Below are positions 1 to 64,000 of a stretch of DNA of 64,000 nt, one piece after another (position 1 is the first letter of the stretch; each line of letters starts with the position of its first letter). Source of the stretch: Mizugakiibacter sediminis (GTDB lineage: Bacteria; Pseudomonadota; Gammaproteobacteria; Xanthomonadales; Rhodanobacteraceae); assembly GCF_000953855.2 (NCBI RefSeq), contig NZ_DF970163.1, forward strand, positions 1 through 64,000, given 5' to 3'. The notes beneath the pieces were generated by a model. The model was not told the DNA's origin. It saw only the letters and a list, made by a program, of their open reading frames with translations, and did not search any database. The position numbers and the translations under genes were made by a program.

Positions 1-1
1 C

Positions 2-433
2 AACGGCATCGGCCCGCTGCACTGGGACATGGACGCGGCCGCGGTGCGCCGTGCCTGGGGCCGGCCGCTGTATCCGCCGCAGCCGCCCGCCGATGCGCAG
101 GCCTGCTACTACCTGTCGCCGCACGCGGATCGTCGCGACCTGCTGTTCATGCTCGAGGGCGACCGCCTGCGCCGCGTCGACGTGCGCACCGCCGGCAAGG
201 TCGCGCCCGGCGGCGGACGCGTCGGCATGAACGCCGAGACGCTGCGCCGGCTGTACGCCGGCCGCATCGAGGCGCAGCCGCACAAGTACGTCGCCGGCGG
301 GCAGACGCTGGTGGTGACGCCGCCGTTCGGCGGCGCGGCGCGGCTGGTGTTCGAAGTCGGCGCCGACGGCGCGGTGACGGCCTGGCGCATCGGCCTGCCG
401 CCGCAGGTGGACTACGTCGAGGGCTGTTCGTGA
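2..433 (+). CDS. conserved hypothetical protein, 5' end outside window
   Basis: This is the C-terminal part of a protein that enters the window already in frame: codons from base 2 read NGIGPLHWDM before the first ATG at 29. Visible features are a WGRPL segment, a CYYLSP segment, a predicted beta-rich stretch around FMLEGDRLRRVDV, and a C-terminal VDYVEGC. This combination of a GIGP-type repeat and a VEGC tail resembles small exported proteins of unknown function that are common in Xanthomonadales; that is recalled from family memory and was not checked. The signal peptide, if any, would lie upstream of the window. It ends 58 bp before the next gene. No biochemical role is assigned. Confidence 0.6.
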   Translation, partial: NGIGPLHWDMDAAAVRRAWGRPLYPPQPPADAQACYYLSPHADRRDLLFMLEGDRLRRVDVRTAGKVAPGGGRVGMNAETLRRLYAGRIEAQPHKYVAGGQTLVVTPPFGGAARLVFEVGADGAVTAWRIGLPPQVDYVEGCS

Positions 434-491
434 CGCGCCGCGGCGCATCCGCAAAGGCAGCGTGCGTCCCGCACGCGACAAGGGAAACTGC

Positions 492-1532
492 ATGAAACTC
501 GGATCCTTGAAGGAAGGCCGTCGCGACGGCACGCTGGTGGTGGTCAGCCGCGACTTGCAGCGCGCGGTGCGCGCCGACGGCATCGCGCCGACCCTGCAGG
601 CCGCGCTGGACGACTGGGCGCAGTGCGCGCCGCGGCTGAACGCGCTGGCCGAGGCGCTCGCGGCCAGCAGCGCCAGGGGCGCGTTCGATCTCGACATGGC
701 GGCGCTGGCCGCGCCGCTGCCGCGCGCCTACGAGTTCGTCGACGGTTCCGCCTACCTGCCGCACGTCGAGCGCGTGCGCCGCGCGCGCGGCGCCGAGGTG
801 CCCGCCTCGTTCTACACCGACCCGCTGATGTACCAGGCCACCAGCGCGGGCTTCTACGGCCCGCGCGATCCCATCCTCGCCGGCAGCGAGGAGTGGGGCA
901 TCGACCTCGAAGCCGAGGTGGTGGTGGTCACCGACGACGTGCCGATGGGCGTCACGCCGGCGCAGGCGGCCGCGCACATCCAGCTCGTCGGTCTGGTCAA
1001 CGACGTCTCGCTGCGCAACCTGATCCCGGCCGAGCTGGCGAAAGGTTTCGGCTTCCTGCAGTCGAAGCCGCGCTCGGCGCTGTCGCCGGTGTTCGCCACC
1101 CCCGACGAACTGGGCGACGCCTGGCGCGGCGAGAAGCTGCACCTGCCGATGCGCACCTGGATCAACGGCCGCTGGTTCGGCGAGGCCGAATGCGGCGTCG
1201 ACATGCAGTTCAGCTTCGCCGAGCTGGTCGCGCACGCGGCGAAGACGCGCCCGCTCGTCGCTGGCACCCTGGTCGGCTCCGGCACGGTTGCCAACCAGGA
1301 CACGTCGAAGGGCGCCTCCTGCCTGGCCGAGCAGCGCACGGTGGAGACGCTGCGCGACGGCAAGCCGTCGACGCCGTTCCTGAAGTTCGGCGACAGCGTG
1401 CGCATCGACGTCACCGACGCCGGCGGCCGCAGCATCTTCGGCGCCATCGAGCAGCGCGTCGAGCGCGCGCCGGCGCCGCGCCTGACCCGGATCAAGGCGC
1501 GGCCGCCCGCGGGCGCTAGCCTGCGTCCATGA
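492..1532 (+). CDS. fumarylacetoacetate hydrolase family protein
   Basis: The product (346 aa) belongs to the FAH superfamily, metal-dependent hydrolases or lyases cleaving C-C bonds in beta-diketo acids such as fumarylacetoacetate. The first ~75 residues look like the N-terminal domain of bacterial FAHs. The catalytic domain follows, with the acidic metal-ligand segment GIDLEAEVVVVTDD and the downstream SLRNLIP and GFGFLQSKPRS motifs. I chose the ATG at 492 (MKLGSLKEG) over an in-frame GTG at 462 because an AGGGAA Shine-Dalgarno-like stretch lies just before it. It overlaps hemN by 4 bp (ATGA), so the two are probably co-translated. maiA, the previous step of tyrosine/homogentisate degradation, is also in this window (33776) but unlinked. 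The exact substrate is uncertain. Confidence 0.85.
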   Translation: MKLGSLKEGRRDGTLVVVSRDLQRAVRADGIAPTLQAALDDWAQCAPRLNALAEALAASSARGAFDLDMAALAAPLPRAYEFVDGSAYLPHVERVRRARGAEVPASFYTDPLMYQATSAGFYGPRDPILAGSEEWGIDLEAEVVVVTDDVPMGVTPAQAAAHIQLVGLVNDVSLRNLIPAELAKGFGFLQSKPRSALSPVFATPDELGDAWRGEKLHLPMRTWINGRWFGEAECGVDMQFSFAELVAHAAKTRPLVAGTLVGSGTVANQDTSKGASCLAEQRTVETLRDGKPSTPFLKFGDSVRIDVTDAGGRSIFGAIEQRVERAPAPRLTRIKARPPAGASLRP

Positions 1533-2929
1533 ACGCCGTCATCGCCGCCCCTGCCTTCGATCCGGACCTGATCGCGCGCTACGACACGCTCGGACCGCGC
1601 TACACCTCGTACCCCACCGCGCCGCAGTTCCGGCCGGACTTCGGCGAGGCCGAGCTGCGCGCCCACGCGCGCGCCTCCAACGAGGATCCGATCCCGCGCC
1701 CCCTGTCGCTGTACGTGCACGTGCCGTTCTGCATGAGCCCGTGCTTCTACTGCGGCTGCACGCGCATCATCACCCGCGACAAGTCCAAGGCCGACGTCTA
1801 CCTGTCGCGGCTGTACCGCGAGATCGAACTGACCGCGGCGATGTTCGACCGCGACCGGCCGACGGTGCAGTTGCACTTCGGCGGCGGCACGCCGAACTTC
1901 CTCGACGTCGGCCAGATGAGCGAGCTGATGGACTCGCTGGGCCGGCACTTCAGCCTGACGCGCGCGCCGACGCGCGAATTCGGCATCGAGATCGACCCGC
2001 GCTTCGCCGACGCCGACTACGTGCGCGCGCTCGGCCCGCTCGGCTTCAACCGCATGTCGCTCGGCGTGCAGGACTTCGACCCGGCGGTGCAGGCCGCGGT
2101 CAACCGCGTGCAGAGCGTCGAGCAGACGCGCGCGGCGATCGAGGCGGCGCGCGAGGCCGGTTTCCGCTCGGTCAACGTCGACCTGATCTACGGCCTGCCG
2201 CTGCAGACCGTGGACAGCTTCTCGCAGACGCTGGAGAAGGTGATCGCGCTGCGCCCCGACCGCATCGCCGCCTACAGTTACGCGCACATGCCGGAGCTGT
2301 TCAAGGCGCAGCGGCAGATCGACGCCGCGCAGCTGCCCGACGCGGCCACGCGGCTGGCGCTGTTCGCGCGCACGCTGCAGATGCTGACCGCGGCCGGCTA
2401 CGTCTACATCGGCATGGACCACTTCGCGCTGCCGTTCGACGAGCTGGCGCGCGCGCAGCGCGAGGGCGCCCTGCAGCGCAACTTCCAGGGCTACTCCACC
2501 CACGGCGACTGCGACATCATCGCGCTCGGCATGAGCGGCATCAGCCGCATCGGCGACTCCTACAGCCAGAACGCCAAGGATCTGGCGGGCTACTACGCGG
2601 CGTTGGACGCCGGCCGCCTGCCGGTGGCGCGCGGCATCCACCTCGACGAAGACGACCTGATCCGCCGCGCCCTGATCACCGAACTGATGTGCCACGGCCG
2701 CATCGACTACCGCAGCTTCGGTGCGGCCTGGCGCCTCGATTTTCCCGTCTACTTCGCCGAGGAGCTGCTGCGCCTGCGACAGCTTGCCGCGGACGGACTG
2801 GTGGAAATCCGCCAGGATTCGCTGGTGGTGACCTCGCGCGGACGCCTGCTGGTGCGTATCATTGCGATGTGCTTCGACGCCTATCTGGGGCGCCAGGCGC
2901 AGACGGCGCGTTACTCGCGCGCGATCTGA
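1529..2929 (+). CDS. hemN: oxygen-independent coproporphyrinogen III oxidase HemN
   Basis: Radical SAM enzyme (466 aa) that decarboxylates coproporphyrinogen III to protoporphyrinogen IX without O2, a cytosolic step of heme synthesis under anaerobiosis. The HemN-type cluster motif CxxxCxxCxC is present at C68, C72, C75 and C77, preceded by YVHVPF. GGGTPNFL and the later NVDLIYGLP segment match the radical SAM barrel, and the length fits the family (about 455-460 aa). Its ATG overlaps the preceding stop. An Fnr-type regulator follows after 24 bp, then heme-containing NO reductase, so hemN probably supplies heme during denitrification. No Fnr-like box was seen directly upstream, so regulation may start from the FAH promoter. 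Confidence 0.95.
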   Translation: MNAVIAAPAFDPDLIARYDTLGPRYTSYPTAPQFRPDFGEAELRAHARASNEDPIPRPLSLYVHVPFCMSPCFYCGCTRIITRDKSKADVYLSRLYREIELTAAMFDRDRPTVQLHFGGGTPNFLDVGQMSELMDSLGRHFSLTRAPTREFGIEIDPRFADADYVRALGPLGFNRMSLGVQDFDPAVQAAVNRVQSVEQTRAAIEAAREAGFRSVNVDLIYGLPLQTVDSFSQTLEKVIALRPDRIAAYSYAHMPELFKAQRQIDAAQLPDAATRLALFARTLQMLTAAGYVYIGMDHFALPFDELARAQREGALQRNFQGYSTHGDCDIIALGMSGISRIGDSYSQNAKDLAGYYAALDAGRLPVARGIHLDEDDLIRRALITELMCHGRIDYRSFGAAWRLDFPVYFAEELLRLRQLAADGLVEIRQDSLVVTSRGRLLVRIIAMCFDAYLGRQAQTARYSRAI

Positions 2930-2953
2930 GATCCGCACGCCAAGGCTTCCGCG

Positions 2954-3715
2954 ATGAAGGCTGCGAACCCGGCAGGCAGGCTGCCGCCCGATCCGAACCC
3001 GATCGCCGACGACGGCGACGACGTCCGTTTCTGCACCACCTGCGCGTTCAGCGCCTCCTGCCAGGCCAACGGCTACGGCAAGCCGGAGCTGCGCGAGCTG
3101 CACTGCCTGGTCGAGCACGTCGGGCCGTTCCGTGCCGGCGAGCACGTGTTCCGCACGCGCGATCCGTTCAAGGCGGTGTATGCCGTGCGCGCGGGCACGG
3201 TCAAGACCGCAGTGGTAGACGAGAACGGCCGCGAGCAGGTGCTGGGCTTCTATCTGCCGGGCGAGCTGGTCGGCCTGAACGCGATCTATCCCGAGCACTA
3301 CCCCTGCGACGCGGTGGCGCTGGACACCGCCTACTTCTGCCGCTTCTCGTTCCCGGCGATGAGCCAGCTCGCCGCGCGCATGCCGGCGGTGCAGTCGCAC
3401 CTGTTCCGCCTGCTCAGCAAGGAAGTCGGCACCGCCTCGCTGCTGGCCGGCGACTACAGCGCCGACGAGCGCATGGCCGCGTTCCTGGTGGACATGGCCG
3501 ACCGCTACGCCGCGCGCGGCTTCTCGCCGCACAAGTTCCGCCTGAGCATGTCGCGCGGCGACATCGCCAACTACCTGCGCCTCGCCGCGGAGACGGTCAG
3601 CCGCGTGCTCGGCCGCTTCCGCGAGCAGAAGCTGATCCACGTCGACGGCCGCGACGTCGAGATCCTCGACGACGGACGCCTGCGCGCGCAGGCCCGCTGC
3701 ATCCTGCACCGCTGA
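2954..3715 (+). CDS. fnr: Fnr-type oxygen-sensing transcriptional regulator
   Basis: Crp/Fnr-family regulator (253 aa). Cysteines C27, C30 and C36 reproduce the N-terminal CxxC-x5-C of E. coli Fnr (C20, C23, C29). C129, in an ALDTAYFC context, matches the fourth cluster ligand (C122), so it should carry an O2-labile [4Fe-4S] cluster. The cyclic-nucleotide-like barrel spans about residues 55-150. The winged helix has the recognition helix E213-T-V-S216-R217, the E-xx-SR signature that reads TTGA/TCAA half sites. It sits between hemN and quinol NO reductase, and matching half sites lie before norB, nnrS and nirK. It is the obvious local regulator of the denitrification genes, although a genome may encode further paralogues. 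Confidence 0.93.
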   Translation: MKAANPAGRLPPDPNPIADDGDDVRFCTTCAFSASCQANGYGKPELRELHCLVEHVGPFRAGEHVFRTRDPFKAVYAVRAGTVKTAVVDENGREQVLGFYLPGELVGLNAIYPEHYPCDAVALDTAYFCRFSFPAMSQLAARMPAVQSHLFRLLSKEVGTASLLAGDYSADERMAAFLVDMADRYAARGFSPHKFRLSMSRGDIANYLRLAAETVSRVLGRFREQKLIHVDGRDVEILDDGRLRAQARCILHR

Positions 3716-3868
3716 ACCCCGCGCGGCCGGCCGCGCCCGTTCCGTTCGCCCGACGCGGGCCGCAGGCGGAATCCGCCGCGCGGCTGCGCCCGCGCGATGC
3801 GCCGTCGCGGCGCCGCGCGCCGCGTCAGCCGCGTGCGACATCGCGCCGCGGTCCCGCGCCGGCGGCGC

Positions 3869-3882
3869 TTGACCGGGATCAG
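3869..3882. promoter_or_regulatory. Fnr/Dnr-type binding site upstream of norB
   Basis: The sequence TTGACCGGGATCAG is a dyad of the form YTGAY-N4-RTCAG, close to the Fnr/Dnr consensus TTGAT-N4-ATCAA. It ends 66 bp before the norB ATG, a typical activator position relative to a promoter. The local Fnr protein has the matching recognition residues. Binding has not been shown. Confidence 0.6.
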
Positions 3883-3948
3883 CGGCGCGGGCGCCGCGGA
3901 TCGCGAGGATGGGCGCCGTCGGACCGGAGGGTCCCGCGGAGACGCCCG

Positions 3949-6234
3949 ATGAACGCGACACGCAAACTGTGGACCACGCTCGGCCTGCTGCTGGCGGCCT
4001 CGTTCGCGGTCCTGCTGTGGATGGGACGCGAGATCTACCACGCCGCGCCGCCGCTACCCGAGCGCGTGGTCGATGCCGGCGGCCGGCTGCTGTACACGCG
4101 CGACGACATCCTGGCCGGCCGCGACGTCTGGCAGACCACCGGCGGCCAGCAGCTCGGCTCGATCTGGGGCCACGGCGCCTACGTCGCCCCCGACTGGAGC
4201 GCGGACTGGCTGCACCGCGAGGCGCTGGCGCTGCTGGAACGCATGGCGCAGGCGCGCTACGGCGAGGCCTATGCCGCGCTGGACGCCGGGCGCAAGGCCG
4301 GGCTCGAGGCCGAGATGCGCGCCGCGCTCAGGCCGAACACCTACGACGCCGCCACCGGCACGCTGACCGTCTCCGACGACCGCGCCGCCGCCATCCGCGA
4401 AGTCGCCGCGCACTACGAGGCGCTGTTCGGCAGCGACCCCGCGCTGGCGAAGCTGCGCGAGGACTACGCGATGCGCGACGCCACCGTGGACACGGCGGCG
4501 CACCGCCATGCGTTGACCGCGTTCTTTTTCTGGAGCGCGTGGGCGGCGGTGACCGGGCGCCCGGGCGCCGGCGTCAGCTACACGCAGAACTGGCCGTACG
4601 ATCCGCTGGTCGGCAACGAGGCGCCGCCGTCGCTGCTGCTGTGGTCGGTGTTCAGCGTGCTGTTCCTGGTCGCCGGCATCGGCGCGCTGGCCTGGCACCA
4701 CGCCGCGCGCAGGCAGGAGGCGCCGCCGCCGGTGCCGGCCGCCGATCCGCTGGCCGCGCTGGCCATCACGCCGTCGATGCGCGCCACCGCCAAGTACTTC
4801 TGGCTGGTAATCGCGCTGTTCCTCGTGCAGATCCTGCTCGGCGCCACCACCGCGCACTACCAGGTCGAAGGACAGATGGTGTACGGCATGCGCCTGGCCG
4901 ACGTGCTGCCGTACGCGCTGACCCGCACCTGGCACACCGAACTGGCCGTGCTGTGGATCGCCACCGCGTGGCTGGCCACCGGCCTGCTGATCGCGCCGGC
5001 GATCGGCGGCCGCGAACCGCGTTTCCAGCGGCTGGGCGTCAACGTGCTGTTCGGCGCGCTGGTCGCCGTGGTCGTCGGCGCGTTCGCCGGCCAGTGGTTC
5101 GGCGTGATGCAGAAGCTCGGCCTGGCGGAGAACTTCTGGTTCGGTCACCAGGGCTGGGAATACACCGATCTCGGCCGCGTCTGGCAGATCGGCCTGTTCG
5201 CCGGCCTGCTGCTGTGGTTGTTCCTGGTCGGGCGCGCGCTGTGGCCGGCGCTGCGCAGGCGCGACGGCAGCGGCAGCATCGTCGGCCTGCTGTTCCTGTC
5301 CACGGTGGCGATCGCGCTGTTCTACGGCGCGGCGCTGATGTGGGGGCGGCACACGCACATCGCGATGGTCGAGTACTGGCGCTGGTGGGTGGTGCACCTG
5401 TGGGTCGAGGGCTTCTTCGAGGTGTTCGCCACCGCGGTGATCGCCTTCCTGTTCACCCGCTTCGGCCTGGTGCGCGCCGCCACCGCCACCGCCAGCGTGC
5501 TGTTCGCCACCATCGTGTTCATGGCGGGCGGCGTGCTCGGCACGTTCCACCACCTGTACTTCACCGGCACGCCGACCGCGGTGATCGCGCTGGGCGCCTC
5601 GTTCTCCGCGCTGGAAGTGGTGCCGCTGGCGCTGATCGGCTTCGAGGCCTGGGAAACCTGGAAGCACGGCCAGGCCGCGCCGTGGATGGCGCGCTGGCGT
5701 TGGCCGCTGGCGTTCTTCGTCGCGGTGGCGTTCTGGAATCTGGTCGGCGCCGGCCTGTTCGGCTTCCTGATCAACCCGCCGCTGTCGCTGTACTACATGC
5801 AGGGCCTCAACCTGACCGCGCTGCACGGCCATACCGCGCTGTTCGGCGTGTACGGCATGCTCGGCATCGGCCTGATGCTGTTCTGCCTGCGCCTGCTGAA
5901 GCCGGACGCGGTATGGAACGATGCGCTGCTCGGCAAGGCGTTCTGGGCGTTCAACCTCGGCCTGGCGCTGATGGCGCTGTTGACCCTGCTGCCGATGGGC
6001 GTGCTGCAGCTCGAGGCCGTGCTCGGCCGCGGCTACTGGTTCGCGCGCTCCGAGCAGTTCATGCAGCAGCCGATCATCCACCTGCTGGTGTGGCTGCGCG
6101 TGCCCGGCGACACCATCTTCAGCATCGGCGCGCTGCTGATCGGCTGGTTCACGCTGCGTCTGTGGATCGCGCCGCGCACGATGGCCGCGCCGCGCGGCGA
6201 GCCGCTGGCCGCATTGCGGCGCCGCGCCGACTGA
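3949..6234 (+). CDS. norB: quinol-dependent nitric oxide reductase (qNor)
   Basis: Single-subunit NO reductase (761 aa) that oxidises quinol and reduces two NO to N2O in the inner membrane. A first membrane helix is followed by a ~200-residue periplasmic domain, pseudo-cytochrome-c-like and without a CxxCH, which marks the qNor type. About 12 membrane helices of the heme-copper oxidase fold follow. Candidate metal ligands align with the family: H329 and H628 for low-spin heme b, H626 for heme b3, and H483, E487, H534 and H535 for the non-heme iron. The start at 3949 follows a GCGGAGA Shine-Dalgarno-like stretch. An Fnr-type box precedes it and nnrS follows. No separate norC is present, as expected for qNor. 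Confidence 0.95.
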   Translation: MNATRKLWTTLGLLLAASFAVLLWMGREIYHAAPPLPERVVDAGGRLLYTRDDILAGRDVWQTTGGQQLGSIWGHGAYVAPDWSADWLHREALALLERMAQARYGEAYAALDAGRKAGLEAEMRAALRPNTYDAATGTLTVSDDRAAAIREVAAHYEALFGSDPALAKLREDYAMRDATVDTAAHRHALTAFFFWSAWAAVTGRPGAGVSYTQNWPYDPLVGNEAPPSLLLWSVFSVLFLVAGIGALAWHHAARRQEAPPPVPAADPLAALAITPSMRATAKYFWLVIALFLVQILLGATTAHYQVEGQMVYGMRLADVLPYALTRTWHTELAVLWIATAWLATGLLIAPAIGGREPRFQRLGVNVLFGALVAVVVGAFAGQWFGVMQKLGLAENFWFGHQGWEYTDLGRVWQIGLFAGLLLWLFLVGRALWPALRRRDGSGSIVGLLFLSTVAIALFYGAALMWGRHTHIAMVEYWRWWVVHLWVEGFFEVFATAVIAFLFTRFGLVRAATATASVLFATIVFMAGGVLGTFHHLYFTGTPTAVIALGASFSALEVVPLALIGFEAWETWKHGQAAPWMARWRWPLAFFVAVAFWNLVGAGLFGFLINPPLSLYYMQGLNLTALHGHTALFGVYGMLGIGLMLFCLRLLKPDAVWNDALLGKAFWAFNLGLALMALLTLLPMGVLQLEAVLGRGYWFARSEQFMQQPIIHLLVWLRVPGDTIFSIGALLIGWFTLRLWIAPRTMAAPRGEPLAALRRRAD

Positions 6235-6252
6235 GCGGCGGCCGCCAGGGTT

Positions 6253-6314
6253 CCCCGCCCGGCGCAGGGGCCGGGCGGGGCGCTGCGGGGCGGACGGCGC
6301 CGGCCGTCCGCCCC
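6253..6314. terminator. two tandem perfect hairpins after norB
   Basis: The first stem pairs 6253-6262 (CCCCGCCCGG) with 6271-6280 over an 8-nt loop. The second pairs 6287-6298 (GGGGCGGACGGC) with 6303-6314 over a 4-nt loop. Both are perfect and extremely GC-rich. Neither is followed by a T run, so they are terminator-like or RNA 3'-end-stabilising structures rather than clear intrinsic terminators. They separate norB from the Fnr-type box of nnrS. Confidence 0.45.
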
Positions 6315-6320
6315 GACGCG

Positions 6321-6334
6321 TTGACCTGGGTCAG
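6321..6334. promoter_or_regulatory. Fnr/Dnr-type binding site upstream of nnrS
   Basis: The dyad TTGACCTGGGTCAG shares the YTGAC-N4-RTCAG form of the norB site. It ends 85 bp before the nnrS ATG and starts 6 bp after the tandem hairpins. This suggests nnrS has its own anaerobic promoter. Confidence 0.55.
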
Positions 6335-6419
6335 TGCGATGCGGCGCGTCCGCGGCGCATGCTCGACGCTGTCCGGACCATGCCGGCGCCCCTCCGCGAC
6401 GCGCGCCACCCCGCTTCTC

Positions 6420-7676
6420 ATGGACCAGTCCGTCGTCCCGCCGCCCGCCTCGACGCGCCCGCCCGCGCTCGCCGAGCTGCCGCGCATCCTCGCCGCGGCG
6501 CCGCACCGCATGATGTTCTTCGCCGGCGCCGTCGCCGTGCTGGCGAGCATGGGCTGGTGGGCGCTGGAGCTGTCGGCGGGGCGTTGGGGCTGGACCTGGC
6601 TGCCGCAGCCGGCGGTGCCCGCAGGCTGGGCGCACGCGATGTTCGCGCAGTACGGCATGCTCGCGCCGTTCGTCTTCGGCTTCCTGCTGACCGTGTTCCC
6701 GCGCTGGATGAACCAGCCGGAGCTGACGCGCGCGCACTACGTGCCGGTGTTCGGCGGCGTGTTCGGCGGCTACGTGATCGCGCAGGCCGGACTGTTCGGG
6801 CTGCGGCCGCTGCTGGTCGGCGGCGCGGTGCTGATGATGTCCGGCTGGCTGATCGGGTTGTCGCATCTGTTCGGCGTGCTGCGCCGGCATGGGTTCAAGG
6901 ACCGCTGGGCGCTGTCGTGCTTCGGCGCGCTGTCGGTGGGCGCCTGCGGCCTCGCGCTGTTCCTCGCCTTCATGCTCGGCGCCGATCCGCGCCTGGCGCT
7001 TGCGGCGATCAAGCTGGGCACGTTCGGCCTGCTGCTGCCGGTGTACTTCACGGTGGCGCACCGCATGGTGCCGTTCTTCAGCAACAACGTGGTCGCGGGC
7101 TACCGCGTGGTGCGGCCGGCGTGGTCGCTGCCGCTGCTGTGGGCACTGCTCGCCGCGCACCTCGGCTTCGAGTTCGCGCAGGCCCAGCGCTGGCGCTTCC
7201 TCGCCGACCTGCCGCTGGCGCTGTTCTTCCTCGGCCACTGGCTGGCGTGGCAGCCGTGGAAGGCGCGTCGGCCGGGCCTGCTGGCGGTGCTGTACCTCGC
7301 GCTGGCCTGGTTGCCGGCGGCGTTCGCGCTGTTCGGCGCGGACAGCCTGTGCGCGCTGCTGCGCGGCGCCAGTCCGCTGGGACGCGCGCCGGTGCACGCG
7401 CTGACCGTCGGCTTCTTCGGCTCGATGCTGGTGGCGATGGTCACGCGCGTCACGCACGGCCATTCCGGCCGGCCGCTGGCGATGGGGCCGGTGCCCTGGT
7501 TCACCTTCCTCGCCGTGCAGGCGGTGGCGCTCGGCCGCATCGGCGCCGAGTTCGCCGCCGACGCGCCGCGCGCCTACGCGCTGGCCGCGAGCGGCTGGTT
7601 GCTGGCGTTCCTGCCGTGGGCGCTGCGCGCGGCGTACATCTACCTCACGCCGCGCCGCGACGGCCGTCCGGGCTGA
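6420..7676 (+). CDS. nnrS: NnrS family heme-copper membrane protein
   Basis: Polytopic inner-membrane protein (418 aa, about 12 hydrophobic segments) of the NnrS family. These proteins bind heme and copper, are widespread in denitrifiers, and relieve nitrosative stress. Family hallmarks seen are HRMMFF near residue 23, FLLTVFPRWMNQ, the VAHRMVPFFSNN segment, and a late TVGFFGSM..VTRVTHGHSGRP stretch rich in histidines. The start at the ATG (MDQSVVPPP) puts an Fnr-type box 85 bp upstream. It lies between norB and a small SirB2-family gene. It probably protects respiratory iron enzymes while NO is produced by NirK and consumed by qNor. Confidence 0.92.
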   Translation: MDQSVVPPPASTRPPALAELPRILAAAPHRMMFFAGAVAVLASMGWWALELSAGRWGWTWLPQPAVPAGWAHAMFAQYGMLAPFVFGFLLTVFPRWMNQPELTRAHYVPVFGGVFGGYVIAQAGLFGLRPLLVGGAVLMMSGWLIGLSHLFGVLRRHGFKDRWALSCFGALSVGACGLALFLAFMLGADPRLALAAIKLGTFGLLLPVYFTVAHRMVPFFSNNVVAGYRVVRPAWSLPLLWALLAAHLGFEFAQAQRWRFLADLPLALFFLGHWLAWQPWKARRPGLLAVLYLALAWLPAAFALFGADSLCALLRGASPLGRAPVHALTVGFFGSMLVAMVTRVTHGHSGRPLAMGPVPWFTFLAVQAVALGRIGAEFAADAPRAYALAASGWLLAFLPWALRAAYIYLTPRRDGRPG

Positions 7677-7690
7677 GCGGACGGCCGTCG
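7658..7690 (+). terminator. hairpin spanning the nnrS stop codon
   Basis: A perfect 12-bp stem pairs 7658-7669 (CGACGGCCGTCC) with 7679-7690 over a 9-nt loop that contains the nnrS TGA. There is no T run after it, so factor-independent termination is unproven. Confidence 0.4.
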
Positions 7691-7730
7691 TGCGGTACCC
7701 TGCGCGCTTTCCGCTCGCACGGTGAACCGC

Positions 7731-8135
7731 ATGGCGCTGGCCTACTTCTACCCGCAGATCAAGCTGCTGCACATCTGGTGCGTCGCGTTGTCGGGCACGC
7801 TGTTCCTGTTGCGCGGCTCGCTGCGCATGGCCGGCGTCGGCTTCGCCAATCACGCCGCGCTGCGTTATCTGTCCTACGCGATCGACACCACGCTGCTGAC
7901 CGCGGCGCTGATGCTGGTGGCGATCCTGCGCCAGTACCCGTTCGTGCAGGGCTGGCTGACCGTGAAGGTGCTGCTGCTGGCGGTGTACATCGCGCTCGGC
8001 ACGCTGGCGCTGAAGCGCGGGCGCACGCCGCGCGCGCGCGCCGTCGCCTTCGTCGCCGCGCTGGCGGTGTACGCCTTCATCGTCTCGGTGGCGATCGCGC
8101 ACGATCCGCGCGGCGTGTTCGCGCTGCTAAGCTGA
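7731..8135 (+). CDS. SirB2 family small membrane protein
   Basis: Hydrophobic protein (134 aa) with four predicted membrane helices. The N-terminal YPQIKLLHIWCVALSG segment, a conserved histidine-containing start, and the YLSYAIDTTLLTAALML and VKVLLLAVYIALG helices are typical of the SirB2 family, described as an invasion-gene expression regulator but biochemically uncharacterised. I prefer the ATG at 7731, because a GGTGA stretch precedes it, over the GTG at 7722. SirB2 genes are often found near nnrS and NO-related genes, which fits this position 54 bp downstream of nnrS. Its role in NO metabolism is inferred only from context. Confidence 0.8.
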   Translation: MALAYFYPQIKLLHIWCVALSGTLFLLRGSLRMAGVGFANHAALRYLSYAIDTTLLTAALMLVAILRQYPFVQGWLTVKVLLLAVYIALGTLALKRGRTPRARAVAFVAALAVYAFIVSVAIAHDPRGVFALLS

Positions 8136-8161
8136 GGACCGGCCACGGCGAGGGACGGCGC

Positions 8162-9403
8162 ATGGGCTACGACGAAGGCACCCTGCTCGGATTGCTGGCC
8201 GCCCTCGGCGGCGGTCTGCTGGTCGGCGCGGAGCGCGAGCGCCGCAAGGGCGTCGGCCCCACCCGCGGCGTGGCCGGCCTGCGCACCTACACGCTGGCCG
8301 CGCTGCTCGGCGCGGTGGCGGCGATGCTGGGCACGCCGGCGCTGCTGCTGGCCGGCGCCGGCCTGCTGGCGCTGGTCGCGATCGGCTACCTGCGTTCGCG
8401 CGAACACGATCCCGGCCTGACCAGCGAGATCGCCCTGCTGCTGGTGTTCCTGCTCGGCGCGCTGGCGCTGCACGCGGCGCAGTTCGCCGCGGCGCTGTTC
8501 GTGCTGGTGACGATCGTGCTGGCCGGCAAGCAGCGCATGCACCGTTTCGTGCGCCAGGTGCTGAGCGAGCGCGAGCTGCGCGATGCGCTGATCCTCGCCG
8601 CCTCCGTGCTGATCGTGCTGCCGCTGCTGTCGGAGCGCGCGATCGATCCGTTCGGCGTGCTGAGCCCGCGCAAGCTGTGGCTGCTGGCGGTGCTGGTGAT
8701 GGCGATCAACGCCGCCGGCTACATCGCCCTGCGCGCGTTCGGCCCGGCGCTGGGCCTGCCGCTGAGCGGACTGACCGGCGGCTTCGTCTCCTCCACGGCG
8801 ACGATCGCCGGCATGGGCCAGCGCGCGCGGGAACAAGCCGCGCTGCTGCCGGCCTGCGTCGCCGGCGCGATGCTCGCCAACGTCTCCACCGTGGTGCAGC
8901 TGGCGATCATCCTCGCCGTGCTGGACCACGCGCTGCTGGCGCGGGTCATGCCGGCGCTGGTCGCCGCGGGCGCGGTCGCCGCGCTGGCCGCGGGCGCGGT
9001 CGGCTGGCGCATGCGCGGCACGCGCGGGTTGGCGGCGCCGCTGCCGGCGGGACGCGCGTTCCGCTTCGAGCAGGCGCTGCTGTTCGCGGCGATCGTCGCC
9101 GTCGCCCTGCTGTTCGGCGCCTGGCTGCACCGCTGGCTGGGCGACGCCGGCGCGGTGGCGGCGCTGGCCGCCGCCGGCTTCGCCGATGCGCATGCGGCGG
9201 CGGTGTCGGCGGGCCAGCTCTCCGCCAGCGGCGAGCTGGGCGTCGCCGCGGCCGCCTCCGCCGTGCTGGCCGCGTTCGGCAGCAACTCGCTGCTGAAGGT
9301 CGGCGCCGCGGCCACCGGCGGCCGCCGTTATGCGATGCCGCTGATCGTGGCCATCGTGCTGATGAACGTCGCCGCCTGGCTGGCATTCGCCCTCGTGCCT
9401 TAG
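8162..9403 (+). CDS. MgtC/SapB-DUF4010 family membrane protein
   Basis: Polytopic membrane protein (413 aa). The first ~130 residues form an MgtC/SapB-like domain with the GGLLVGAERERR motif and the GLRTYTLAALLG stretch. The rest is the DUF4010 region with the segments TGGFVSSTATIAGMG and FGSNSLLKVGAA, for about 11-12 membrane helices in all. Its molecular function is unknown; MgtC itself affects ATP synthase and magnesium homeostasis in Salmonella, but this should not be transferred. It starts 26 bp after the SirB2-like gene and is probably in its operon. An apparent coding-free gap of 279 bp separates it from nirK. Confidence 0.85.
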   Translation: MGYDEGTLLGLLAALGGGLLVGAERERRKGVGPTRGVAGLRTYTLAALLGAVAAMLGTPALLLAGAGLLALVAIGYLRSREHDPGLTSEIALLLVFLLGALALHAAQFAAALFVLVTIVLAGKQRMHRFVRQVLSERELRDALILAASVLIVLPLLSERAIDPFGVLSPRKLWLLAVLVMAINAAGYIALRAFGPALGLPLSGLTGGFVSSTATIAGMGQRAREQAALLPACVAGAMLANVSTVVQLAIILAVLDHALLARVMPALVAAGAVAALAAGAVGWRMRGTRGLAAPLPAGRAFRFEQALLFAAIVAVALLFGAWLHRWLGDAGAVAALAAAGFADAHAAAVSAGQLSASGELGVAAAASAVLAAFGSNSLLKVGAAATGGRRYAMPLIVAIVLMNVAAWLAFALVP

Positions 9404-9601
9404 CACGCGGCCGGCGACGCGCAGGAGCGCGCGCTGCGGCGCGCTGTCGCACGCCGCTGACGGCGGTCACGCGCCTGCGCACGGTTGCCGCAGGCGCGCC
9501 GCGGAATCGCCGCAGCCCAACAGCGGCGCGGCTTGCAGCGGTTCGCCGCGATGCCGCGGCGCGTGCGCCGGTGCGCACATGCGGCAACCCGTCGCACCCC
9601 G

Positions 9602-9615
9602 CTGATGACCATCAG
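9602..9615. promoter_or_regulatory. Fnr/Dnr-type binding site upstream of nirK
   Basis: CTGATGACCATCAG is a dyad with perfect 5-bp arms (CTGAT/ATCAG) and a 4-bp spacer. It ends 67 bp before the nirK ATG, almost the same spacing as the norB site. A second, imperfect copy (CTGACGGCGGTCAC) lies at 9457-9470. Confidence 0.6.
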
Positions 9616-9682
9616 GGACGCGCGCATGCCGCTGCGTACGCTGGCGCCATCGCCGGACGAGCGGTCCGGGAAGGAGCCTGCA

Positions 9683-11140
9683 ATGAAACGCTTCATCAGG
9701 GGATGCGTGCTGTTGGGGATGGCGCTGGCGGCCGCCGGCTGCCAGCGCGGACCGGCCACGGCGCAGGCGGACGCCGGCGCGCCGCAGGGCGAACCGATCC
9801 GCGCCGTGCTGACCAGCCCGCCGAACGTGCCGCCGCCGGTCACGCGCGACCACCCGGCGCGGGTGATCGTCGAGCTGGAAGTGAAGGAGGTGAAGAAGGA
9901 GATCGCCGACGGCGTCTTCTACGACTTCTGGACCTTCGGCGGCACCGTGCCGGGCAGCTTCATCCGCGTGCGCGAGGGCGACACCGTCGAGCTGCATCTG
10001 AAGAACCCCGCCGGCTCGCACATGCCGCACAACATCGACCTGCACGCCGTCACCGGCCCGGGCGGCGGCGCCGAGCCGACGCTGACCTCGCCGGGCCACG
10101 AGCGCGTGTTCACCTTCAAGGCGCTGAAGGCCGGCCTGTACGTCTACCACTGCGCGACGACGCCGGTGGGCATGCACATCGCCAACGGCATGTACGGCCT
10201 GATCCAGGTCGATCCGCCCGGCGGCCTGCCCAAGGTCGACCGCGAGTACTACGTGATGCAGGGCGACTTCTACACCACCGGCAAGTACCACGAGCCCGGC
10301 CTGCAGGCGTTCGACCTCGAGAAGGCGATCGACGAGCGCCCGACCTACGTGCTGTTCAACGGCCGCGAGGGCGCGCTGACCGGCGCGAACGCGCTGCACG
10401 CCAAGGTCGGCGAGACCGTGCGCCTGTTCGTCGGCAACGGCGGCCCCAACCTGGTGTCGAGCTTCCACGTGATCGGCGCGATCTTCGACAAGGTCTGGGA
10501 CGGCAAGTCGAGCCACTTCGAGGAGAACGTGCAGACCACGCTGATCCCGGCCGGCGGCTCCAAGGTGGTCGAGTTCCGCAGCGAGGTGCCGGGCAAGTAC
10601 CTGCTGGTCGACCATTCGATCTTCCGCACGTTCAACAAGGGCGCGATGGGAGTGCTGCAGGTGGACGGCCCCGAGGCGCCGGCGATCTACCACGCCGCGC
10701 CGGCGGATGCGCCGGTGGCGATGCCGGCCGAGCACGCGCATCCGGCGCCCGCCGCCGATACGCCTCCGCAGAAGACCGCGGCGGCGGACCCGATCGCGCG
10801 CGGCAAGCAGGTGTTCGACAGCACCTGCGCGGCCTGCCACCAGCCGACCGGCAGCGGCATCCCCGGCGCGTTCCCGCCGCTGGCGAAGTCGGATTATCTC
10901 GCCGCCGATCCGAAACGCGCGGTGCACATCGTGCTGCACGGCCTGAGCGGCAAGGTCACGGTCAACGGCCAGCACTACGACGCGATGATGCCGCCGTTCG
11001 GCCCGCAGCTCAGCGACGACGACGTCGCCCACGTGCTGACCTACGTGCTGAACAGCTGGGGCAACCCGGGCGGCCGCATCCACAGCGACGACGTCGCCGC
11101 GGCGCGCCGCGGCGGCGCCCGCAACGAGGCCTCGCGCTGA
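9683..11140 (+). CDS. nirK: copper nitrite reductase NirK with C-terminal cytochrome c domain, lipoprotein
   Basis: Periplasmic enzyme (485 aa) reducing nitrite to NO. The signal sequence ends in a lipobox-like AAAGC (C20), suggesting lipid anchoring. Two cupredoxin domains span about residues 50-350. Ligands and catalytic residues are visible. The type 1 copper ligands are H116, C157, H165 and M170. The type 2 copper ligands and active site are D119 (catalytic), H121, H156, H262 (catalytic) and H311. The short [10 protein letters not shown] loop marks the class II NirK type. After an Ala/Pro-rich linker, a cytochrome c domain has C382-x-x-C385-H386, giving a tethered electron donor. The start follows an AAGGAG Shine-Dalgarno sequence 6 nt upstream. 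nirV and a Sco1-like gene follow as an operon. Confidence 0.96.
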
Positions 11141-11159
11141 GGCGGGCGAGGGCAGGTGC

Positions 11160-11948
11160 ATGATCCGCTCGCTGCTGCTGGCGTCGCTGCTCGCGCTGTC
11201 GGCGCTGCCGGCAGCAGGGGCGGCGGAGTACGTGCGCGTGCCGGGCGGCGCCTTCCGCAGCGTGCTGGCGCAGGAAGGCGGCGCGCGCGCGGTCGAGGTG
11301 CCGGCGTTCCGCATGCGCGCCACGCCGGTGACCAACGCCGAGTTCCTCGCCTTCGTGCGGCGCGCGCCGCGCTGGCGGCGCGACCGCGTCGCCGCGCTGT
11401 TCGCCTCGCCGGGTTACCTGTCGCGCTGGGCGGGCGCGTCGACGCTGGGCGCCGGCGCGCCGCCGAACCAGCCGGCGACGCGGGTCAGCTGGTTCGCCGC
11501 GCGCGCCTACTGCGCATCGGAAGGCGCGCGCCTGCCGCGCTGGATCGAATGGGAATACGCCGCCGCGGCCGACGCGACGCGCCGCGACGCGCGCAGCGAC
11601 GCCGCCTGGCAGGCGCAGGCGCTGGCGCGACTGACCGCCGCCTTCGGCGCGGCGCCCGCCGAGGTCGGCGGCGACGCGCCCAACCTCTACGGCCTGCACG
11701 ACATGCGCACGTTGGTGTGGGAGTGGGTGGACGACTACGCGGCGCTGTTCGTCAACAGCGACGCGCGCCAGCCCGGCGAGGCCGCGCTGCTCGGCCTGTG
11801 CGGCGGTGCCGCGCTGGCCTTCGCCGACCGCAGCGACTACGCGCTGCTGATGCGCGTGGCGGCGCTGGCCGCGCTGGCGCCGGCCGACGGCGCCGACAAC
11901 GTCGGCTTCCGCTGCGTGCAGGACATCGAGGGAGTGAAGCATCCATGA
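11160..11948 (+). CDS. nirV: SUMF1/FGE-sulfatase-domain protein NirV
   Basis: Exported protein (262 aa) with a cleavable signal peptide ending near AAGAAE, followed by a formylglycine-generating-enzyme-like (SUMF1) fold. Hallmarks are VRVPGGAFR at the domain start, TPVTNAEFLAFV, RVSWFAARAYC, RLPRWIEWEYAAA and a C-terminal NVGFRC. It lies 19 bp after nirK and overlaps the Sco1-like gene by 4 bp. SUMF1-family genes called nirV sit next to nirK in many denitrifiers; their role in nitrite reductase maturation is suspected but unproven. I cannot say from sequence whether it has oxidase activity. Confidence 0.82.
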   Translation: MIRSLLLASLLALSALPAAGAAEYVRVPGGAFRSVLAQEGGARAVEVPAFRMRATPVTNAEFLAFVRRAPRWRRDRVAALFASPGYLSRWAGASTLGAGAPPNQPATRVSWFAARAYCASEGARLPRWIEWEYAAAADATRRDARSDAAWQAQALARLTAAFGAAPAEVGGDAPNLYGLHDMRTLVWEWVDDYAALFVNSDARQPGEAALLGLCGGAALAFADRSDYALLMRVAALAALAPADGADNVGFRCVQDIEGVKHP

Positions 11949-12514
11949 CCGCCATGCGCCGCATGCTCGTCCGTTGCGCCGCGCTGCTGCTCGCCGCCGC
12001 CGGCGCGGCCGCCGCCGCGCCGCCGCCCGGCGACTCGCTGTACCAGACCGCGCTGGCGCTGCAGGACCAGCAGGGCCGGCGCTTCGATTTCGCCGCGCTG
12101 CGCGGGCGGCCGCTGCTGGTCAGCGTGTTCTACGCCTCGTGCCATTCGGCCTGCCCGCTGACCATCGAGACCATCGCGCGCGCGCGCCGCGCGGCCGGCG
12201 CGGGCGCGCCGGACGTGCTGATGGTCAGCTTCGATCCGGCCCACGACGACGTCGCCGCGCTGGCGGCGATGGCCGCCATGCACCGCGTCGACGCCGCGCA
12301 CTGGCGGCTGGCGCGTCCCGAGCGCGGCGACGTCGAGGCGTTCGCGGCGACGCTGGGCGTGGCCTACCGGCCGCGCGGCGACGGCGATTTCAGCCACAAC
12401 GTGGTGATCGCGCTGCTGGACGCCGACGGCCGCATCGTCGCGCGCAGCAGCCGCCTCGGCGAACCCGACGCCGCCTTCGTCGCGGCGGTGCGACGGCTGG
12501 CCGCCGCGCGCTGA
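11945..12514 (+). CDS. SCO1/SenC family copper chaperone
   Basis: Secreted thioredoxin-fold protein (189 aa) with a signal peptide rich in alanine. The Sco copper site is present: C66 and C70 in a CHSACP context, and the distal ligand H151 in FSHN. Sco proteins deliver or reduce copper for periplasmic cuproenzymes, classically the CuA site of cytochrome oxidase. Here the gene overlaps nirV by 4 bp (ATGA) and ends the nirK operon, so NirK copper loading is a reasonable inference. The start at 11945 is set by the overlap. It converges on the lipase-like gene, with stop codons 8 bp apart. Confidence 0.88.
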   Translation: MTAMRRMLVRCAALLLAAAGAAAAAPPPGDSLYQTALALQDQQGRRFDFAALRGRPLLVSVFYASCHSACPLTIETIARARRAAGAGAPDVLMVSFDPAHDDVAALAAMAAMHRVDAAHWRLARPERGDVEAFAATLGVAYRPRGDGDFSHNVVIALLDADGRIVARSSRLGEPDAAFVAAVRRLAAAR

Positions 12515-12521
12515 GCGTCGT

Positions 12522-13700
12522 TCAGGCGACGTGTGCGGCCAGGCTGGCCGGGTCGCCGTCCCAGGGATCGAAATAGCTGCGCCCGGCGCGCGCCACCGAG
12601 TGCTGCGGCCCGCGCGGCGTCATGCGCAGCGCCTTGCGGCCTTCCAGCCACAGCGACACCGCGTTGGCGATGCGCGCGCTGCGGCAGACGCGGGCGTGGT
12701 CCGCGGCGTCGGTGTAGGCGGCGAAGGTGACGCCGCGCACGGCGGCGGAGAGGAAGTGCACGCGGCCATCGCCCTGCGCGTCCGTGCGCACGCCGGCGAA
12801 GTCGAACCAGTTGGGGTTGCGCGTGTTGCGCGTCTGCACGGGCAGCGTGCGCGGCGTGGCGACGCCGGCGCCGATCATCACCATCACGCGGTCGGCGGCC
12901 GCAGCCAGCGCGGCGTCGGGCAGCAGCGGCGCCGGACTGCCGCCGCCGTGGACCGCGGCGCGGCCACGCACCAGCGCCTCGGCGTCGGCGAGGAAGCGCG
13001 CGCTGAATTCGCCGCCGTCGCGCACGTTGGCCTGCCAGCGGGCGGCGTCGAACAGGTCCAGCGGCTTGCCGGCCTCGTCGACCGCGGCGTCGCGGTAGGA
13101 CGGCGTCATCGCGTACACCGAGGGGAAGGTGCGGGCGATGCGGCGGTAGTCCTCGTCGGTGCCGAACATGCCGTCGCGCTCGCCCTTGACCAGCGACTCG
13201 GCGGCGCCGATCGCGCCGCGGAACGGCGGCGCGATGAACACCACGCGGCCGATGCCGGCGAACGGATCGCGCGCGTTGCGCAGGCCGAGCGCCGAGCGCA
13301 GCACCAGCCCGCCCATGCTGTGGGTGACGAGCGACAGCGGCGCGCCGCGGCCGTGCATGCGCTCGCGGTCCTCGACTTCGCCGATGAACTGCACCAGCCG
13401 CGCCGCGGCCAGCTCCACCGGCTTGCGCCAGTCGTAGGTGAACACGTGCACCGGCTCCGGCGCCTTCCACGCGCGCAGCTTGGCCAGCAGCGGCGCGTAG
13501 GCGTAGCGGATCAGGCGGAACGGGCGCATCCAGTGCGCGTCGCCGAGGTCGTGGCGGCCGTCGCCGAGCATCAGGTCGAGCGGATTCTCGAAGATGTCGC
13601 CGACCGTCATGTCCTCCAGGCTCCAGCGCACCGGCCAGTCCAGCGGATAGCTGTCGACCAGCTCGGAGCCCTTGATGCCGGGGATGAAGACGATGGCCAT
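12522..13700 (-). CDS. alpha/beta hydrolase, lecithin:cholesterol-acyltransferase-like lipase
   Basis: Hydrolase (392 aa). The N-terminus IVFIPGIKGSEL is the first strand and oxyanion loop of LCAT-like lipases. The nucleophile elbow reads T-H-S128-M-G-G, and VFIAPPFRG follows. VHVFTYDWR is the LCAT-type strand before the lid. There is no signal peptide with the chosen start (ATG at 13700, MAIVFIPG), so it is probably cytosolic; the reading frame extends upstream without a better start. The acid and histidine of the triad were not assigned. It may cleave phospholipids, acyl esters or small polyesters; the substrate is unknown. It is a monocistronic gene, convergent with the nirK operon. Confidence 0.8.
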   Translation of the reverse strand: MAIVFIPGIKGSELVDSYPLDWPVRWSLEDMTVGDIFENPLDLMLGDGRHDLGDAHWMRPFRLIRYAYAPLLAKLRAWKAPEPVHVFTYDWRKPVELAAARLVQFIGEVEDRERMHGRGAPLSLVTHSMGGLVLRSALGLRNARDPFAGIGRVVFIAPPFRGAIGAAESLVKGERDGMFGTDEDYRRIARTFPSVYAMTPSYRDAAVDEAGKPLDLFDAARWQANVRDGGEFSARFLADAEALVRGRAAVHGGGSPAPLLPDAALAAAADRVMVMIGAGVATPRTLPVQTRNTRNPNWFDFAGVRTDAQGDGRVHFLSAAVRGVTFAAYTDAADHARVCRSARIANAVSLWLEGRKALRMTPRGPQHSVARAGRSYFDPWDGDPASLAAHVA

Positions 13701-13850
13701 GGCGATGTCCGTTCCGCGTGTACTCGAGTGTAGCGGTCTACGGCAGCCTGTGGAGGGGGCGGCAGCCCGCCATTGCACGCCTGCCGACGCCGCACGGCAG
13801 GGTGCCGCGGCGACGAGCCGAGGCCTAAGCTGCCGCCCGGCGTCGGGCAA

Positions 13851-13883
13851 AGAAAAACCCGCACGCCGGAGCGTGCGGGTTTT
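13851..13883 (-). terminator. intrinsic terminator of gap
   Basis: The stem ACCCGCACGC (13857-13866) pairs with 13871-13880 over a CGGA loop. It is flanked by A5 on the left and TTT on the right, so on the minus strand the hairpin is followed by a run of T. It lies 25 bp beyond the gap stop codon and could also work on the plus strand. Confidence 0.85.
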
Positions 13884-13907
13884 CGGCGCGAACATCGCCT
13901 GCGGCGC

Positions 13908-14921
13908 TTATTTCGCCGCCATCAGCGCGCGCGTCATGTCGAGCATGCGGTTGGAGAAGCCCCACTCGTTGTCGTACCAGGCCAGCACCTTCACCAGCGT
14001 GCCGCCCATCACCTTGGTCAGGGTGGCGTCGTAGACCGACGACAACGGGTTGTGGTTGAAGTCGACCGACACCAGCGGCTTGGTGTTGACGCCGAGGATG
14101 CCCTTCATCGCGCCGTTGGCCGCCTCGTTGATCACGGCGTCGATCTCGGCCTTGTCGGTCGGACGCGAGGCGACGAACGACAGGTCGACGACCGAGACGT
14201 TGATGGTCGGCACGCGCATCGCGAAGCCGTCCAGCTTGCCGTTCAGCGCGGGCAGCACCAGGCCGACCGCGGCGGCGGCGCCGGTCTTGGTCGGGATCTG
14301 GCTCATCGTCGCCGAGCGGGCGCGGCGCAGGTCCTTGTGGAAGACGTCGGTCAGCACCTGGTCGTTGGTGTAGGCGTGGATCGTGGTCATCAGGCCGTGC
14401 ACGATGCCGATCTTCTCGTGCAGCACCTTGGCCAGCGGCGCCAGGCAGTTGGTGGTGCAGGAGGCGTTGGAGATGACCTGGTGGCTGGCCTTCAGGGTGT
14501 CGTGGTTGACGCCGTAGACGAAGGTGCCGTCCACGTCCTTGTCGCCCGGCGCGGAGATGATCACCTTCTTGGCGCCGCCGGCGATGTGCGCGCCGGCCTT
14601 GGCCTTGGAGGTGAACAGACCGGTGCACTCCAGCACCGCGTCGACGCCGAGCTGGCCCCACGGCAGCCTGGACGGATCGCGCTCGGCGAACACCTTGATG
14701 CGGTCGCCGTTGACGATCAGGTCGCCGCCGTCGACGCCGACCTCGCCCGGGAAGCGGCCGTGCGCGGTGTCGTACTGGGTGAGGTGCGCATTGGTTTCCG
14801 CGTCGCCCAGGTCGTTGACCGCGACCACCTGGATCTCGTTCGTGCGCTTCGATTCGTACAGCGCACGCAGGATGTTGCGGCCGATGCGACCGTAACCGTT
14901 GATGGCGACCTTGATGGCCAT
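13908..14921 (-). CDS. gap: glyceraldehyde-3-phosphate dehydrogenase, type I
   Basis: NAD-dependent cytosolic glycolytic and gluconeogenic enzyme (337 aa) converting glyceraldehyde-3-phosphate to 1,3-bisphosphoglycerate. The Rossmann motif [10 protein letters not shown] is near the N-terminus, and the catalytic cysteine C155 lies in [12 protein letters not shown]. The C-terminal [12 protein letters not shown] is diagnostic. The start at 14921 ([11 protein letters not shown]) has a GGAGGA Shine-Dalgarno sequence about 10 nt upstream. It is transcribed alone, ending at a strong intrinsic terminator. pgk, tkt, pyk and aldolase are all within 20 kb but scattered on both strands rather than in one operon. 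Confidence 0.97.
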
Positions 14922-15106
14922 GGGGCAGCGTCCTCCGGAGCGGATGCGGTGGGAAAAACGCGATTTTACAGGGAACCGGCGCCTTCCGCCCGGCCGGGCT
15001 GCGGCGGACTGTCGCGGATCGCCGCGGCGGCGCCCGCCATCGGGCATATGATGGCGTACCGAGGCCGCCGCGCGTCGATGGCGGCCGAGGCCCCGCCGGA
15101 GCAGCC

Positions 15107-15982
15107 ATGCGCCCTGACGTCACGCCGTTCTTCCACGCGCCCACCTCGACGTGGTCGTACGTGGTGCGCGACCCCGCCGGCAGCGCGGCGGCGCTGATCG
15201 ATCCGGTGCTGGACTACGACCCTGCGGCGGGGCTGGTCTGCACCGCGCCGGCGCGGGCGCTGCTCGACCACGTGCTGGCGCACCGCCTCGAGGTGCAGTG
15301 GCTGCTGGAGACCCACGCCCACGCCGATCATCTGTCCGCGGCCGGCTGGCTGAAGGACGCGCTGGGCGGGCCGGCGCGCGTCGGCATCGGCGCCGGCATC
15401 GTCGAGGTGCAGCGCACCTTCAAGCGCCTGCTCAACCTCGACGACGGCTTCCGCGCCGACGGCTCGCAGTTCGACCGCCTGTTCGCCGACGGCGAGCGCT
15501 TCGCGCTGGGCAGCCTCGAGGTCGAGGTGCTGGCGACGCCCGGCCACACCTCCGACAGCGTCAGCTACCGCATCGGCGATGCGGTGTTCGTCGGCGACAC
15601 CGTGTTCTCGCCGCCGGCCGGCACCGCGCGCTGCGATTTCCCCGGCGGCGACGCCGCCACGCTGTACCGTTCGATCCGCCGCCTGTACGCGCTGCCGCCG
15701 TCGACGCGCGTGTTCCTCTGCCACGACTATCCGCCGCCGGGCGCGGCGCCGCGCGCGGAGGTGACGCTGGCCGAGCAGCGCGCGCACAACGCGCACGTGC
15801 GCGACGGCGTCGACGAGGCGGCGTTCGTCGCGCTGCGCGCGCGGCGCGACGCCGCCCTGCCGGTGCCGCGTCTGCTGTGGCCGGCGCTGCAGGTGAACAT
15901 CCGCGGCGGCCGCCTGCCGCCGCCGGAGGCGAACGGCGTCGCCTACCTGCGCACGCCGCTGCGCTTCGACACGCGCGGCTGA
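15107..15982 (+). CDS. MBL-fold hydrolase, probable persulfide dioxygenase
   Basis: Metallo-beta-lactamase-fold protein (291 aa) with the metal-binding motif H70-A-H72-A-D74-H75, the [11 protein letters not shown] segment, VFVGDTVF and the later CHDY histidine. The size, sequence style and neighbours fit the ETHE1/Blh group, mononuclear iron persulfide dioxygenases that oxidise glutathione persulfide to sulfite; hydroxyacylglutathione hydrolase is the alternative. The 3' end overlaps the convergent BigR/SqrR-like gene by 40 bp. With sulfide:quinone reductase nearby, the likely path is sulfide to glutathione persulfide to sulfite. No rhodanese domain is fused. Confidence 0.82.
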
Positions 15983-16338
15983 GCGGCGCGCGCCGCCGGC
16001 GCGCAGGCGTCGCCGCCGCCCGGCACGCCGCAATAGATGTCGTGCAGCGTGCCGATCAGGCGGTGCACCGGCCCGTCGCTGAGCCGGTACCAGATCTGCT
16101 GCGACTCGCGGCGCGTCTGCACCATGCCTTCCTCGCGCAGTTTGGCGAGGTGCTGCGACAGCGCGGACTGCGAGAGCTCGGGCAGGCGCTCGTTGATCTG
16201 GCCGACGGTCAGCTCCTGGCCGACCAGCAGGCACAGCACGCGCAGGCGCTGCGCGTTGGCCAGCGCCTTCAGCAAGCGCGAGGCCTCGCCGGCGCGTTCC
16301 TGCATCACGTCGAGATCGGGGAGGGGGCGTGGGTCCAT
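15943..16338 (-). CDS. ArsR/SmtB-family persulfide-sensing repressor (BigR/SqrR-like)
   Basis: Winged-helix repressor (131 aa from the ATG at 16338). The HTH is LSQSALSQHLAKLREEGMV, followed by the beta wing RRESQQIWYRL. Two cysteines, C36 in RLRVLCLLVG and C103 in HDIYC, are 67 residues apart. They match the redox pair of BigR and SqrR, which form a tetrasulfide or disulfide bridge on meeting persulfides and then release DNA. The SmtB metal-site pattern is absent. An upstream in-frame GTG at 16392 would add 18 basic residues; I prefer the ATG. Divergent from sqr across an AT-rich promoter, so it probably represses sqr and itself. Confidence 0.85.
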   Translation of the reverse strand: MDPRPLPDLDVMQERAGEASRLLKALANAQRLRVLCLLVGQELTVGQINERLPELSQSALSQHLAKLREEGMVQTRRESQQIWYRLSDGPVHRLIGTLHDIYCGVPGGGDACAPAARAAQPRVSKRSGVRR

Positions 16339-16378
16339 GGGCGTTCGCGCAGCGGCGCCGCGCACCGCGCGGCGACGG

Positions 16379-16407
16379 TTGACATCATACACTCCACTAA
16401 ATAAGAT
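16379..16407 (+). promoter_or_regulatory. sigma-70-type promoter of the sqr operon
   Basis: A perfect -35 hexamer TTGACA (16379-16384) is separated by exactly 17 bp from TAAGAT (16402-16407). An alternative -10, GATAAT, lies at 16405-16410. The segment is strikingly AT-rich within very GC-rich surroundings. It is 106 bp before the sqr ATG. Confidence 0.65.
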
Positions 16408-16434
16408 AATGCTAAATTAGATATCGTTCATTAT
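16406..16434. promoter_or_regulatory. candidate operator between bigR-like gene and sqr
   Basis: The inverted repeat ATAATG (16406-16411) ... CATTAT (16429-16434) encloses a second small palindrome, CTAAATTAG (16412-16420). It overlaps the sqr -10 region, a natural place for repression by the neighbouring ArsR-family protein. It is not matched to a published operator. Confidence 0.45.
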
Positions 16435-16512
16435 GTGGCGGCCTGACGGCGATCAAATCCCCGGGGGCACCGGGGCATAGGCTGCCATCGAGGTATCGCA
16501 GAGGGTTCGGTC

Positions 16513-17799
16513 ATGGCCAGGATCGTCGTGCTCGGGGCAGGTTTGGGCGGGATGAGCGCCGCCTACGAGATCAAGGCGGCGCTGGGCGCCGCGCACACGG
16601 TGACCGTGGTCGGCGACGGCCCGCGTTTCTCCTTCACGCCGTCCAATCCCTGGGTGGCGGTCGGCTGGCGGCGGCCGGACGAGATGACGCTCGACGCCGG
16701 CACCCACTTGCGCAAGCGCGGCATCGAGTTCGTCGACGAAGCGGCCGCCGAGATCCGCGCCGCCGAGAACCGGCTGGTGACGGTGAGCGGACGCAGCGTG
16801 GCGTACGACTACCTGGTGATCACCACCGGCCCGCGCCTCGCCTTCGACGAGGTGCCGGGGCTGGGCCCGTCCGGCCACACGCAGTCGGTGTGCACCACGC
16901 CGCACGCGGAGCAGGCCTGGGCCGCCTACCAGGCGTTCCTGAAGCAGCCGGGGCCGATCGTGGTCGGCGCGGCGCAGGGCGCGAGCTGCTTCGGCCCGGC
17001 CTACGAGTTTGCCATGATCCTCGACGCCGACCTGCGCAAGCGCAAGCTGCGCGACCGCGTGCCGATGACCTTCGTCACCAGCGAGCCGTACGTCGGCCAC
17101 ATGGGGCTCGGCGGCGTCGGCGATTCCAAGGGGCTGATGGAATCGGAGCTGCGCAAGCGGCACATCCGCTGGATCACCAACGCGCGCATCAAGGAGGTGC
17201 GCCTCGCCGAGATGCGCGTGGAGGAGCTGGACGCGCAGGGCAAGGTGGCGCAGGAGCACGTGCTGCCGTTCGCCTATTCGATGGTGATCCCGGCATTCAC
17301 CGGCGTCGACGCGGTGCGCGGCGTGGAAGGCCTGGTCAATCCGCGCGGCTTCGTGCTGATCGACAGGCACCAGCGCAGCCCGAAGTTCCCCAACGTCTTC
17401 GCCGCCGGCGTGTGCGTGGCGATCCCGCCGGTGGAGCAGACGCCGGTGCCGACCGGCGCGCCGAAGACCGGCTTCATGATCGAGTCGATGGTGACGGCGA
17501 TCGCCGCCAACCTGCGCGACGAGCTGGCCGGCCGCCCGCCCGCGGCGGAGGCGACCTGGAACGCGGTGTGCCTGGCCGACATGGGCGACACCGGCGCGGC
17601 GTTCGTGGCGCTGCCGCAGATCCCGCCGCGCAACGTCACCTGGACGAAGATCGGCAAGTGGGTGCACGTCGCCAAGGTGGCGTTCGAGAAGTACTACCTC
17701 GCCAAGATGCGCTCGGGCAACACCGAGCCGATCTACGAGAAATACATCCTCAAGGCGCTCGGCATCGAGCGGCTGAAAGCCGCCGGCGGCGGGCGCTGA
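16513..17799 (+). CDS. sqr: sulfide:quinone oxidoreductase, type I
   Basis: Membrane-associated flavoprotein (428 aa) oxidising H2S and passing electrons to quinone. The N-terminal dinucleotide-binding motif GAGLGGMSAAYE is followed by the three redox cysteines C127 (CTTPHA), C159 (SCFGPA) and C353 (TWNAVC). Their spacing matches C128/C160/C356 of the Acidithiobacillus ferrooxidans enzyme. The quinone-site segment TPVPTGAPKTGFM and the C-terminal amphipathic VAFEKYYLAKM also match. The promoter and the BigR/SqrR-like repressor lie just upstream. DUF2892 and DUF302 genes follow at 35-bp and 34-bp gaps and may belong to the operon. Confidence 0.95.
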   Translation: MARIVVLGAGLGGMSAAYEIKAALGAAHTVTVVGDGPRFSFTPSNPWVAVGWRRPDEMTLDAGTHLRKRGIEFVDEAAAEIRAAENRLVTVSGRSVAYDYLVITTGPRLAFDEVPGLGPSGHTQSVCTTPHAEQAWAAYQAFLKQPGPIVVGAAQGASCFGPAYEFAMILDADLRKRKLRDRVPMTFVTSEPYVGHMGLGGVGDSKGLMESELRKRHIRWITNARIKEVRLAEMRVEELDAQGKVAQEHVLPFAYSMVIPAFTGVDAVRGVEGLVNPRGFVLIDRHQRSPKFPNVFAAGVCVAIPPVEQTPVPTGAPKTGFMIESMVTAIAANLRDELAGRPPAAEATWNAVCLADMGDTGAAFVALPQIPPRNVTWTKIGKWVHVAKVAFEKYYLAKMRSGNTEPIYEKYILKALGIERLKAAGGGR

Positions 17800-17834
17800 T
17801 CCGGATCCGACGCGAAAACTTCGGGAGTCCTCGC

Positions 17835-18041
17835 ATGAACATCGACCGCATGGTGATGCGCTTCGCCGGCAGCATGGTGATCCTGAGCCTGGCGCTGGCC
17901 CATTTCTTCTCGCCGTGGTGGCTGCTGCTGACGCTGTTCGTCGGCGCCAACCTGCTGCAGGCCTCGTTCACCGGCTTCTGCCCGCTGGCGCGCATCCTGC
18001 GCAGGCTCGGCATGAAGCCCGGCTGCGCCTTCCCTTCGTGA
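17835..18041 (+). CDS. DUF2892 small membrane protein
   Basis: Small protein (68 aa) with the DUF2892 pattern: an N-terminal NIDRMVMRFAGSMVI start, two membrane helices (about residues 9-25 and 28-47), and a FCPLARILRRLGM cysteine-proline motif after the second helix. Such domains occur alone or fused to rhodanese in sulfur-metabolism proteins such as YgaP, where they form a membrane anchor. Its position directly after sqr suggests sulfane-sulfur handling at the membrane. C-terminal cysteines are at about residues 49 and 63. The function is unproven. Confidence 0.8.
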   Translation: MNIDRMVMRFAGSMVILSLALAHFFSPWWLLLTLFVGANLLQASFTGFCPLARILRRLGMKPGCAFPS

Positions 18042-18075
18042 CGGACGCGCACGCACGGCGAACGGAGAGCGGGAC

Positions 18076-18459
18076 GTGTACTACATCGTGAAATCGGACA
18101 AGAGCTTCGCACAGGCGGTGGACGATCTCGACGCCGCCGTCCGGCGCCACCGGTTCGGCGTGCTGCACGTGCACGATCTCGGCGCCACGCTGCGCAACAA
18201 GGGCCAGGCGTTCGCCGGCGAGTGCAAGGTGTTCGAGGTGTGCAGCCCGCGCCATGCCGCCGGCGTGCTGGCTAGCGACCTGCGCCTGAACATGGCGCTG
18301 CCCTGCCGCATCTCGGTGTACACCGAGGGCGGCGAGACGCGCATCGGCATGATCGAGCCGCAGCGCATGCTGGCGATGCTGTCCGACGATCCCGCGCTGG
18401 CCGCGATCGCGCGCGAGGTCGAGGACGCGACCCGGCGCATGATCGACGAGGCCCGCTGA
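18076..18459 (+). CDS. DUF302 domain protein
   Basis: Soluble protein (127 aa, GTG start with GAGAGCGGGA upstream). The sequence shows the DUF302 pattern: KSFAQAVDDL near the start, GFGVLHVHDLG-like strand, a K-x-FEVCSP segment containing a single conserved cysteine, and LPCRISVYTEGG. Its stop overlaps the ATG of the RND adaptor by one base, so it is co-translated with the pump genes. DUF302 proteins are frequent in sulfide and sulfur-oxidation loci, but no activity is established. A role in binding or sensing a small sulfur species is inference. Confidence 0.82.
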   Translation: MYYIVKSDKSFAQAVDDLDAAVRRHRFGVLHVHDLGATLRNKGQAFAGECKVFEVCSPRHAAGVLASDLRLNMALPCRISVYTEGGETRIGMIEPQRMLAMLSDDPALAAIAREVEDATRRMIDEAR

Positions 18460-19553
18460 TGCGCACTATCGGTGTCTTCCAGGCATCGCGCTGGCTGCTG
18501 CCGCTGGCCGCAGTCGCGCTGCTCGCCGCCTGCGGCGGCGCCAAGCAGGCGGCAGCGCCGCTGCCGCCGCCGCCGCTGGCCACGCTGACCGTGCAGCCGC
18601 AGCAGGCGCGCCGCGAGCAGTCCTGGGACGGCGTGGTCGAGGCGGTGCACCAGGCGACCATGTCGGCGCAGACCAGCGGCCGCGTGGTCGAGCTGCCGTT
18701 CGACGTCAACGACTACGTGCCGGCCGGCGCGGTGATCGTGCGCTTCACCGACGTCGAGCAGCAGTCGGCGCAGCGGCGCGCGCAGGCGGCGCTGGCGGCG
18801 GCGCAGGCCACCTACGACGAAGCGCAGGCGTCCTACCAGCGCACCGCCGAGATCTACGCGCGCAAGCTGATCGCCAAGGCCCAGCTCGACCAGGCGCTGG
18901 CGCGGCGCGACGCCGCGCGCGCGGCGCTGCAGTCCGCGCAGGCGGCGTTGCGCGAGAGCGGCCAGCAGCTCGACTACACCGTGGTGCGCGCGCCGTACTC
19001 CGGCATCGTCACCAAGCGCTACGTGCAGGTCGGCGAGGCGGTGCAGCCCGGCCAGCCGCTGATCGCCGGCGTGTCGCTGGAGGAACTGCGCGTCAACGTG
19101 CAGGTGCCGCAGAGCGCGGTCGACGCCATCCGTCGCTTCCACGCCGCCGACGTGCTGCTCGACGCCAGCGGCGCGCGCCGCGTGCCTGCCGCCAAGGTGA
19201 CGGTGTTCCCCTACGCCGACCCCGACACGCACACCTTCAGCGTGCGCCTTGACCTGCCGCAGCAGGAGACCGGGCTGTATCCCGGCATGACCGTCAAGAC
19301 GGCGTTCGCGGTCGGCGAGGCCAGGCGCCTGCTGCTGCCGGCCAGCGCGCTGGTGCAGCGCAGCGAGGTCAGCGGCGTGTACGTGATCGGCGCCGACAAC
19401 GGCGTCAGTCTGCGCCAGGTGCGCCTCGGCCATCGTTTCGGCGAGCAGGTGGAGATCCTCGCCGGGCTCGCCGCCGGCGAGAAGGTCGCCGCCGACCCGG
19501 ACGCCGCCGCCCTGTATCTCGCCAAGCTTCACGCCGCGGAGGCGGGGCGATGA
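18459..19553 (+). CDS. RND efflux periplasmic adaptor (membrane fusion) lipoprotein
   Basis: Adaptor (364 aa) of an RND tripartite pump. A signal sequence ends in the lipobox LLAAC (C25). The order is a barrel-sandwich half (QTSGRVVELPFDVND), a coiled-coil hairpin rich in Gln and Ala (residues ~100-165), the second lipoyl half (YTVVRAPYSGIV), a beta-barrel and a membrane-proximal domain. It overlaps the DUF302 stop and the permease start (ATGA), so the three are translationally coupled. No TolC-like outer-membrane gene follows, so a channel from elsewhere must be used. The substrate is unknown; genomic linkage to sulfide oxidation is notable. Confidence 0.92.
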   Translation: MRTIGVFQASRWLLPLAAVALLAACGGAKQAAAPLPPPPLATLTVQPQQARREQSWDGVVEAVHQATMSAQTSGRVVELPFDVNDYVPAGAVIVRFTDVEQQSAQRRAQAALAAAQATYDEAQASYQRTAEIYARKLIAKAQLDQALARRDAARAALQSAQAALRESGQQLDYTVVRAPYSGIVTKRYVQVGEAVQPGQPLIAGVSLEELRVNVQVPQSAVDAIRRFHAADVLLDASGARRVPAAKVTVFPYADPDTHTFSVRLDLPQQETGLYPGMTVKTAFAVGEARRLLLPASALVQRSEVSGVYVIGADNGVSLRQVRLGHRFGEQVEILAGLAAGEKVAADPDAAALYLAKLHAAEAGR

Positions 19554-22500
19554 GCGAGCCGCGGCTCGGTTTCTCCGGGCGCATCGCCCGCGCCTTCCAG
19601 GACAACCCGCTGACGCCGATCCTGGCGCTGGCGGCGCTGCTGCTCGGCTTCGCGGCGATGCTGATCACGCCGCGCGAGGAAGAGCCGCAGATCGACGTGA
19701 CCATGGCCAACGTGTTCGTGCCGTTCCCCGGCGCGGACGTGCACGACGTCGAGAACCTGGTCGCGTTCCCGCTCGAGCAGAAGCTCGCCGAGATCCAGGG
19801 CGTCAAGCACGTCTACTCGGTCAGCCGGCCGGGGCTGGCGGTGATCACCGTCGAGTTCCAGGTCGGCGTGCCGCGGCAGACGGCGATCGTGCGCCTGTAC
19901 AACCAGGTGTTCCAGAACCAGGACTTCGTGCCGCCGAACCTCGGCGTCGGTCCGCCGCTGATCCGGCCGATGGGCATCGACGACGTGCCGGTGATGGCGC
20001 TGACGCTGTGGACAGACGACGCGCAGCGCGGCGCCACCGAGCTGGCCGAGGTGGCGCACACGCTGGAAACCGAACTGAAGCGCATCCCCGGCACGCGCGA
20101 CGTCTACACGATCGGCGCGCCGGACCGCGCCGTGGTGGTGCAGCTCGACGCGGCGAAGATGGCCGCCTACGGCCTCGCCATCGACGACCTCGCCGGCGCG
20201 CTCAAGGCCGCCAACGTGGTCGGCCAGGCCGGCGAGCGCGTCGCCGGCGATCGCGACGTGCCGGTCACCGCCGGCACCTTCCTCGCCGACGCCGACGACG
20301 TCGCCCACCTGGTGATCGGCCTGAAGCACGGCCAGCCGGTGTTCCTCTCCGACGTGGCGACCATCCGCAAGGGCGCCGATCTGCCCAGCCGCTACGTCTG
20401 GTTCGGCACGCCGCCGGGGAAGGGCGGGCCGGCCACCGGCACCGCGCCGGCGGTGACGATCGCCATCGCCAAGAAGTCCGGCACCAACGCCGCCGATATC
20501 ACCACCGCGATCGCGCGCCGCGTCGAGGCGCTGAAGGGCGTGTCGATCCCGGCCGGCGTGCACGTGGTGGTCACCCGCGACTACGGCCAGACCGCCACCG
20601 ACAAGGCCGACAAGCTGATCCACAAGCTGATCTTCGCCACCTTCTCGGTGGTGCTGCTGGTGCTGGCGACGCTGGGCTGGCGCGAGGCGATCGTGGTCGG
20701 CGCGGCGGTGATCATCACCCTGATGCTGACCCTGTTCGCCTCCTGGGCGATGGGCTTCACCATCAACCGCGTGTCGCTGTTCGCGCTGATCTTCTCGATC
20801 GGCATCCTGGTCGACGACGCCATCGTGGTGGTGGAGAACATCCACCGCCACATGGCGCTCGGCGGGCGCAGCCTGCGCGAGGCGATTCCCGCGGCGGTCA
20901 GCGAGGTCGGCGGCCCGACCATCCTCGCCACCTTCACCGTGATCGCCGCGCTGCTGCCGATGGCGTTCGTCTCCGGCCTGATGGGGCCGTACATGCGGCC
21001 GATCCCGATCAACGCCTCCGCCGGCATGCTGCTGTCGCTGGCGGTGGCGCTGGTGGTGACGCCGTGGCTGGCGCTGAAGCTGCTCGGCCGCCACCACGCG
21101 CCGCCGGCCGAGGAAGCGCGCGAAGCGGCGCGCGGCAGCCGCCTGCTGCGGCTGTTCCGGCGCCTGATGCTGCCGTTCCTCGAAGGCGAGCGCGCGCCGC
21201 GCCGGCGCCGGCGGCTGTTCCTCGCGATGGGCGTGCTGGTGCTGGCCGCGGCCGGGCTGGTGGTGGTGAAGGCGGTGATCCTGAAGATGCTGCCGTTCGA
21301 CAACAAGTCGGAGTTCCAGGTCGTCGTCGACATGCCCGAGGGCAGCACGCTGGAGACCACCGACCGCCTGCTGACCGAGCTGGCGCGCGCGCTCGACCGC
21401 GTGCCCGAGGTGGAGAACTACCAAGGCTACGCCGGCACCGCCTCGCCGATGACCTTCAACGGCCTGGTGCGCCAGTACTACCTGCGCAGCGGGCCGATCG
21501 TCGGCGACCTGCAGGTGACGCTGGTCGACAAGACCAAGCGCAAGCGCCAGAGCCACGCCATCGCGCTGGCCGTGCGGCCGATGCTCGCCGAGATCGGCGC
21601 GCGCTACGGTGCCTCGGTCAAGGTGGTGGAAGTGCCGCCCGGTCCGCCGGTGCTGGCGCCGATCGTCGCCGAGGTCTACGGCCCCGACTACGCCAAGGTG
21701 CGCGAAGTGGCGCTGGGCCTCGCCAGGGATTTCCACGCCAATCCGGATCTCGTCGACATCGACACCAGCGTCGAAGCGGACGCGCCGCGCGAGGTGATGG
21801 TGGTCGACCGCGAGCGCGCCGCGCGGCTCGGCCTCGATCAGGCGCGCATCGCGCGCGCGCTGCGCGCGGCGCTGTCCGGCGACGATGCGTCCTACCTGAT
21901 GGACGGCCGCTCCAAGTACGCCGTGCCTATCCGCCTGCGCCTGCCCGCCGGCGACCAGGCCGCGCTGGCGCAGTTGCTCGCCCTGCGCGTGCGCGCGCAG
22001 GGCGGCGCGCTGGTGCCGCTGTCGGAGGTGGTCGACGTGCGCCCGGCGAACTGGGAGAAGGCGATCTACCACAAGGACCTGCTGCCTTACGCCTACGTCA
22101 CCGGCGACGACGCCGGCCATACCGACAGCCCGCTGTACGGCATGTTCGCGATGGTGGGCAAGCTGCGCCGCGAGGCGGTGGCCGGGCAGCCGCTGCAGCA
22201 GCGCTTCATCGCCCAGCCGGACGACACCACGCGCTACGCGGTGAAGTGGGACGGCGAGTGGCAGATCACCTACGAGACGTTCCGCGACATGGGCCTCGCC
22301 TATTCGGTGGGCCTGGTGCTGATCTACCTGCTGGTGGTCGGCCAGTTCCGCAGCTATCTGGTGCCGCTGATCATCATGGCGCCGATCCCGCTGACGGTGA
22401 TCGGCGTGATGCCGGGACACGCGCTGTTCGGCGCGCAGTTCACCGCCACCTCGATGATCGGCATGATCGCCCTGGCCGGCATCATCGTGCGCAACTCGAT

Positions 22501-22771
22501 CCTGCTGATCGACTTCATCAACCACGCGCATGCCGCCGGCCGGCCGTTGCGCGAAGCGGTGATCGAGGCGGCGGCGGTGCGCGCCAAGCCGATCGCGCTG
22601 ACCGCGCTGGCGGCGATGATCGGCGGCTTCTTCATCATCGACGACCCGATCTTCCAGGGCCTGGCGGTATCGCTGATCTTCGGCATCCTGGTCTCGACCC
22701 TGCTGACCCTGCTGGTGATCCCGCTGCTGTACTACGCCTGGCTGGCGCATCGCGAGGCGGCGGGGCGCTGA
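19550..22771 (+). CDS. RND efflux transporter permease
   Basis: Inner-membrane proton-driven pump (1073 aa, usual RND length) with two homologous halves, each one membrane helix, a large periplasmic loop and five further helices. The TM4 proton-relay pair is visible in GILVDDAIVVVENIHRHM, and the second-half counterpart GIIVRNSILLIDFI lacks acids, as usual. It resembles the hydrophobe/amphiphile-type permeases with short adaptors rather than the CusA metal type, since no Met-rich site was seen. It overlaps its adaptor by 4 bp and ends the operon that starts at sqr or at DUF302. The transported compound cannot be read from sequence. Confidence 0.94.
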   Translation: MSEPRLGFSGRIARAFQDNPLTPILALAALLLGFAAMLITPREEEPQIDVTMANVFVPFPGADVHDVENLVAFPLEQKLAEIQGVKHVYSVSRPGLAVITVEFQVGVPRQTAIVRLYNQVFQNQDFVPPNLGVGPPLIRPMGIDDVPVMALTLWTDDAQRGATELAEVAHTLETELKRIPGTRDVYTIGAPDRAVVVQLDAAKMAAYGLAIDDLAGALKAANVVGQAGERVAGDRDVPVTAGTFLADADDVAHLVIGLKHGQPVFLSDVATIRKGADLPSRYVWFGTPPGKGGPATGTAPAVTIAIAKKSGTNAADITTAIARRVEALKGVSIPAGVHVVVTRDYGQTATDKADKLIHKLIFATFSVVLLVLATLGWREAIVVGAAVIITLMLTLFASWAMGFTINRVSLFALIFSIGILVDDAIVVVENIHRHMALGGRSLREAIPAAVSEVGGPTILATFTVIAALLPMAFVSGLMGPYMRPIPINASAGMLLSLAVALVVTPWLALKLLGRHHAPPAEEAREAARGSRLLRLFRRLMLPFLEGERAPRRRRRLFLAMGVLVLAAAGLVVVKAVILKMLPFDNKSEFQVVVDMPEGSTLETTDRLLTELARALDRVPEVENYQGYAGTASPMTFNGLVRQYYLRSGPIVGDLQVTLVDKTKRKRQSHAIALAVRPMLAEIGARYGASVKVVEVPPGPPVLAPIVAEVYGPDYAKVREVALGLARDFHANPDLVDIDTSVEADAPREVMVVDRERAARLGLDQARIARALRAALSGDDASYLMDGRSKYAVPIRLRLPAGDQAALAQLLALRVRAQGGALVPLSEVVDVRPANWEKAIYHKDLLPYAYVTGDDAGHTDSPLYGMFAMVGKLRREAVAGQPLQQRFIAQPDDTTRYAVKWDGEWQITYETFRDMGLAYSVGLVLIYLLVVGQFRSYLVPLIIMAPIPLTVIGVMPGHALFGAQFTATSMIGMIALAGIIVRNSILLIDFINHAHAAGRPLREAVIEAAAVRAKPIALTALAAMIGGFFIIDDPIFQGLAVSLIFGILVSTLLTLLVIPLLYYAWLAHREAAGR

Positions 22772-22855
22772 GCGCCGCCGCCTCCGCGCGACGTCCTCGC
22801 CCGACGCGCGCTGTGGCACACTCGCGAGCCTTCCTCCCCGACCTCGTTCTTTCCC

Positions 22856-23665
22856 ATGTCCCGATTGCGCTGGATCGCCTGCCTGCTGGCCGCCGCCGTC
22901 GCCGCGCCCGCCGCGGCTTGGGGCCCGCTGGGCCACCGTGTCGTCGCCGAACTGGCGCAGCGACGGCTGACGCCCGCCGCGCGCGCCGAAGCGGAGCGCC
23001 TGCTGGCGCCCGAGCATGGGCGCACCCTGGCCGACGTCGCCACCTGGGCCGACGACATTCGCGACGACCCGGCGCAGGCCGAGCTGGCGGAGCGCACGCG
23101 CAAGCTGCACTACGTCAACTTCCGCAGCGCCGACTGCGACTACGTGCCGCCGCGCGACTGCCGCGACGGCCAGTGCGTGGTCGCCGCCATCGACCGCTAC
23201 GCGGCGATCCTCGCCGACCGCCGCCGCCCCGACGCCGAGCGCCGCGAGGCGCTGAAGTTCGTCGTGCACTTCGTCGCCGACGTGCACCAGCCGCTGCACG
23301 CCGGCTACCGCGACGACAAGGGCGGCAACGACTACCAGGTGCGCTATCGCGGCGAAGGCACCAACCTGCACGCGGTGTGGGACTCGCTGTTGCTGGATGC
23401 GCGCGGGTTGCGCTGGCGGGCCTACGCCGACGCCCTCGACGACGACGGTCCGGTGTCGCTGCCGCCGCCGACGCCGCCGCTGGACGACCCGCCGGCGCAG
23501 TGGGCGCAGGAGTCCTGCCGCATCGTGCGCGACGACGGCGTGTATCCGCGCGGCCGCGTCATCGACGACGCCTACCTCGCCTCGCGCCGGCCGCTGGCCG
23601 AACGCCGCCTGCGCGAAGCCGGCGCGCGCCTCGCCGCGCTGCTGAACCGCGCGCTGGCGCGCTGA
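22856..23665 (+). CDS. S1/P1-family zinc nuclease
   Basis: Secreted nuclease (269 aa). The signal peptide ends at AAA, so the mature protein starts with W22. In S1/P1 and phospholipase C folds this N-terminal tryptophan ligates zinc with its amino group. Further ligands fit the trinuclear zinc site: H27 in GPLGHR, D in TWADDIR, the H-x3-D of VVHFVADVHQPLH, and the H-x3-D of NLHAVWDSLL. Such enzymes cleave single-stranded DNA and RNA extracellularly or periplasmically, probably for nutrient recovery. It has 84 bp upstream and 53 bp downstream without coding and looks monocistronic. Confidence 0.92.
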   Translation: MSRLRWIACLLAAAVAAPAAAWGPLGHRVVAELAQRRLTPAARAEAERLLAPEHGRTLADVATWADDIRDDPAQAELAERTRKLHYVNFRSADCDYVPPRDCRDGQCVVAAIDRYAAILADRRRPDAERREALKFVVHFVADVHQPLHAGYRDDKGGNDYQVRYRGEGTNLHAVWDSLLLDARGLRWRAYADALDDDGPVSLPPPTPPLDDPPAQWAQESCRIVRDDGVYPRGRVIDDAYLASRRPLAERRLREAGARLAALLNRALAR

Positions 23666-23718
23666 AAACGTATGCGGCGGTCGCGGCATGGCCGCCGGCC
23701 TGTGCTAGCTTGGCGCGC

Positions 23719-25182
23719 ATGAGCACGATCCGCCGCACCAAGATCCTAGCCACCCTCGGCCCCGCCACCGACGCGCCCGGCATGCTGACCCGGCTGCTGG
23801 AGGAGGGCGTCGACGTGGTCCGCCTGAACCTCTCGCACGGCACCGCCGACGACCACCGGCGCCGCGCCGCCGCGCTGCGCGAAGCCGCCGCCGCGATCGG
23901 CCGCGAGGTCGGCGTGCTGGCCGACCTGCAGGGACCGAAGATCCGCATCGAGCGCTTCGCCGCCGGCGCCGCCGAGCTGGCCGTCGGCCAGCCGTTCACG
24001 CTGGACTGCCGCGCCGACGCGCCGCCCGGCGACGCCAGTCGCGTCGGCGTCAGCTACCTCGGCCTGCCCGGCGACGTGCACGCCGGCGACGTGCTGCTGC
24101 TGGACGACGGCCTGATCGCGCTGGACGTGGTCGAGGTGGCGCCGCCGGAGGTGCGCTGCCGCGTGCGCTTCGGCGGCCGCCTGTCCGACCGCAAGGGCCT
24201 GAACCGCCAGGGCGGAGGCTTGAGCGTCGCCGCGCTGTCCGACAAGGACCGCGCCGACATCCGCCTGGCCGCGCAGCTGGACGCCGATTTCCTCGCCGTC
24301 TCCTTCGTGCGCAGCGCCGCCGACCTCGAGGAGGCGCGCGCGCTGCTGCGCGCCGCCGGCGGCCACGCCGCGCTGGTCGCCAAGATCGAGCGCGCCGAGG
24401 CGATCGACGCGCTCGGCGAGATCATCGACGCCGCCGACGCGGTGATGGTGGCGCGCGGCGACCTCGGCGTGGAGATCGGCGACGCCGAGCTGCCCGGCCT
24501 GCAGAAGAAGATCATCCGCGAGTCGCTGGCGCGCAACCGCGCGGTGATCACCGCCACGCAGATGCTGCAGTCGATGGTGGAGGCGCCGATCCCGACCCGT
24601 GCCGAGGTGCTGGACGTCGCCAACGCGGTGATCGACGGCACCGACGCGGTGATGCTGTCGCAGGAATCCGCCTCCGGCCGCCACCCCGACAAGGCGGTGG
24701 CGGCGATGCGCCGCATCTGCCTCGGCGCCGAGCGGCAGTTCGAGCCCACCGAGGATCTGTCGCAGGTCGCCGCCCAGCTCGACCGCACCGACCAGGCGAT
24801 CGCCATGGCGGCGATGTTCCTCGCCGGCCGCGTCGGCGCGCGCGCGATCGTCGCGCTGACCGAATCCGGCGCCACCGCGCAGTGGCTGTCGCGCTACCGC
24901 TCGGCGGTGCCGATCTACGCGCTGTCGCGCAGCGACCCCGCGCGCCGGCGCATGCTGCTGCTGCGCGACGTCGTGCCGGTGCGCTTCGATCCGGGCGAGG
25001 TCGATCCCGCGCACGTCGCCCGCAGCGCGGTGCAGCACCTGTTCGCGCTGGGCGCGCTCGGCGAAGGCGACCGCGTGATCCTCACCCACGGCGACCACAC
25101 CGGCCGCCTCGGCGGCACCAACACGCTGAAGCTGCTGCGCGTGGGGCCGGACGGCATCGCCGAGAGCCTGCGCGATCTGTGA
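23719..25182 (+). CDS. pyk: pyruvate kinase
   Basis: Final enzyme of glycolysis (487 aa), transferring phosphate from phosphoenolpyruvate to ADP. Seen are the N-terminal RRTKILATLGPATD, the DLQGPKIRIERF strand, the active-site helix region VAKIERAEAIDALGEII, MVARGDLGVEIG (metal and PEP site), and ITATQMLQSM. A ~130-residue C-terminal regulatory domain follows. The length fits bacterial type II enzymes. The start at 23719 (MSTIRRTK) has only a weak ribosome binding site. The long same-frame extension upstream is antisense-like GC artefact over the nuclease and RND genes. Confidence 0.96.
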   Translation: MSTIRRTKILATLGPATDAPGMLTRLLEEGVDVVRLNLSHGTADDHRRRAAALREAAAAIGREVGVLADLQGPKIRIERFAAGAAELAVGQPFTLDCRADAPPGDASRVGVSYLGLPGDVHAGDVLLLDDGLIALDVVEVAPPEVRCRVRFGGRLSDRKGLNRQGGGLSVAALSDKDRADIRLAAQLDADFLAVSFVRSAADLEEARALLRAAGGHAALVAKIERAEAIDALGEIIDAADAVMVARGDLGVEIGDAELPGLQKKIIRESLARNRAVITATQMLQSMVEAPIPTRAEVLDVANAVIDGTDAVMLSQESASGRHPDKAVAAMRRICLGAERQFEPTEDLSQVAAQLDRTDQAIAMAAMFLAGRVGARAIVALTESGATAQWLSRYRSAVPIYALSRSDPARRRMLLLRDVVPVRFDPGEVDPAHVARSAVQHLFALGALGEGDRVILTHGDHTGRLGGTNTLKLLRVGPDGIAESLRDL

Positions 25183-25423
25183 GCCGCGCCCGGCGCCGCC
25201 TGGACATGTCGCCGGGAAACCCCGAATCAGCCGTCGTGCCCGCGAAAGCGGGCTTGACGTCGGCCGATGTGTGCGGACCCTCCCGGAAAGCCGCGTTGCC
25301 GGCTTGATCTGACGCAGATCGCGCGCCGCCGGCCTTGCGCAAGCTTTGGGCGAAACGGCGCCGGATCGTCAAGCGGGCGTCGCGCTGGTAGATTGCTCAT
25401 CCGGCCACGTGGCGGAGACGGAC

Positions 25424-25918
25424 ATGAAAGCTCGCGAACGTTGCTTGCGCATCGGGCATATGCTGGCTTGTGCCGCGCTACTCGCCACGGCCGCGACGGC
25501 CGAAGCCGCCACCCGCCGCGTCGCGCCGGAGCGGCTGGAGCATTACTGGATCCTGTCCAACCGCGCCGACCTCACCGCCGACGCGCCGATCTCGGGCCGG
25601 AACCTCGACAAGCCGAGCTGCGCCGCGGTCAGCTACACCATCGGCTCCGACGGCGCCACCTACGATCTCAAGCTGGAGCGCGTGGTGCCGCCGGGCGATC
25701 TCGGCAAGGTCGCGATGAGCCTGGTGGCGAACATGCGCTATGCGTTCGCGCCGGGGAATCTGGCCCGCGAGCCGGTGCGCACCTACCTGATCGTGCCGTT
25801 CAACCTGCCGCGGCCGCCGGCCGACGCCTCCTCGGCGGCGCAGGCTGAGGTGCAGGCCGAGCGCGACCGCATCGGCGCGGCCTGCCGGCTGCCCGGCTAC
25901 GGCGGGCCGGCCGGCTGA
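25424..25918 (+). CDS. exported protein with TonB-C-like domain
   Basis: Small exported protein (164 aa). A signal peptide of about 29 residues (ends near AEAA) is followed by one compact domain: CAAVSYTIGSDGATYDLKLERVVP and then MSLVANMRYAFAPGN. This resembles the C-terminal TonB fold (energy-transducer TonB type), where a conserved 'V.Y.I..DG.. .D..V' strand pattern occurs. No membrane anchor or proline-rich spacer is present, so it cannot act as a complete TonB. The start at 25424 has GGAGACG upstream. Its neighbours, pyruvate kinase and aldolase, do not suggest a role. Confidence 0.65.
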   Translation: MKARERCLRIGHMLACAALLATAATAEAATRRVAPERLEHYWILSNRADLTADAPISGRNLDKPSCAAVSYTIGSDGATYDLKLERVVPPGDLGKVAMSLVANMRYAFAPGNLAREPVRTYLIVPFNLPRPPADASSAAQAEVQAERDRIGAACRLPGYGGPAG

Positions 25919-25955
25919 ACCCGGCCAGCTCCGGGCAGCGGAGCGGCGGCTGGCC

Positions 25956-25961
25956 TATAAT
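25956..25961 (+). promoter_or_regulatory. -10 element of the aldolase gene
   Basis: A consensus TATAAT lies 85 bp before the aldolase ATG in a GC-rich intergenic stretch. No convincing -35 hexamer was found 16-18 bp upstream. Confidence 0.5.
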
Positions 25962-26046
25962 GCGCATTCCCCTCGGGAGGGAGCCGCGCTCCGGCGGAGG
26001 CGGCGCATCGGCCGGGCACGTCCCGCATCGTTTTTTCGGAGTGGTC

Positions 26047-27057
26047 ATGAGCATCGAACAGCTTGAGAGCATCGCCCAGGCGATGGTCGCCCCGGGCAAG
26101 GGCATCATCGCGATCGACGAGTCGAACAACACCATCAAGAAGCGCTTCGATGCCGTCGGCGTGGAGAACACCGAGGAGCATCGCCGCGCCTACCGCGAGA
26201 TGCTGCTGACCACGCCGGGCCTGAACGAGCACATCTCCGGCGCGATCCTCTTCGACGAGACCATCCGTCAGTCGACCAAGGCCGGCGTGCCGTTCACCAA
26301 GGTGATGATGGACAACGGCATCCTGCCGGGCATCAAGGTGGACAAGGGGCCGTTCCCGCTGGCCGGCTTCCCCGGCGAGGTGGTGACCGAGGGCCTGGAC
26401 GGTCTGCGCGACCGCCTGAACGAGTACGCGCGCCTCGGCGCCAAGTTCGCCAAGTGGCGCGCGGTGATCACCATCGGCGAGGACATGCCGAGCTCCACCT
26501 GCATCGACGCCAACTGCCACGCGCTGGCGCGCTACGCCGCGCTGTGCCAGGAGGCGGGGCTGGTGCCGATGGTCGAGCCGGAAGTGCTGATGGACGGCGA
26601 CCACGACATCGACGTCTGCTACGACGTCACCGAGGCCACGCTGCGCAGCCTGTTCGCCTCGCTGTACGAGCACAACGTGATGCTCGAGGGCACCATCCTC
26701 AAGGCCAGCATGGTGCTGTCCGGCAAGGACTGCCCGGAGCAGGCCAACATCGATGAAGTTGCCGAGGCCACCATCCGCTGCCTGAAGACCACCGTGCCGG
26801 CCGCGCTGCCGGGCATCGTGTTCCTGTCCGGCGGCCAGAGCGACGAGCAGGCCACCGCGCACCTGAACGCGATGAACCAGATGGGCCCGCATCCGTGGCC
26901 GCTGTCGTTCTCCTACGGCCGCGCCATGCAGCAGGCCGCGTTGAAGCTGTGGGCCAAGGACATGACCGGCAACTTCGCCGCCGCGCAGAAGACCGTCGCG
27001 CAGCGCGCCAAGGAGAACGGCCTCGCCGCGCTCGGCCAGTGGTCCAAGGCCGCCTGA
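26047..27057 (+). CDS. fba: class I fructose-bisphosphate aldolase
   Basis: Schiff-base aldolase (336 aa) splitting fructose-1,6-bisphosphate. It follows the class I pattern: GKGIIAIDESNNTIKKRF near residue 20, KVDKGPFPLAG, AKWRAVITIG, VEPEVLMDGDHD, and the Schiff-base lysine K219 in TILKASMVL. C-terminal LSFSYGRAMQQAAL binds phosphate. The start (MSIEQLES) is the ATG at 26047, with GGAGTG about 9 nt upstream. It is monocistronic, with a strong TATAAT upstream and an intrinsic terminator downstream. Eukaryote-like class I aldolases of this kind are usual in Xanthomonadales. Confidence 0.96.
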   Translation: MSIEQLESIAQAMVAPGKGIIAIDESNNTIKKRFDAVGVENTEEHRRAYREMLLTTPGLNEHISGAILFDETIRQSTKAGVPFTKVMMDNGILPGIKVDKGPFPLAGFPGEVVTEGLDGLRDRLNEYARLGAKFAKWRAVITIGEDMPSSTCIDANCHALARYAALCQEAGLVPMVEPEVLMDGDHDIDVCYDVTEATLRSLFASLYEHNVMLEGTILKASMVLSGKDCPEQANIDEVAEATIRCLKTTVPAALPGIVFLSGGQSDEQATAHLNAMNQMGPHPWPLSFSYGRAMQQAALKLWAKDMTGNFAAAQKTVAQRAKENGLAALGQWSKAA

Positions 27058-27076
27058 GCGGTAGCGCCAGGGGACG

Positions 27077-27109
27077 AAAAAACGGGCGCCTCGCGGCGCC
27101 CGTTTTCGT
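27077..27109. terminator. bidirectional intrinsic terminator between aldolase and outer-membrane gene
   Basis: AAAACGGGCGCC pairs perfectly with GGCGCCCGTTTT over a TCGC loop. It serves the plus-strand aldolase (TTTTCGTTT after the stem) and the convergent minus-strand barrel gene (T6 after the stem on that strand). Confidence 0.9.
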
Positions 27110-27141
27110 TTGCGGCATCGCCTGGGCGATGCGCGGCTGCG

Positions 27142-27714
27142 TCAGAAGCGGTACTCGGCGCCGACCGACAGCAGGTCGCCCTTGGCGTCGACGTCGGAGT
27201 CGTTGGCCCAGTAGCGGTCGTAGTTCAGGCCGACGCTGACGTTGTTGCTGAAGTCGTAGCCGAAGCCGATGCCGCCGTAGTACTTGCTCTTGGTGTCGCT
27301 GCCGCTGACGGAGATGCCGAAGGCATTGCCGCTCAGCTTGCGGTGCGCGCTGAAGAAGCCGGCGCGCGCGGAGAAGTACCATTGGTCGGCGATGGCGAAC
27401 TTGCCGTTGACGCCGGCATTCCAGCCGCTCAGCTTGAACTCGGCGCTGGCGCCGGGGGCCCGGTCGGTGAACTTGCCGAGGTCGACGTAGCCGCCTTCGA
27501 CGCCGAGCAGCACGGACGGCGACACCGCCCAGCGGTAGCCGGCGTTGATGGCGAAGCCGGTGTCGGTGTCGTCGGAGGCGTGGATGCCCTTCAGCTTGGA
27601 CTGGCCGGCCTGGCCGTTGATGAAGGCGCCGTTGCTGTAGTCGGCGGCCTGGCTGAGGGTCGGGACAGCGAAGGCGCAGGCGACGAGCGCGAGCGCAAGC
27701 ATGCTCTTCTTCAT
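27142..27714 (-). CDS. outer-membrane beta-barrel protein, paralogue 1
   Basis: Exported protein (190 aa) with a classic signal peptide (MKKSMLALAL... SQAA). It then forms an eight-strand barrel of the OmpA-like/Ail-OmpX class with alternating aromatic strands: YRWAVSPSVLLGVEGGYVDLG, WYFSARAGFF, YGGIGFGYDFSNNVSVGLNYDRY. It ends in the C-terminal phenylalanine (SVGAEYRF) needed for BAM insertion. It is the first of three tandem paralogues in the same orientation, each with its own signal peptide and hairpin. Surface loops are the divergent parts. Function could be adhesion, porin-like or structural. Confidence 0.88.
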   Translation of the reverse strand: MKKSMLALALVACAFAVPTLSQAADYSNGAFINGQAGQSKLKGIHASDDTDTGFAINAGYRWAVSPSVLLGVEGGYVDLGKFTDRAPGASAEFKLSGWNAGVNGKFAIADQWYFSARAGFFSAHRKLSGNAFGISVSGSDTKSKYYGGIGFGYDFSNNVSVGLNYDRYWANDSDVDAKGDLLSVGAEYRF

Positions 27715-27860
27715 TTTCGGATGTCCTGTAGTCTGGCGATGTTTCGGCGCCGCCGGCCGATGCGCGGTCGGCGCTCCCTGCCGCGCTCGATTCCTGTGAG
27801 CGCAGCACGGCGATTTTAGGGACGCGTGCGTCGGCCCGCCATGCGTTGGGTCAAGGCGTG

Positions 27861-27893
27861 AGGAAAAGAACGGGCGCCGTACGGCGCCCGTTC
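27861..27893 (-). terminator. terminator of outer-membrane paralogue 2
   Basis: The perfect palindrome GAACGGGCGCCGT / ACGGCGCCCGTTC (27868-27893) is followed on the minus strand by CTTTTCC. It lies about 200 bp beyond the stop codon at 28094. Confidence 0.6.
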
Positions 27894-28093
27894 AGTTGGA
27901 GAGTGTGGTGCGAGCGGGGGGAGGGGCGGCGCCTGTCCCGAGGCGTCGGTGCTCGTGGCCACACGCGGCCCGCCTGCGCGGGCCGGTCGGAAGGCCCTGT
28001 GTCCGGCCTTCGAACCCTGGCTGCGCCGCGCGTGTGGGGCGCGCGGCGCATGTCGATGGGAAGGCGCGGCGCCCGCGCGCCGCGCCCGCCGCG

Positions 28094-28711
28094 TCAGAAG
28101 CGGTACTCGGCGGAAACCGTGGTCAGGCCGCCGCTCAGGTTCACCGTGTCCTGCTTGGCGCGGAAGTAGTCGTAGTTCAGGCCGAGGCTGAGGTGCGGGT
28201 TGAAGTCGTAGCCCGCGCCGACGCCGGCGTAGTAGTCGACGCCCCAGCCGCGGTTGTCGTGGTCGTAGTTCACCGGCACGCCGGCGGCGTCCGTGTAGGT
28301 GCGTCCGCCGATCCAGTCGAACGCGCCCAGGCGGCCGCTGAGATACCAGTGGCTGGCGACGTTGACGTGCGTGTTCACGCCCAACGTGTAACCGCGCAGG
28401 CGCGCGGGGTCGTAGCCGCTGACGCTGGCCGAGGATTTCGGCCGGAAGTTGCCGAGGTCGGCGTAGCCGGCCTCGACGCCGAACAGCGCCGGACCCGCGG
28501 CCCAGCGGTAGCCGAAGCTGGCCTGGCCGGCGGTGTCGTTCTCGCGGTACGGATAGTGGTTGAACGTGGATTGGCCGGCGCCGACGTTGGCGAACCAGCC
28601 GGAAGTCTGCGCGGCGGACGCCGCGGCATCGGTTTCGGCCGCGTGGCTCGGAGCCGCCAGCAGGGCCGCCGCGGCGACGGCGATCGCGGCACTCGGCATC
28701 TTGATATGCAC
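28094..28711 (-). CDS. outer-membrane beta-barrel protein, paralogue 2
   Basis: Exported eight-strand barrel (205 aa) related to its two neighbours. Shared strand motifs are GYRWAAGPALFGVEAGYADLG, WYLSGRLGAFDW, YYAGVGAGYDFNPHLSLGLNYDYF and the terminal SAEYRF. I place the start at the GTG at 28711 because GAGAGGAGT lies at the right distance on the minus strand; an upstream ATG at 28735 would put that Shine-Dalgarno inside the gene. The signal peptide ends near SHA. It has the longest periplasmic N-terminal segment (ETDAAASAAQTSG) of the three. Its role is unknown. Confidence 0.85.
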   Translation of the reverse strand: MHIKMPSAAIAVAAAALLAAPSHAAETDAAASAAQTSGWFANVGAGQSTFNHYPYRENDTAGQASFGYRWAAGPALFGVEAGYADLGNFRPKSSASVSGYDPARLRGYTLGVNTHVNVASHWYLSGRLGAFDWIGGRTYTDAAGVPVNYDHDNRGWGVDYYAGVGAGYDFNPHLSLGLNYDYFRAKQDTVNLSGGLTTVSAEYRF

Positions 28712-28824
28712 GGGGTCACTCCTCTCGTTCTCCATCCGCGGACGGCACGCCGCCGGCGGAACGGCGGGCGCCGTCCGCGGATGCCTGGATGGGTTGGTCC
28801 GCGCGGCGCGCGGACCTTCAAGGG

Positions 28825-28854
28825 GCCGCGGCGCCGGGTGCGCCGGCGCCGCGG
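28825..28854 (-). terminator. hairpin after outer-membrane paralogue 3
   Basis: A perfect 12-bp stem pairs CCGCGGCGCCGG (28826-28837) with 28843-28854 over GTGCG. It lies just past the stop codon at 28865. No T run follows on the minus strand, so it is only terminator-like. Confidence 0.45.
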
Positions 28855-28864
28855 CGGCCGCTCG

Positions 28865-29455
28865 TCAGAAGCGGTACTCGGCGCTCACCGACCACATGTC
28901 GGTGCTGAGGTCGAGGCCCTTGTTGTCGGCCTTGTAGTAGTCGTAGTTCAGGCCGACGCCGAAGTTGTTGCTGAAGTCGTAGCCGAAGCCGACGCCGCCG
29001 TACCAGTCGGTGTTGTCGGCGCTGATGCGCACCGGCGCCGTGCCGTTGTCGTTGACGCCGTGGCCGGTCCAGCCGTAGATGCCGGCGCGCGCGCTGGCGT
29101 ACCAGTTCGGCGTGAAGTTGAAGTGGCCGTTCACGCCCGCCGTCCAGCCGTGCAGGTGCGACTTGTCGTGGGCCACCACCGGATCGCTGTTGAAGACGTT
29201 CTTCAGCTTGATGTTGCCGAGGTCGTTGTAGCCCACCTCGACGCCGAGCAGCGCCGACGGGCTCACCGCCCAGCGGTAGCCGCCGTTGACGGCGTAACCG
29301 GTGTCGCTGTCGTCGTACGGGCCCTTGTTGACCGAGGCCTGGCCGACGTTGCCGTTGACGAACCAGCCGTTGGTGGCGCCGCCGTCCTGGGCGAAGGCCG
29401 GGGCCGCGGCGACGCCGGCGGCGATGAGGGCGAGGGCAGTCAGGGACTTCTTCAT
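28865..29455 (-). CDS. outer-membrane beta-barrel protein, paralogue 3
   Basis: Exported eight-strand barrel (196 aa) with the signal peptide MKKSLTALALIAAGVAAAPAFA. Strand motifs shared with paralogues 1 and 2 are GYRWAVSPSALLGVEVGYNDLG, WYASARAGIYGW, WYGGVGFGYDFSNNFGVGLNYDYY and a terminal SAEYRF. The start at 29455 is supported by GGAGA upstream. It is closest to paralogue 1 in signal peptide and strands. The gene is divergent from tkt across 234 bp that contain two notable dyads. All three copies end in F, as barrel insertion requires. Confidence 0.88.
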   Translation of the reverse strand: MKKSLTALALIAAGVAAAPAFAQDGGATNGWFVNGNVGQASVNKGPYDDSDTGYAVNGGYRWAVSPSALLGVEVGYNDLGNIKLKNVFNSDPVVAHDKSHLHGWTAGVNGHFNFTPNWYASARAGIYGWTGHGVNDNGTAPVRISADNTDWYGGVGFGYDFSNNFGVGLNYDYYKADNKGLDLSTDMWSVSAEYRF

Positions 29456-29571
29456 GGGGAGAATCTCCGATCTTTGTTGGAAACCGCGGCGCGGGGATGC
29501 GTCGCGGCGAAGGTGCCCGGCCTTTGTTCGCCATCGCGGCCGGGTCACGCGGCGACCGTAGTTGGGGCGCC

Positions 29572-29602
29572 CTGAACGCAATTACAACACTCATGCGTTC
29601 AG
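29572..29602. promoter_or_regulatory. long inverted repeat upstream of tkt
   Basis: Perfect 9-bp arms CTGAACGCA (29572-29580) and TGCGTTCAG (29594-29602) flank a 13-bp AT-rich spacer. It lies in the divergent region between barrel paralogue 3 and tkt. The regulator is not recognised. Confidence 0.5.
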
Positions 29603-29607
29603 TATTT

Positions 29608-29623
29608 GCTCAGGAACCTGAGC
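29608..29623. promoter_or_regulatory. 16-bp perfect palindrome upstream of tkt
   Basis: GCTCAGGAACCTGAGC has 7-bp arms around AA. It starts 6 bp after the preceding inverted repeat and 67 bp before the tkt ATG. It looks like a dimer binding site; the factor is unknown. Confidence 0.45.
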
Positions 29624-29689
29624 GCGCGACAAACGCCGCCCCATCGGCGACAATTTCGGCTTTGTTGCCCGCCTTTCCCGGAGATCCCG

Positions 29690-31690
29690 ATGCCGACGCG
29701 CCGCGAACTTGCCAACGCCATCCGCGCCCTCGCGATGGACGCCGTGGAGGCGGCGAAGTCCGGTCATCCGGGCATGCCGATGGGCATGGCCGACATCGCC
29801 GAGGTGCTGTGGAACGACTTCCTCAGCCACAACCCCGGCAATCCCGGCTGGCCCAACCGCGACCGCTTCGTGCTCTCCAACGGCCACGGCTCGATGCTGC
29901 AGTACGCGCTGCTGCACCTGACCGGCTACGACCTGCCGATCGAGGAGCTGAAGCGTTTCCGCCAGTTGCACTCGCGGACCCCCGGCCATCCGGAAGCGCG
30001 CGAAGCGCCCGGCGTGGAGACCACCACCGGTCCGCTCGGCCAGGGCCTCGCCAACGCCGTCGGCATGGCGCTGGCGGAGAAAGTGCTGGCGGCGCGCTTC
30101 AACCGCGAAGGCTTTCCGATCGTCGACCACTACACCTACGTGTTCGCCGGCGACGGCTGCATGATGGAGGGCATCTCGCACGAGGCCGCCTCGCTGGCCG
30201 GCACGCTCAAGCTCGGCAAGCTGATCGTGCTGTACGACGACAACGGCATCTCCATCGACGGCGAAGTGCACGGCTGGTTCACCGACGACACGCCGAAGCG
30301 CTTCGAGGCCTACGGCTGGGAGGTGATCCGCGACGTCGACGGCCACAATCCGGAGGCGATCAAGGCGGCGCTGGTCTCGGCTGCGCTCGATCCCGGGAAG
30401 CCGACGCTGATCTGCTGCAAGACCGTGATCGGCTTCGGCGCGCCGAACAAGCAGGGCAAGGAGGTCAGCCACGGCGCCCCGCTCGGCAAGGACGAGGTCG
30501 CCCTCGCGCGCCAGCAGCTCGGCTGGACGCACCCGCCGTTCGTGATCCCCGACGCGATCTACGACGCCTGGAACGCCGAGGCCAAGGGCGCCGAGCGCGA
30601 AGCCGCATGGAACGCGCTGTTCGCGCGCTACGAGCAGGCCTACCCGGAACTGGCCGCGGAGTTCAAGCGGCGTCTGGCCGGCGAACTGCCGGCCGGCTGG
30701 CAAGCGCACGCCGAGGCCTACATCCGCCGCCTGCAGGCGGAAGGCCCGGTGGTCGCCTCGCGCAAGGCCTCGCAGATGGCGCTGGACGCCTACGGCCCGC
30801 TGCTGCCGGAGCTGATCGGCGGTTCCGCCGACCTCGCCGGCTCCAACCTGACCGTGTGGAAGGGCTCGAAGGACGTCAACGGCAGTGACGGCCGCGCCAA
30901 CTACGTCTACTTCGGCGTGCGCGAGTTCGGCATGAGCGCGATCGCCAACGGCCTCGCCCTGCACGGCGGCTTCCTGCCCTACGACGCCACCTTCCTGGTG
31001 TTCTCCGACTACGCACGCAACGCCGTGCGCATGTCCGCGCTGATCCCGGCGCGCGTGATCCACGTCTACACGCACGACTCCATCGGCCTCGGCGAGGACG
31101 GCCCCACCCACCAGCCGGTCGAGCACCTGGCCAGCCTGCGCTACATCCCGCGCAACCACGTGTGGCGCCCGTGCGACGCGGTGGAATCGGCGGCGGCGTG
31201 GAAGGCGGCGATCGAGCGCCGCGACGGCCCGACCTGCCTGGTGTTCTCGCGGCAGAACCTCGCGCACCAGCCGCGCGACGAGGCCCAGCTCGCCGCGATC
31301 GCGCGTGGCGCCTACGTGCTGTCCGATCCGCCCGAGGCGAAGTTCCAGGCGATCCTGATCGCCACCGGCTCGGAGGTGGAGCTGGCGATGGAAGCGATGC
31401 GCGCGCTGGCGCAGCAGGGCATCGCCGTGCGCGTGGTGTCGATGCCGTGCGCGGAGGTGTTCGACGCGCAGCCCGTGGAGTACCGCGAGGGCGTGCTGCC
31501 GTCGTGGTGCCGCGCGCGCGTGGCGATCGAGGCCGGCACCGCCGACTACTGGCGCAAGTACGTCGGCCTGGACGGCGCGGTGATCGGCATGACGAGCTTC
31601 GGCGCGTCCGCGCCGGCGCACGTGCTGTTCGAGCACTTCGGCTTCACCGTCGCCAACGTCATGGACGCGGTGAAGCGCACGCTGCGCTGA
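29690..31690 (+). CDS. tkt: transketolase
   Basis: Thiamine-diphosphate enzyme (666 aa) of the non-oxidative pentose phosphate pathway, moving two-carbon units between sugar phosphates. The N-terminal half has [29 protein letters not shown] and [15 protein letters not shown]. It also has the ThDP motif [18 protein letters not shown]. The central pyrimidine-binding domain shows the transketolase motif around [17 protein letters not shown]. The start at 29690 (MPTRRELAN) has GGAGA upstream; the reading frame extends 84 bases further without support. Two dyads precede it and a clear intrinsic terminator follows. Confidence 0.97.
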
Positions 31691-31710
31691 TCTGCGTTTG
31701 CGGGCTGATG

Positions 31711-31742
31711 ACGATGCCGCGCCTGCGCGGCATCGTTTTTTG
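31711..31742 (+). terminator. intrinsic terminator of tkt
   Basis: An 11-bp stem, CGATGCCGCGC (31712-31722) with 31725-31735, is followed by six T residues. It lies 21 bp after the tkt stop. Confidence 0.92.
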
Positions 31743-31786
31743 GGGGGGCGCGCGGCCGGAACCAATCGCCGCGGGCCGGGAGAGGC

Positions 31787-32425
31787 TCAGGCTGTCAGCA
31801 GGCGGCCCAGGTGACCGGGATCGCGCGCCAGCGCATCGGCGCCGGCGGCCTGCAGTTCCTCCCGGCTGTCGAAGCCCCACAGCACGCCGATGCCGGCGAC
31901 CGCGTTGGCGCGCGCGCCTTCGATGTCGAAGCGGCGGTCGCCGATCATGGCGGTGTCGCCGGGCGCGGCGCCGAAGTCGGCCAGTGCGGCGGCGATCATC
32001 GCCGCCTTGCTGCAATGGCGACCTTCGGCGTCCGGCCCGTAGACGCGCGCGAAGGCGCCGCCGAACGGCAGGTGGGCGACGATCCGTTCGGCTTGCGGGC
32101 GCATCTTGGTGGTCACGATCGCGAGGCGATGACCGTCGGCGGCGAGCGCCTCGATGAGGTCCGGCATGCCCGTGTAGACCTCGTGCTCGGCCCAGCCGAC
32201 GGCGTCGAAGCGCTCGCGGTAATGGCACACGGCCTGCTCGACCCGCGCGGGATCGTCGCCGACCACGTCCGGAAACGTCTGCCGCAGCGGCGGGCCGATC
32301 CAGCCGCGCAGCGTTTCCGCCGGCGGCGCCTCGACGCCCATGCACGCGAAGGCGTGGCGCATGCAGGCGAGGATGCCGCGCTCGGAGTCGATCAGCGTGC
32401 CGTCGAGGTCGAACAGGCAGAGCAC
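31787..32425 (-). CDS. HAD-family hydrolase, phosphoglycolate-phosphatase-like
   Basis: Haloacid-dehalogenase-superfamily phosphatase (212 aa). Motif I is D6-L-D8-GTLIDS, the helical cap follows, motif II is the IVTTKM strand, and motif IV is IGDRRFDIEGARANAV. That last pattern and the size fit Gph/PgmB-like enzymes (phosphoglycolate or sugar-phosphate phosphatases). I chose the GTG at 32425; a TTG at 32437 would overlap the pgk stop. It lies directly downstream of pgk on the same strand with ~8 bp between genes, so it is co-transcribed. Removing phosphorylated side products near glycolysis is a fair inference; the true substrate is unknown. Confidence 0.82.
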   Translation of the reverse strand: MLCLFDLDGTLIDSERGILACMRHAFACMGVEAPPAETLRGWIGPPLRQTFPDVVGDDPARVEQAVCHYRERFDAVGWAEHEVYTGMPDLIEALAADGHRLAIVTTKMRPQAERIVAHLPFGGAFARVYGPDAEGRHCSKAAMIAAALADFGAAPGDTAMIGDRRFDIEGARANAVAGIGVLWGFDSREELQAAGADALARDPGHLGRLLTA

Positions 32426-32433
32426 GTTCGCGC

Positions 32434-33612
32434 TCAACCCTTCGCGCGCTGCTCCAGCACCGCCACCGCCGGCAGGGTCTTGCCCTCGAGGAATTCGAGG
32501 AACGCGCCGCCGCCGGTGGAGATGTAGGAGATGCCGCTCTCCACGCCGTACTTGTCGACCGCGGCCAGGGTGTCGCCGCCGCCGGCGATGGAGAAGGCGT
32601 TCGATGCGGCGATGGCCTTCGCCAGCGTCTCGGTGCCGCGGCCGAAGGCGTCGAACTCGAACACGCCGACCGGGCCGTTCCATACCACCGTGCCGGCCTT
32701 GGCGATCAGCGCGGCGTAGCGCGCGCTGGTTTCGGGGCCGATGTCGAGGATCATCTCATCGGCACCGACCTGATCGACCGGCTTGACCGTCGCCGGCGCG
32801 GTCGCCGAGAACTCCGGCGCCACCACCACGTCGCTCGGGATCGGCACCTCGGCGCCGCGCGCCTTGGCGTCGGCGATCACCTTGCGTGCGGCATCCAGCA
32901 GGTCCGGCTCGGCCAGCGACTTGCCGATGCCGTGGCCGGCGGCGAGGATGAAGGTGTTGGCGATGCCGCCGCCGACGATCAGCTGGTCGACGCGGGCGAC
33001 CAGGTTCTCCAGCAGGGTCAGCTTGGTCGACACCTTGGAGCCGGCGACGATCGCCAGCAGCGGTCGCGCCGGCGCGTGCAGCGCCCTGGCCAGCGCGTCC
33101 AGCTCGGCGCCGAGCAGCGGGCCGGCGCAGGCGACCGGGGCAAACTTCGCCACCCCGTGCGTGGAGGCTTGCGCGCGGTGCGCGGTGCCGAACGCGTCCA
33201 TCACGAACACGTCGCACAGCGCGGCGTACTTCTTCGCCAGCGTCTCGTCGTCCTTGCCCTCGCCGACGTTCATGCGGCAGTTCTCCAGCAGCACCACCTC
33301 GCCGGGCGCGACGTCGACGCCGCCGAGATAGTCGCGCACCAGACGCACCGGGCAGCCCAGCGCCTGGCTCAGCCAGTCGGCGACCGGCGCCAGCGACTCG
33401 GATTCCTCGAACACGCCCTCCTTCGGCCGGCCGAGGTGCGACATCACCATCACCCGCGCGCCGGCCTCGCGCGCCAGGCGCAGCGTGGGCAGGGCGGCGT
33501 CGAGGCGCTGCGTCGAGGTGATCCTGCCGTCCTTGATCGGCACGTTGAGGTCTTCCCGGATCAGCACGCGCTTGCCGTGCAGGTCGAGGTCGGTCATGCG
33601 GAGGACGGCCAT
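32434..33612 (-). CDS. pgk: phosphoglycerate kinase
   Basis: Glycolytic kinase (392 aa) transferring phosphate between 1,3-bisphosphoglycerate and ADP. The N-terminal [15 protein letters not shown], the substrate-binding [10 protein letters not shown], the [15 protein letters not shown] loop and [12 protein letters not shown] are diagnostic. So are [19 protein letters not shown] and the C-terminal GGGDTLAAV and [13 protein letters not shown]. The start at 33612 ([10 protein letters not shown]) could also be the second ATG at 33597. It is followed by the HAD phosphatase and is divergent from maiA across 163 bp. Confidence 0.97.
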
Positions 33613-33775
33613 GGTTTCGGTTCCGTATCGTGGAAAAGGAGGCATCCGCGCCGCGGCGTGCCGGCGAACGAGCCGCGTATTGTCCGCGGCCGCCGCGGGG
33701 CAGGCAAATCGGCCCTTCAAAGCCACCGCGGCTCGGCGTACGCTGCGCGATCCCGGCGGCACGCGGAGGACGTTC

Positions 33776-34444
33776 ATGCAATACGGACTGGTGCTCTACA
33801 GCTATTGGCGTTCCAGCGCGTCGTACCGCGTGCGCATCGCCCTCAACCTGAAGGGGCTGCCGTATGCGATCCGTCCCGTGCATCTGGTGCGCGAAGGCGG
33901 CGAGCAGCATCTGCCGGCCTACCGCGCGCTCAACCCGCAGGAACTGGTGCCGGTGCTGAAGGACGGCGAGCGGGTGATCCGCCAGTCGCTGGCCATCGTC
34001 GAGTATCTCGAGGAAGCCTACGAGGGCGAAACCAAGCTGTTGCCGGTGGCGGCGCGCGACCGCGCGCGCGTGCGTGCGCTGGCGCAGATCGTCGCCTGCG
34101 ACATCCATCCGCTCGGCAACCTGCGCGTGCTGCAGTACCTCGATCGCGAGTTCAACGTGCCGCAGGTCGAGCGCGAGCAGTGGATGCGGCATTGGATCGC
34201 CGCCGGCTTCGACGCGCTGGAGAAGCTGCTGGCCGACAACCCCTGCACCGGCCGCTTCTGCGAGGCGGACACGCCCGGCTACGCCGACCTCTGCCTGGTG
34301 CCGCAGGTGTACAACGCGCAACGCTGGGGGCTGTCGCTGGAGCCGTATCCGACCATCCGCCGCATCCACGACGCCTGCATGCAGCTGGACGCCTTCCAGC
34401 GCGCGCGCCCGGAAGCGCAGCCGGACGCGCCCAGACCGGAATGA
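33776..34444 (+). CDS. maiA: maleylacetoacetate isomerase (zeta-class GST)
   Basis: Glutathione-dependent isomerase (222 aa) converting maleylacetoacetate to fumarylacetoacetate in tyrosine/homogentisate breakdown. The zeta signature is [12 protein letters not shown] (canonical SS-C/A-S-x-RVRIAL), followed by the thioredoxin-fold glutathione site NPQELVPVL and [11 protein letters not shown]. The all-alpha C-terminal domain contains [14 protein letters not shown]. The start at 33776 has GCGGAGGA upstream. It may supply the FAH-family protein at 492, although the two genes are 33 kb apart. The nearest neighbour, pgk, is divergent. Confidence 0.93.
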
Positions 34445-34453
34445 CCGCCGCGC

Positions 34454-35566
34454 TCAGAACGCGTTGACGTCGTAGGGATCGGGCTCGCCCAGCGTGTTGC
34501 CGCCGCCGCCTTCGGCGAGGCGGATCTTCAGCGCCAGGCCGTCGCGGGAGTCGGCCTTGGCCAGCGCTTCCTCCAGCTCGATCTTGCCTTCCTTGTAGAG
34601 GCGGTACAGCGACTGGTCGAAGGTCTGCATGCCGTCCTGCAGGCTGCGGTCCATCGCGTCCTTGATCTCGTGCACCTGGCCGCGACGCATCAGGTCGCGG
34701 ATGTGCGGCGTGTTGATCAGCACCTCCACCGCCGGCAGGCGGCGGCCGTCCTTGCCGACCACCAGACGCTGGCTGATCACCGCCTTCAGGTTCAGCGCCA
34801 GGTTCATCAGGATGTTCTTGTGCGCCGATTCCGGGAAGAAATTGAGGATGCGCTCGATGGTCTGGTCGGCGTTGTTGGAGTGCAGCGTGGCCAGGCAGAT
34901 GTGGCCGGTCTCGGAGAACGCGATCGCCGCCTCCATCGTGTCGACGTCGCGGATCTCGCCGATCATGATCACGTCCGGCGCCTCGCGCATCGCGTTCTTC
35001 AGCGCCTCGTGGTAGCTGTGCGTGTCGAGGCCGACCTCGCGCTGGTTGACGATCGACTTCTTGTGCCGGTGCAGATACTCGATCGGGTCCTCGATGGTGA
35101 GGATGTGCCCGGAGGAGTTGGCGTTGCGGTGGTCGATCATCGCCGCCAGCGTGGTCGACTTGCCCGAACCGGTGGCGCCGACCACCAGGATCAGGCCGCG
35201 CGGCTCCATGATGATGTCCTTGAAGATCTGCGGCAGCTTGAGCTGGTCGATCGTCGGGATCTCGCTCTTGATCGCGCGGATCACCATGCCGACCTCGCCG
35301 CGCTGCTTGAACACGTTGATGCGGAAGCGGCCGGCGTCCTTCACCGCGATCGCCATGTTCAGCTCGAGGTCGCGCTCGAACTGCGGCACCTGGCCTTCGT
35401 CCATCAGCGAGTAGGCGATCTTCTTGACCATGCCGCTGGGCAGGCCGGTGTTGCCGAGGGGGTAGAGCTTGCCCTCGACCTTGATGTTCACCGGGGCGCC
35501 GGTGGTCAGGAACATGTCCGACGCGCCCTTGTCTACCATCAGCTTCAGGAAGTAACCGATGTCCAT
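34454..35566 (-). CDS. pilU: type IV pilus retraction ATPase PilU
   Basis: Hexameric secretion-type ATPase (370 aa) that assists PilT in pulling type IV pili. The N-terminal DIGYFLKLMVDKGASDMFLT is followed by Walker A GATGSGKST (about residues 130-138), the Asp box IEDPIEYLH, Walker B GEIRDVDTMEAA and the His box HICLATLHSNN. The C-terminal tail ending NTLGEPDPYDVNAF is longer than PilT's and fits PilU. The start at 35566 (MDIGYF) is preceded by a weak GCGGTCAC. Unusually, pilT is not adjacent here; the gene is divergent from a DUF4398 lipoprotein. Confidence 0.92.
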   Translation of the reverse strand: MDIGYFLKLMVDKGASDMFLTTGAPVNIKVEGKLYPLGNTGLPSGMVKKIAYSLMDEGQVPQFERDLELNMAIAVKDAGRFRINVFKQRGEVGMVIRAIKSEIPTIDQLKLPQIFKDIIMEPRGLILVVGATGSGKSTTLAAMIDHRNANSSGHILTIEDPIEYLHRHKKSIVNQREVGLDTHSYHEALKNAMREAPDVIMIGEIRDVDTMEAAIAFSETGHICLATLHSNNADQTIERILNFFPESAHKNILMNLALNLKAVISQRLVVGKDGRRLPAVEVLINTPHIRDLMRRGQVHEIKDAMDRSLQDGMQTFDQSLYRLYKEGKIELEEALAKADSRDGLALKIRLAEGGGGNTLGEPDPYDVNAF

Positions 35567-35634
35567 GTGACCGCCCGCATTGCAATGATGGAGCGCGGTT
35601 CCCCACAATAGCCCGCGCTTCGCAGGGGCCGTTT

Positions 35635-36150
35635 ATGGCACGTACGTTCGCAAAAATCCAATACGCGCTTCCGCTTTTCGCGCTGCTGGCGCTGGCCGCC
35701 TGCGGCACCACCCCGCCGCCGACCGACGCGCTGGCGCGCGCCCAGGCGCAGGTCGAGTCGGCGCGCGCCGCCGGCGCCCGCGACTACGCGCCGGTCGACC
35801 TCGGCTTCGCCGAACAGAAGCTGGACGCCGCCAAGGCGGCGATGGCCGCGAAGAAATACGCCGATGCCGCCGACCTCGCCGACGAGGCGGGGGTGGCCGG
35901 CGAACTGGCGCGCGCCCGCGCGCGGCTGGCCAAGCTGCGCGCGGAGGTGCAGGACCGCACCGCCGAGAACGCCCGGCTGCGCGCCGAGATGCTGGATCGC
36001 GCCGCGGCCGCGCCGGCGGCCGCCGGCAGCGCGCCGGCCGCGGCCAGCAGCAGCGTGCAATTGCCGCAGATCGAGCTGGCGCCGGCCCCGGCCGGCAGCA
36101 CGCCGAGGCCCGCCGGCAGCCAAGGCACGACCGACGGAGGCCAGCCGTGA
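35635..36150 (+). CDS. DUF4398 domain lipoprotein
   Basis: Predicted lipoprotein (171 aa). The lipobox LAAC places the acylated cysteine at C23. The DUF4398 helical region (about residues 33-110) reads LARAQAQVESARAAGARDYAPVDLG and carries alternating Ala and charged residues. It then has a Pro/Ala-rich tail with the motif LPQIELAPAP. DUF4398 proteins are often next to OmpA-family genes; here the OmpA protein's GTG overlaps its stop (GTGA). Together they probably bridge the outer membrane and peptidoglycan. Function is inferred from topology. Confidence 0.85.
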   Translation: MARTFAKIQYALPLFALLALAACGTTPPPTDALARAQAQVESARAAGARDYAPVDLGFAEQKLDAAKAAMAAKKYADAADLADEAGVAGELARARARLAKLRAEVQDRTAENARLRAEMLDRAAAAPAAAGSAPAAASSSVQLPQIELAPAPAGSTPRPAGSQGTTDGGQP

Positions 36151-37058
36151 CGGGACGCCACTCCCTGCCGATCGTCCTTGGCGCGGCGCTGCTCGCCGGC
36201 ATCGCGACCGCCCGCGCCGCCAAGCCGGACCTGGACTACCAGCGGCTCGGCGTCAGCCTCGCGCAGCTCGCCGCCGATCCGACGCTGGGCGGTTTCGCCC
36301 AGGGGGAACAGGCCCGCGCCCGCGACGCGCTGCAGCGGTTGCGCGACGCCGACCGCAAGACGCGCCCGCACGCGCTGTTCCTCGCCGAAAAGCTGATCGA
36401 CCTGGCGGTCACCGCCGCGCAGATCGAGGACGCCCAGCGCAAGGTGGTCCTGCTCGAACGCGAGCACGACCGCATCCTGCTGGAGGCCAGCCGCCGCGAC
36501 GCCGAGGCCGTGCGCGCCGAACTCGAGCGCCAGCGCCTGCAGAACCTGGCCGCCGCCGAGGAGGCGGCGCGGCTGCAGGCGCAGGGCGAGGAGGCGGCGC
36601 AGCAGGCCGAGCAGGCGCGCAAGGAAGCCGAGCAGGCGCACAAGCTGGCCCGCGCGCAGGCGCGCGCGGCGGCGCTGGCACGCAAGGAGGCTTCGCTGGC
36701 CGAGGCCGCCGTCGCGGCGATGCAGGGCAACCTGGACAACCTCAAGGCCGAATCCGGAGCGAACGGACGGCAGATGACCCTGGGCGCCGACATCTTCGCC
36801 GCCGACGGCACCAGCCTGCGTCCGGAGGCGAAGCGCCACCTCGGCCGGGTGATCGAATTCGTGCAGGCCGAGCCGGCCAAGCGCATCCGCATCGAGGGCC
36901 ACGCCGACGCCGGCGGCAGCAAGACGCTGGCGCGCAAGCGGGCCGACGCGGTGCGTGCCGCGCTGATCGCCGCCGGGGTGGACGCCGGCCGCATCAGCAC
37001 CAGCGGAAACGGCGGCCGGCACGACGGCGGGGTGGTCGTCAGCCTGGTCGGCGGTTGA
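36147..37058 (+). CDS. OmpA-family peptidoglycan-associated protein with DUF4398-like helical region
   Basis: Exported protein (303 aa, GTG start with GGAGG 6 nt upstream). A signal peptide ends near ATARA. A long alanine/glutamate-rich helical region (residues ~25-205) with repeated EEAARLQAQGEEAAQQAEQA-like heptads suggests a coiled coil. The C-terminal OmpA domain follows (~210-303) with LGADIFAADGTSLRPEAK and the peptidoglycan-binding RIEGHADAGGSKTLARKRADAV. Compared with TolR/Pal-type OmpA domains, the expected TD and N-x2-LS residues are replaced by AD and K-x2-AR, so binding may differ. It is coupled to the preceding lipoprotein. Confidence 0.88.
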   Translation: MTGRHSLPIVLGAALLAGIATARAAKPDLDYQRLGVSLAQLAADPTLGGFAQGEQARARDALQRLRDADRKTRPHALFLAEKLIDLAVTAAQIEDAQRKVVLLEREHDRILLEASRRDAEAVRAELERQRLQNLAAAEEAARLQAQGEEAAQQAEQARKEAEQAHKLARAQARAAALARKEASLAEAAVAAMQGNLDNLKAESGANGRQMTLGADIFAADGTSLRPEAKRHLGRVIEFVQAEPAKRIRIEGHADAGGSKTLARKRADAVRAALIAAGVDAGRISTSGNGGRHDGGVVVSLVGG

Positions 37059-37360
37059 ACGCCAAACCGTTGTTTTAGCGATATTTTCACATCCAGTCGC
37101 GGTTTTGCGCAGGTGCGCGCGGGCGCGGTTGCGCCCCCCTGCGCAAAGGAGTAGCGTCGGGCTCATGGAGGGTCGTGCGGCCCTCCCGCAGCGACGGTCA
37201 CTCCCGCATGCTCCTGCCCGCCGACCTCCCGCCCGCCTGCGCCGGTCTCCCGCGGCGCTCGGGCGCCCGATGGATCGGCCAGGCCCGCCCGTTTCCCCAC
37301 CGCGACGCCGCTTCGCCAGCGCGGCGTCGCGCCCTGTCGTACGCCAGAGGAGGTCCGACG
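37059..37360. other. 302-bp intergenic region with a long hairpin
   Basis: No supported gene lies between the OmpA-family stop and the DUF465 start. The first 60 bases are AT-rich (GTTTTAGCGATATTTTCAC). A strong hairpin has outer arms TTTGCGCAGG (37104-37113) and CCTGCGCAAA (37138-37147) and an inner stem GGGCGC/GCGCCC with a GGTT loop. It is not followed by a T run. The rest is GC-rich without visible structure. Confidence 0.5.
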
Positions 37361-37588
37361 ATGTTCGAGAACCAGCAGCGAGAAGATGTCGAGGCGCTGA
37401 TGAAGGCGAATAGCGAGTTCCGCCGCCTTTATCAGCACCACCAGGAGCTCGACAGCAAGGTTCGCGACGCGGAACTGGGCGTGCTGCCCATGGACGACAT
37501 CACGCTCTCCACCATGAAACGCGAAAAGCTGCGGGCCAAGGACCGCCTGCTGAAGATGTGGGAGCTGCACCGAGGACGCACCCACTGA
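37361..37588 (+). CDS. DUF465 (YdcH-type) small helical protein
   Basis: Short soluble protein (75 aa), highly charged and helical. The DUF465 pattern is visible: EFRRLYQHHQELDSKVRDAE, then L-MDDITLSTMKREKLRAKDRL. The start at 37361 is preceded by a strong AGAGGAGG ribosome binding site 7 nt away, which marks efficient translation. Its function is unknown; homologues such as YdcH and SlyX-like proteins are small coiled coils. It is isolated between a 302-bp gap and the cystathionine beta-synthase gene. Confidence 0.85.
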   Translation: MFENQQREDVEALMKANSEFRRLYQHHQELDSKVRDAELGVLPMDDITLSTMKREKLRAKDRLLKMWELHRGRTH

Positions 37589-37727
37589 AGGATCCCCCTG
37601 CGGCCCGCATCGCGGGCCGGCCGCCGGCTCGGCTATCATCCGTGCCTGCCCGTACGCGGGCAGATCGAGCCGACGACATCCCCGCCGCCGCGGCATCCGC
37701 CGCGGCGGCGCCCCGCACGGAGTCCGC

Positions 37728-39098
37728 ATGAAGGTCCAATCCAGCGTCCTCGCGCTCATCGGCAACACGCCGATGGTCAAGGCGCAGCGCCTCGACACCG
37801 GCCGCTGCGAGCTGTTCCTGAAGCTGGAGAGCGCCAACCCCGGCGGCTCGATCAAGGACCGCATCGGCCTGAAGATGATCGAGGCCGCCGAGCGCGCCGG
37901 GAAGATCAAGCCCGGCGCCACCCTGGTCGAAGGCACCGCCGGCAACACCGGCATCGGCCTGGCGCTGGTCGCGCAGCAGAAGGGTTACCGCCTGATCCTG
38001 GTGGTGCCCGACAAGATGAGCCGCGAGAAGATCTTCAACCTGAAGGCGATGGGCGCGGAGGTGGTGCTGACGCGTTCGGACGTCGCCAAGGGCCATCCCG
38101 AGTACTACCAGGACCTGGCCGAGAAGATCGCCGACGAGACACCGGGCGCCTACTTCATCAACCAGTTCGGCAACCCGGACAATCCGGCCGCGCACGAGGA
38201 AACCACCGGCCCGGAGATCTTCGAGCAGATGGACGGCAAGGTCGACGCCATCGTGTTCGGCTGCGGCTCCTCCGGCACGATGACCGGCCTGTCGCGCTAC
38301 TTCGCGCGCGTCTCGCCGCAGACCGAGCTGATCCTGGCCGACCCGGTCGGCTCGATCCTCGCCCAGTACATCAACGAAGGCACGCTCTCGACCAAGTCGG
38401 CGAGCTGGATGGTGGAAGGCATCGGCGAGGACTTCCTGCCGTCGATCAGCGACTTCTCCCGCGTGAAGAAGGCCTACGCGATCACCGACAAGGAGAGCTT
38501 CCTCACCGCGCGCGAGCTGCTGCAGAAGGAAGGCATCCTCGGCGGCTCCTCCACCGGCACGCTGCTGGCCGCGGCGCTGAAGTACTGCCGCGAGCAGACC
38601 GCGCCGAAGCGCGTCGTCACCCTGGTGTGCGACACCGGCAACAAGTACCTGTCGAAGCTGTACAACGACTACTGGATGCTCGACAACGGCTTCCTCGAGC
38701 GCCCGGCGTACGGCGACCTGCGCGACCTGATCCTGCGCCCCTACGCCCAGCGCGACACCGTCGTCGTCGCGCCGGGCGACCTGCTGGTCACCGCCTACAA
38801 CCGCATGAAGCTGTACGACGTCTCGCAGCTGCCGGTGATGCAGGACGACCGCATCGTCGGCATCCTCGACGAGTCCGACGTGCTGATGCACGTCTACGGC
38901 GACGAGGCGCGTTTCCGCGATCCCGTCTCGACCGCGATGATCAGCAAGCTGCAGGTGCTGGACGTGAAATCGCCGATCGAGGCGCTGCTGCCGGTGTTCG
39001 GCGCCGGCCACGTCGCCATCGTGATGGACGGCGAGAAATTCCTCGGCCTGATCACCCGCATCGACCTGTTGAACTACCTGCGGCGGCGCGTGCAGTAG
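37728..39098 (+). CDS. cbs: cystathionine beta-synthase-like PLP enzyme with CBS domains
   Basis: PLP-dependent enzyme (456 aa) of the cysteine synthase/CBS fold, condensing serine and homocysteine to cystathionine. The PLP lysine is K43 in NPGGSIKDRIG. The phosphate-binding GTAGNTGIGLAL and the GCGSSGTMTGLSRYF loop also match. The catalytic domain ends near residue 325, and two CBS domains follow (~335-456). The first is bounded by QLPVMQDDRIVGILDESD and the second by HVAIVMDGEKFLGLITRIDLL. That layout matches bacterial and eukaryotic CBS rather than plain cysteine synthase. metB lies 1.6 kb downstream, separated by manC. Together they can give reverse transsulfuration. Confidence 0.9.
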   Translation: MKVQSSVLALIGNTPMVKAQRLDTGRCELFLKLESANPGGSIKDRIGLKMIEAAERAGKIKPGATLVEGTAGNTGIGLALVAQQKGYRLILVVPDKMSREKIFNLKAMGAEVVLTRSDVAKGHPEYYQDLAEKIADETPGAYFINQFGNPDNPAAHEETTGPEIFEQMDGKVDAIVFGCGSSGTMTGLSRYFARVSPQTELILADPVGSILAQYINEGTLSTKSASWMVEGIGEDFLPSISDFSRVKKAYAITDKESFLTARELLQKEGILGGSSTGTLLAAALKYCREQTAPKRVVTLVCDTGNKYLSKLYNDYWMLDNGFLERPAYGDLRDLILRPYAQRDTVVVAPGDLLVTAYNRMKLYDVSQLPVMQDDRIVGILDESDVLMHVYGDEARFRDPVSTAMISKLQVLDVKSPIEALLPVFGAGHVAIVMDGEKFLGLITRIDLLNYLRRRVQ

Positions 39099-39146
39099 AC
39101 GCGCTGTGGGCGCCCGGTGCGCCCCGCAGCCTGCGTGGCTGGCGCC

Positions 39147-40559
39147 TTAGCTGCGCCCGTAGGCGTCGTCGTAGCGGACGATGTCGTCCTCGCCGAGGTA
39201 GCTGCCGGACTGCACCTCGATCAATTCGAGCGGCAACTTGCCGGGATTGCGCAGGCGATGCACGCTGCCCAGCGGGATGTACGTGCTCTGGTTCTCGCCG
39301 AGCAGGAAGACCTTGTCGTCGCAGGTCACCTCGGCGGTGCCGGAGACGACGATCCAGTGCTCGGCGCGGTGGTGGTGCTTCTGCAGGCTGAGGCTGGCGC
39401 CCGGCTTGACCACGATGCGCTTCACCTGGAAGCGTTCGCCTGCCTCCAGCGAGTCGTAGCAGCCCCACGGGCGATGCACGACGCGATGGAGCGCATGTTC
39501 GCTGCGCCCCGAGGCCTTGAGCTCGTCGACGACGCGCTTGACGTCCTGCGCGGCGTCGCGATGGGCGACCAGGGTGGCATCCGGCGTCGTCACCACGATC
39601 AGGTCTTCCACGCCTACCGTGGCGACGAGGTGCCGCGCATGCGAGCGCAGCAGCGAATTGCGCGTGTTCATGGCGACGGTGTCGCCTTCGCGCAGGTTGC
39701 CGTCCGCGTCGCGCGTGCCCGCAAGCCACAGCGCCGACCAGGATCCGATGTCGCTCCAGGCGCAGTCCACCGGTACCACCGCGGCGTGCGCGGTCTTCTC
39801 CATCACCGCGTAGTCGATGGAGTTCTCGGGCACCCGGGCGAAAGCGTCGCGATCGATGCGGATGAAATCGAGGTCCGCGCGCGCGGAGGCGAAGGCCTCG
39901 CGCGCGGCCGCGAGCATGGCGGGCGCGTGCTGCTGCAACTCCTGCAGATAACGGGATGCCTTGAACAGAAACATCCCCGAGTTCCATTCGTAGCCGCCGT
40001 CGGCCAGGTAGGACTGCGCCGTGGCGAGATCGGGCTTCTCGACGAACCGGCCGACCCGATACGTGTGCGCGTCGATGGGATCGGCGCGGCGGATATAGCC
40101 GAAACCGGTGTCCGGTCGATCCGGGCGTATCCCGAAGGTCACCAGCCATCCCTGCTGGGCGGCGGGCCGTGCGCGTGCGACAGCGTTGCGGAAGCTGGCG
40201 GGATCGCCGATCAGGTGGTCGGCCGGCAGCACCAGCAGCACGGCGTCGGCATCGCTCGCCATTGCCTTCAGCGCGCCCAGCGCGATGGCGGGCGCGGTAT
40301 TGCGGGGCAGCGGCTCGAGGATGATCGCCGCACCCTCCACGCCCGCATCCAGCAATTGGTCGGCGACCAGGAAGCGGTGGTCCTCGCTGGCGACCACGAT
40401 CGGCGGTGCCGCGTCGGGCAGCTGTTCCGCCCGCTGCACCGTCTGCTGGAACAGCGTGCCGTCGCCGCTGAGGGCGAGGAACTGCTTGGGCAGGTTGCGC
40501 CGCGACACCGGCCACAGGCGCGTGCCGCTGCCGCCACTCAGGATCAGGGGGATCAACAT
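39147..40559 (-). CDS. manC: mannose-1-phosphate guanylyltransferase / mannose-6-phosphate isomerase
   Basis: Bifunctional type II PMI-GMP (470 aa) making GDP-mannose from mannose-6-phosphate via the isomerase and pyrophosphorylase steps. The nucleotidyltransferase signature is LSGGSGTRLWPVSR at residues 8-21, and the FVEKPDLATAQSYL segment (residues 150-165) is typical. The C-terminal cupin isomerase domain contains SLQKHHHRAEHWIVVSGTAEVT. Its Xanthomonas relative XanB feeds xanthan and LPS synthesis. Here it sits beside the metB end of the O-antigen locus. The start (MLIPLILSGG) has AACATG only and no strong Shine-Dalgarno. Confidence 0.94.
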   Translation of the reverse strand: MLIPLILSGGSGTRLWPVSRRNLPKQFLALSGDGTLFQQTVQRAEQLPDAAPPIVVASEDHRFLVADQLLDAGVEGAAIILEPLPRNTAPAIALGALKAMASDADAVLLVLPADHLIGDPASFRNAVARARPAAQQGWLVTFGIRPDRPDTGFGYIRRADPIDAHTYRVGRFVEKPDLATAQSYLADGGYEWNSGMFLFKASRYLQELQQHAPAMLAAAREAFASARADLDFIRIDRDAFARVPENSIDYAVMEKTAHAAVVPVDCAWSDIGSWSALWLAGTRDADGNLREGDTVAMNTRNSLLRSHARHLVATVGVEDLIVVTTPDATLVAHRDAAQDVKRVVDELKASGRSEHALHRVVHRPWGCYDSLEAGERFQVKRIVVKPGASLSLQKHHHRAEHWIVVSGTAEVTCDDKVFLLGENQSTYIPLGSVHRLRNPGKLPLELIEVQSGSYLGEDDIVRYDDAYGRS

Positions 40560-40692
40560 GGCGGGTTTATGCCGTCAGTGTGGGCCATTCGTCAATCGTC
40601 GCGGAAGACAGCGGCATCGGCGGGCGATTCAGGCAGCCGACCGCTTAACGGGTAGAATCGGCAATCCGCCTCCGGCGTAGCCACCCTCAGCT

Positions 40693-41865
40693 ATGACTGC
40701 CCAGAAGCACAAAGCTGCCTTGCACGGCCTCGGCACCCGCGCCATCCACGCCGGCCAGAGCCCCGATCCGTCCACCGGCGCGATCATGACGCCGATCTAC
40801 GCGACCTCGACCTACGTGCAGGCCAGCCCCGGCAAGCACAAGGGCTACGAGTACTCGCGCACGCAGAACCCGACGCGCATGGCCTACGAGCGCTGCGTGG
40901 CCGACCTCGAGGGCGGCAAGGCGGGCTACGCATTCGCCTCCGGGCTGGCCGCGGCCGCCACCGTGCTCGACCTGCTCGACTCGGGCAGCCACGTGATCGC
41001 GATGGACGACCTCTACGGCGGCACCTACCGCCTGTTCGAGCGCGTGCGGCGCCGTTCCGCGGGACTCGATTTCACCTTCATCGACCTCGACGACATGCAG
41101 GCGCTGAAGGCGGCGCTGAAGCCGAACACGCGCATGATCTGGGCGGAAACGCCGACCAATCCGATGCTGAAGCTGGTCGATCTGGCCAAGCTGGGCGCGT
41201 TCGCGAAGAAGCACGGCCTGCTCCTCGTCGTCGACAACACCTTCAGCTCGCCGATGGTGCAGCGCCCGCTGGAGTACGGCGCGCACCTGGTGTTGCACTC
41301 CGCGACGAAGTATCTCAACGGCCACTCCGACATGGTCGGCGGCATCGTCGTCGCCGGCGACCATCCTGAGCTGGTCGAGCGGATGGCATTCCTGCAGAAC
41401 TCGGTCGGCGCCGTGGCCGGCCCGTTCGACGCGTTCCTGGCCATGCGCGGCCTGAAGACGCTGCATCTGCGCATGCGCGCGCATTGCGCCAACGCGTTGG
41501 AACTGGCGAAGTGGCTGGAGCAGCACCCGGCGATCGAGTGCGTGATCTACCCCGGCCTCAAATCGCATCCGCAGCATGCGCTGGCGCGGCGGCAGATGGA
41601 CGGTTTCGGCGGCATCGTCTCCGTCGTGGTGAAGGGCGGCCTGAGGAAGGCGCGGCGCATGCTGGAGCGCTGCGAGCTGTTCGCGCTGGCCGAATCGCTC
41701 GGCGGCGTCGAGAGCCTGATCGAGCATCCGGCGATCATGACCCACGCCTCGGTGCCGCCGGCCAACCGCAAGCGGCTCGGCATCAGCGACGCGCTGGTGC
41801 GTTTGTCGGTGGGGGTGGAGGACCTCGATGATTTGCGGGCTGAGCTGGCGTCGGCCCTCGAATGA
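40693..41865 (+). CDS. metB: cystathionine gamma-synthase/lyase family PLP enzyme
   Basis: Cys/Met metabolism PLP enzyme (390 aa). The PLP lysine is K206 in HSATKYLNGHSDMVGG. Further markers are TRAIHAGQSPDPSTGA, YEYSRTQNPTR, the VEDLDDLRAEL C-terminus and AETPTNPMLKLVD. It could be cystathionine gamma-synthase (MetB), gamma-lyase or beta-lyase; these are hard to split by eye. In Xanthomonas the gene at this place, beside the LPS locus, is metB, and it flanks the variable O-antigen genes exactly as seen here. A possible -10 (TAGAAT) lies 35 bp upstream. wzm begins 5 bp after the stop. Confidence 0.9.
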   Translation: MTAQKHKAALHGLGTRAIHAGQSPDPSTGAIMTPIYATSTYVQASPGKHKGYEYSRTQNPTRMAYERCVADLEGGKAGYAFASGLAAAATVLDLLDSGSHVIAMDDLYGGTYRLFERVRRRSAGLDFTFIDLDDMQALKAALKPNTRMIWAETPTNPMLKLVDLAKLGAFAKKHGLLLVVDNTFSSPMVQRPLEYGAHLVLHSATKYLNGHSDMVGGIVVAGDHPELVERMAFLQNSVGAVAGPFDAFLAMRGLKTLHLRMRAHCANALELAKWLEQHPAIECVIYPGLKSHPQHALARRQMDGFGGIVSVVVKGGLRKARRMLERCELFALAESLGGVESLIEHPAIMTHASVPPANRKRLGISDALVRLSVGVEDLDDLRAELASALE

Positions 41866-41869
41866 GTGA

Positions 41870-42739
41870 ATGGCGATGTACGCCACCGAACGCCCTGTGG
41901 GCGTCGATACAATGGACCGCACGTTTGTGCCGCTGCCGCGTATGCTTGCTCCAATCTCCGCGTTTATCCGCCATCGGGCGTTGACTTACCAGTTGGCGAA
42001 GCGCGATGTTCTCGGACGTTACCGCGGCGCCAGTTTTGGCCTGCTGTGGTCGCTGATGAGCCCGTTCCTCATGCTCATGGTGTACACGTTCGCGTTCGGC
42101 ACGGTGCTGAAATCGAAGTGGCCCCAACTCGAGGCCGGGCACACCCATTATTCGATCATCCTTTTCGTGGGTGTGATCGTGCACAGTTTCTTCGCCGAGT
42201 GTCTGACGCGTTCGCCCGGGCTGGTGGTGAGTAACCAGAATTTCGTCAAACGCGTCATCTTCCCTCTGGAAGTGCTGCCGGTGTCGATGGTGTTTTCGGC
42301 GCTCTTCCATCTGTGCACCAACATACTGATTTTCATCGTATTGCGACTGCTGTTGGATGGCGACGTGGCGTGGACGATGGTATTCGCGCCCATTGTGCTG
42401 TTGCCGCTGTTCATTTTGACGCTCGGGGTCGCGTGGTTCCTGGCTTCGGCCGGGGTTTACTTCAGGGACATCGGCCAGATCGTGAGCGTGTTGGCCACGG
42501 CCATGTTCTTCCTCTCCTCGGCGATGCTCCCCATCGAAGTCATTCCGGAATCGTATCGATGGGTATTTTTTATCAATCCACTGACATTCATCATTGATCA
42601 GGCGCGCAACGTGATGCTATGGCAGGAGTTCCCGGATTGGTCCGGGCTCGGCCTCTATTGCCTGCTGGCGCTGTGCGTGGCGTATCTTGGGCATGCGTTC
42701 TTCGAGAAGACGCGACGAGGGTTCGCAGATGTGCTCTGA
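41870..42739 (+). CDS. wzm: O-antigen ABC exporter permease Wzm
   Basis: Membrane subunit (289 aa; six hydrophobic segments) of an ABC-2-type polysaccharide exporter moving undecaprenyl-linked O-antigen across the inner membrane. It has the family start FIRHRALTYQLAKRDVLGRYRGASFG, then the LWSLMSPFLMLMVYTF helix, the NFVKRVIFPLEVLPVSMVFSA region and the C-terminal FEKTRRGFADVL. Start choice is uncertain: an ATG at 41912 would also give a good Wzm length. It overlaps wzt by 11 bp. Base use is noticeably more AT-rich than in the core genes, typical of O-antigen DNA. Confidence 0.92.
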   Translation: MAMYATERPVGVDTMDRTFVPLPRMLAPISAFIRHRALTYQLAKRDVLGRYRGASFGLLWSLMSPFLMLMVYTFAFGTVLKSKWPQLEAGHTHYSIILFVGVIVHSFFAECLTRSPGLVVSNQNFVKRVIFPLEVLPVSMVFSALFHLCTNILIFIVLRLLLDGDVAWTMVFAPIVLLPLFILTLGVAWFLASAGVYFRDIGQIVSVLATAMFFLSSAMLPIEVIPESYRWVFFINPLTFIIDQARNVMLWQEFPDWSGLGLYCLLALCVAYLGHAFFEKTRRGFADVL

Positions 42740-44096
42740 CGTTGCCATCACCGTGCGCAATCTGTCGAAAGTCTTCCCGATATACGACAAGCCGCACCAT
42801 CGATTCCTGCAAATGGTGATGCCGGGGCCGAAGCAACGCTGGTACCGCGAGTTTCACGCACTGAAGGACATCAATTTTGATGTTCGGCGCGGAGAAACGG
42901 TTGGTATCGTCGGGCGCAACGGTTCGGGGAAGTCGACGCTGCTGCAGATCATCTGTGGCACCCTCGCACCCACCCGTGGCGATGCCAAGGTCAATGGAAG
43001 AATCGCGGCGCTGCTGGAGCTTGGTACCGGCTTCAATCCGGAGTTCACCGGCCGCGAGAACGTGATCCTCAACGCCACCGTCCTCGGGCTCGACAAGAGT
43101 GAAATCGACGCGCGGTTCGATGCGATCGCCGCTTTCGCCGACATCGGCGAGTTCATCGATCAACCGGTCAAGAACTATTCGAGCGGCATGTACGTGAGGT
43201 TGGCATTCGCCGTGGCGATCAACGTGGATCCGGACATTCTCATCGTCGACGAAGCCCTTTCCGTCGGCGACGAGGCGTTTCAGCGCAAGTGTTTTGCACG
43301 CATCAACGCGATCCGCGATAACGGCGCCACGGTGTTGTTCGTTTCGCATTCGGCAGGCACCGTGGTCGAACTTTGCGACAGGGCCATCCTTCTCGACCGT
43401 GGAGAGCAGCTGGTCGAGGGGACGCCAAAGTATGTGGTTTCCCGATACCACAAGCTGCTCTATGCGCCTGAGTCCCGCGCCAGGGAGATACGCGAGCAGA
43501 TCCGCGCCGAAGGGTGCGGCGGTGAACCCGTGCTTGGCGAGGATGCGGGAACGCGCGATGAATCGCTGCCTGCCCGCACCGTCGATGATGAATATTTCGA
43601 CCCCTATCTCGTGCCCAAGAGCACGATTCAATACGTTTCCAAAGGAGCCACGATCCACGACGCGATGCTGACCACCCTCGCAGGGCGGCGGGTCAACGTG
43701 CTGCATGCAGGGAGGGAGTATGTTTATTCATACCGAGCGGATTTCGCCCGCAGCCTGTGCCGTGTCCGCTTCGGCATGCTGATAAAGTCGATCACCGGCC
43801 TCGAACTCGGCGGCGCGATCTCGGCGACGCCGAATGAGGCCATTGAAGTCGTCGATGCCGGTTGCAGCGCGCGTGTGCGTTTCCGATTCCGTTGCCTGTT
43901 GGCGCCCGGCGTTTATTTCCTCAATGCCGGTGTCGTTGCAGACCTGGGCGAGGGAGACGATTTCGTCGACCGCCACATCGACGTCGCGATGTTTCGTGTC
44001 ATGCCGGACTCTTCGCGCCTGGCGACGGCGCTGGTGGATTTTGACGTCAAACCGAGCGTCGATCTGTTGAGACGGGTGCAGGCAGCAGGAACCTAA
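42729..44096 (+). CDS. wzt: O-antigen ABC exporter ATPase Wzt with C-terminal carbohydrate-binding domain
   Basis: ATP-binding subunit (455 aa). The nucleotide-binding domain has Walker A GIVGRNGSGKST, signature YSSGMYVRLAFA and Walker B ILIVDEALSVGDEAFQ (residues ~1-235). The extra ~200 residues form a Wzt C-terminal domain that in E. coli O9a binds the modified chain end. Here it starts after the PESRAREIREQIR linker and contains a beta-rich region with IHDAMLTT and VHRHIDVAMFRV-like strands. The presence of this domain implies a chain-terminating modification. The next gene overlaps the stop by 1 bp and is a sulfotransferase/coiled-coil protein. Confidence 0.93.
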   Translation: MCSDVAITVRNLSKVFPIYDKPHHRFLQMVMPGPKQRWYREFHALKDINFDVRRGETVGIVGRNGSGKSTLLQIICGTLAPTRGDAKVNGRIAALLELGTGFNPEFTGRENVILNATVLGLDKSEIDARFDAIAAFADIGEFIDQPVKNYSSGMYVRLAFAVAINVDPDILIVDEALSVGDEAFQRKCFARINAIRDNGATVLFVSHSAGTVVELCDRAILLDRGEQLVEGTPKYVVSRYHKLLYAPESRAREIREQIRAEGCGGEPVLGEDAGTRDESLPARTVDDEYFDPYLVPKSTIQYVSKGATIHDAMLTTLAGRRVNVLHAGREYVYSYRADFARSLCRVRFGMLIKSITGLELGGAISATPNEAIEVVDAGCSARVRFRFRCLLAPGVYFLNAGVVADLGEGDDFVDRHIDVAMFRVMPDSSRLATALVDFDVKPSVDLLRRVQAAGT

Positions 44097-45439
44097 TGAT
44101 GGCCGTGAAGGCTCTCCTCGTGCTGGGCATGCATCGCAGCGGAACTTCGGCGTTGACCAGAGTGCTTAATCTCTGCGGCTTGCCCCTGGGCAGCGATTTC
44201 GTGCCCGCTTCCGCTGATAACCCTCGCGGCTTCTGGGAGCACCGTGAGGTTGTGGCGATCCATGAGCAGTTGCTCTCCGCGTTGGACCACAGGTGGGCTT
44301 CCGTCGCGCCCATGCCGGCAGGATGGCGTCACCACCCTGCGGCCGCCAAAGCGCGCGAGCGGTTGCATGCTTTGATCGACAAAGAGTTTTCCGGATTGCC
44401 GGTATGGGGTGTCAAGGACCCGCGGCTGTGCCGGCTCGTGCCCATGTGGATCGACCTTCTGGCCGAACGTGACGTCGAGCCACGATTTCTTTTCGTGGTG
44501 CGTGATCCTCGCGAAGTCGTCGAATCGATGTGGGTGCGAGACCGGCGCATGCCTCCGATCGGGGAGCTGCTCTGGGCGCAGCATGTCCTGGAGCCCGAAC
44601 GCGCCACGCGCGAGCACAAACGCGCGATGGTGGCCTATGGCGAACTTTTCGACGACTGGCGGTCGGTGGTCGCTCGCGTGGAGGCACAGCTCGACATCGG
44701 TCTATCTACGTCGCCCGGGATCGAGGAGGAGGTGCGCGGTTTTCTCGACAGCGGGTTGCGGCATCATCGTTTCAACGCTTTGGAGGCGCCGAGCGAGAAT
44801 GTTTCGAGCACGATTTACGCTGCGTGCCTCGACGCCAGGGACGACAGTCGCGCCTGGGCGCGCATCGCGCACATAGGCGCGGTCTACGAGCAAGGGCTTT
44901 CCATGTTCGGCCGCTGCCTGGATGATCTTTCCAGGGTGTTCGAGTTTTCGGAGGATGCGGCGAAAGCGGCGGGTGTCACCGCGCGCGGAGCGGACGCCGC
45001 GGCTTTTATTCGAGACCTGCAAGCCGCGATGGTGTCGCGTCAAGGCGAAGCGGAAGGCCTATGGCGCGAAAAAGAATGGTTCCGCGAACAGACGGACGCG
45101 TTGCGGCAGAAGGTGGATGCGTTGGAAAGACACCTCGCCGCCAAGCAGGCCGAAGCGGAATTCGTATGGCATGAGAAAGAGCGTTTCCGCGAGCAGGCCG
45201 AGGCGACGGCGCAACGGGCCTCCGATCTGGAGAAGTCGTTGGCCATCGAACAGGCCGGACGGGCGACACTGCGAGACGAACACCAGCACCTGAAGCGCGA
45301 ACTGAACGATCTCCGCGAGCGCTTCGGTGCGCTGCGCCAGTGCCATGAGGCCGCACAGCATCGCCGGCTCTCGTTGCGGGAGCGATTGACCGGCCGTCCG
45401 GCGCGTGTTCAGGATATTTGGAAAACCGAAGGGGATTGA
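44096..45439 (+). CDS. sulfotransferase-domain protein with C-terminal coiled coil
   Basis: Protein of 447 aa from the ATG at 44096, or 446 from the second ATG at 44099. Residues 1-215 are a sulfotransferase-like P-loop domain. The 5'-PSB motif is GMHRSGTSALTRVL, and the VKDPRL and VVRDPREVVESMW (3'-PB) segments follow. A helical linker precedes a ~110-residue coiled coil (~315-425) containing a 35-residue repeat (five heptads). The first copy begins EAEGLWREKEWFREQ and the second EAEFVWHEKERFREQ. The C-terminus, HRRLSLRERLTGRPARV, is basic and amphipathic, like a membrane anchor. It may cap and measure the O-antigen. The role is inferred; see findings. Confidence 0.85.
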   Translation: MMAVKALLVLGMHRSGTSALTRVLNLCGLPLGSDFVPASADNPRGFWEHREVVAIHEQLLSALDHRWASVAPMPAGWRHHPAAAKARERLHALIDKEFSGLPVWGVKDPRLCRLVPMWIDLLAERDVEPRFLFVVRDPREVVESMWVRDRRMPPIGELLWAQHVLEPERATREHKRAMVAYGELFDDWRSVVARVEAQLDIGLSTSPGIEEEVRGFLDSGLRHHRFNALEAPSENVSSTIYAACLDARDDSRAWARIAHIGAVYEQGLSMFGRCLDDLSRVFEFSEDAAKAAGVTARGADAAAFIRDLQAAMVSRQGEAEGLWREKEWFREQTDALRQKVDALERHLAAKQAEAEFVWHEKERFREQAEATAQRASDLEKSLAIEQAGRATLRDEHQHLKRELNDLRERFGALRQCHEAAQHRRLSLRERLTGRPARVQDIWKTEGD

Positions 45440-45447
45440 GGCGAAGG

Positions 45448-46179
45448 ATGTCGCACACAAGCCATGACGTGAGCGCGGTCATTACGTTTCATCGCGAGGG
45501 CCTTCTGGCTCACACCACGTTGCTTTCGATCGAGCGGTGCCGGCGATTCGCTGAGGAAGCCGGCTTGTCCGTCGAGTTCGTCATCACGCTGGACAACGCC
45601 GATGTCGAGACGTTGCGAGTGGTGAAAGGGCACCAGGCGCTCCGCCCCGGCGACCAACTCCACGAGGTCGACTACAGAGACCTGTCTACTTGCCGTAACC
45701 ACGCCATACAACACGCGCGCGGCCGGTATATCGGCACTTTCGACGGAGACGATTATTTCTCGGCCAATTGGATCGCGCGCTGCGTCGAACTCATCCGCCA
45801 GCATGGCGAGAAATTCATCTATCACCCGGAGATCATGTTCGCCTTTGGCGCATGGAACGCCTACTGGTGGCAAGTCGACCAGCTCGATGAGTACTACCGT
45901 CCCGGCGCGTTGTTGATCACCAACTATTGGAATGCATGCGCATTCGCGGCTCGCTCGGTTTTCGAGCGATGCCCATACCATGTCTCGCGCGTCGGCGAGG
46001 CGGGTTTCGGTTTCGAGGATTGGCATTGGAACTGCGAGACCATCGCGCATGGATTCGTGCACCGACTTGCGCGCGGAACCGTCCGCTTCGAGCGGAGGAA
46101 ACACGGCGGCTCCCTTAATATCGCTCATCAGCAGGTCGGCGCGGTGATCCGCCCCTCCATCTTTTTCGAGCAACTCTGA
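45448..46179 (+). CDS. glycosyltransferase family 2-like protein
   Basis: GT-A-fold transferase (243 aa). The N-terminal VSAVITFHREGLLAHTTLLS strand, SIERCRRFAEEA helix and VEFVITLDNAD resemble GT2 family strands. The metal/nucleotide DxD is in GTFDGDDYF (about residue 107). A later segment, EAGFGFEDWHWNCETIAHG, resembles the ED-x-W acceptor/catalytic helix of GT2 enzymes (ED motif). There are no membrane helices. It starts 8 bp after the sulfotransferase/coiled-coil gene and ends 3 bp before the next glycosyltransferase. It probably adds one O-antigen residue; the donor sugar is unknown. Confidence 0.82.
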   Translation: MSHTSHDVSAVITFHREGLLAHTTLLSIERCRRFAEEAGLSVEFVITLDNADVETLRVVKGHQALRPGDQLHEVDYRDLSTCRNHAIQHARGRYIGTFDGDDYFSANWIARCVELIRQHGEKFIYHPEIMFAFGAWNAYWWQVDQLDEYYRPGALLITNYWNACAFAARSVFERCPYHVSRVGEAGFGFEDWHWNCETIAHGFVHRLARGTVRFERRKHGGSLNIAHQQVGAVIRPSIFFEQL

Positions 46180-46182
46180 GCC

Positions 46183-47616
46183 ATGTACCGCGTATTCAGA
46201 GCCACCTATCGCGCGCTCGATCGCGCTTTGTTTTCACGCATGCCCCTACAGAAGCAGTTGGCGCTCAAGGCCGGCGTATTGCGCGTAGCGCGCGGCATGT
46301 TTCCCGAACGCATCCAGGCGGCGCACGCCAGCCAGTTGGTCGACATGTCGGGTTCGCTGAGCAGCGATCGGCCCTGGCAGCCGCCGGCCTTGCCCGCTTG
46401 GGTCAAGGATGAATTGCGCGCGCTTGCCGCCATCGATCCGGAGCTGCATCCGGAAAACGAAGCGATCGCACGGGCTAGCTTTTATTCGGCACCGTGGTGT
46501 TATGACCAGCCGGGACAGGTCTATGCGCAGTTGTGGCACTCCGTCGAGCGGCCGGTCGATGTAGCCATTGCCGTGCCTTGGCTCAAGACCGGGGGCGCCG
46601 ACCTTGGAGCGGTCCATGTCGCCAATGCGCTCGCCGAAGATCTGGATCGGCGCGTCCTGGTCATGGCGACCGAGGACCAGGATTCACCATGGGCCTCCCG
46701 GCTCTCGGCGAAAGTGCAGTTCCTGCCCATCGGACGGCCACTGGCGCCGCTCGCGCCGGGGCACCGACTTGATGTCCTCGTGCGCCTGCTGCTGCAGCTT
46801 TCGCCGCGTGTATTCCACATCATGAACTCGCGTCTTGGGTGGGATGCCGTCGTGCGCAACGGTCTGGCCTTGCGCCAGCACATGAGAATTTTCGCCTCGT
46901 TGTACTGCGACGACTTTACGCCGCATGGCGTTCCCGTGGGCTACGCGCGCAGCTATCTGCCGCGCTGCTACACCATGCTCGATGGCATACTCAGCGACAA
47001 CACGCGGACATGGCGCGCCTGGGTGCAGACGATGGGCGTACCGGCCTCGCTTTTCAATGTCCTCCCTTTCCCGGCCCCCGCTACAGCGGCGCCAACCACC
47101 CGCGGCGCTGGCAAGGCGATCCTATGGGCAGGGAGGCTCGACCGGCAGAAACGCCCGGATCTGCTTGCGCGCATCGCGGCCGCCATGCCGGATTTCCGGT
47201 TCGATGTGCACGGAACGAGTGTTTGCGAGCAGGGCGACCTGGACATGCTGCGCAAGTTGCCCAACGTCGTCATGCACGGCGCCTACGCATGCTTCGATGA
47301 TGTGGTCAAAGACGACCATCTGGCGTTGCTGTACACGACGGCGTGGGACGGCATGCCGAACGTTCTTTTGGAGGCTGCGGCAGCAGGATTGCCGGTCGTG
47401 GCGCCCGATGTGGGCGGAATCACCGATTTCATTCCTGCCGCCGATTTGGTGGCATCCGCCGACGACGTGCCCGCTTACGTGAAGTCGATCCGCGACCTCT
47501 CGGAGAACCCCGCGTTGCGGGCCGCGCGCGTCGAATCGTTGCGCATAAAGCTCGCCGAGCGTCGCTGGGAAGTGTTCGTTCGGCGGCTGGCGGGGATCGA
47601 GGGGTACGTGGCCTGA
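46183..47616 (+). CDS. glycosyltransferase, GT4/GT1-type (GT-B fold)
   Basis: Soluble or peripheral transferase (477 aa). The C-terminal Rossmann half has the GT4 signatures ILWAGRLDRQKRPDLLARIAA (residues ~315-340), NVVMHGAYACFDDV and the E-x7-E region GMPNVLLEAAAAGLPVVAPDVGGI. That region marks a retaining GT4 enzyme binding a nucleotide sugar. The N-terminal half has DVAIAVPWLKTGGADLGAVHV. It is the last plus-strand gene of the O-antigen operon. The sugar donor may be GDP-mannose, given manC nearby, but this is speculation. A 144-bp gap follows, with converging transcription. Confidence 0.88.
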   Translation: MYRVFRATYRALDRALFSRMPLQKQLALKAGVLRVARGMFPERIQAAHASQLVDMSGSLSSDRPWQPPALPAWVKDELRALAAIDPELHPENEAIARASFYSAPWCYDQPGQVYAQLWHSVERPVDVAIAVPWLKTGGADLGAVHVANALAEDLDRRVLVMATEDQDSPWASRLSAKVQFLPIGRPLAPLAPGHRLDVLVRLLLQLSPRVFHIMNSRLGWDAVVRNGLALRQHMRIFASLYCDDFTPHGVPVGYARSYLPRCYTMLDGILSDNTRTWRAWVQTMGVPASLFNVLPFPAPATAAPTTRGAGKAILWAGRLDRQKRPDLLARIAAAMPDFRFDVHGTSVCEQGDLDMLRKLPNVVMHGAYACFDDVVKDDHLALLYTTAWDGMPNVLLEAAAAGLPVVAPDVGGITDFIPAADLVASADDVPAYVKSIRDLSENPALRAARVESLRIKLAERRWEVFVRRLAGIEGYVA

Positions 47617-47760
47617 AAGCAGGGCGTGAGCATGGCGCGTGCGGCGACGACGTGAGCGTGCCGCTCGGCTGATGGGCGTCCGTCGTATCGGCAGCGCGCG
47701 CAAACCCCTTCCGCGCGGGGCGGCGCATGGTTTCGCGCGCCGAGCGCGCCGGTTCCGCCG

Positions 47761-48600
47761 TCAGACGGACTTCTTTTGCGCCACCACCAGGCAACTGGCG
47801 CCGAAGGGTAAGGTGCGGCCCGCGGCGATCGCCCGGACCTCGGGGCGCAGTATCTTCTCCAGCAGCGAGGCGGCCCAGCTGCCGCCGGATCCGTGTTCAT
47901 CCTCGCTGCTCATCAGTCCATCGCGCCTGCCCAGTCCCAGTCGGTAGGGCAGCGATCGCAGCAGCCAGATCGGAAACACCAACGCCGTGAAGAAATAGGT
48001 CGCGTAAAGGATGTCGAAGCGGGCCGAAAAAAGCTTGTCCAGTGTCGCGCGGGTGTGCCGTCTGAAATGCCCTGCGGAGATGTCGGCACGCGACCACAGC
48101 CACGCGTAGCTCGGCACAGTCGCATACACGCGTCCACCAGGTTGCAAAGCGTCGGCCACACGATCCAGAAAGGCCGCGTCGCGCTCGATATGTTCGATGA
48201 CATCGAACATGCCCGACGCCGCAAGCGAGGCGGGCAAGATGCCCGCGTGCTCAAAGGTGGCGCAGATCACGGTGGGGATTCCCCTGGCCAAACGTGCATT
48301 CCTGGCGCCTACAGGGCCGGGCTCCAGCAAAACGGCCTGATGTCCTTCGGCAAGCAGGCGCGCCGTAACGTAGCCGTTGCCGCCGCCGATGTCGAGAAAG
48401 ACACCCGCAGGAGGCGGGAACCGGCGCATCGACGCAACGATGCAGTCGTTGCGGTGGCGGAACCAGAATGAGCGGTCCTCCACCTGCATGCAGCGCTCAT
48501 GTCCATCGTCCGGGTAGGAGTAATGCGCATCATTCCTCTGGGGGCGGTAAATACCAAGCGCGTCAGGTACGAGACGTGGACTGAATGCAGTGATGTTCAT
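47761..48600 (-). CDS. class I SAM-dependent methyltransferase
   Basis: Methyltransferase (279 aa from the ATG at 48600; an upstream ATG at 48642 would add 14 residues). SAM motif I is VFLDIGGGNGYVTARLL; motif II GMFDVIEHIERDAAFL and the post-II VYATVPSYAWLWS follow. The C-terminal part has a hydrophobic segment FFTALVFPIWLLRSLP, possibly membrane-attached. Sugar O- or C-methyltransferases of this Methyltransf_11/23 type are usual in O-antigen loci, where they can also cap chains. It lies at the 3' side of the minus-strand module, separated from the GtrII-like gene by 48 bp. The substrate is not deducible. Confidence 0.85.
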   Translation of the reverse strand: MNITAFSPRLVPDALGIYRPQRNDAHYSYPDDGHERCMQVEDRSFWFRHRNDCIVASMRRFPPPAGVFLDIGGGNGYVTARLLAEGHQAVLLEPGPVGARNARLARGIPTVICATFEHAGILPASLAASGMFDVIEHIERDAAFLDRVADALQPGGRVYATVPSYAWLWSRADISAGHFRRHTRATLDKLFSARFDILYATYFFTALVFPIWLLRSLPYRLGLGRRDGLMSSEDEHGSGGSWAASLLEKILRPEVRAIAAGRTLPFGASCLVVAQKKSV

Positions 48601-48648
48601 CGAAGGAATGATGGCTGGATCCCAGAAGTGCCCACTTTGCATCGTGCT

Positions 48649-50175
48649 TTACAAGCAAACAAGTATGGCGTCACCACGCTCGGACAGAGAACCTGCAGTC
48701 GGCCAGTTCGGCTTTCCGATACATGCCTTATTAATGTCGTCACCGATGAACACTTTCCGCGTCGTGCCCGTGGCCTCAGTAAAAAGACCGCTGATGGACC
48801 ATGGCTTGGCAAATGCCGAAATATTCATGTCGCCTTGAGTTGTACCGAGGCCCGAAGGATATCCCCATGAGGGATTGCCGATCAGTATAGGTCGACTGTC
48901 ATTCTTGCCAAAATGAGTTTCGACGTCGTGAAGGATTAAGGCAGCTCGCAATTGATCCCAGCGGTTCAATCGCGTCTGGTCGAAAAATACGGACGCACTG
49001 CTGAAAGAGAGTGCCAATAGGGGGAAAGACCAGATCACAAACGCTCCGGATCGGGAGAGCAGAGCGCCACCAACAAGACCTGCGGCAACGATACCGCTAG
49101 CAATCGCATAAGCAGAGATCGAGCGTGGTACAGGCCACCAGCTCTTGCCTACCGCGACGGGGGCGATCGTGGCTGCCAGCATCAAAACGCCACATGCCAA
49201 AATGAGGACAGTGCGGTAGCGGTTTTGGATGAACGCGAGGCCCGCTGAGAGGAGAAGGGCTGCCACGAAAGCGATTTTCGCTCCGTGTGAAAGTATGGGT
49301 TCACCATCCCATACCATGCGCTTCAGCAGCGAGAGCACCTCGATGCAGCGTTGAGGGATATCGGCCACCCCGATCAATGTGGCCCTATTCTCATGGGGAA
49401 GCGAAAAAAGGCGGGACAAAAGAAGATTGATGATTACATACGCAATCGTTGCGAATGCCGGAACAAGAAACGCAATTCTTATGCCGTCATATGAGAACTG
49501 ATCTCCGTGACCGCTTCTGTGTCTCGGAAGCGCAAACATGCCGATCAGCCCACAAAAAGTGGCCGGAACCACAAGCTGATTGATGCCTGCAGCCAATGTG
49601 AGCACCAACGACGAAACCAGAACTCGCTGTCGTAAAGAATTTTTTTCGATGGCCTCATCGGTGCTCTGCCGGAACTGCCTTGCCGCCAAACGGAGCGATA
49701 GGGCGGATAGCAGCCAAGCAATGGCCATGGGTAGATCGGCTTGGCGAAATGTGAAGTATTCAGCGGCGTATGGATGGGAAGCGGCTACTGCTGATCCGAT
49801 TAAGCACGCGGCAAATGATGTTCCTAGGGATAACGGGTAAGAAAAAACCGTGGCGATGAAATATGCATAAGCGCTGATACAAAGAGCAGCAGCAAGAAAC
49901 TGTATTTGGACGAAGTTAATTCCGACGGCATCAAGAGCCAGCGTGATTGGAACGAATGTGTAGCGTCCCTGCGACAGAAAGTGCGCTGCGAGCTGTCGAG
50001 TGGATTCGCTATCGGCGCCAAGCGAAAGCTTGTAGTCGTCTAGCGCGTATCCTCCCAAAAGCGCTGACCCCTTGCTCAAAAAGACGCATAGCAAAACCCA
50101 AGCGAACAGCAGCGCTTGACGCAGCGCCACGTCGCTCGAGAATCTGTCGAACATGAGGTGTTGCGCATTCTTCAT
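48649..50175 (-). CDS. GtrII-like O-antigen membrane glycosyltransferase
   Basis: Polytopic membrane protein (508 aa, about 9-11 hydrophobic segments). The N-terminus, with GYALDDYKLSLG (the first periplasmic acidic DD) followed by a periplasmic QGRYTF stretch, resembles the glucosyltransferase II/GtrC-type phage and O-antigen enzymes. These take a sugar from a polyprenyl phosphate and attach it to O-antigen. There is an ER-type C-terminal soluble region beginning near FFDQTRLNRWDQL. Codon use is much more AT-rich (about 47% GC in 49441-49500) than elsewhere, a mark of transfer. It overlaps the preceding GtrB-like gene by 4 bp. Sequence identity to Shigella GtrII was not tested. Confidence 0.78.
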   Translation of the reverse strand: MKNAQHLMFDRFSSDVALRQALLFAWVLLCVFLSKGSALLGGYALDDYKLSLGADSESTRQLAAHFLSQGRYTFVPITLALDAVGINFVQIQFLAAALCISAYAYFIATVFSYPLSLGTSFAACLIGSAVAASHPYAAEYFTFRQADLPMAIAWLLSALSLRLAARQFRQSTDEAIEKNSLRQRVLVSSLVLTLAAGINQLVVPATFCGLIGMFALPRHRSGHGDQFSYDGIRIAFLVPAFATIAYVIINLLLSRLFSLPHENRATLIGVADIPQRCIEVLSLLKRMVWDGEPILSHGAKIAFVAALLLSAGLAFIQNRYRTVLILACGVLMLAATIAPVAVGKSWWPVPRSISAYAIASGIVAAGLVGGALLSRSGAFVIWSFPLLALSFSSASVFFDQTRLNRWDQLRAALILHDVETHFGKNDSRPILIGNPSWGYPSGLGTTQGDMNISAFAKPWSISGLFTEATGTTRKVFIGDDINKACIGKPNWPTAGSLSERGDAILVCL

Positions 50176-51149
50176 GGCATCTTGTCCCCAGTGCCGGCAG
50201 CGTCGGTGCCTCGGGTATCGCGATAGATGAGGTAAATCGGCCGGTCCTTTACGCTCTCGTACACCCTTCCGAGATAAAGGCCGAGCACGCCGAGGCTGAA
50301 AAGGATCAGGCCTCCCAGCAGCCAAATGGATGTGATCAAGCTGGTATAGCCCAGTACGCTGACCTCGCCGCGCAGGTAGCGAACCAGCGTCCACAACGCG
50401 TAGACGGATGCCAGCAGTGAGATGAGCAATCCGAGTACGGCCGAGACGCGCAAGGGCTTGTCCGAATTGGCCAGGATGATATCGGCGCCTAGCTTGAGCA
50501 GCTTATGCAGATCGTAGCTGCTGCTCCCGTGCTCGCGGGCGCCGTGCTCGACCTCGATCGCGCAACGCCTGAATCCCACCCACTTCACCTGGACCGGGAA
50601 GAAGCGGGTTTTCTCCGGCATGCGCCGGATCGCGTCGACTACCCGCCGGTGGAAAATGCCGAAGTTGGCGGTGCGTGCGTCGAAATCGGCGCTGCTGAGG
50701 TAATTCAGCACGGCGTAGAAGATGCGGGACAACCAGCGTTTGAGGAGTCCGTCCTGACGGCGGGCCCGCGCACCGAAAACGATGTCGTAGCCCTCCTGGG
50801 CCTTCGCGTACAGGCGCGGGATTTCTTCGGGCCTGTCCTGCAGGTCGCAGTCCATCACGACCACCCACTCGCCTTCGCACCGGTCGAGCCCGGCGCTGAT
50901 GGCATAGTGCTGGCCGAAATTGCGTGAAAGCAGCAGGCCGCGCACATGCGCGTCGGAGCGCGCGAGCTGTTCGATGACCTGCCAGGAGTCGTCCGGACTG
51001 CCGTCGCAGACCAGGACAATCTCGTAGCGTTGCGTGATGGCCGTCAGGGCCTTGTCGACGCGTGCACAAAGCTCGTGGAGACAATCCGCGCAGCAGTACA
51101 CGGGGACCAGCACACTTATGTCAGGCTTGGCGGTGGGCACGCAGGGCAT
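50172..51149 (-). CDS. polyprenyl-phosphate glycosyltransferase (GtrB/ArnC-like GT2)
   Basis: GT2 enzyme (325 aa from the ATG at 51149; a longer start at 51179 is possible) attaching a sugar to undecaprenyl phosphate at the cytoplasmic face. Seen are ISVLVPVYCCADCLHEL, the CDGSPDDSW motif, SRNFGQHYAISAGLD, and the acidic MDCDLQDRPEEIPR. FGARARRQDGLLKR marks the GtrB/DPM1 subfamily. Two C-terminal membrane helices (~230-300) with LLGGLILFSLGVLGLYLGR complete the class. It overlaps the GtrII-like gene by 4 bp and the aminotransferase gene by 29 bp, and so is part of one operon. The donor may be the aminosugar from the flanking genes. Confidence 0.9.
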   Translation of the reverse strand: MPCVPTAKPDISVLVPVYCCADCLHELCARVDKALTAITQRYEIVLVCDGSPDDSWQVIEQLARSDAHVRGLLLSRNFGQHYAISAGLDRCEGEWVVVMDCDLQDRPEEIPRLYAKAQEGYDIVFGARARRQDGLLKRWLSRIFYAVLNYLSSADFDARTANFGIFHRRVVDAIRRMPEKTRFFPVQVKWVGFRRCAIEVEHGAREHGSSSYDLHKLLKLGADIILANSDKPLRVSAVLGLLISLLASVYALWTLVRYLRGEVSVLGYTSLITSIWLLGGLILFSLGVLGLYLGRVYESVKDRPIYLIYRDTRGTDAAGTGDKMP

Positions 51150-52260
51150 CCTGGAGCGTGGCAATGACGCGATGAGCATCGAGGTCGGGCAACCACAAGG
51201 GCAATCTGAGCAGGGTATCGCTTACCCGACGCGTAACCGGAAGATCGCCGATGCTGCGGGCGTAGCGCTTGCCTGCCGGCGCATCATGCAGCGGTATGTA
51301 ATGGAAGATGGGGTGGATGTCCTGCTGCTTCATGTACTCGATCACGCCGCTGCGTATGGCGAGCGACGGCAGGATCACATAGTACATGTGCGCATTGTGT
51401 ACGCATCCTTCTGGCACGATCGGGCGGCGGAGCAGCCCGTCCCGTTCGGGTTCCTCCAGAGCGCGGTGGTAGGTTTCCCATATCGCGAGCCGTTCGCGCG
51501 TGATCCTGTCGGCTTCCTCGAGTTGCGCCCACAGGAAGGCGGCGACGATCTCGCCAGGCAGATACGAAGAACCCAGGTCGACCCACGTGTACTTGTCGAC
51601 CTGCCCGCGGAAAAACTTGGATCGGTTGGTGCCCTTCTCCCGGATGATCTCGGCGCGGTCGACGAACTGATCGTCGTTGATGAGGAGGGCGCCACCTTCG
51701 CCCGAGATCACGTTTTTCGTTTCATGGAAACTCAGCGCGGCCAAATGACCGATGCTGCCCAGCGGCCGGCCCTTGTAGCTGGAAAGGACACCCTGCGCGG
51801 CATCTTCGACTACGAACAATCGATGGCGCTCGGCAACGGCCATGATGGCATCCATGTCGCAACCGACGCCGGCGTAATGCACCGCGCAAATGGCCTTGGT
51901 CCTCGGGGTGACGGCTGCCTCGATCAAGGTTTCGTCGATGTTGAACGTGTCGGCTCTGACATCGACGAACACCGGCACCGCGCCGCGCAGTGCGAAAGCG
52001 TTTGCAGTGGACACGAAAGTGAACGAGGGCATGATGACCTCGTCGCCGGGCGCCAGGTCGAGCAATAGCGCCGCCATTTCGAGAGCGGCGGTGCAGGAAT
52101 GGGTCAGCAACGCGCGCTTTGCGCCGAGTCGGGCTTCCAGCCACTGGTTGCAACGTTTCGTGAACAAACCATCGCCCGACAAATGGCCGCTGGCATGCGC
52201 CTCGGCGATGTACTCGAGCTCGCGGCCCGTCATGTACGGCTTATTGAATGGAATCCGCAT
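51121..52260 (-). CDS. wecE: WecE/RffA-like sugar aminotransferase (DegT/DnrJ/EryC1/StrS)
   Basis: PLP-dependent aminotransferase (379 aa). The N-terminus IPFNKPYMTGRELEYIAEAHASGHLSGDG is the near-diagnostic start of TDP-4-amino-4,6-dideoxy-D-galactose transaminase (WecE/RffA). The PLP lysine is K182 in SFHETKNVISGEGG. Further markers are VEDAAQGVLSSYKGRP and the FHYIPLHDAPAGKRY motif. In the enterobacterial common antigen pathway this enzyme aminates TDP-4-keto-6-deoxy-glucose. TDP-glucose synthase and dehydratase (rmlA/rmlB) genes are not in this window and must be elsewhere. It has a WecD-like acetyltransferase two genes upstream. Confidence 0.88.
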   Translation of the reverse strand: MRIPFNKPYMTGRELEYIAEAHASGHLSGDGLFTKRCNQWLEARLGAKRALLTHSCTAALEMAALLLDLAPGDEVIMPSFTFVSTANAFALRGAVPVFVDVRADTFNIDETLIEAAVTPRTKAICAVHYAGVGCDMDAIMAVAERHRLFVVEDAAQGVLSSYKGRPLGSIGHLAALSFHETKNVISGEGGALLINDDQFVDRAEIIREKGTNRSKFFRGQVDKYTWVDLGSSYLPGEIVAAFLWAQLEEADRITRERLAIWETYHRALEEPERDGLLRRPIVPEGCVHNAHMYYVILPSLAIRSGVIEYMKQQDIHPIFHYIPLHDAPAGKRYARSIGDLPVTRRVSDTLLRLPLWLPDLDAHRVIATLQDALRAHRQA

Positions 52261-52263
52261 GAT

Positions 52264-52638
52264 TCATCCTTGGCTGGAGACGATGAGTCCGGCGATCACC
52301 AGGACAAGTCCGACGATCTTGGCCGGGTTGACGGTTTCCCCGAAAAGATGCACGGCGAGTATGCCGACGAGCACGAAGTTGAGTGCCATGAAAGGGTAAG
52401 CCTTGCTCAACTCGAAGCGCGTCATGGCGGCCATCCAGGCGATCGATGCCAGGAAGGCGGCGGCCAGGGCGCTCAGGATCCATGGGTTGACGATAAGTTT
52501 GAGCAGGAAAAGTGTTCTCTCGGAGAATTGCGCGGGTAACGCACCGGCGAGATTGACCTGCCATTTGATCACGATTTGCCCGTAAACCGTCAAAAGCACC
52601 GTCAACAGGATGAGGAAATAGCCCATGAGCGCGTCCAT
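52264..52638 (-). CDS. small DMT/EamA-type membrane protein, candidate lipid-sugar flippase subunit
   Basis: Short hydrophobic protein (124 aa, four predicted helices) of the drug/metabolite-transporter superfamily half-size type, resembling ArnE/ArnF and SMR proteins. The start MGYFLILLTVLLTVYGQIVIKWQVN has a QIVIKW-type segment, and PYPFMALNFVLVGILAV-like helices follow, ending VGLVLVIAGLIV. Two ATGs (52638, 52626) are possible. In ArnEF, such proteins flip aminoarabinose-phosphate-undecaprenol. It sits 3 bp before the aminotransferase and 19 bp after the WecD-like gene. A flippase job for the module's lipid-linked sugar is inferred. No GtrA gene is present. Confidence 0.8.
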   Translation of the reverse strand: MDALMGYFLILLTVLLTVYGQIVIKWQVNLAGALPAQFSERTLFLLKLIVNPWILSALAAAFLASIAWMAAMTRFELSKAYPFMALNFVLVGILAVHLFGETVNPAKIVGLVLVIAGLIVSSQG

Positions 52639-52657
52639 GGTGGCAAAGACGTTTCTA

Positions 52658-53719
52658 TTAAGGTGAAAGATCGATGTACGCCGCATACAACGGCCGTCCT
52701 TCGCCATCGCGAAGAATACCTACGGCTTTCATCGCACCGCTGGAATTCGCCGAGGGAATCAGCTTGTACTCGCGGTGTGCCGCCGTTTGCAAAGCGAAGG
52801 CGTCTTCGAAGCTTGCCACGCGCAAGCTACGGACGCGCAAACGCGGTGCATCGAGAACTGCGCGGCGCGAAGTCCAGTCGATCAAGTCGGTCACCGACGA
52901 TGACGTATATGGTGGGGCCGTCGGCTCAATCGAAAAGCTGTACGCAGCGCAGTGTTCGACATCCGGCGCGTGCAGAAAGGCGTTGACATGAAAAGTGTCG
53001 TAAGCCTCCACCATGGCAAAGCCTTCGCGCCGCCACACCTTCTGTACGGCGAGGTTGCCAATCTGCGTTGAGACGCGCACGCGCGCAAAGCCATTCTCGT
53101 GAAACCACTGCAGCGCGATACGCACAAGACTGCTGTAGATGCCATTCCTGGCAAATTCGGGGAGGACGCCGTTCAGAACGAATTCGCCCGTCGAGGCGGC
53201 GACATCGTGGCTGCAGCACAGGAAGCCCACGATCCGCCCTTCATGGCGGGCGAGCCAGGTAATCTTGTTCGAGGGATCGCCGAGATGACGAATGGCCCAT
53301 TCGCAATAACCGGCGAGCACCTTTTCTGCGTCGAGAACGGGATTCGAGTGGTAGTGGTTGCGATAATCCCGAAACACGCTTGCGACCACCGCGCTGAGTT
53401 CTGCCATGTCCGCCGTCGAGGCCGTGGCGATGCTCACGCGCGTATTGGCAGGGGCGACAAGATCGAGGTTGCGGAGCTCGGCGGCATAGTAAACCAGCGT
53501 ATCGGCGTGGATGACTTCTGCGCCGAAGGCGCCTAGCTTCGACATCCGATGCGCGAGGGTCGTCGGCGTGCGGATGATCGCCAGATCCGCGTTGGCATCG
53601 ACGATTGCTTTCCACAGCCGATCGGGGTCGGCATCGGGGGCGTACCCCCGCACGACGTGAAAACCAAAGCGCGCGCTGTCGGGTGCTGAATACGCAAGTA
53701 TCCTCTCGCTCGTCGTCAC
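52658..53719 (-). CDS. WecD-like GNAT N-acetyltransferase with extra C-terminal domain
   Basis: Acyltransferase (353 aa; GTG start with AGGA upstream). Residues ~15-240 follow the layout of E. coli WecD (TDP-fucosamine acetyltransferase). A degenerate N-terminal half contains KAIVDANADLAIIR, then the acetyl-CoA GNAT core. That core has LNGVLPEFARNGIYSSLV (the Q/R-x-x-G-x-G/A-like loop is weakened) and VSTQIGNLAVQKVWRREGF. WecD is only ~225 aa, so the C-terminal ~105 residues (from about HCAAYSFSIEP) are an addition of unknown fold, ending RPLYAAYIDLSP. It is the first gene of the aminosugar module. Confidence 0.78.
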   Translation of the reverse strand: MTTSERILAYSAPDSARFGFHVVRGYAPDADPDRLWKAIVDANADLAIIRTPTTLAHRMSKLGAFGAEVIHADTLVYYAAELRNLDLVAPANTRVSIATASTADMAELSAVVASVFRDYRNHYHSNPVLDAEKVLAGYCEWAIRHLGDPSNKITWLARHEGRIVGFLCCSHDVAASTGEFVLNGVLPEFARNGIYSSLVRIALQWFHENGFARVRVSTQIGNLAVQKVWRREGFAMVEAYDTFHVNAFLHAPDVEHCAAYSFSIEPTAPPYTSSSVTDLIDWTSRRAVLDAPRLRVRSLRVASFEDAFALQTAAHREYKLIPSANSSGAMKAVGILRDGEGRPLYAAYIDLSP

Positions 53720-53765
53720 CGTGCGGTTCCTGATGCAGGCGGGCGTCGCGGCCCGGCGATGTTCG

Positions 53766-55721
<1,956 letters not shown>

Positions 55722-55918
55722 GCGGCGGGCTATTCGTGATCGGGCGGCTGCGTTGTCAAAAATGCAAAATAGTATACGCAAGCCTAGCGAAAGATTCAGA
55801 GGATTTTAATCGTCTCTTAACGACGAAGCACGATTTGGATGCCGATGAGTCCGCTAGAATCCCCCGCCATCCCTTCCGGAAAGGGACACGTTCGATCGCA
55901 GTAGTGAGGAATCTCCGC

Positions 55919-58183
55919 GTGCGTTACTTCCTGGTCCTGATGATCCTGGCGGCACTGGCCCCCGTCACCGCAGCGCAATCCAAAGACCACTATCTGCTCG
56001 GCGCATCAGCGTACGCCAATTCGGTCACCGAAGGCGTGCGCAAACTCTATCCCGCCGCCATCGACGAGAACCAGGCGATCGAAGCCGCCGCGGAAGGCAC
56101 CGGCCTGTGGATGCCGCTGCCCTCGGGCGGACGCACCTACCTCAAGTACGTGCGGCACGAACTATACGCGAACGGCGACTGGAGCTGGATCGGCGAAGCC
56201 GACACCGCGATCGGCAAGCAGCCGGTGGTGCTGACCTTCGGCAAGGACGCCGTGTTCGGCACCATTCCCACGCCCTCCGGCCGCGCACTCCACATCGTGC
56301 GGCGGCAGGGCAAGGCGTGGCTCGCGCAGGTGGATCCCGGCCTGGCCGCGCAAAGCGCGGCGCTGGTCGGCACCGCGATGCGCCGCGACGATGCGCTGGC
56401 GCCGCCGGTGGCGCGTTTCCGTCGCGGCGTCAACCTGCGATTCAAGACGAGCGAAGACACGACCGCGCCGTTGCAGTCCGCGCCGGCGCAGGCCACGGCG
56501 GGGGCGGTCGCCACCTCCGGTCCGGTGATCGATCTGATGATCGCCTACACCTCGGGTTTCGCGGCCGCGCAGGGCTCGGACGCCGCTGCCCTGACCCGGC
56601 TCAACTATCTGGTGGCGTACGCGAACCAGAGCTATGTCAACAGCCAGATCAACCTGCGCCTGCGGCTGGTGAAAACGGTCAAGGTCAGCTATCCGGACAA
56701 CACCCTCAACGACAACGCGCTGTACGATCTCTCCGGCTTCGACAACAACGGCAACAGCGTGACGATGCCGTCCTCGTTGTCGACGCTGCCGACCCTGCGC
56801 GTGCAGTACGGTGCCGACCTGGTCGCGTTGGTGCGCAAGTACGACTACGCCTCCAACGGAAGCTGCGGCATCGCCTGGCTGAACGGTGCCGGTGCGGTCG
56901 GAGTCGTCCAGGACGATTATCCGGCGGGCATGGCGGTCGTCGAGGACGGCACGAGTGTCGATCCGGCCACGAACAAGACTTATTACTGCGAAGACAAAAC
57001 GTTGACGCATGAGCTCGGCCATACCATGGGGGCCGCGCACGACATCGCCCACGCCAGCAAGGACAGCAACCAGAATCCGATTCCCGGCGCGTATCCCTAT
57101 TCCTATGGCTACAAGACCGCCGTCAGCGGCAACACCGGCTTCGGCACGATCATGGCCTACGAGGACATGACGCAGGAATCGGTCCAGGTCTTCTCCAACC
57201 CCAATCTTCTGTGCCAGAACGTTCCATGCGGCGTCGCCAACCAGGCGGACAATGCCAGGACGCTTAATCAAACCGCGGCCATCGTCTCCAGTTTCGAAGC
57301 CACCAAGGTGCCGCTCACCAATCCGCCACAGGACGCGAATGGCGACGGCAAATCGGATTTGTTCTGGTACAACGCCGGTTCTGGCTTAATGACCTATTGG
57401 TTGATGAATGGGGCGTCCCGCACTTCCTGGCAGGGGTTCAGCGTCCCTGCGGGTTACCAGCGGCTCGGCGCGGGGGACTTCGACGGCAACGGTGATGCCG
57501 ATGTGCTGTGGTCGACGGCTGCTGGCGACATATATATGTGGCTGAGCAACGGAACCACGTTTACGTCGCAGTATGTCGCGAAGTATCCCGTCGGCTGGGT
57601 GCTTGCGGGGGTGGGGGACGTGAATGGCGATGGCCGTGCGGATCTGTTTTGGTACAACCCGAGCACCGGGATGGTGACCTATTGGCTGATGAACGGCGCC
57701 AGCATGGTTTCCTGGCGTGGATTCACGACGAATACGGGGCTCAAGGCGCTGACTAGCGGCGATTTCGACGGCAATCACAGCGCGGACCTGCTGTGGGAGA
57801 CGCCAAACGGCGCGTTGTACATCTGGTTGTTCGACGGCGCCGCTTTCAACTACTACTACGTCGGTGTTCATCCCGGCGGCTTCGTGCTCGCCGGAGCCAC
57901 CGACATCAACGGCGACGGCAAAACCGACCTGATCTGGTACAACCCGTCCAGCGGCGCGGTCACTGTCTGGGTGATGAACGGGGCGAGTATCGCGCAGCAG
58001 TTGCAGTTCCAGACCAACACGGGGCTGCAGGCGGTGGCCACGGGCGACTTCAATGGCGACGGCTACGGCGATATCGTCTGGAAGCTCTCGTCGGGTGCCA
58101 TGTACATGTGGTTGTTCAGTGGCGCTTCTTTCAATTACTACTACGTGGACTCGTATCCGAGCGGCTGGACGAGCGTCCCCTGA
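55919..58183 (+). CDS. secreted zinc metalloprotease with FG-GAP/VCBS-type repeats
   Basis: Exported protein (754 aa; GTG start at 55919 with GAGGA 8 nt upstream). A signal peptide ends near VTAAQS. After a propeptide-like region, a metzincin domain has H364-E365-L-G-H368-T-M-G-A-A-H374-D375, the HExxHxxGxxHD of reprolysin-like (M12B-type) or related enzymes, with a Met-turn IMAYED. The C-terminal ~285 residues are six FG-GAP/VCBS-like motifs (DxNxDGxxD at about 470, 515, 567, 611, 661, 705), three ~95-residue doublets. The calcium-binding aspartates repeat with aromatic strands ([15 protein letters not shown]). It probably acts as a secreted enzyme or adhesin. The substrate is unknown. Confidence 0.88.
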
Positions 58184-58624
58184 CGATCCTCGTGCGGCGG
58201 GCCGACCGCGCGGCATGATCGACCGCGCGGTCCGCTTTCGTGCCTCGATCGGCAAACGCTGCACCGTGCGCCCCAGCGACGTGAACGGGAGGGCGCTGTC
58301 GATGGGGTTGAGAAGGCGCCGTTCCGTGCTCTCGCAACCCCTGCGCGTCCGGCGCATGCCAGGACGCGTTTCCGATGGGACGACGATGTGCCTGCGTCGC
58401 GCCACGCGCGGACTCGCCCCGAGCCAACGGACAGGCTGTTTCCCGATGGCCACTGAGGGCGGGGCGGCGCACGCATCGGCCGCTGCAGAGAGGGCAGGTC
58501 CGTGGGCGCGTGCGCCGCGAACCCGCCCCGATGACGGACGGTCGTGGGGGGCTGACGGTGCGGCCGCCGTGTGCGGTCACCGCGGTGCGCGACGTGATTT
58601 CGGGAAAGGTCGATTTCGGCCGCG
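58184..58624. other. 441-bp intergenic region between protease and etfA
   Basis: No supported gene. Just after the protease stop, GACCGCGCGG (58204-58213) and CCGCGCGGTC (58223-58232) form a perfect 10-bp hairpin with a 9-nt loop, likely 3'-end structure. The rest is GC-rich, with only antisense-like open frames that show no domain. It is the boundary between the variable O-antigen locus and the conserved etf genes, where remnants of lost genes could be expected. Confidence 0.6.
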
Positions 58625-59566
<942 letters not shown>

Positions 59567-59590
59567 GGCTTGCCCTTCGTATCTCGTGGG

Positions 59591-59710
59591 GTGGGCCGCG
59601 GCCCACCGGTGCGTCGGGTGGGCTCGGGCCCACCCTACACGATTGCTGCGGGAGGGGCTTCAGCCCCGGGTTCGGAGTGCCTTGCGGACCGCGGCCGAAG
59701 CCGCGGCGAC
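59591..59710. repeat. cluster of four REP-like hairpins between etfB and etfA
   Basis: Four consecutive perfect hairpins. GTGGGCCGCGGCCCAC lies at 59591-59606. GGGTGGGC/GCCCACCC pairs 59616-59623 with 59628-59635. GGGGC/GCCCC pairs 59654-59658 with 59663-59667, with a TTCA loop. CCGCGGC/GCCGCGG pairs 59689-59695 with 59700-59706, with a CGAA loop. The GGGGCTTCAGCCCC core is the style of extragenic palindromes in Xanthomonadales genomes. They fill almost all of the gap in what should be an etfBA transcript. Confidence 0.65.
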
Positions 59711-59723
59711 CAGGCCGCCCGCG

Positions 59724-60470
59724 TCACAGCAGGCCCTTGGCCTTCAGCGCCGCGACCAGTTCCGCCACGTCCTTCACCATCACGCCCTTCTGGCGCTTCG
59801 GCGGCGGCGCGTAGCGCGTGATCCTGAGGTGATCGCCGGGCTCGACGCCCAGCGAAGCGAACTCGACCGTCTCGATCGGCTTCGACTTCGCCTTCATGAT
59901 GTCCGGCAGCTTGATGAAGCGCGGCTCGTTGAGGCGGAGATCGGTGGTGATCACCGCCGGCAGGTCGACTTCCAGCGTCTCCAGGCCGGCGTCGACCTCG
60001 CGCGTGACGCGCGCCTTGCCGTCGGCGACCTCGACCTTGCTGGCGAACGTCGCCTGCGGGCGGTTCCACAGCGCGGCCAGCATCTGCCCGGTCTGGTTGC
60101 AGTCGTCGTCGATCGCCTGCTTGCCGACGATCACGAGCTGCGGTTGTTCCTTCTCGACCAGCTTGAGGAAGACGCGCGCGGCGGTCAGCGGCTGCACCGC
60201 GTCCGGCGCGACCACGTGGATGGCGCGGTTGGCGCCCATGGCGAGGCCGTTGCGCAGGTGCGCCTGCAGGTCGGCGGGGCCGATGCCGACGACCACCACC
60301 TCGGTCGCCACGCCCTTCTCGCGCAGGCGCAGCGCTTCCTCCAACGCGATGTCGTCGAACGGATTGGCGGACAGCTTGACGCCCTCGGTCGCCACGCCGG
60401 AGCCGTCCGGCTTGACGGTGATGCGGACGTTGTAGTCCACCACGCGCTTGTAGCCGACCAGGATCTTCAT
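59724..60470 (-). CDS. etfB: electron transfer flavoprotein subunit beta
   Basis: Beta subunit (248 aa), binding AMP and forming the ETF dimer. It starts MKILVGYKRVVDYNVRI. The family signature GPADLQAHLRNGLAMGANRAIHV and the later GKQAIDDDCNQTGQMLA (AMP-binding) and RVTREVDAGLETLEVDLPAVITT are present, and the C-terminal SLGVEPGDHLRI fits. The ATG at 60470 has GAGGAA 9 nt upstream, better than in-frame alternatives further upstream. It is the first gene of etfBA. The ETF would work with the ETF-quinone oxidoreductase at the window's right end. Confidence 0.96.
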   Translation of the reverse strand: MKILVGYKRVVDYNVRITVKPDGSGVATEGVKLSANPFDDIALEEALRLREKGVATEVVVVGIGPADLQAHLRNGLAMGANRAIHVVAPDAVQPLTAARVFLKLVEKEQPQLVIVGKQAIDDDCNQTGQMLAALWNRPQATFASKVEVADGKARVTREVDAGLETLEVDLPAVITTDLRLNEPRFIKLPDIMKAKSKPIETVEFASLGVEPGDHLRITRYAPPPKRQKGVMVKDVAELVAALKAKGLL

Positions 60471-60569
60471 GTCGGGTGATTCCTCGCCTGTGAGGGTCCC
60501 GCCGCGGCGGGACGTGGTGCCGTTCAAACGCTCATTTTAACCCGGAGCGGCGGGCGTTGCCGGTAGCGC

Positions 60570-61583
60570 TCATGGCGCATAGCCGCGCGGATTGGCCGAC
60601 TGCCAGCGCCAGGCGTCCGCGCACATGCGTTCGAGGCCGAGCTCGGCCTTCCAGCCCATCAGCCGTTCCGCCAGCGAAGGGTCCGCGTAGCAGGCGGCGA
60701 CGTCGCCGGCGCGGCGCGGCGCGAACCGCACCGGCACCGGCCGGCCGCTCGCTGCCTCGAAGGCGCGCACCACTTCCAGCACGCTGTAGCCGGTGCCGGT
60801 GCCGAGGTTGACGGTGAAACCGGCGCCGGTGCGCGCCAGCGCGTCGATGGCGTCGACGTGCGCGCGGGCCAGGTCGACCACGTGGAGGTAGTCGCGCACG
60901 CCGGTGCCGTCGCGGGTGGGGTAGTCGTTGCCGAACACGTTGAGGTAGGGGCGGCGGCCCACCGCGACCTGGCACACGTACGGCATCAGGTTGTTCGGCG
61001 CGCCGGCCGGATCCTCGCCGATCAGTCCGGACGGATGCGCGCCGACCGGATTGAAGTAGCGCAGCACGGCGGCGCGGAACGCGGGATCGGCCGCGCCGAG
61101 GTCGCCGATCAGCTCCTCCATCACCAGCTTGGTGCGGCCGTAGGGGTTGGTCACGCGCAGCGGCGCGGACTCCGGGATCGGGCAGGCGTCGGGGTCGCCG
61201 TACACCGTGGCCGAGGAGCTGAACACCAGGCGGTTCACGCCGGCGTCGCGCATCGCCTGCAGCAGCACGATGGTGCCGGTGATGTTGTTGTCGAAGTAGG
61301 CGAGCGGCTTTTCCCACGATTCGCCGACCGCCTTCAGCGCGGCGAAGTGGATCACCACGTCGAACGGCCGCTCGCGGAACACCGCGGCCAGCGCGCGCGC
61401 GTCGCGCACGTCGGCCTCGACGAAGTCCGGGCGCCGGCCGGTGATCGCGGCGATGCGCTCCAGCACGCGCGGCGAGGCGTTGCACAGGTTGTCGAGGATC
61501 AGCACTTCGTGGCCGCGCTCGATCAGCTCGACGCAGGTGTGCGAACCGATGTAGCCGGCGCCGCCGGCGACCAGAACCCGCAT
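60570..61583 (-). CDS. galE: UDP-glucose 4-epimerase
   Basis: Extended SDR epimerase (337 aa), interconverting UDP-glucose and UDP-galactose. The NAD motif is GGAGYIGSH; the catalytic S-Y-K set is visible in FSSSATVYGDPD and NPYGRTK. Further GalE marks are RDYLHVVDLARAHVDAI, LGTGTGYSVLEVV and APRRAGDVAACYADPS. The ATG at 61583 was chosen; an ATG 9 nt upstream is equally possible. It supplies UDP-galactose for envelope polysaccharides and sits 100 bp beyond etfB, on the same strand. An ATP-grasp gene lies upstream with 69 bp between. Confidence 0.95.
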   Translation of the reverse strand: MRVLVAGGAGYIGSHTCVELIERGHEVLILDNLCNASPRVLERIAAITGRRPDFVEADVRDARALAAVFRERPFDVVIHFAALKAVGESWEKPLAYFDNNITGTIVLLQAMRDAGVNRLVFSSSATVYGDPDACPIPESAPLRVTNPYGRTKLVMEELIGDLGAADPAFRAAVLRYFNPVGAHPSGLIGEDPAGAPNNLMPYVCQVAVGRRPYLNVFGNDYPTRDGTGVRDYLHVVDLARAHVDAIDALARTGAGFTVNLGTGTGYSVLEVVRAFEAASGRPVPVRFAPRRAGDVAACYADPSLAERLMGWKAELGLERMCADAWRWQSANPRGYAP

Positions 61584-61651
61584 GGTATCCATTCCGTGAT
61601 GAGCGATGGACGGATCATACCCGTTCGCCCGCCGCCATCGGCTGACGGCGG

Positions 61652-62561
61652 TCAGGCCGTGGCGGCGGCCCGTGGCGCGGCGCAGCGCCGCAGGATCGCC
61701 GCGGCGTAGCGTTCGACCGAACCGGGCGCCTGCGCGAAGAACAGCGACGGCTCGGTCAGTTCGAGTTCGAGCAGCAGCGGCCGGCCGTCGGCGTCGTGCA
61801 GCAGGTCGACGCGCGCGTACAGCAGCGGGCCGAACGGCAGCGCGGCGAGGATGCGTTCCGCCGCGGCGAATTCCGCGGCGCTGGGCGCGCGCGGCGCGAT
61901 GCGCTCGCCATCGAAGCCGGCGCGCTGCGCGGCGGCGTCGCGCGGCAGCAGCGGCGCCTTGCGGATGGCGTGGCTGAAGACGCCGTCGAAGAACAGCAGG
62001 GCGGTCTCGCCGTGCGAGTCGACGCGGTCGAGATAGGGCTGCAGCAGCACGCTGCGGCCGGCATCGAGCAGGCGGCGCGCGTGCGCGAGCGCCGCCGCGC
62101 GCTGCGCGCGGGCGTGGCGCCGCGCGCCGCTGGAACCGGCGCCGACGCACGGCTTGACCACGAACTCGGCGGCGTCCGCGTGCGCGGCGAGGAAGCGGTC
62201 CAGCGCCGCCGCCGCGTCCTCGCCCGGTTCGACGAAGGTGCTCGGCACCACCGGCACGCCGGCGCGCGCGAGGTCGCCGAGGTAGTGCTTGTCGGTGTTC
62301 CAGCCCACCACCGCCAGCGGATTCAGCAGCGCGGTCTGCGCCGCCGCGCGCGCCGCCCAGGCGAGGAACTCGGGCAGGCGTTCGGTGTAGTCCCAGGTCG
62401 AGCGCAGCACGGCGAGGTCGAAACGCGACCAGTCGGCGTCGGCATCGTCCCAGTCGACCGCCGCGACTGCGGCGCCGGCGCCGCGCAGCGCGGCCTCGAG
62501 CGGGGCGAGGTCCTGGTCGCGCGCGGCCGGCGCGGGCGGTGACGAGGGCGATCGATGGCAT
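61652..62561 (-). CDS. ATP-grasp domain protein, apparent 1-nt frameshift near the N-terminus
   Basis: ATP-grasp family protein of roughly 300 aa, resembling RimK/D-Ala-D-Ala-ligase-like enzymes of unknown substrate. The long frame (61652 to about 62520) has VLRSTWDYTERLPEFLAWA, NPLAVVGWNTDKHYL, EFVVKPCVGAGSSGA, and LYARVDLLHDADGRPLLLELELTEP, the ATP-grasp metal site. The natural start MPSIALVTAR (62561) is in a different frame; removal of one base in the C/G run at about 62518-62533 would join it to RDQDLAPLEAAL. It is either a sequencing error or a recent mutation. No later good start codon is present. It is upstream of galE. Confidence 0.72.
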
Positions 62562-62616
62562 GGATGCGGATCCGGAAACAGGTCGGGCGATGCTAGGGCG
62601 GGGGCACGCAAGCGCG

Positions 62617-62679
62617 GTGGATCCGCCGCTGGCGCGGCTTGATCCACCCTGCGACGCCGGCGGGACGCCGCGGCGTCCC
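62617..62679. repeat. REP-like palindromes between ATP-grasp gene and ETF-QO
   Basis: The hairpin GGTGGATC (62617-62624) / GATCCACC (62641-62648) has an inner GCCGC/GCGGC stem. Next to it is the perfect 18-bp palindrome GGGACGCCGCGGCGTCCC (62662-62679). They lie in the 180 bp between the ATP-grasp start and the ETF-QO stop. They resemble extragenic palindromes like those in the etf gap. Confidence 0.55.
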
Positions 62680-62741
62680 CACGAGGGCAGGGCACGGCGA
62701 GGGAGCGCCTGTCGCGCGCGCGACAGATGCCATGCCGCGGT

Positions 62742-64000
62742 TCACAGGTTCTGGTAATTCGGCCCGGACCCGCCCTCCGGCGTCACCCAGGTGATCACCT
62801 CGTAGGGGTCCTTGATGTCGCAGGTCTTGCAGTGCACGCAGTTGGCGGCGTTGATCTGCAGACGCTTGCCGGCTTCGTCTTCGACCATCTCGTAGACGCC
62901 GGCAGGGCAGAAGCGCGTGCAGGGATTGCCGTATTCCTCCGCGCAGCGGGTCACGCACACCTGCGTGTCGGCGACGCGCAGATGGATTGGCTGGTCCTCG
63001 TCGTGCTGGGTGGCGGCGAAGTAGACGCCGGCGAGGCGGTCGCGCGGCGGCAGCGTGCGCTCGACGTAGTCGCGCTTCGGCTGCTCGTAGCGGCCGAGTT
63101 TTTCCAGCGTGCCGTAGTCGGCCTTGTTGCGCCAGGTCCACGGCGAGAAGCCGTCGGTGATCGTCTCCCAGGCGGCATTCAGCATGCCGAAGTACACGCC
63201 CTTCTTGAATCCGGGTTTGATGTTGCGCACGCGGCGCAGCTCTTCCATCGCCGGCGAGGCGCGCAGACGCGCATCCCAGCCGGCGGCGGTGCTCTTCTCG
63301 GCGATGTGCTCGGCGGCCAGCATGGCCGAGCGGATCGCCTGGTGCGTGCCCTTGATCTTCGGCACGTTGAGCAGGCCGGCGCCGTCGCCGATCAGCAGCG
63401 CGCCCGGCATCTCCACCTTGGGCAGCGACTGCCAGCCGCCGGTGACGATCGCGCGCGCGCCGGCGGAGAGGATCTCCCCGCCCTCCAGCAGCGGCTTCAC
63501 GTGCGGGTGGTGCTTCCACTGCTGGAACGCCTCGTACGGCTGGTACAGCGGGTCGGTGTAGTCGAGGCCGGAGACGTAGCCGAGCGCGACGCGGTCCTTG
63601 TCGAGGTGGTAGAGGAAGCTGCCGCCATAGGTGCGGCTGTCGGCCGGCCAGCCGACCGAGTGCACGATCTTGCCGGGTTTGACGCGCCCGGCCGGCACCT
63701 GCCACAGCTCCTTGATGCCGATCGAGTAGGTTTGCGGATCGCTTTCCGCGTCGAGGCGGTACTTCGCCACCAGCCGCTTGGTCAGGTGGCCGCGCGCGCC
63801 TTCGGCGAGCACGGTCAGCGGCGCCTTGATGTCGATGCCCTGCGTGTAGCCCGGCTTGTGCGAACCGTTCTTGGCCACGCCCATGTCGCCGATGCGCACG
63901 CCGCACACCGCGCCCTGGTCGTCGTACAGCAGGTCGGCGGCGGCGAAGCCGGGATAGATCTCGACGCCCAGCGCCTCCGCCTGCGGCGCCAGCCAGGCGC
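62742..64000 (-). CDS. electron transfer flavoprotein-ubiquinone oxidoreductase, 5' end outside window
   Basis: C-terminal ~419 residues of ETF-QO, the membrane-bound FAD/4Fe-4S enzyme passing electrons from ETF to ubiquinone. The coding frame runs to the window edge (APQAEALGVEIYPGFAAADLLYDD). Seen are VLAEGARGHLTKRLVAKY, IKELWQVPAGRVKPG, GDGAGLLNVPKIKGTH, and the cluster-binding C-terminus with CVTRC, CTRFCPAGVYE and NCVHCKTCDIKDP. The FAD domain start lies outside. With etfA and etfB in the same window, this completes the route from acyl-CoA dehydrogenases to quinone. It ends 62742; the stop is followed by REP-like hairpins. Confidence 0.95.
   Translation of the reverse strand, partial: AWLAPQAEALGVEIYPGFAAADLLYDDQGAVCGVRIGDMGVAKNGSHKPGYTQGIDIKAPLTVLAEGARGHLTKRLVAKYRLDAESDPQTYSIGIKELWQVPAGRVKPGKIVHSVGWPADSRTYGGSFLYHLDKDRVALGYVSGLDYTDPLYQPYEAFQQWKHHPHVKPLLEGGEILSAGARAIVTGGWQSLPKVEMPGALLIGDGAGLLNVPKIKGTHQAIRSAMLAAEHIAEKSTAAGWDARLRASPAMEELRRVRNIKPGFKKGVYFGMLNAAWETITDGFSPWTWRNKADYGTLEKLGRYEQPKRDYVERTLPPRDRLAGVYFAATQHDEDQPIHLRVADTQVCVTRCAEEYGNPCTRFCPAGVYEMVEDEAGKRLQINAANCVHCKTCDIKDPYEVITWVTPEGGSGPNYQNL

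Follow-up and report, generated by a model that had tools for sequence, protein, structure and literature searches.

A putative periplasmic glycosylation module with its own aminosugar genes and an ArnE/F-like candidate flippase in Mizugakiibacter sediminis

In positions 1 to 64,000 of contig NZ_DF970163.1 (hereafter, the window), five minus-strand ORFs at 48649-53719 encode proteins of types that are known from separate glycosylation systems. This locus raises the question of what sugar these genes make, and to what molecule that sugar is attached. We consider it probable that they form a periplasmic three-component glycosylation system with its own sugar supply, in which Fuc4N is made, N-acylated, moved via undecaprenyl phosphate (Und-P), flipped by a DMT protein and added by a GT-C enzyme to a polysaccharide. 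Sequence support comes from the gene families, their order and conservation, the WecE lineage and the WecD-like model fold; we infer the substrates, acyl group, methylation, flipping and acceptor. The relevant genes are as follows.

52658..53719, minus strand: WecD-like GNAT N-acyltransferase, 353 aa, GTG start (Pfam, structure model)
52264..52638, minus strand: single, small, 4-TM ArnE/ArnF-like DMT/EamA protein, predicted Und-P-sugar flippase (Pfam EamA)
51121..52260, minus strand: WecE-type dTDP-4-keto-6-deoxyglucose transaminase (NCBIfam equivalog)
50172..51149, minus strand: GtrB/ArnC-like polyprenyl-phosphate glycosyltransferase (Pfam Glycos_transf_2, PDB matches)
48649..50175, minus strand: GtrII-like polytopic GT-C glycosyltransferase, 508 aa (Pfam Glucos_trans_II)
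47761..48642, minus strand: class I SAM methyltransferase, sixth gene of the transcription unit (Pfam Methyltransf_23/11)
53766..55721, minus strand: acetoacetyl-CoA synthetase, flanking core gene, most likely outside the module (TIGR01217, 906 bits)

The GNAT and DMT genes are separated by 19 bp and the DMT and WecE-type genes by 3 bp, while the WecE-type and GtrB genes overlap by 29 bp and the GtrB and GtrII-like genes by 4 bp (ATGA). A preliminary description of this region had reported the same strand, coordinates, gaps and overlaps, and its family labels are backed by Pfam and NCBIfam, although the EamA match is narrow. It had also presented the module as consisting of five genes. These five genes stand, but they are not the complete unit: the methyltransferase gene, which lies on the same strand 6 bp downstream of the GtrII-like gene, had been overlooked.

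The grouping appears to exceed what chance would produce, because the genes are found together again in other genomes. GtrB, GNAT and DMT genes co-occur in 14 distinct loci, and WecE is present in 13 of these; the preliminary description had proposed such a co-occurrence check. This count leaves out repeats (L043, L045, L047 and L048, equivalent to G066, G053, G136 and G009) and does not include G084 (L119), which has the arrangement DMT-MT-WecE-GtrB with no detected GNAT. In every one of the 14, the stretch that was fetched includes etfA/etfB or metB. Among 233 family genomes, the DMT subfamily is present in 18, WecE in 27 and both in 15 (Fisher p = 7.7e-14, ignoring kinship), and 8 of the 11 DMT genomes outside the profile build have WecE within 7 kb. 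At E 1e-100, WecE is not matched in three genomes that carry the DMT subfamily (G054, G028 and G073). G012 has both genes, but 86 kb apart, and its WecE gene is accompanied by two further small EamA-like ORFs.

This pattern is relevant to the possibility that O-antigen GT2 and GT4 glycosyltransferases consume the sugar in the cytoplasm, with GtrB, DMT and GtrII-like genes forming an unrelated adjacent unit or a drug exporter. WecE and GNAT indeed occur with neither GtrB nor DMT in the fetched 20 kb at two of the nine strong GNAT loci in the first family search (G126 and G136). However, the DMT-WecE association across genomes, the repeated co-occurrence with GtrB and the gene overlaps inside one transcription unit make cytoplasmic use very improbable.

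As to the identity of the sugar, the aminotransferase scores well above the WecE equivalog cut-offs (NF008687, 605.7 bits vs 375; TIGR02379, 613.3 vs 434.85). Since its identity is 61% to E. coli WecE and 29% to VioA, its lineage favours dTDP-Fuc4N, a galacto sugar, as the probable product, and a VioA-type product is not our first choice. The 4-acylamino-4,6-dideoxyhexose that had been predicted is thereby supported in outline and sharpened to Fuc4N. The aminotransferase tree has little resolution, with 3 of 24 inner branches starred, and the place of the window's enzyme within the clade is not firm. It had also been proposed that each step of the pathway is covered. This holds for the enzyme classes and the pathway order, but not at the locus itself, where the dTDP-glucose and 4,6-dehydratase steps need rmlA and rmlB from elsewhere; rmlB- and rmlA-like genes lie next to each other in this genome, on a contig other than the module's. 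RmlA and RmlB would provide dTDP-4-keto-6-deoxyglucose, and the WecE homologue would aminate its C4 to give dTDP-4-amino-4,6-dideoxy-D-galactose (Fuc4N).

The GNAT protein would then N-acylate the amine, most likely with acetyl, although another acyl group is possible. It matches Pfam Acetyltransf_1 with 39.8 bits and scores far below the WecD equivalogs (45.3 and 44.6 bits vs cut-offs of 219 and 195.1); its C-terminal ~100 aa are predicted to be disordered. The best PDB match of its AF2 model is WecD (2fs5_A; Z 21.8, rmsd 2.6 Å over 214 residues), which ranks first in both Foldseek and VIA-align (runner-up Z 18.7), and with these methods the WecD fold is recovered over the whole chain. Judged by this model, WecD is the closest known fold. 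Trp229 aligns with Tyr208 of E. coli WecD, which we take to be the catalytic general acid. Trp occupies this place in all 11 rows of alignment A4 and in L029, L031, L035 and L113, and Met does so in L030. Given this substitution and the low WecD scores, the acyl donor or mechanism may differ from that of WecD.

A different sugar and acyl group would be expected if the product were N-acylated viosamine (Qui4N), as in the flagellin glycans of plant-associated bacteria, with 3-hydroxybutyryl supplied by the adjacent acetoacetyl-CoA synthetase. Hydroxybutyryl-viosamine occurs on flagellin, and a Rhodanobacter MAG has a related WecE and GNAT pair among flagellar-looking genes. The synthetase gene lies 46 bp upstream of the module, and module genes are adjacent to it or close by in G024, G054 and G139 as well as in the window. 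In G012, it is flanked by a relative (47%) of the window's methyltransferase, itself beside etfA, and on its other side by a GtrB-like gene, from which WecE is separated by about another 5.6 kb. However, the aminotransferase lineage points away from VioA, and the synthetase appears to be independent of the module: of the 30 loci fetched for it, a set that includes the window's own and was viewed 1.5 kb to each side, 8 show it next to etfA and lack matches to GNAT and DMT (L085, L088, L094, L096, L099, L105, L106 and L107). Moreover, its GC3 is core-like (0.937 vs 0.56-0.81 in the module), and the same-genus genome G001 keeps it at 93% identity with no GNAT, DMT or WecE match. We therefore set the synthetase aside as acyl supplier and regard the viosamine explanation as unlikely; most likely, its gene belongs to the core genome, and these loci would reflect insertions around it.

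Some synthetase loci have other contents: L088 and L096 carry other GtrB-like genes, and L096 also carries a distant DegT. Methyltransferases are present in 5 of the 13 other module loci, but they are of two kinds, not all near the window's, and one is fused to WecE. The window's methyltransferase possibly O-methylates the sugar.

The sugar would next be transferred to undecaprenyl phosphate by GtrB. This protein matches the solved GtrB sll0501 in PDB (E 4e-64, residues 8-308) and ArnC (E 5e-52), and has a DXD at residue 100 and two C-terminal TM segments; it is a polyprenyl-phosphate glycosyltransferase of the type used by Gtr systems. Flipping of the Und-P-sugar would fall to the single ArnE/F-like DMT protein, which has four hydropathy segments, exceeds the Pfam EamA cut-off narrowly (29.3 bits vs 28.2), falls short of the ArnF and ArnE equivalog cut-offs (40.0 bits vs 99 and 38.1 vs 92), and has no match to GtrA (PF04138) in Pfam. 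Its profile has no matches among PDB sequences at E 0.01, and none was found in phages at E 1e-5. One plasmid match at E 1e-8, in Peteryoungia, lies beside WbqC, GT2 and methyltransferase genes, with no WecE listed in the PLSDB gene tables, which are incomplete.

The preliminary description had placed the DMT protein in the position of GtrA, and two observations agree with this. First, no PF04138 gene occurs in the unit; the only GtrA match in this genome is on a separate contig, C88. GtrA is present in all 18 DMT-subfamily genomes, and none of its 27 places is within 10 kb of a DMT gene (nearest, 10.1 kb). Second, a search of 229 other family genomes at E <= 1e-6 found a relative of the GT-C protein in G161 only, where it is present as two identical copies and a true GtrA gene (PF04138) lies 15 bp upstream. 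At the same locus, the GT2 and GT4 of the window have relatives as well (80% and 57%, respectively). Because a related last enzyme adjoins GtrA at a locus that shares these O-antigen glycosyltransferases, the DMT protein, as a putative flippase, would stand in for GtrA; likewise, an O-antigen backbone common to both loci fits as the probable acceptor. GtrB has no match in 15 kb around this GtrA/GT-C pair. WecE also has none in that interval despite the related GT2 and GT4, an observation that is neutral on cytoplasmic use of the sugar.

The GtrII-like protein itself is a GT-C transferase by its match to Glucos_trans_II (PF14264; 37.3 bits vs a cut-off of 30), with about 8 TM segments and a DDY close to its N-terminus. 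It has no NCBIfam match and no relatives in viral contigs, and its single-sequence structure model (pLDDT 43) is too poor for fold reading. At L029 and L031, no convincing polytopic gene adjoins the module. The module lies between metB and etfA, a known xanthomonad LPS locus, in accordance with the LPS setting proposed earlier. The GtrII-like enzyme would add the sugar to a periplasmic polysaccharide, most likely the Wzm/Wzt-exported O-antigen of this same locus.

An LPS target is also part of an Arn-like alternative, in which lipid A or core carries a 4-amino sugar, free or acylated, that reduces the binding of cationic peptides. GtrB does score as ArnC-like and the DMT protein as ArnE/F-like. 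In addition, of 10 weaker DMT-profile loci from a phylum sample, outside the family (L125-L134), five have paired small EamA genes (L127, L128, L129, L131 and L133), preceded in L127 and L128, the two with ORFs listed, by what we take to be an ArnT-looking ORF. WecE is present in L125. L132 shows a GtrB-like piece together with a distant DegT (31%), and L126, L130 and L134 have neither WecE nor paired genes. However, the window's proteins miss the equivalog cut-offs of ArnB (NF008658, 200.9 bits vs 631), ArnC (NF007986, 206.8 vs 529), ArnE and ArnF alike, the GNAT would block a free amine, and the last enzyme has its Pfam match to GtrII. The PRK06988 model, which does not bear on ArnA, scores 38.9 bits vs a cut-off of 316. 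An Arn-like role is thus highly unlikely.

Beyond the O-antigen decoration that we favour for this locus, we offer a tentative, and on balance doubtful, generalization. The DMT subfamily might be a dedicated single-gene flippase for Und-P-linked 4-amido-4,6-dideoxyhexoses, with flippase type tracking the sugar whatever the acceptor: ArnE/F-like when C4 bears nitrogen, GtrA for neutral hexoses. It might serve two acylation branches, one with GNAT (type 1) and one with PylC-like/HAD and WbqC (type 2), the latter perhaps attaching amino-acid-like amides. The window and G161 form a natural pair in this regard: their last enzymes are related, as are their backbone glycosyltransferases, and these stand next to an ArnE/F-like protein in one and to GtrA in the other. 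A flippase swap between them could read out sugar specificity. The proposed pathway also predicts Fuc4N-type O-antigen side branches in some Lysobacter, Luteimonas, Rhodanobacter and Frateuria strains, and the genes behind this prediction can be scored in genomes.

Among known systems, the enterobacterial common antigen (ECA) branch shares the WecE equivalog and the fold nearest to the GNAT model. However, ECA uses direct transfer by WecF, while the module would use an Und-P-sugar route. WecF (PF07429) has no match in this genome at E 0.001, although an E. coli control matched, and ECA was rejected on this ground. The Arn pathway (ArnB, ArnC, ArnE/ArnF, ArnT) shares a 4-amino sugar, a GT2 polyprenyl-phosphate transferase and an EamA-type flippase, but the module has one flippase gene instead of a pair, an N-acyltransferase and a GtrII-like last enzyme. 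With the O-antigen-glucosylating Gtr system (GtrA/GtrB/Gtr-type) of Shigella and Salmonella phages, the module shares a polyprenyl-phosphate glycosyltransferase, a small 4-TM flippase and a variable, acceptor-specific GT-C enzyme in one unit. It differs in its putative EamA/DMT flippase (not PF04138), its own aminosugar genes and a presumed dTDP donor where Gtr uses UDP. SMR proteins include both ArnE/F and phage GtrA (PMC7389260).

The mixture of Arn, Gtr and ECA features that had been noted is present, but its pairing of Arn with Gtr is not wholly new. Citrobacter youngae O1/O2 is reported to have a three-component system that adds pentofuranose to O-antigen, with a flippase that resembles EmrE/ArnE and is termed MATE family (PMC11127046). 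The small flippase and a GT-C enzyme, which there acts on O-antigen after polymerisation, are points of likeness. In that same account, the lipid donor comes from PRPP via a DPPR-synthase-like enzyme with no GtrB, and the pentofuranose involves no aminotransferase (PMC11127046). Among the matches listed in openly licensed PMC papers, none concerned Fuc4NAc in Lysobacterales O-antigens or WecE, GtrB and ArnE/EamA combined. Known parts thus appear to be joined here in a new way that recurs across genomes: a flippase type familiar from the sugar pathways of antibiotic resistance is combined with a sugar-decorating system of the phage kind.

The five open reading frames of the preliminary description agree exactly with the window in coordinates, strand and spacing. 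However, the unit is larger than the five-gene module then proposed, as a class I methyltransferase gene, 6 bp after the GtrII-like gene, forms a sixth member. The module and its surroundings comprise the following features.

47761-48642, minus strand: class I methyltransferase
48649-50175, minus strand: GtrII-like periplasmic transferase (GT-C)
50172-51149, minus strand: GtrB-like transferase
51121-52260, minus strand: WecE-type aminotransferase
52264-52638, minus strand: small EamA-type (DMT) protein, proposed flippase
52658-53719, minus strand: WecD-like GNAT acetyltransferase
53766-55721, minus strand: acetoacetyl-CoA synthetase
55736-58183, plus strand: metallopeptidase, M12/reprolysin-like and with FG-GAP repeats; it separates acetoacetyl-CoA synthetase from etfA and faces the opposite way
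Opposite strand to the module, in the stretch that separates it from the metB-like gene: O-antigen ABC transporter genes (Wzm/Wzt-like, named from position and likeness), and genes for a sulfotransferase-like protein, a GT2 and a GT4

The genes of the module block have a GC content of 0.53-0.63 and a GC3 of 0.56-0.81, whereas GC3 is 0.92-0.98 in the adjoining metB, acetoacetyl-CoA synthetase and etfA/etfB. Judged by this composition, the block resembles an insertion into a high-GC genome of 3.12 Mb in 149 contigs. The same arrangement is described for the LPS locus that xanthomonads carry between metB and etfA (PMC2238763). The neighbourhood of acetoacetyl-CoA synthetase and etfA/etfB (58625-60470) recurs in the Rhodanobacteraceae family, and it seems to delimit the variable LPS locus on one side. 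Elsewhere in the window, about 4 kb (5001-9000) have a strong AT skew, between -0.26 and -0.38, which suggests a long repetitive or strand-biased gene.

The aminotransferase exceeds both the equivalog and subfamily cut-offs for WecE; it shares 61% identity with E. coli WecE and 29% with VioA, represented by the protein of E. coli strain CE10 that is annotated as the dTDP-Qui4N enzyme. All 23 related aminotransferases compared are likewise nearer to WecE (57-71%) than to VioA (28-37%). GtrB matches solved structures of GtrB (E 4e-64) and ArnC (E 5e-52), and the GtrII-like protein exceeds its Pfam cut-off. The DMT protein is a single four-TM protein nearest to ArnF/ArnE, yet it falls under both cut-offs, as do four relatives. 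By sequence, the GNAT protein scores weakly against WecD models (45 bits; cut-offs 195 and 219). Its AlphaFold2 model has pLDDT mostly above 90 across residues 5-250, and below 50 in the last 100 residues, which several relatives lack. With this predicted fold, the top PDB match in Foldseek is WecD, the TDP-fucosamine acetyltransferase (TM 0.82 on the target), and VIA-align also ranks WecD first (Z 21.8, next 18.7). The position of WecD Tyr208 is occupied by Trp in 15 of 16 GNAT sequences (11 alignment rows plus L029, L031, L035 and L113), the sole exception being Met in locus L030; therefore, catalysis or the acyl group may differ from WecD.

Our best reading of these gene families, their order, conservation, lineage and fold is a three-component system that would transfer an N-acylated 4-amino-4,6-dideoxyhexose to O-antigen in the periplasm; flipping by the DMT protein, the O-antigen acceptor and the sugar chemistry are what we infer. 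The sugar is probably Fuc4NAc, and possibly O-methylated. The proposed pathway from TDP-4-keto-6-deoxyglucose holds for the gene families, but the precursor would be supplied from outside the module, by rmlA and rmlB, which adjoin each other on contig C14 of the same genome. In one related locus (L035:7202-9223, plus strand), a methyltransferase and a WecE-type aminotransferase form a natural in-frame fusion of 673 aa.

Co-occurrence of the genes in other genomes, which had been suggested as a check, is borne out: after G174 was added and duplicates removed, GtrB, GNAT and DMT occur together in 14 distinct loci (window included), 13 of them with WecE, the exception being G054. All 14 have etfA/etfB or metB within the fetched stretch, and in seven loci (L032, L033, L040, L041, L042, L046, L113) the next matched gene after etfA is the block's GtrB or GNAT. 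A methyltransferase is present in six (window, L029, L032, L035, L039, L041). A search of 147 genomes of the family with the GNAT protein gave matches in 41 at E 0.001; nine, including the window's, were strong (E 1e-40 or better), the remainder generic, and GtrB and DMT accompany GNAT in 6 of the 8 other strong loci. Across the order, 10 of 299 genomes have the GNAT at E 1e-30. Ten loci came from a scan of named genomes; nine have GtrB, GNAT, DMT and WecE together, and all are from Lysobacterales except one contig (L041) filed under the cyanobacterium Tolypothrix campylonemoides. This contig carries a Lysobacterales-like LPS locus, and is a probable contamination of that assembly. Separately, a Rhodanobacter MAG pairs WecE with GNAT, and has neither GtrB nor DMT beside them (L034:8674-10624, plus strand), among genes that we take, from likeness, to be flagellin-like and flagellar; the pair possibly serves flagellin glycosylation with the same sugar.

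Using a profile built from seven members and a threshold of 100 bits, we found the DMT subfamily in 18 of 233 family genomes (next scores 64 or less). WecE (E 1e-100) occurs in 27, of which 15 are shared (Fisher p 7.7e-14, a guide only since the genomes are related), and lies within 7 kb of the DMT gene in 14 of the 18; G054, G028 and G073 have no WecE match at that threshold. In G012, WecE is 86 kb from the DMT gene and next to a further two small EamA-like ORFs, of which one matches the DMT protein over 52 residues. The stretch around this WecE (L140:4104-16378) holds etfA, a methyltransferase with 47% identity to that of the window, acetoacetyl-CoA synthetase, a GtrB-like gene, the two EamA-like ORFs, WecE and a 518-aa ORF; in this variant of the locus a pair of flippases may serve WecE. 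GtrA proteins occur in all 18 DMT genomes, at 27 places, all of them more than 10 kb from the DMT gene (the closest, at 10.1 kb, is that of G054). In a sample of 398 genomes of the phylum, the top two DMT matches besides the window (G326 and G556) have the order DMT, methyltransferase, WecE.

In a second form (L109, L112, L114:5820-11778, L115), the DMT gene is preceded by a GtrB that is more distant (31-34%), an ORF resembling a methyltransferase, a PylC-like/HAD fusion protein and WbqC; Pfam was run on L114, and some ORFs of the others were not cleanly called. L109 and L114 have WecE, with none within the fetched stretch of L112 and L115. The 4-amino sugar may receive an amino-acid-like amide from this form of the module. 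A Peteryoungia plasmid has a DMT-WbqC-GT2-methyltransferase group.

Hydropathy places a large polytopic protein no more than 6 kb from the DMT gene in all 23 loci checked, the ORF being doubtful in L029 and L031. Relatives of the window's GT-C enzyme at E 1e-6 are found in two of 230 family genomes, its own included. The other, G161 (an assembly with 9% contamination), has two identical copies at 31-32% identity, 15 bp after a true GtrA gene. Its locus also has etfA, a GT2 and a GT4 related to those of the window (80% and 57%, respectively), with no match to WecE, DMT, GNAT or GtrB within 15 kb. Because the two loci have related backbone and last enzymes and a different flippase, they fit the idea that the GT-C enzyme follows the acceptor and the flippase follows the donor sugar.

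An ArnE/EmrE-like flippase within a three-component O-antigen system has been published for Citrobacter youngae (PMC11127046). A three-component system with an ArnE-like flippase, as proposed for the module, is therefore not wholly new.
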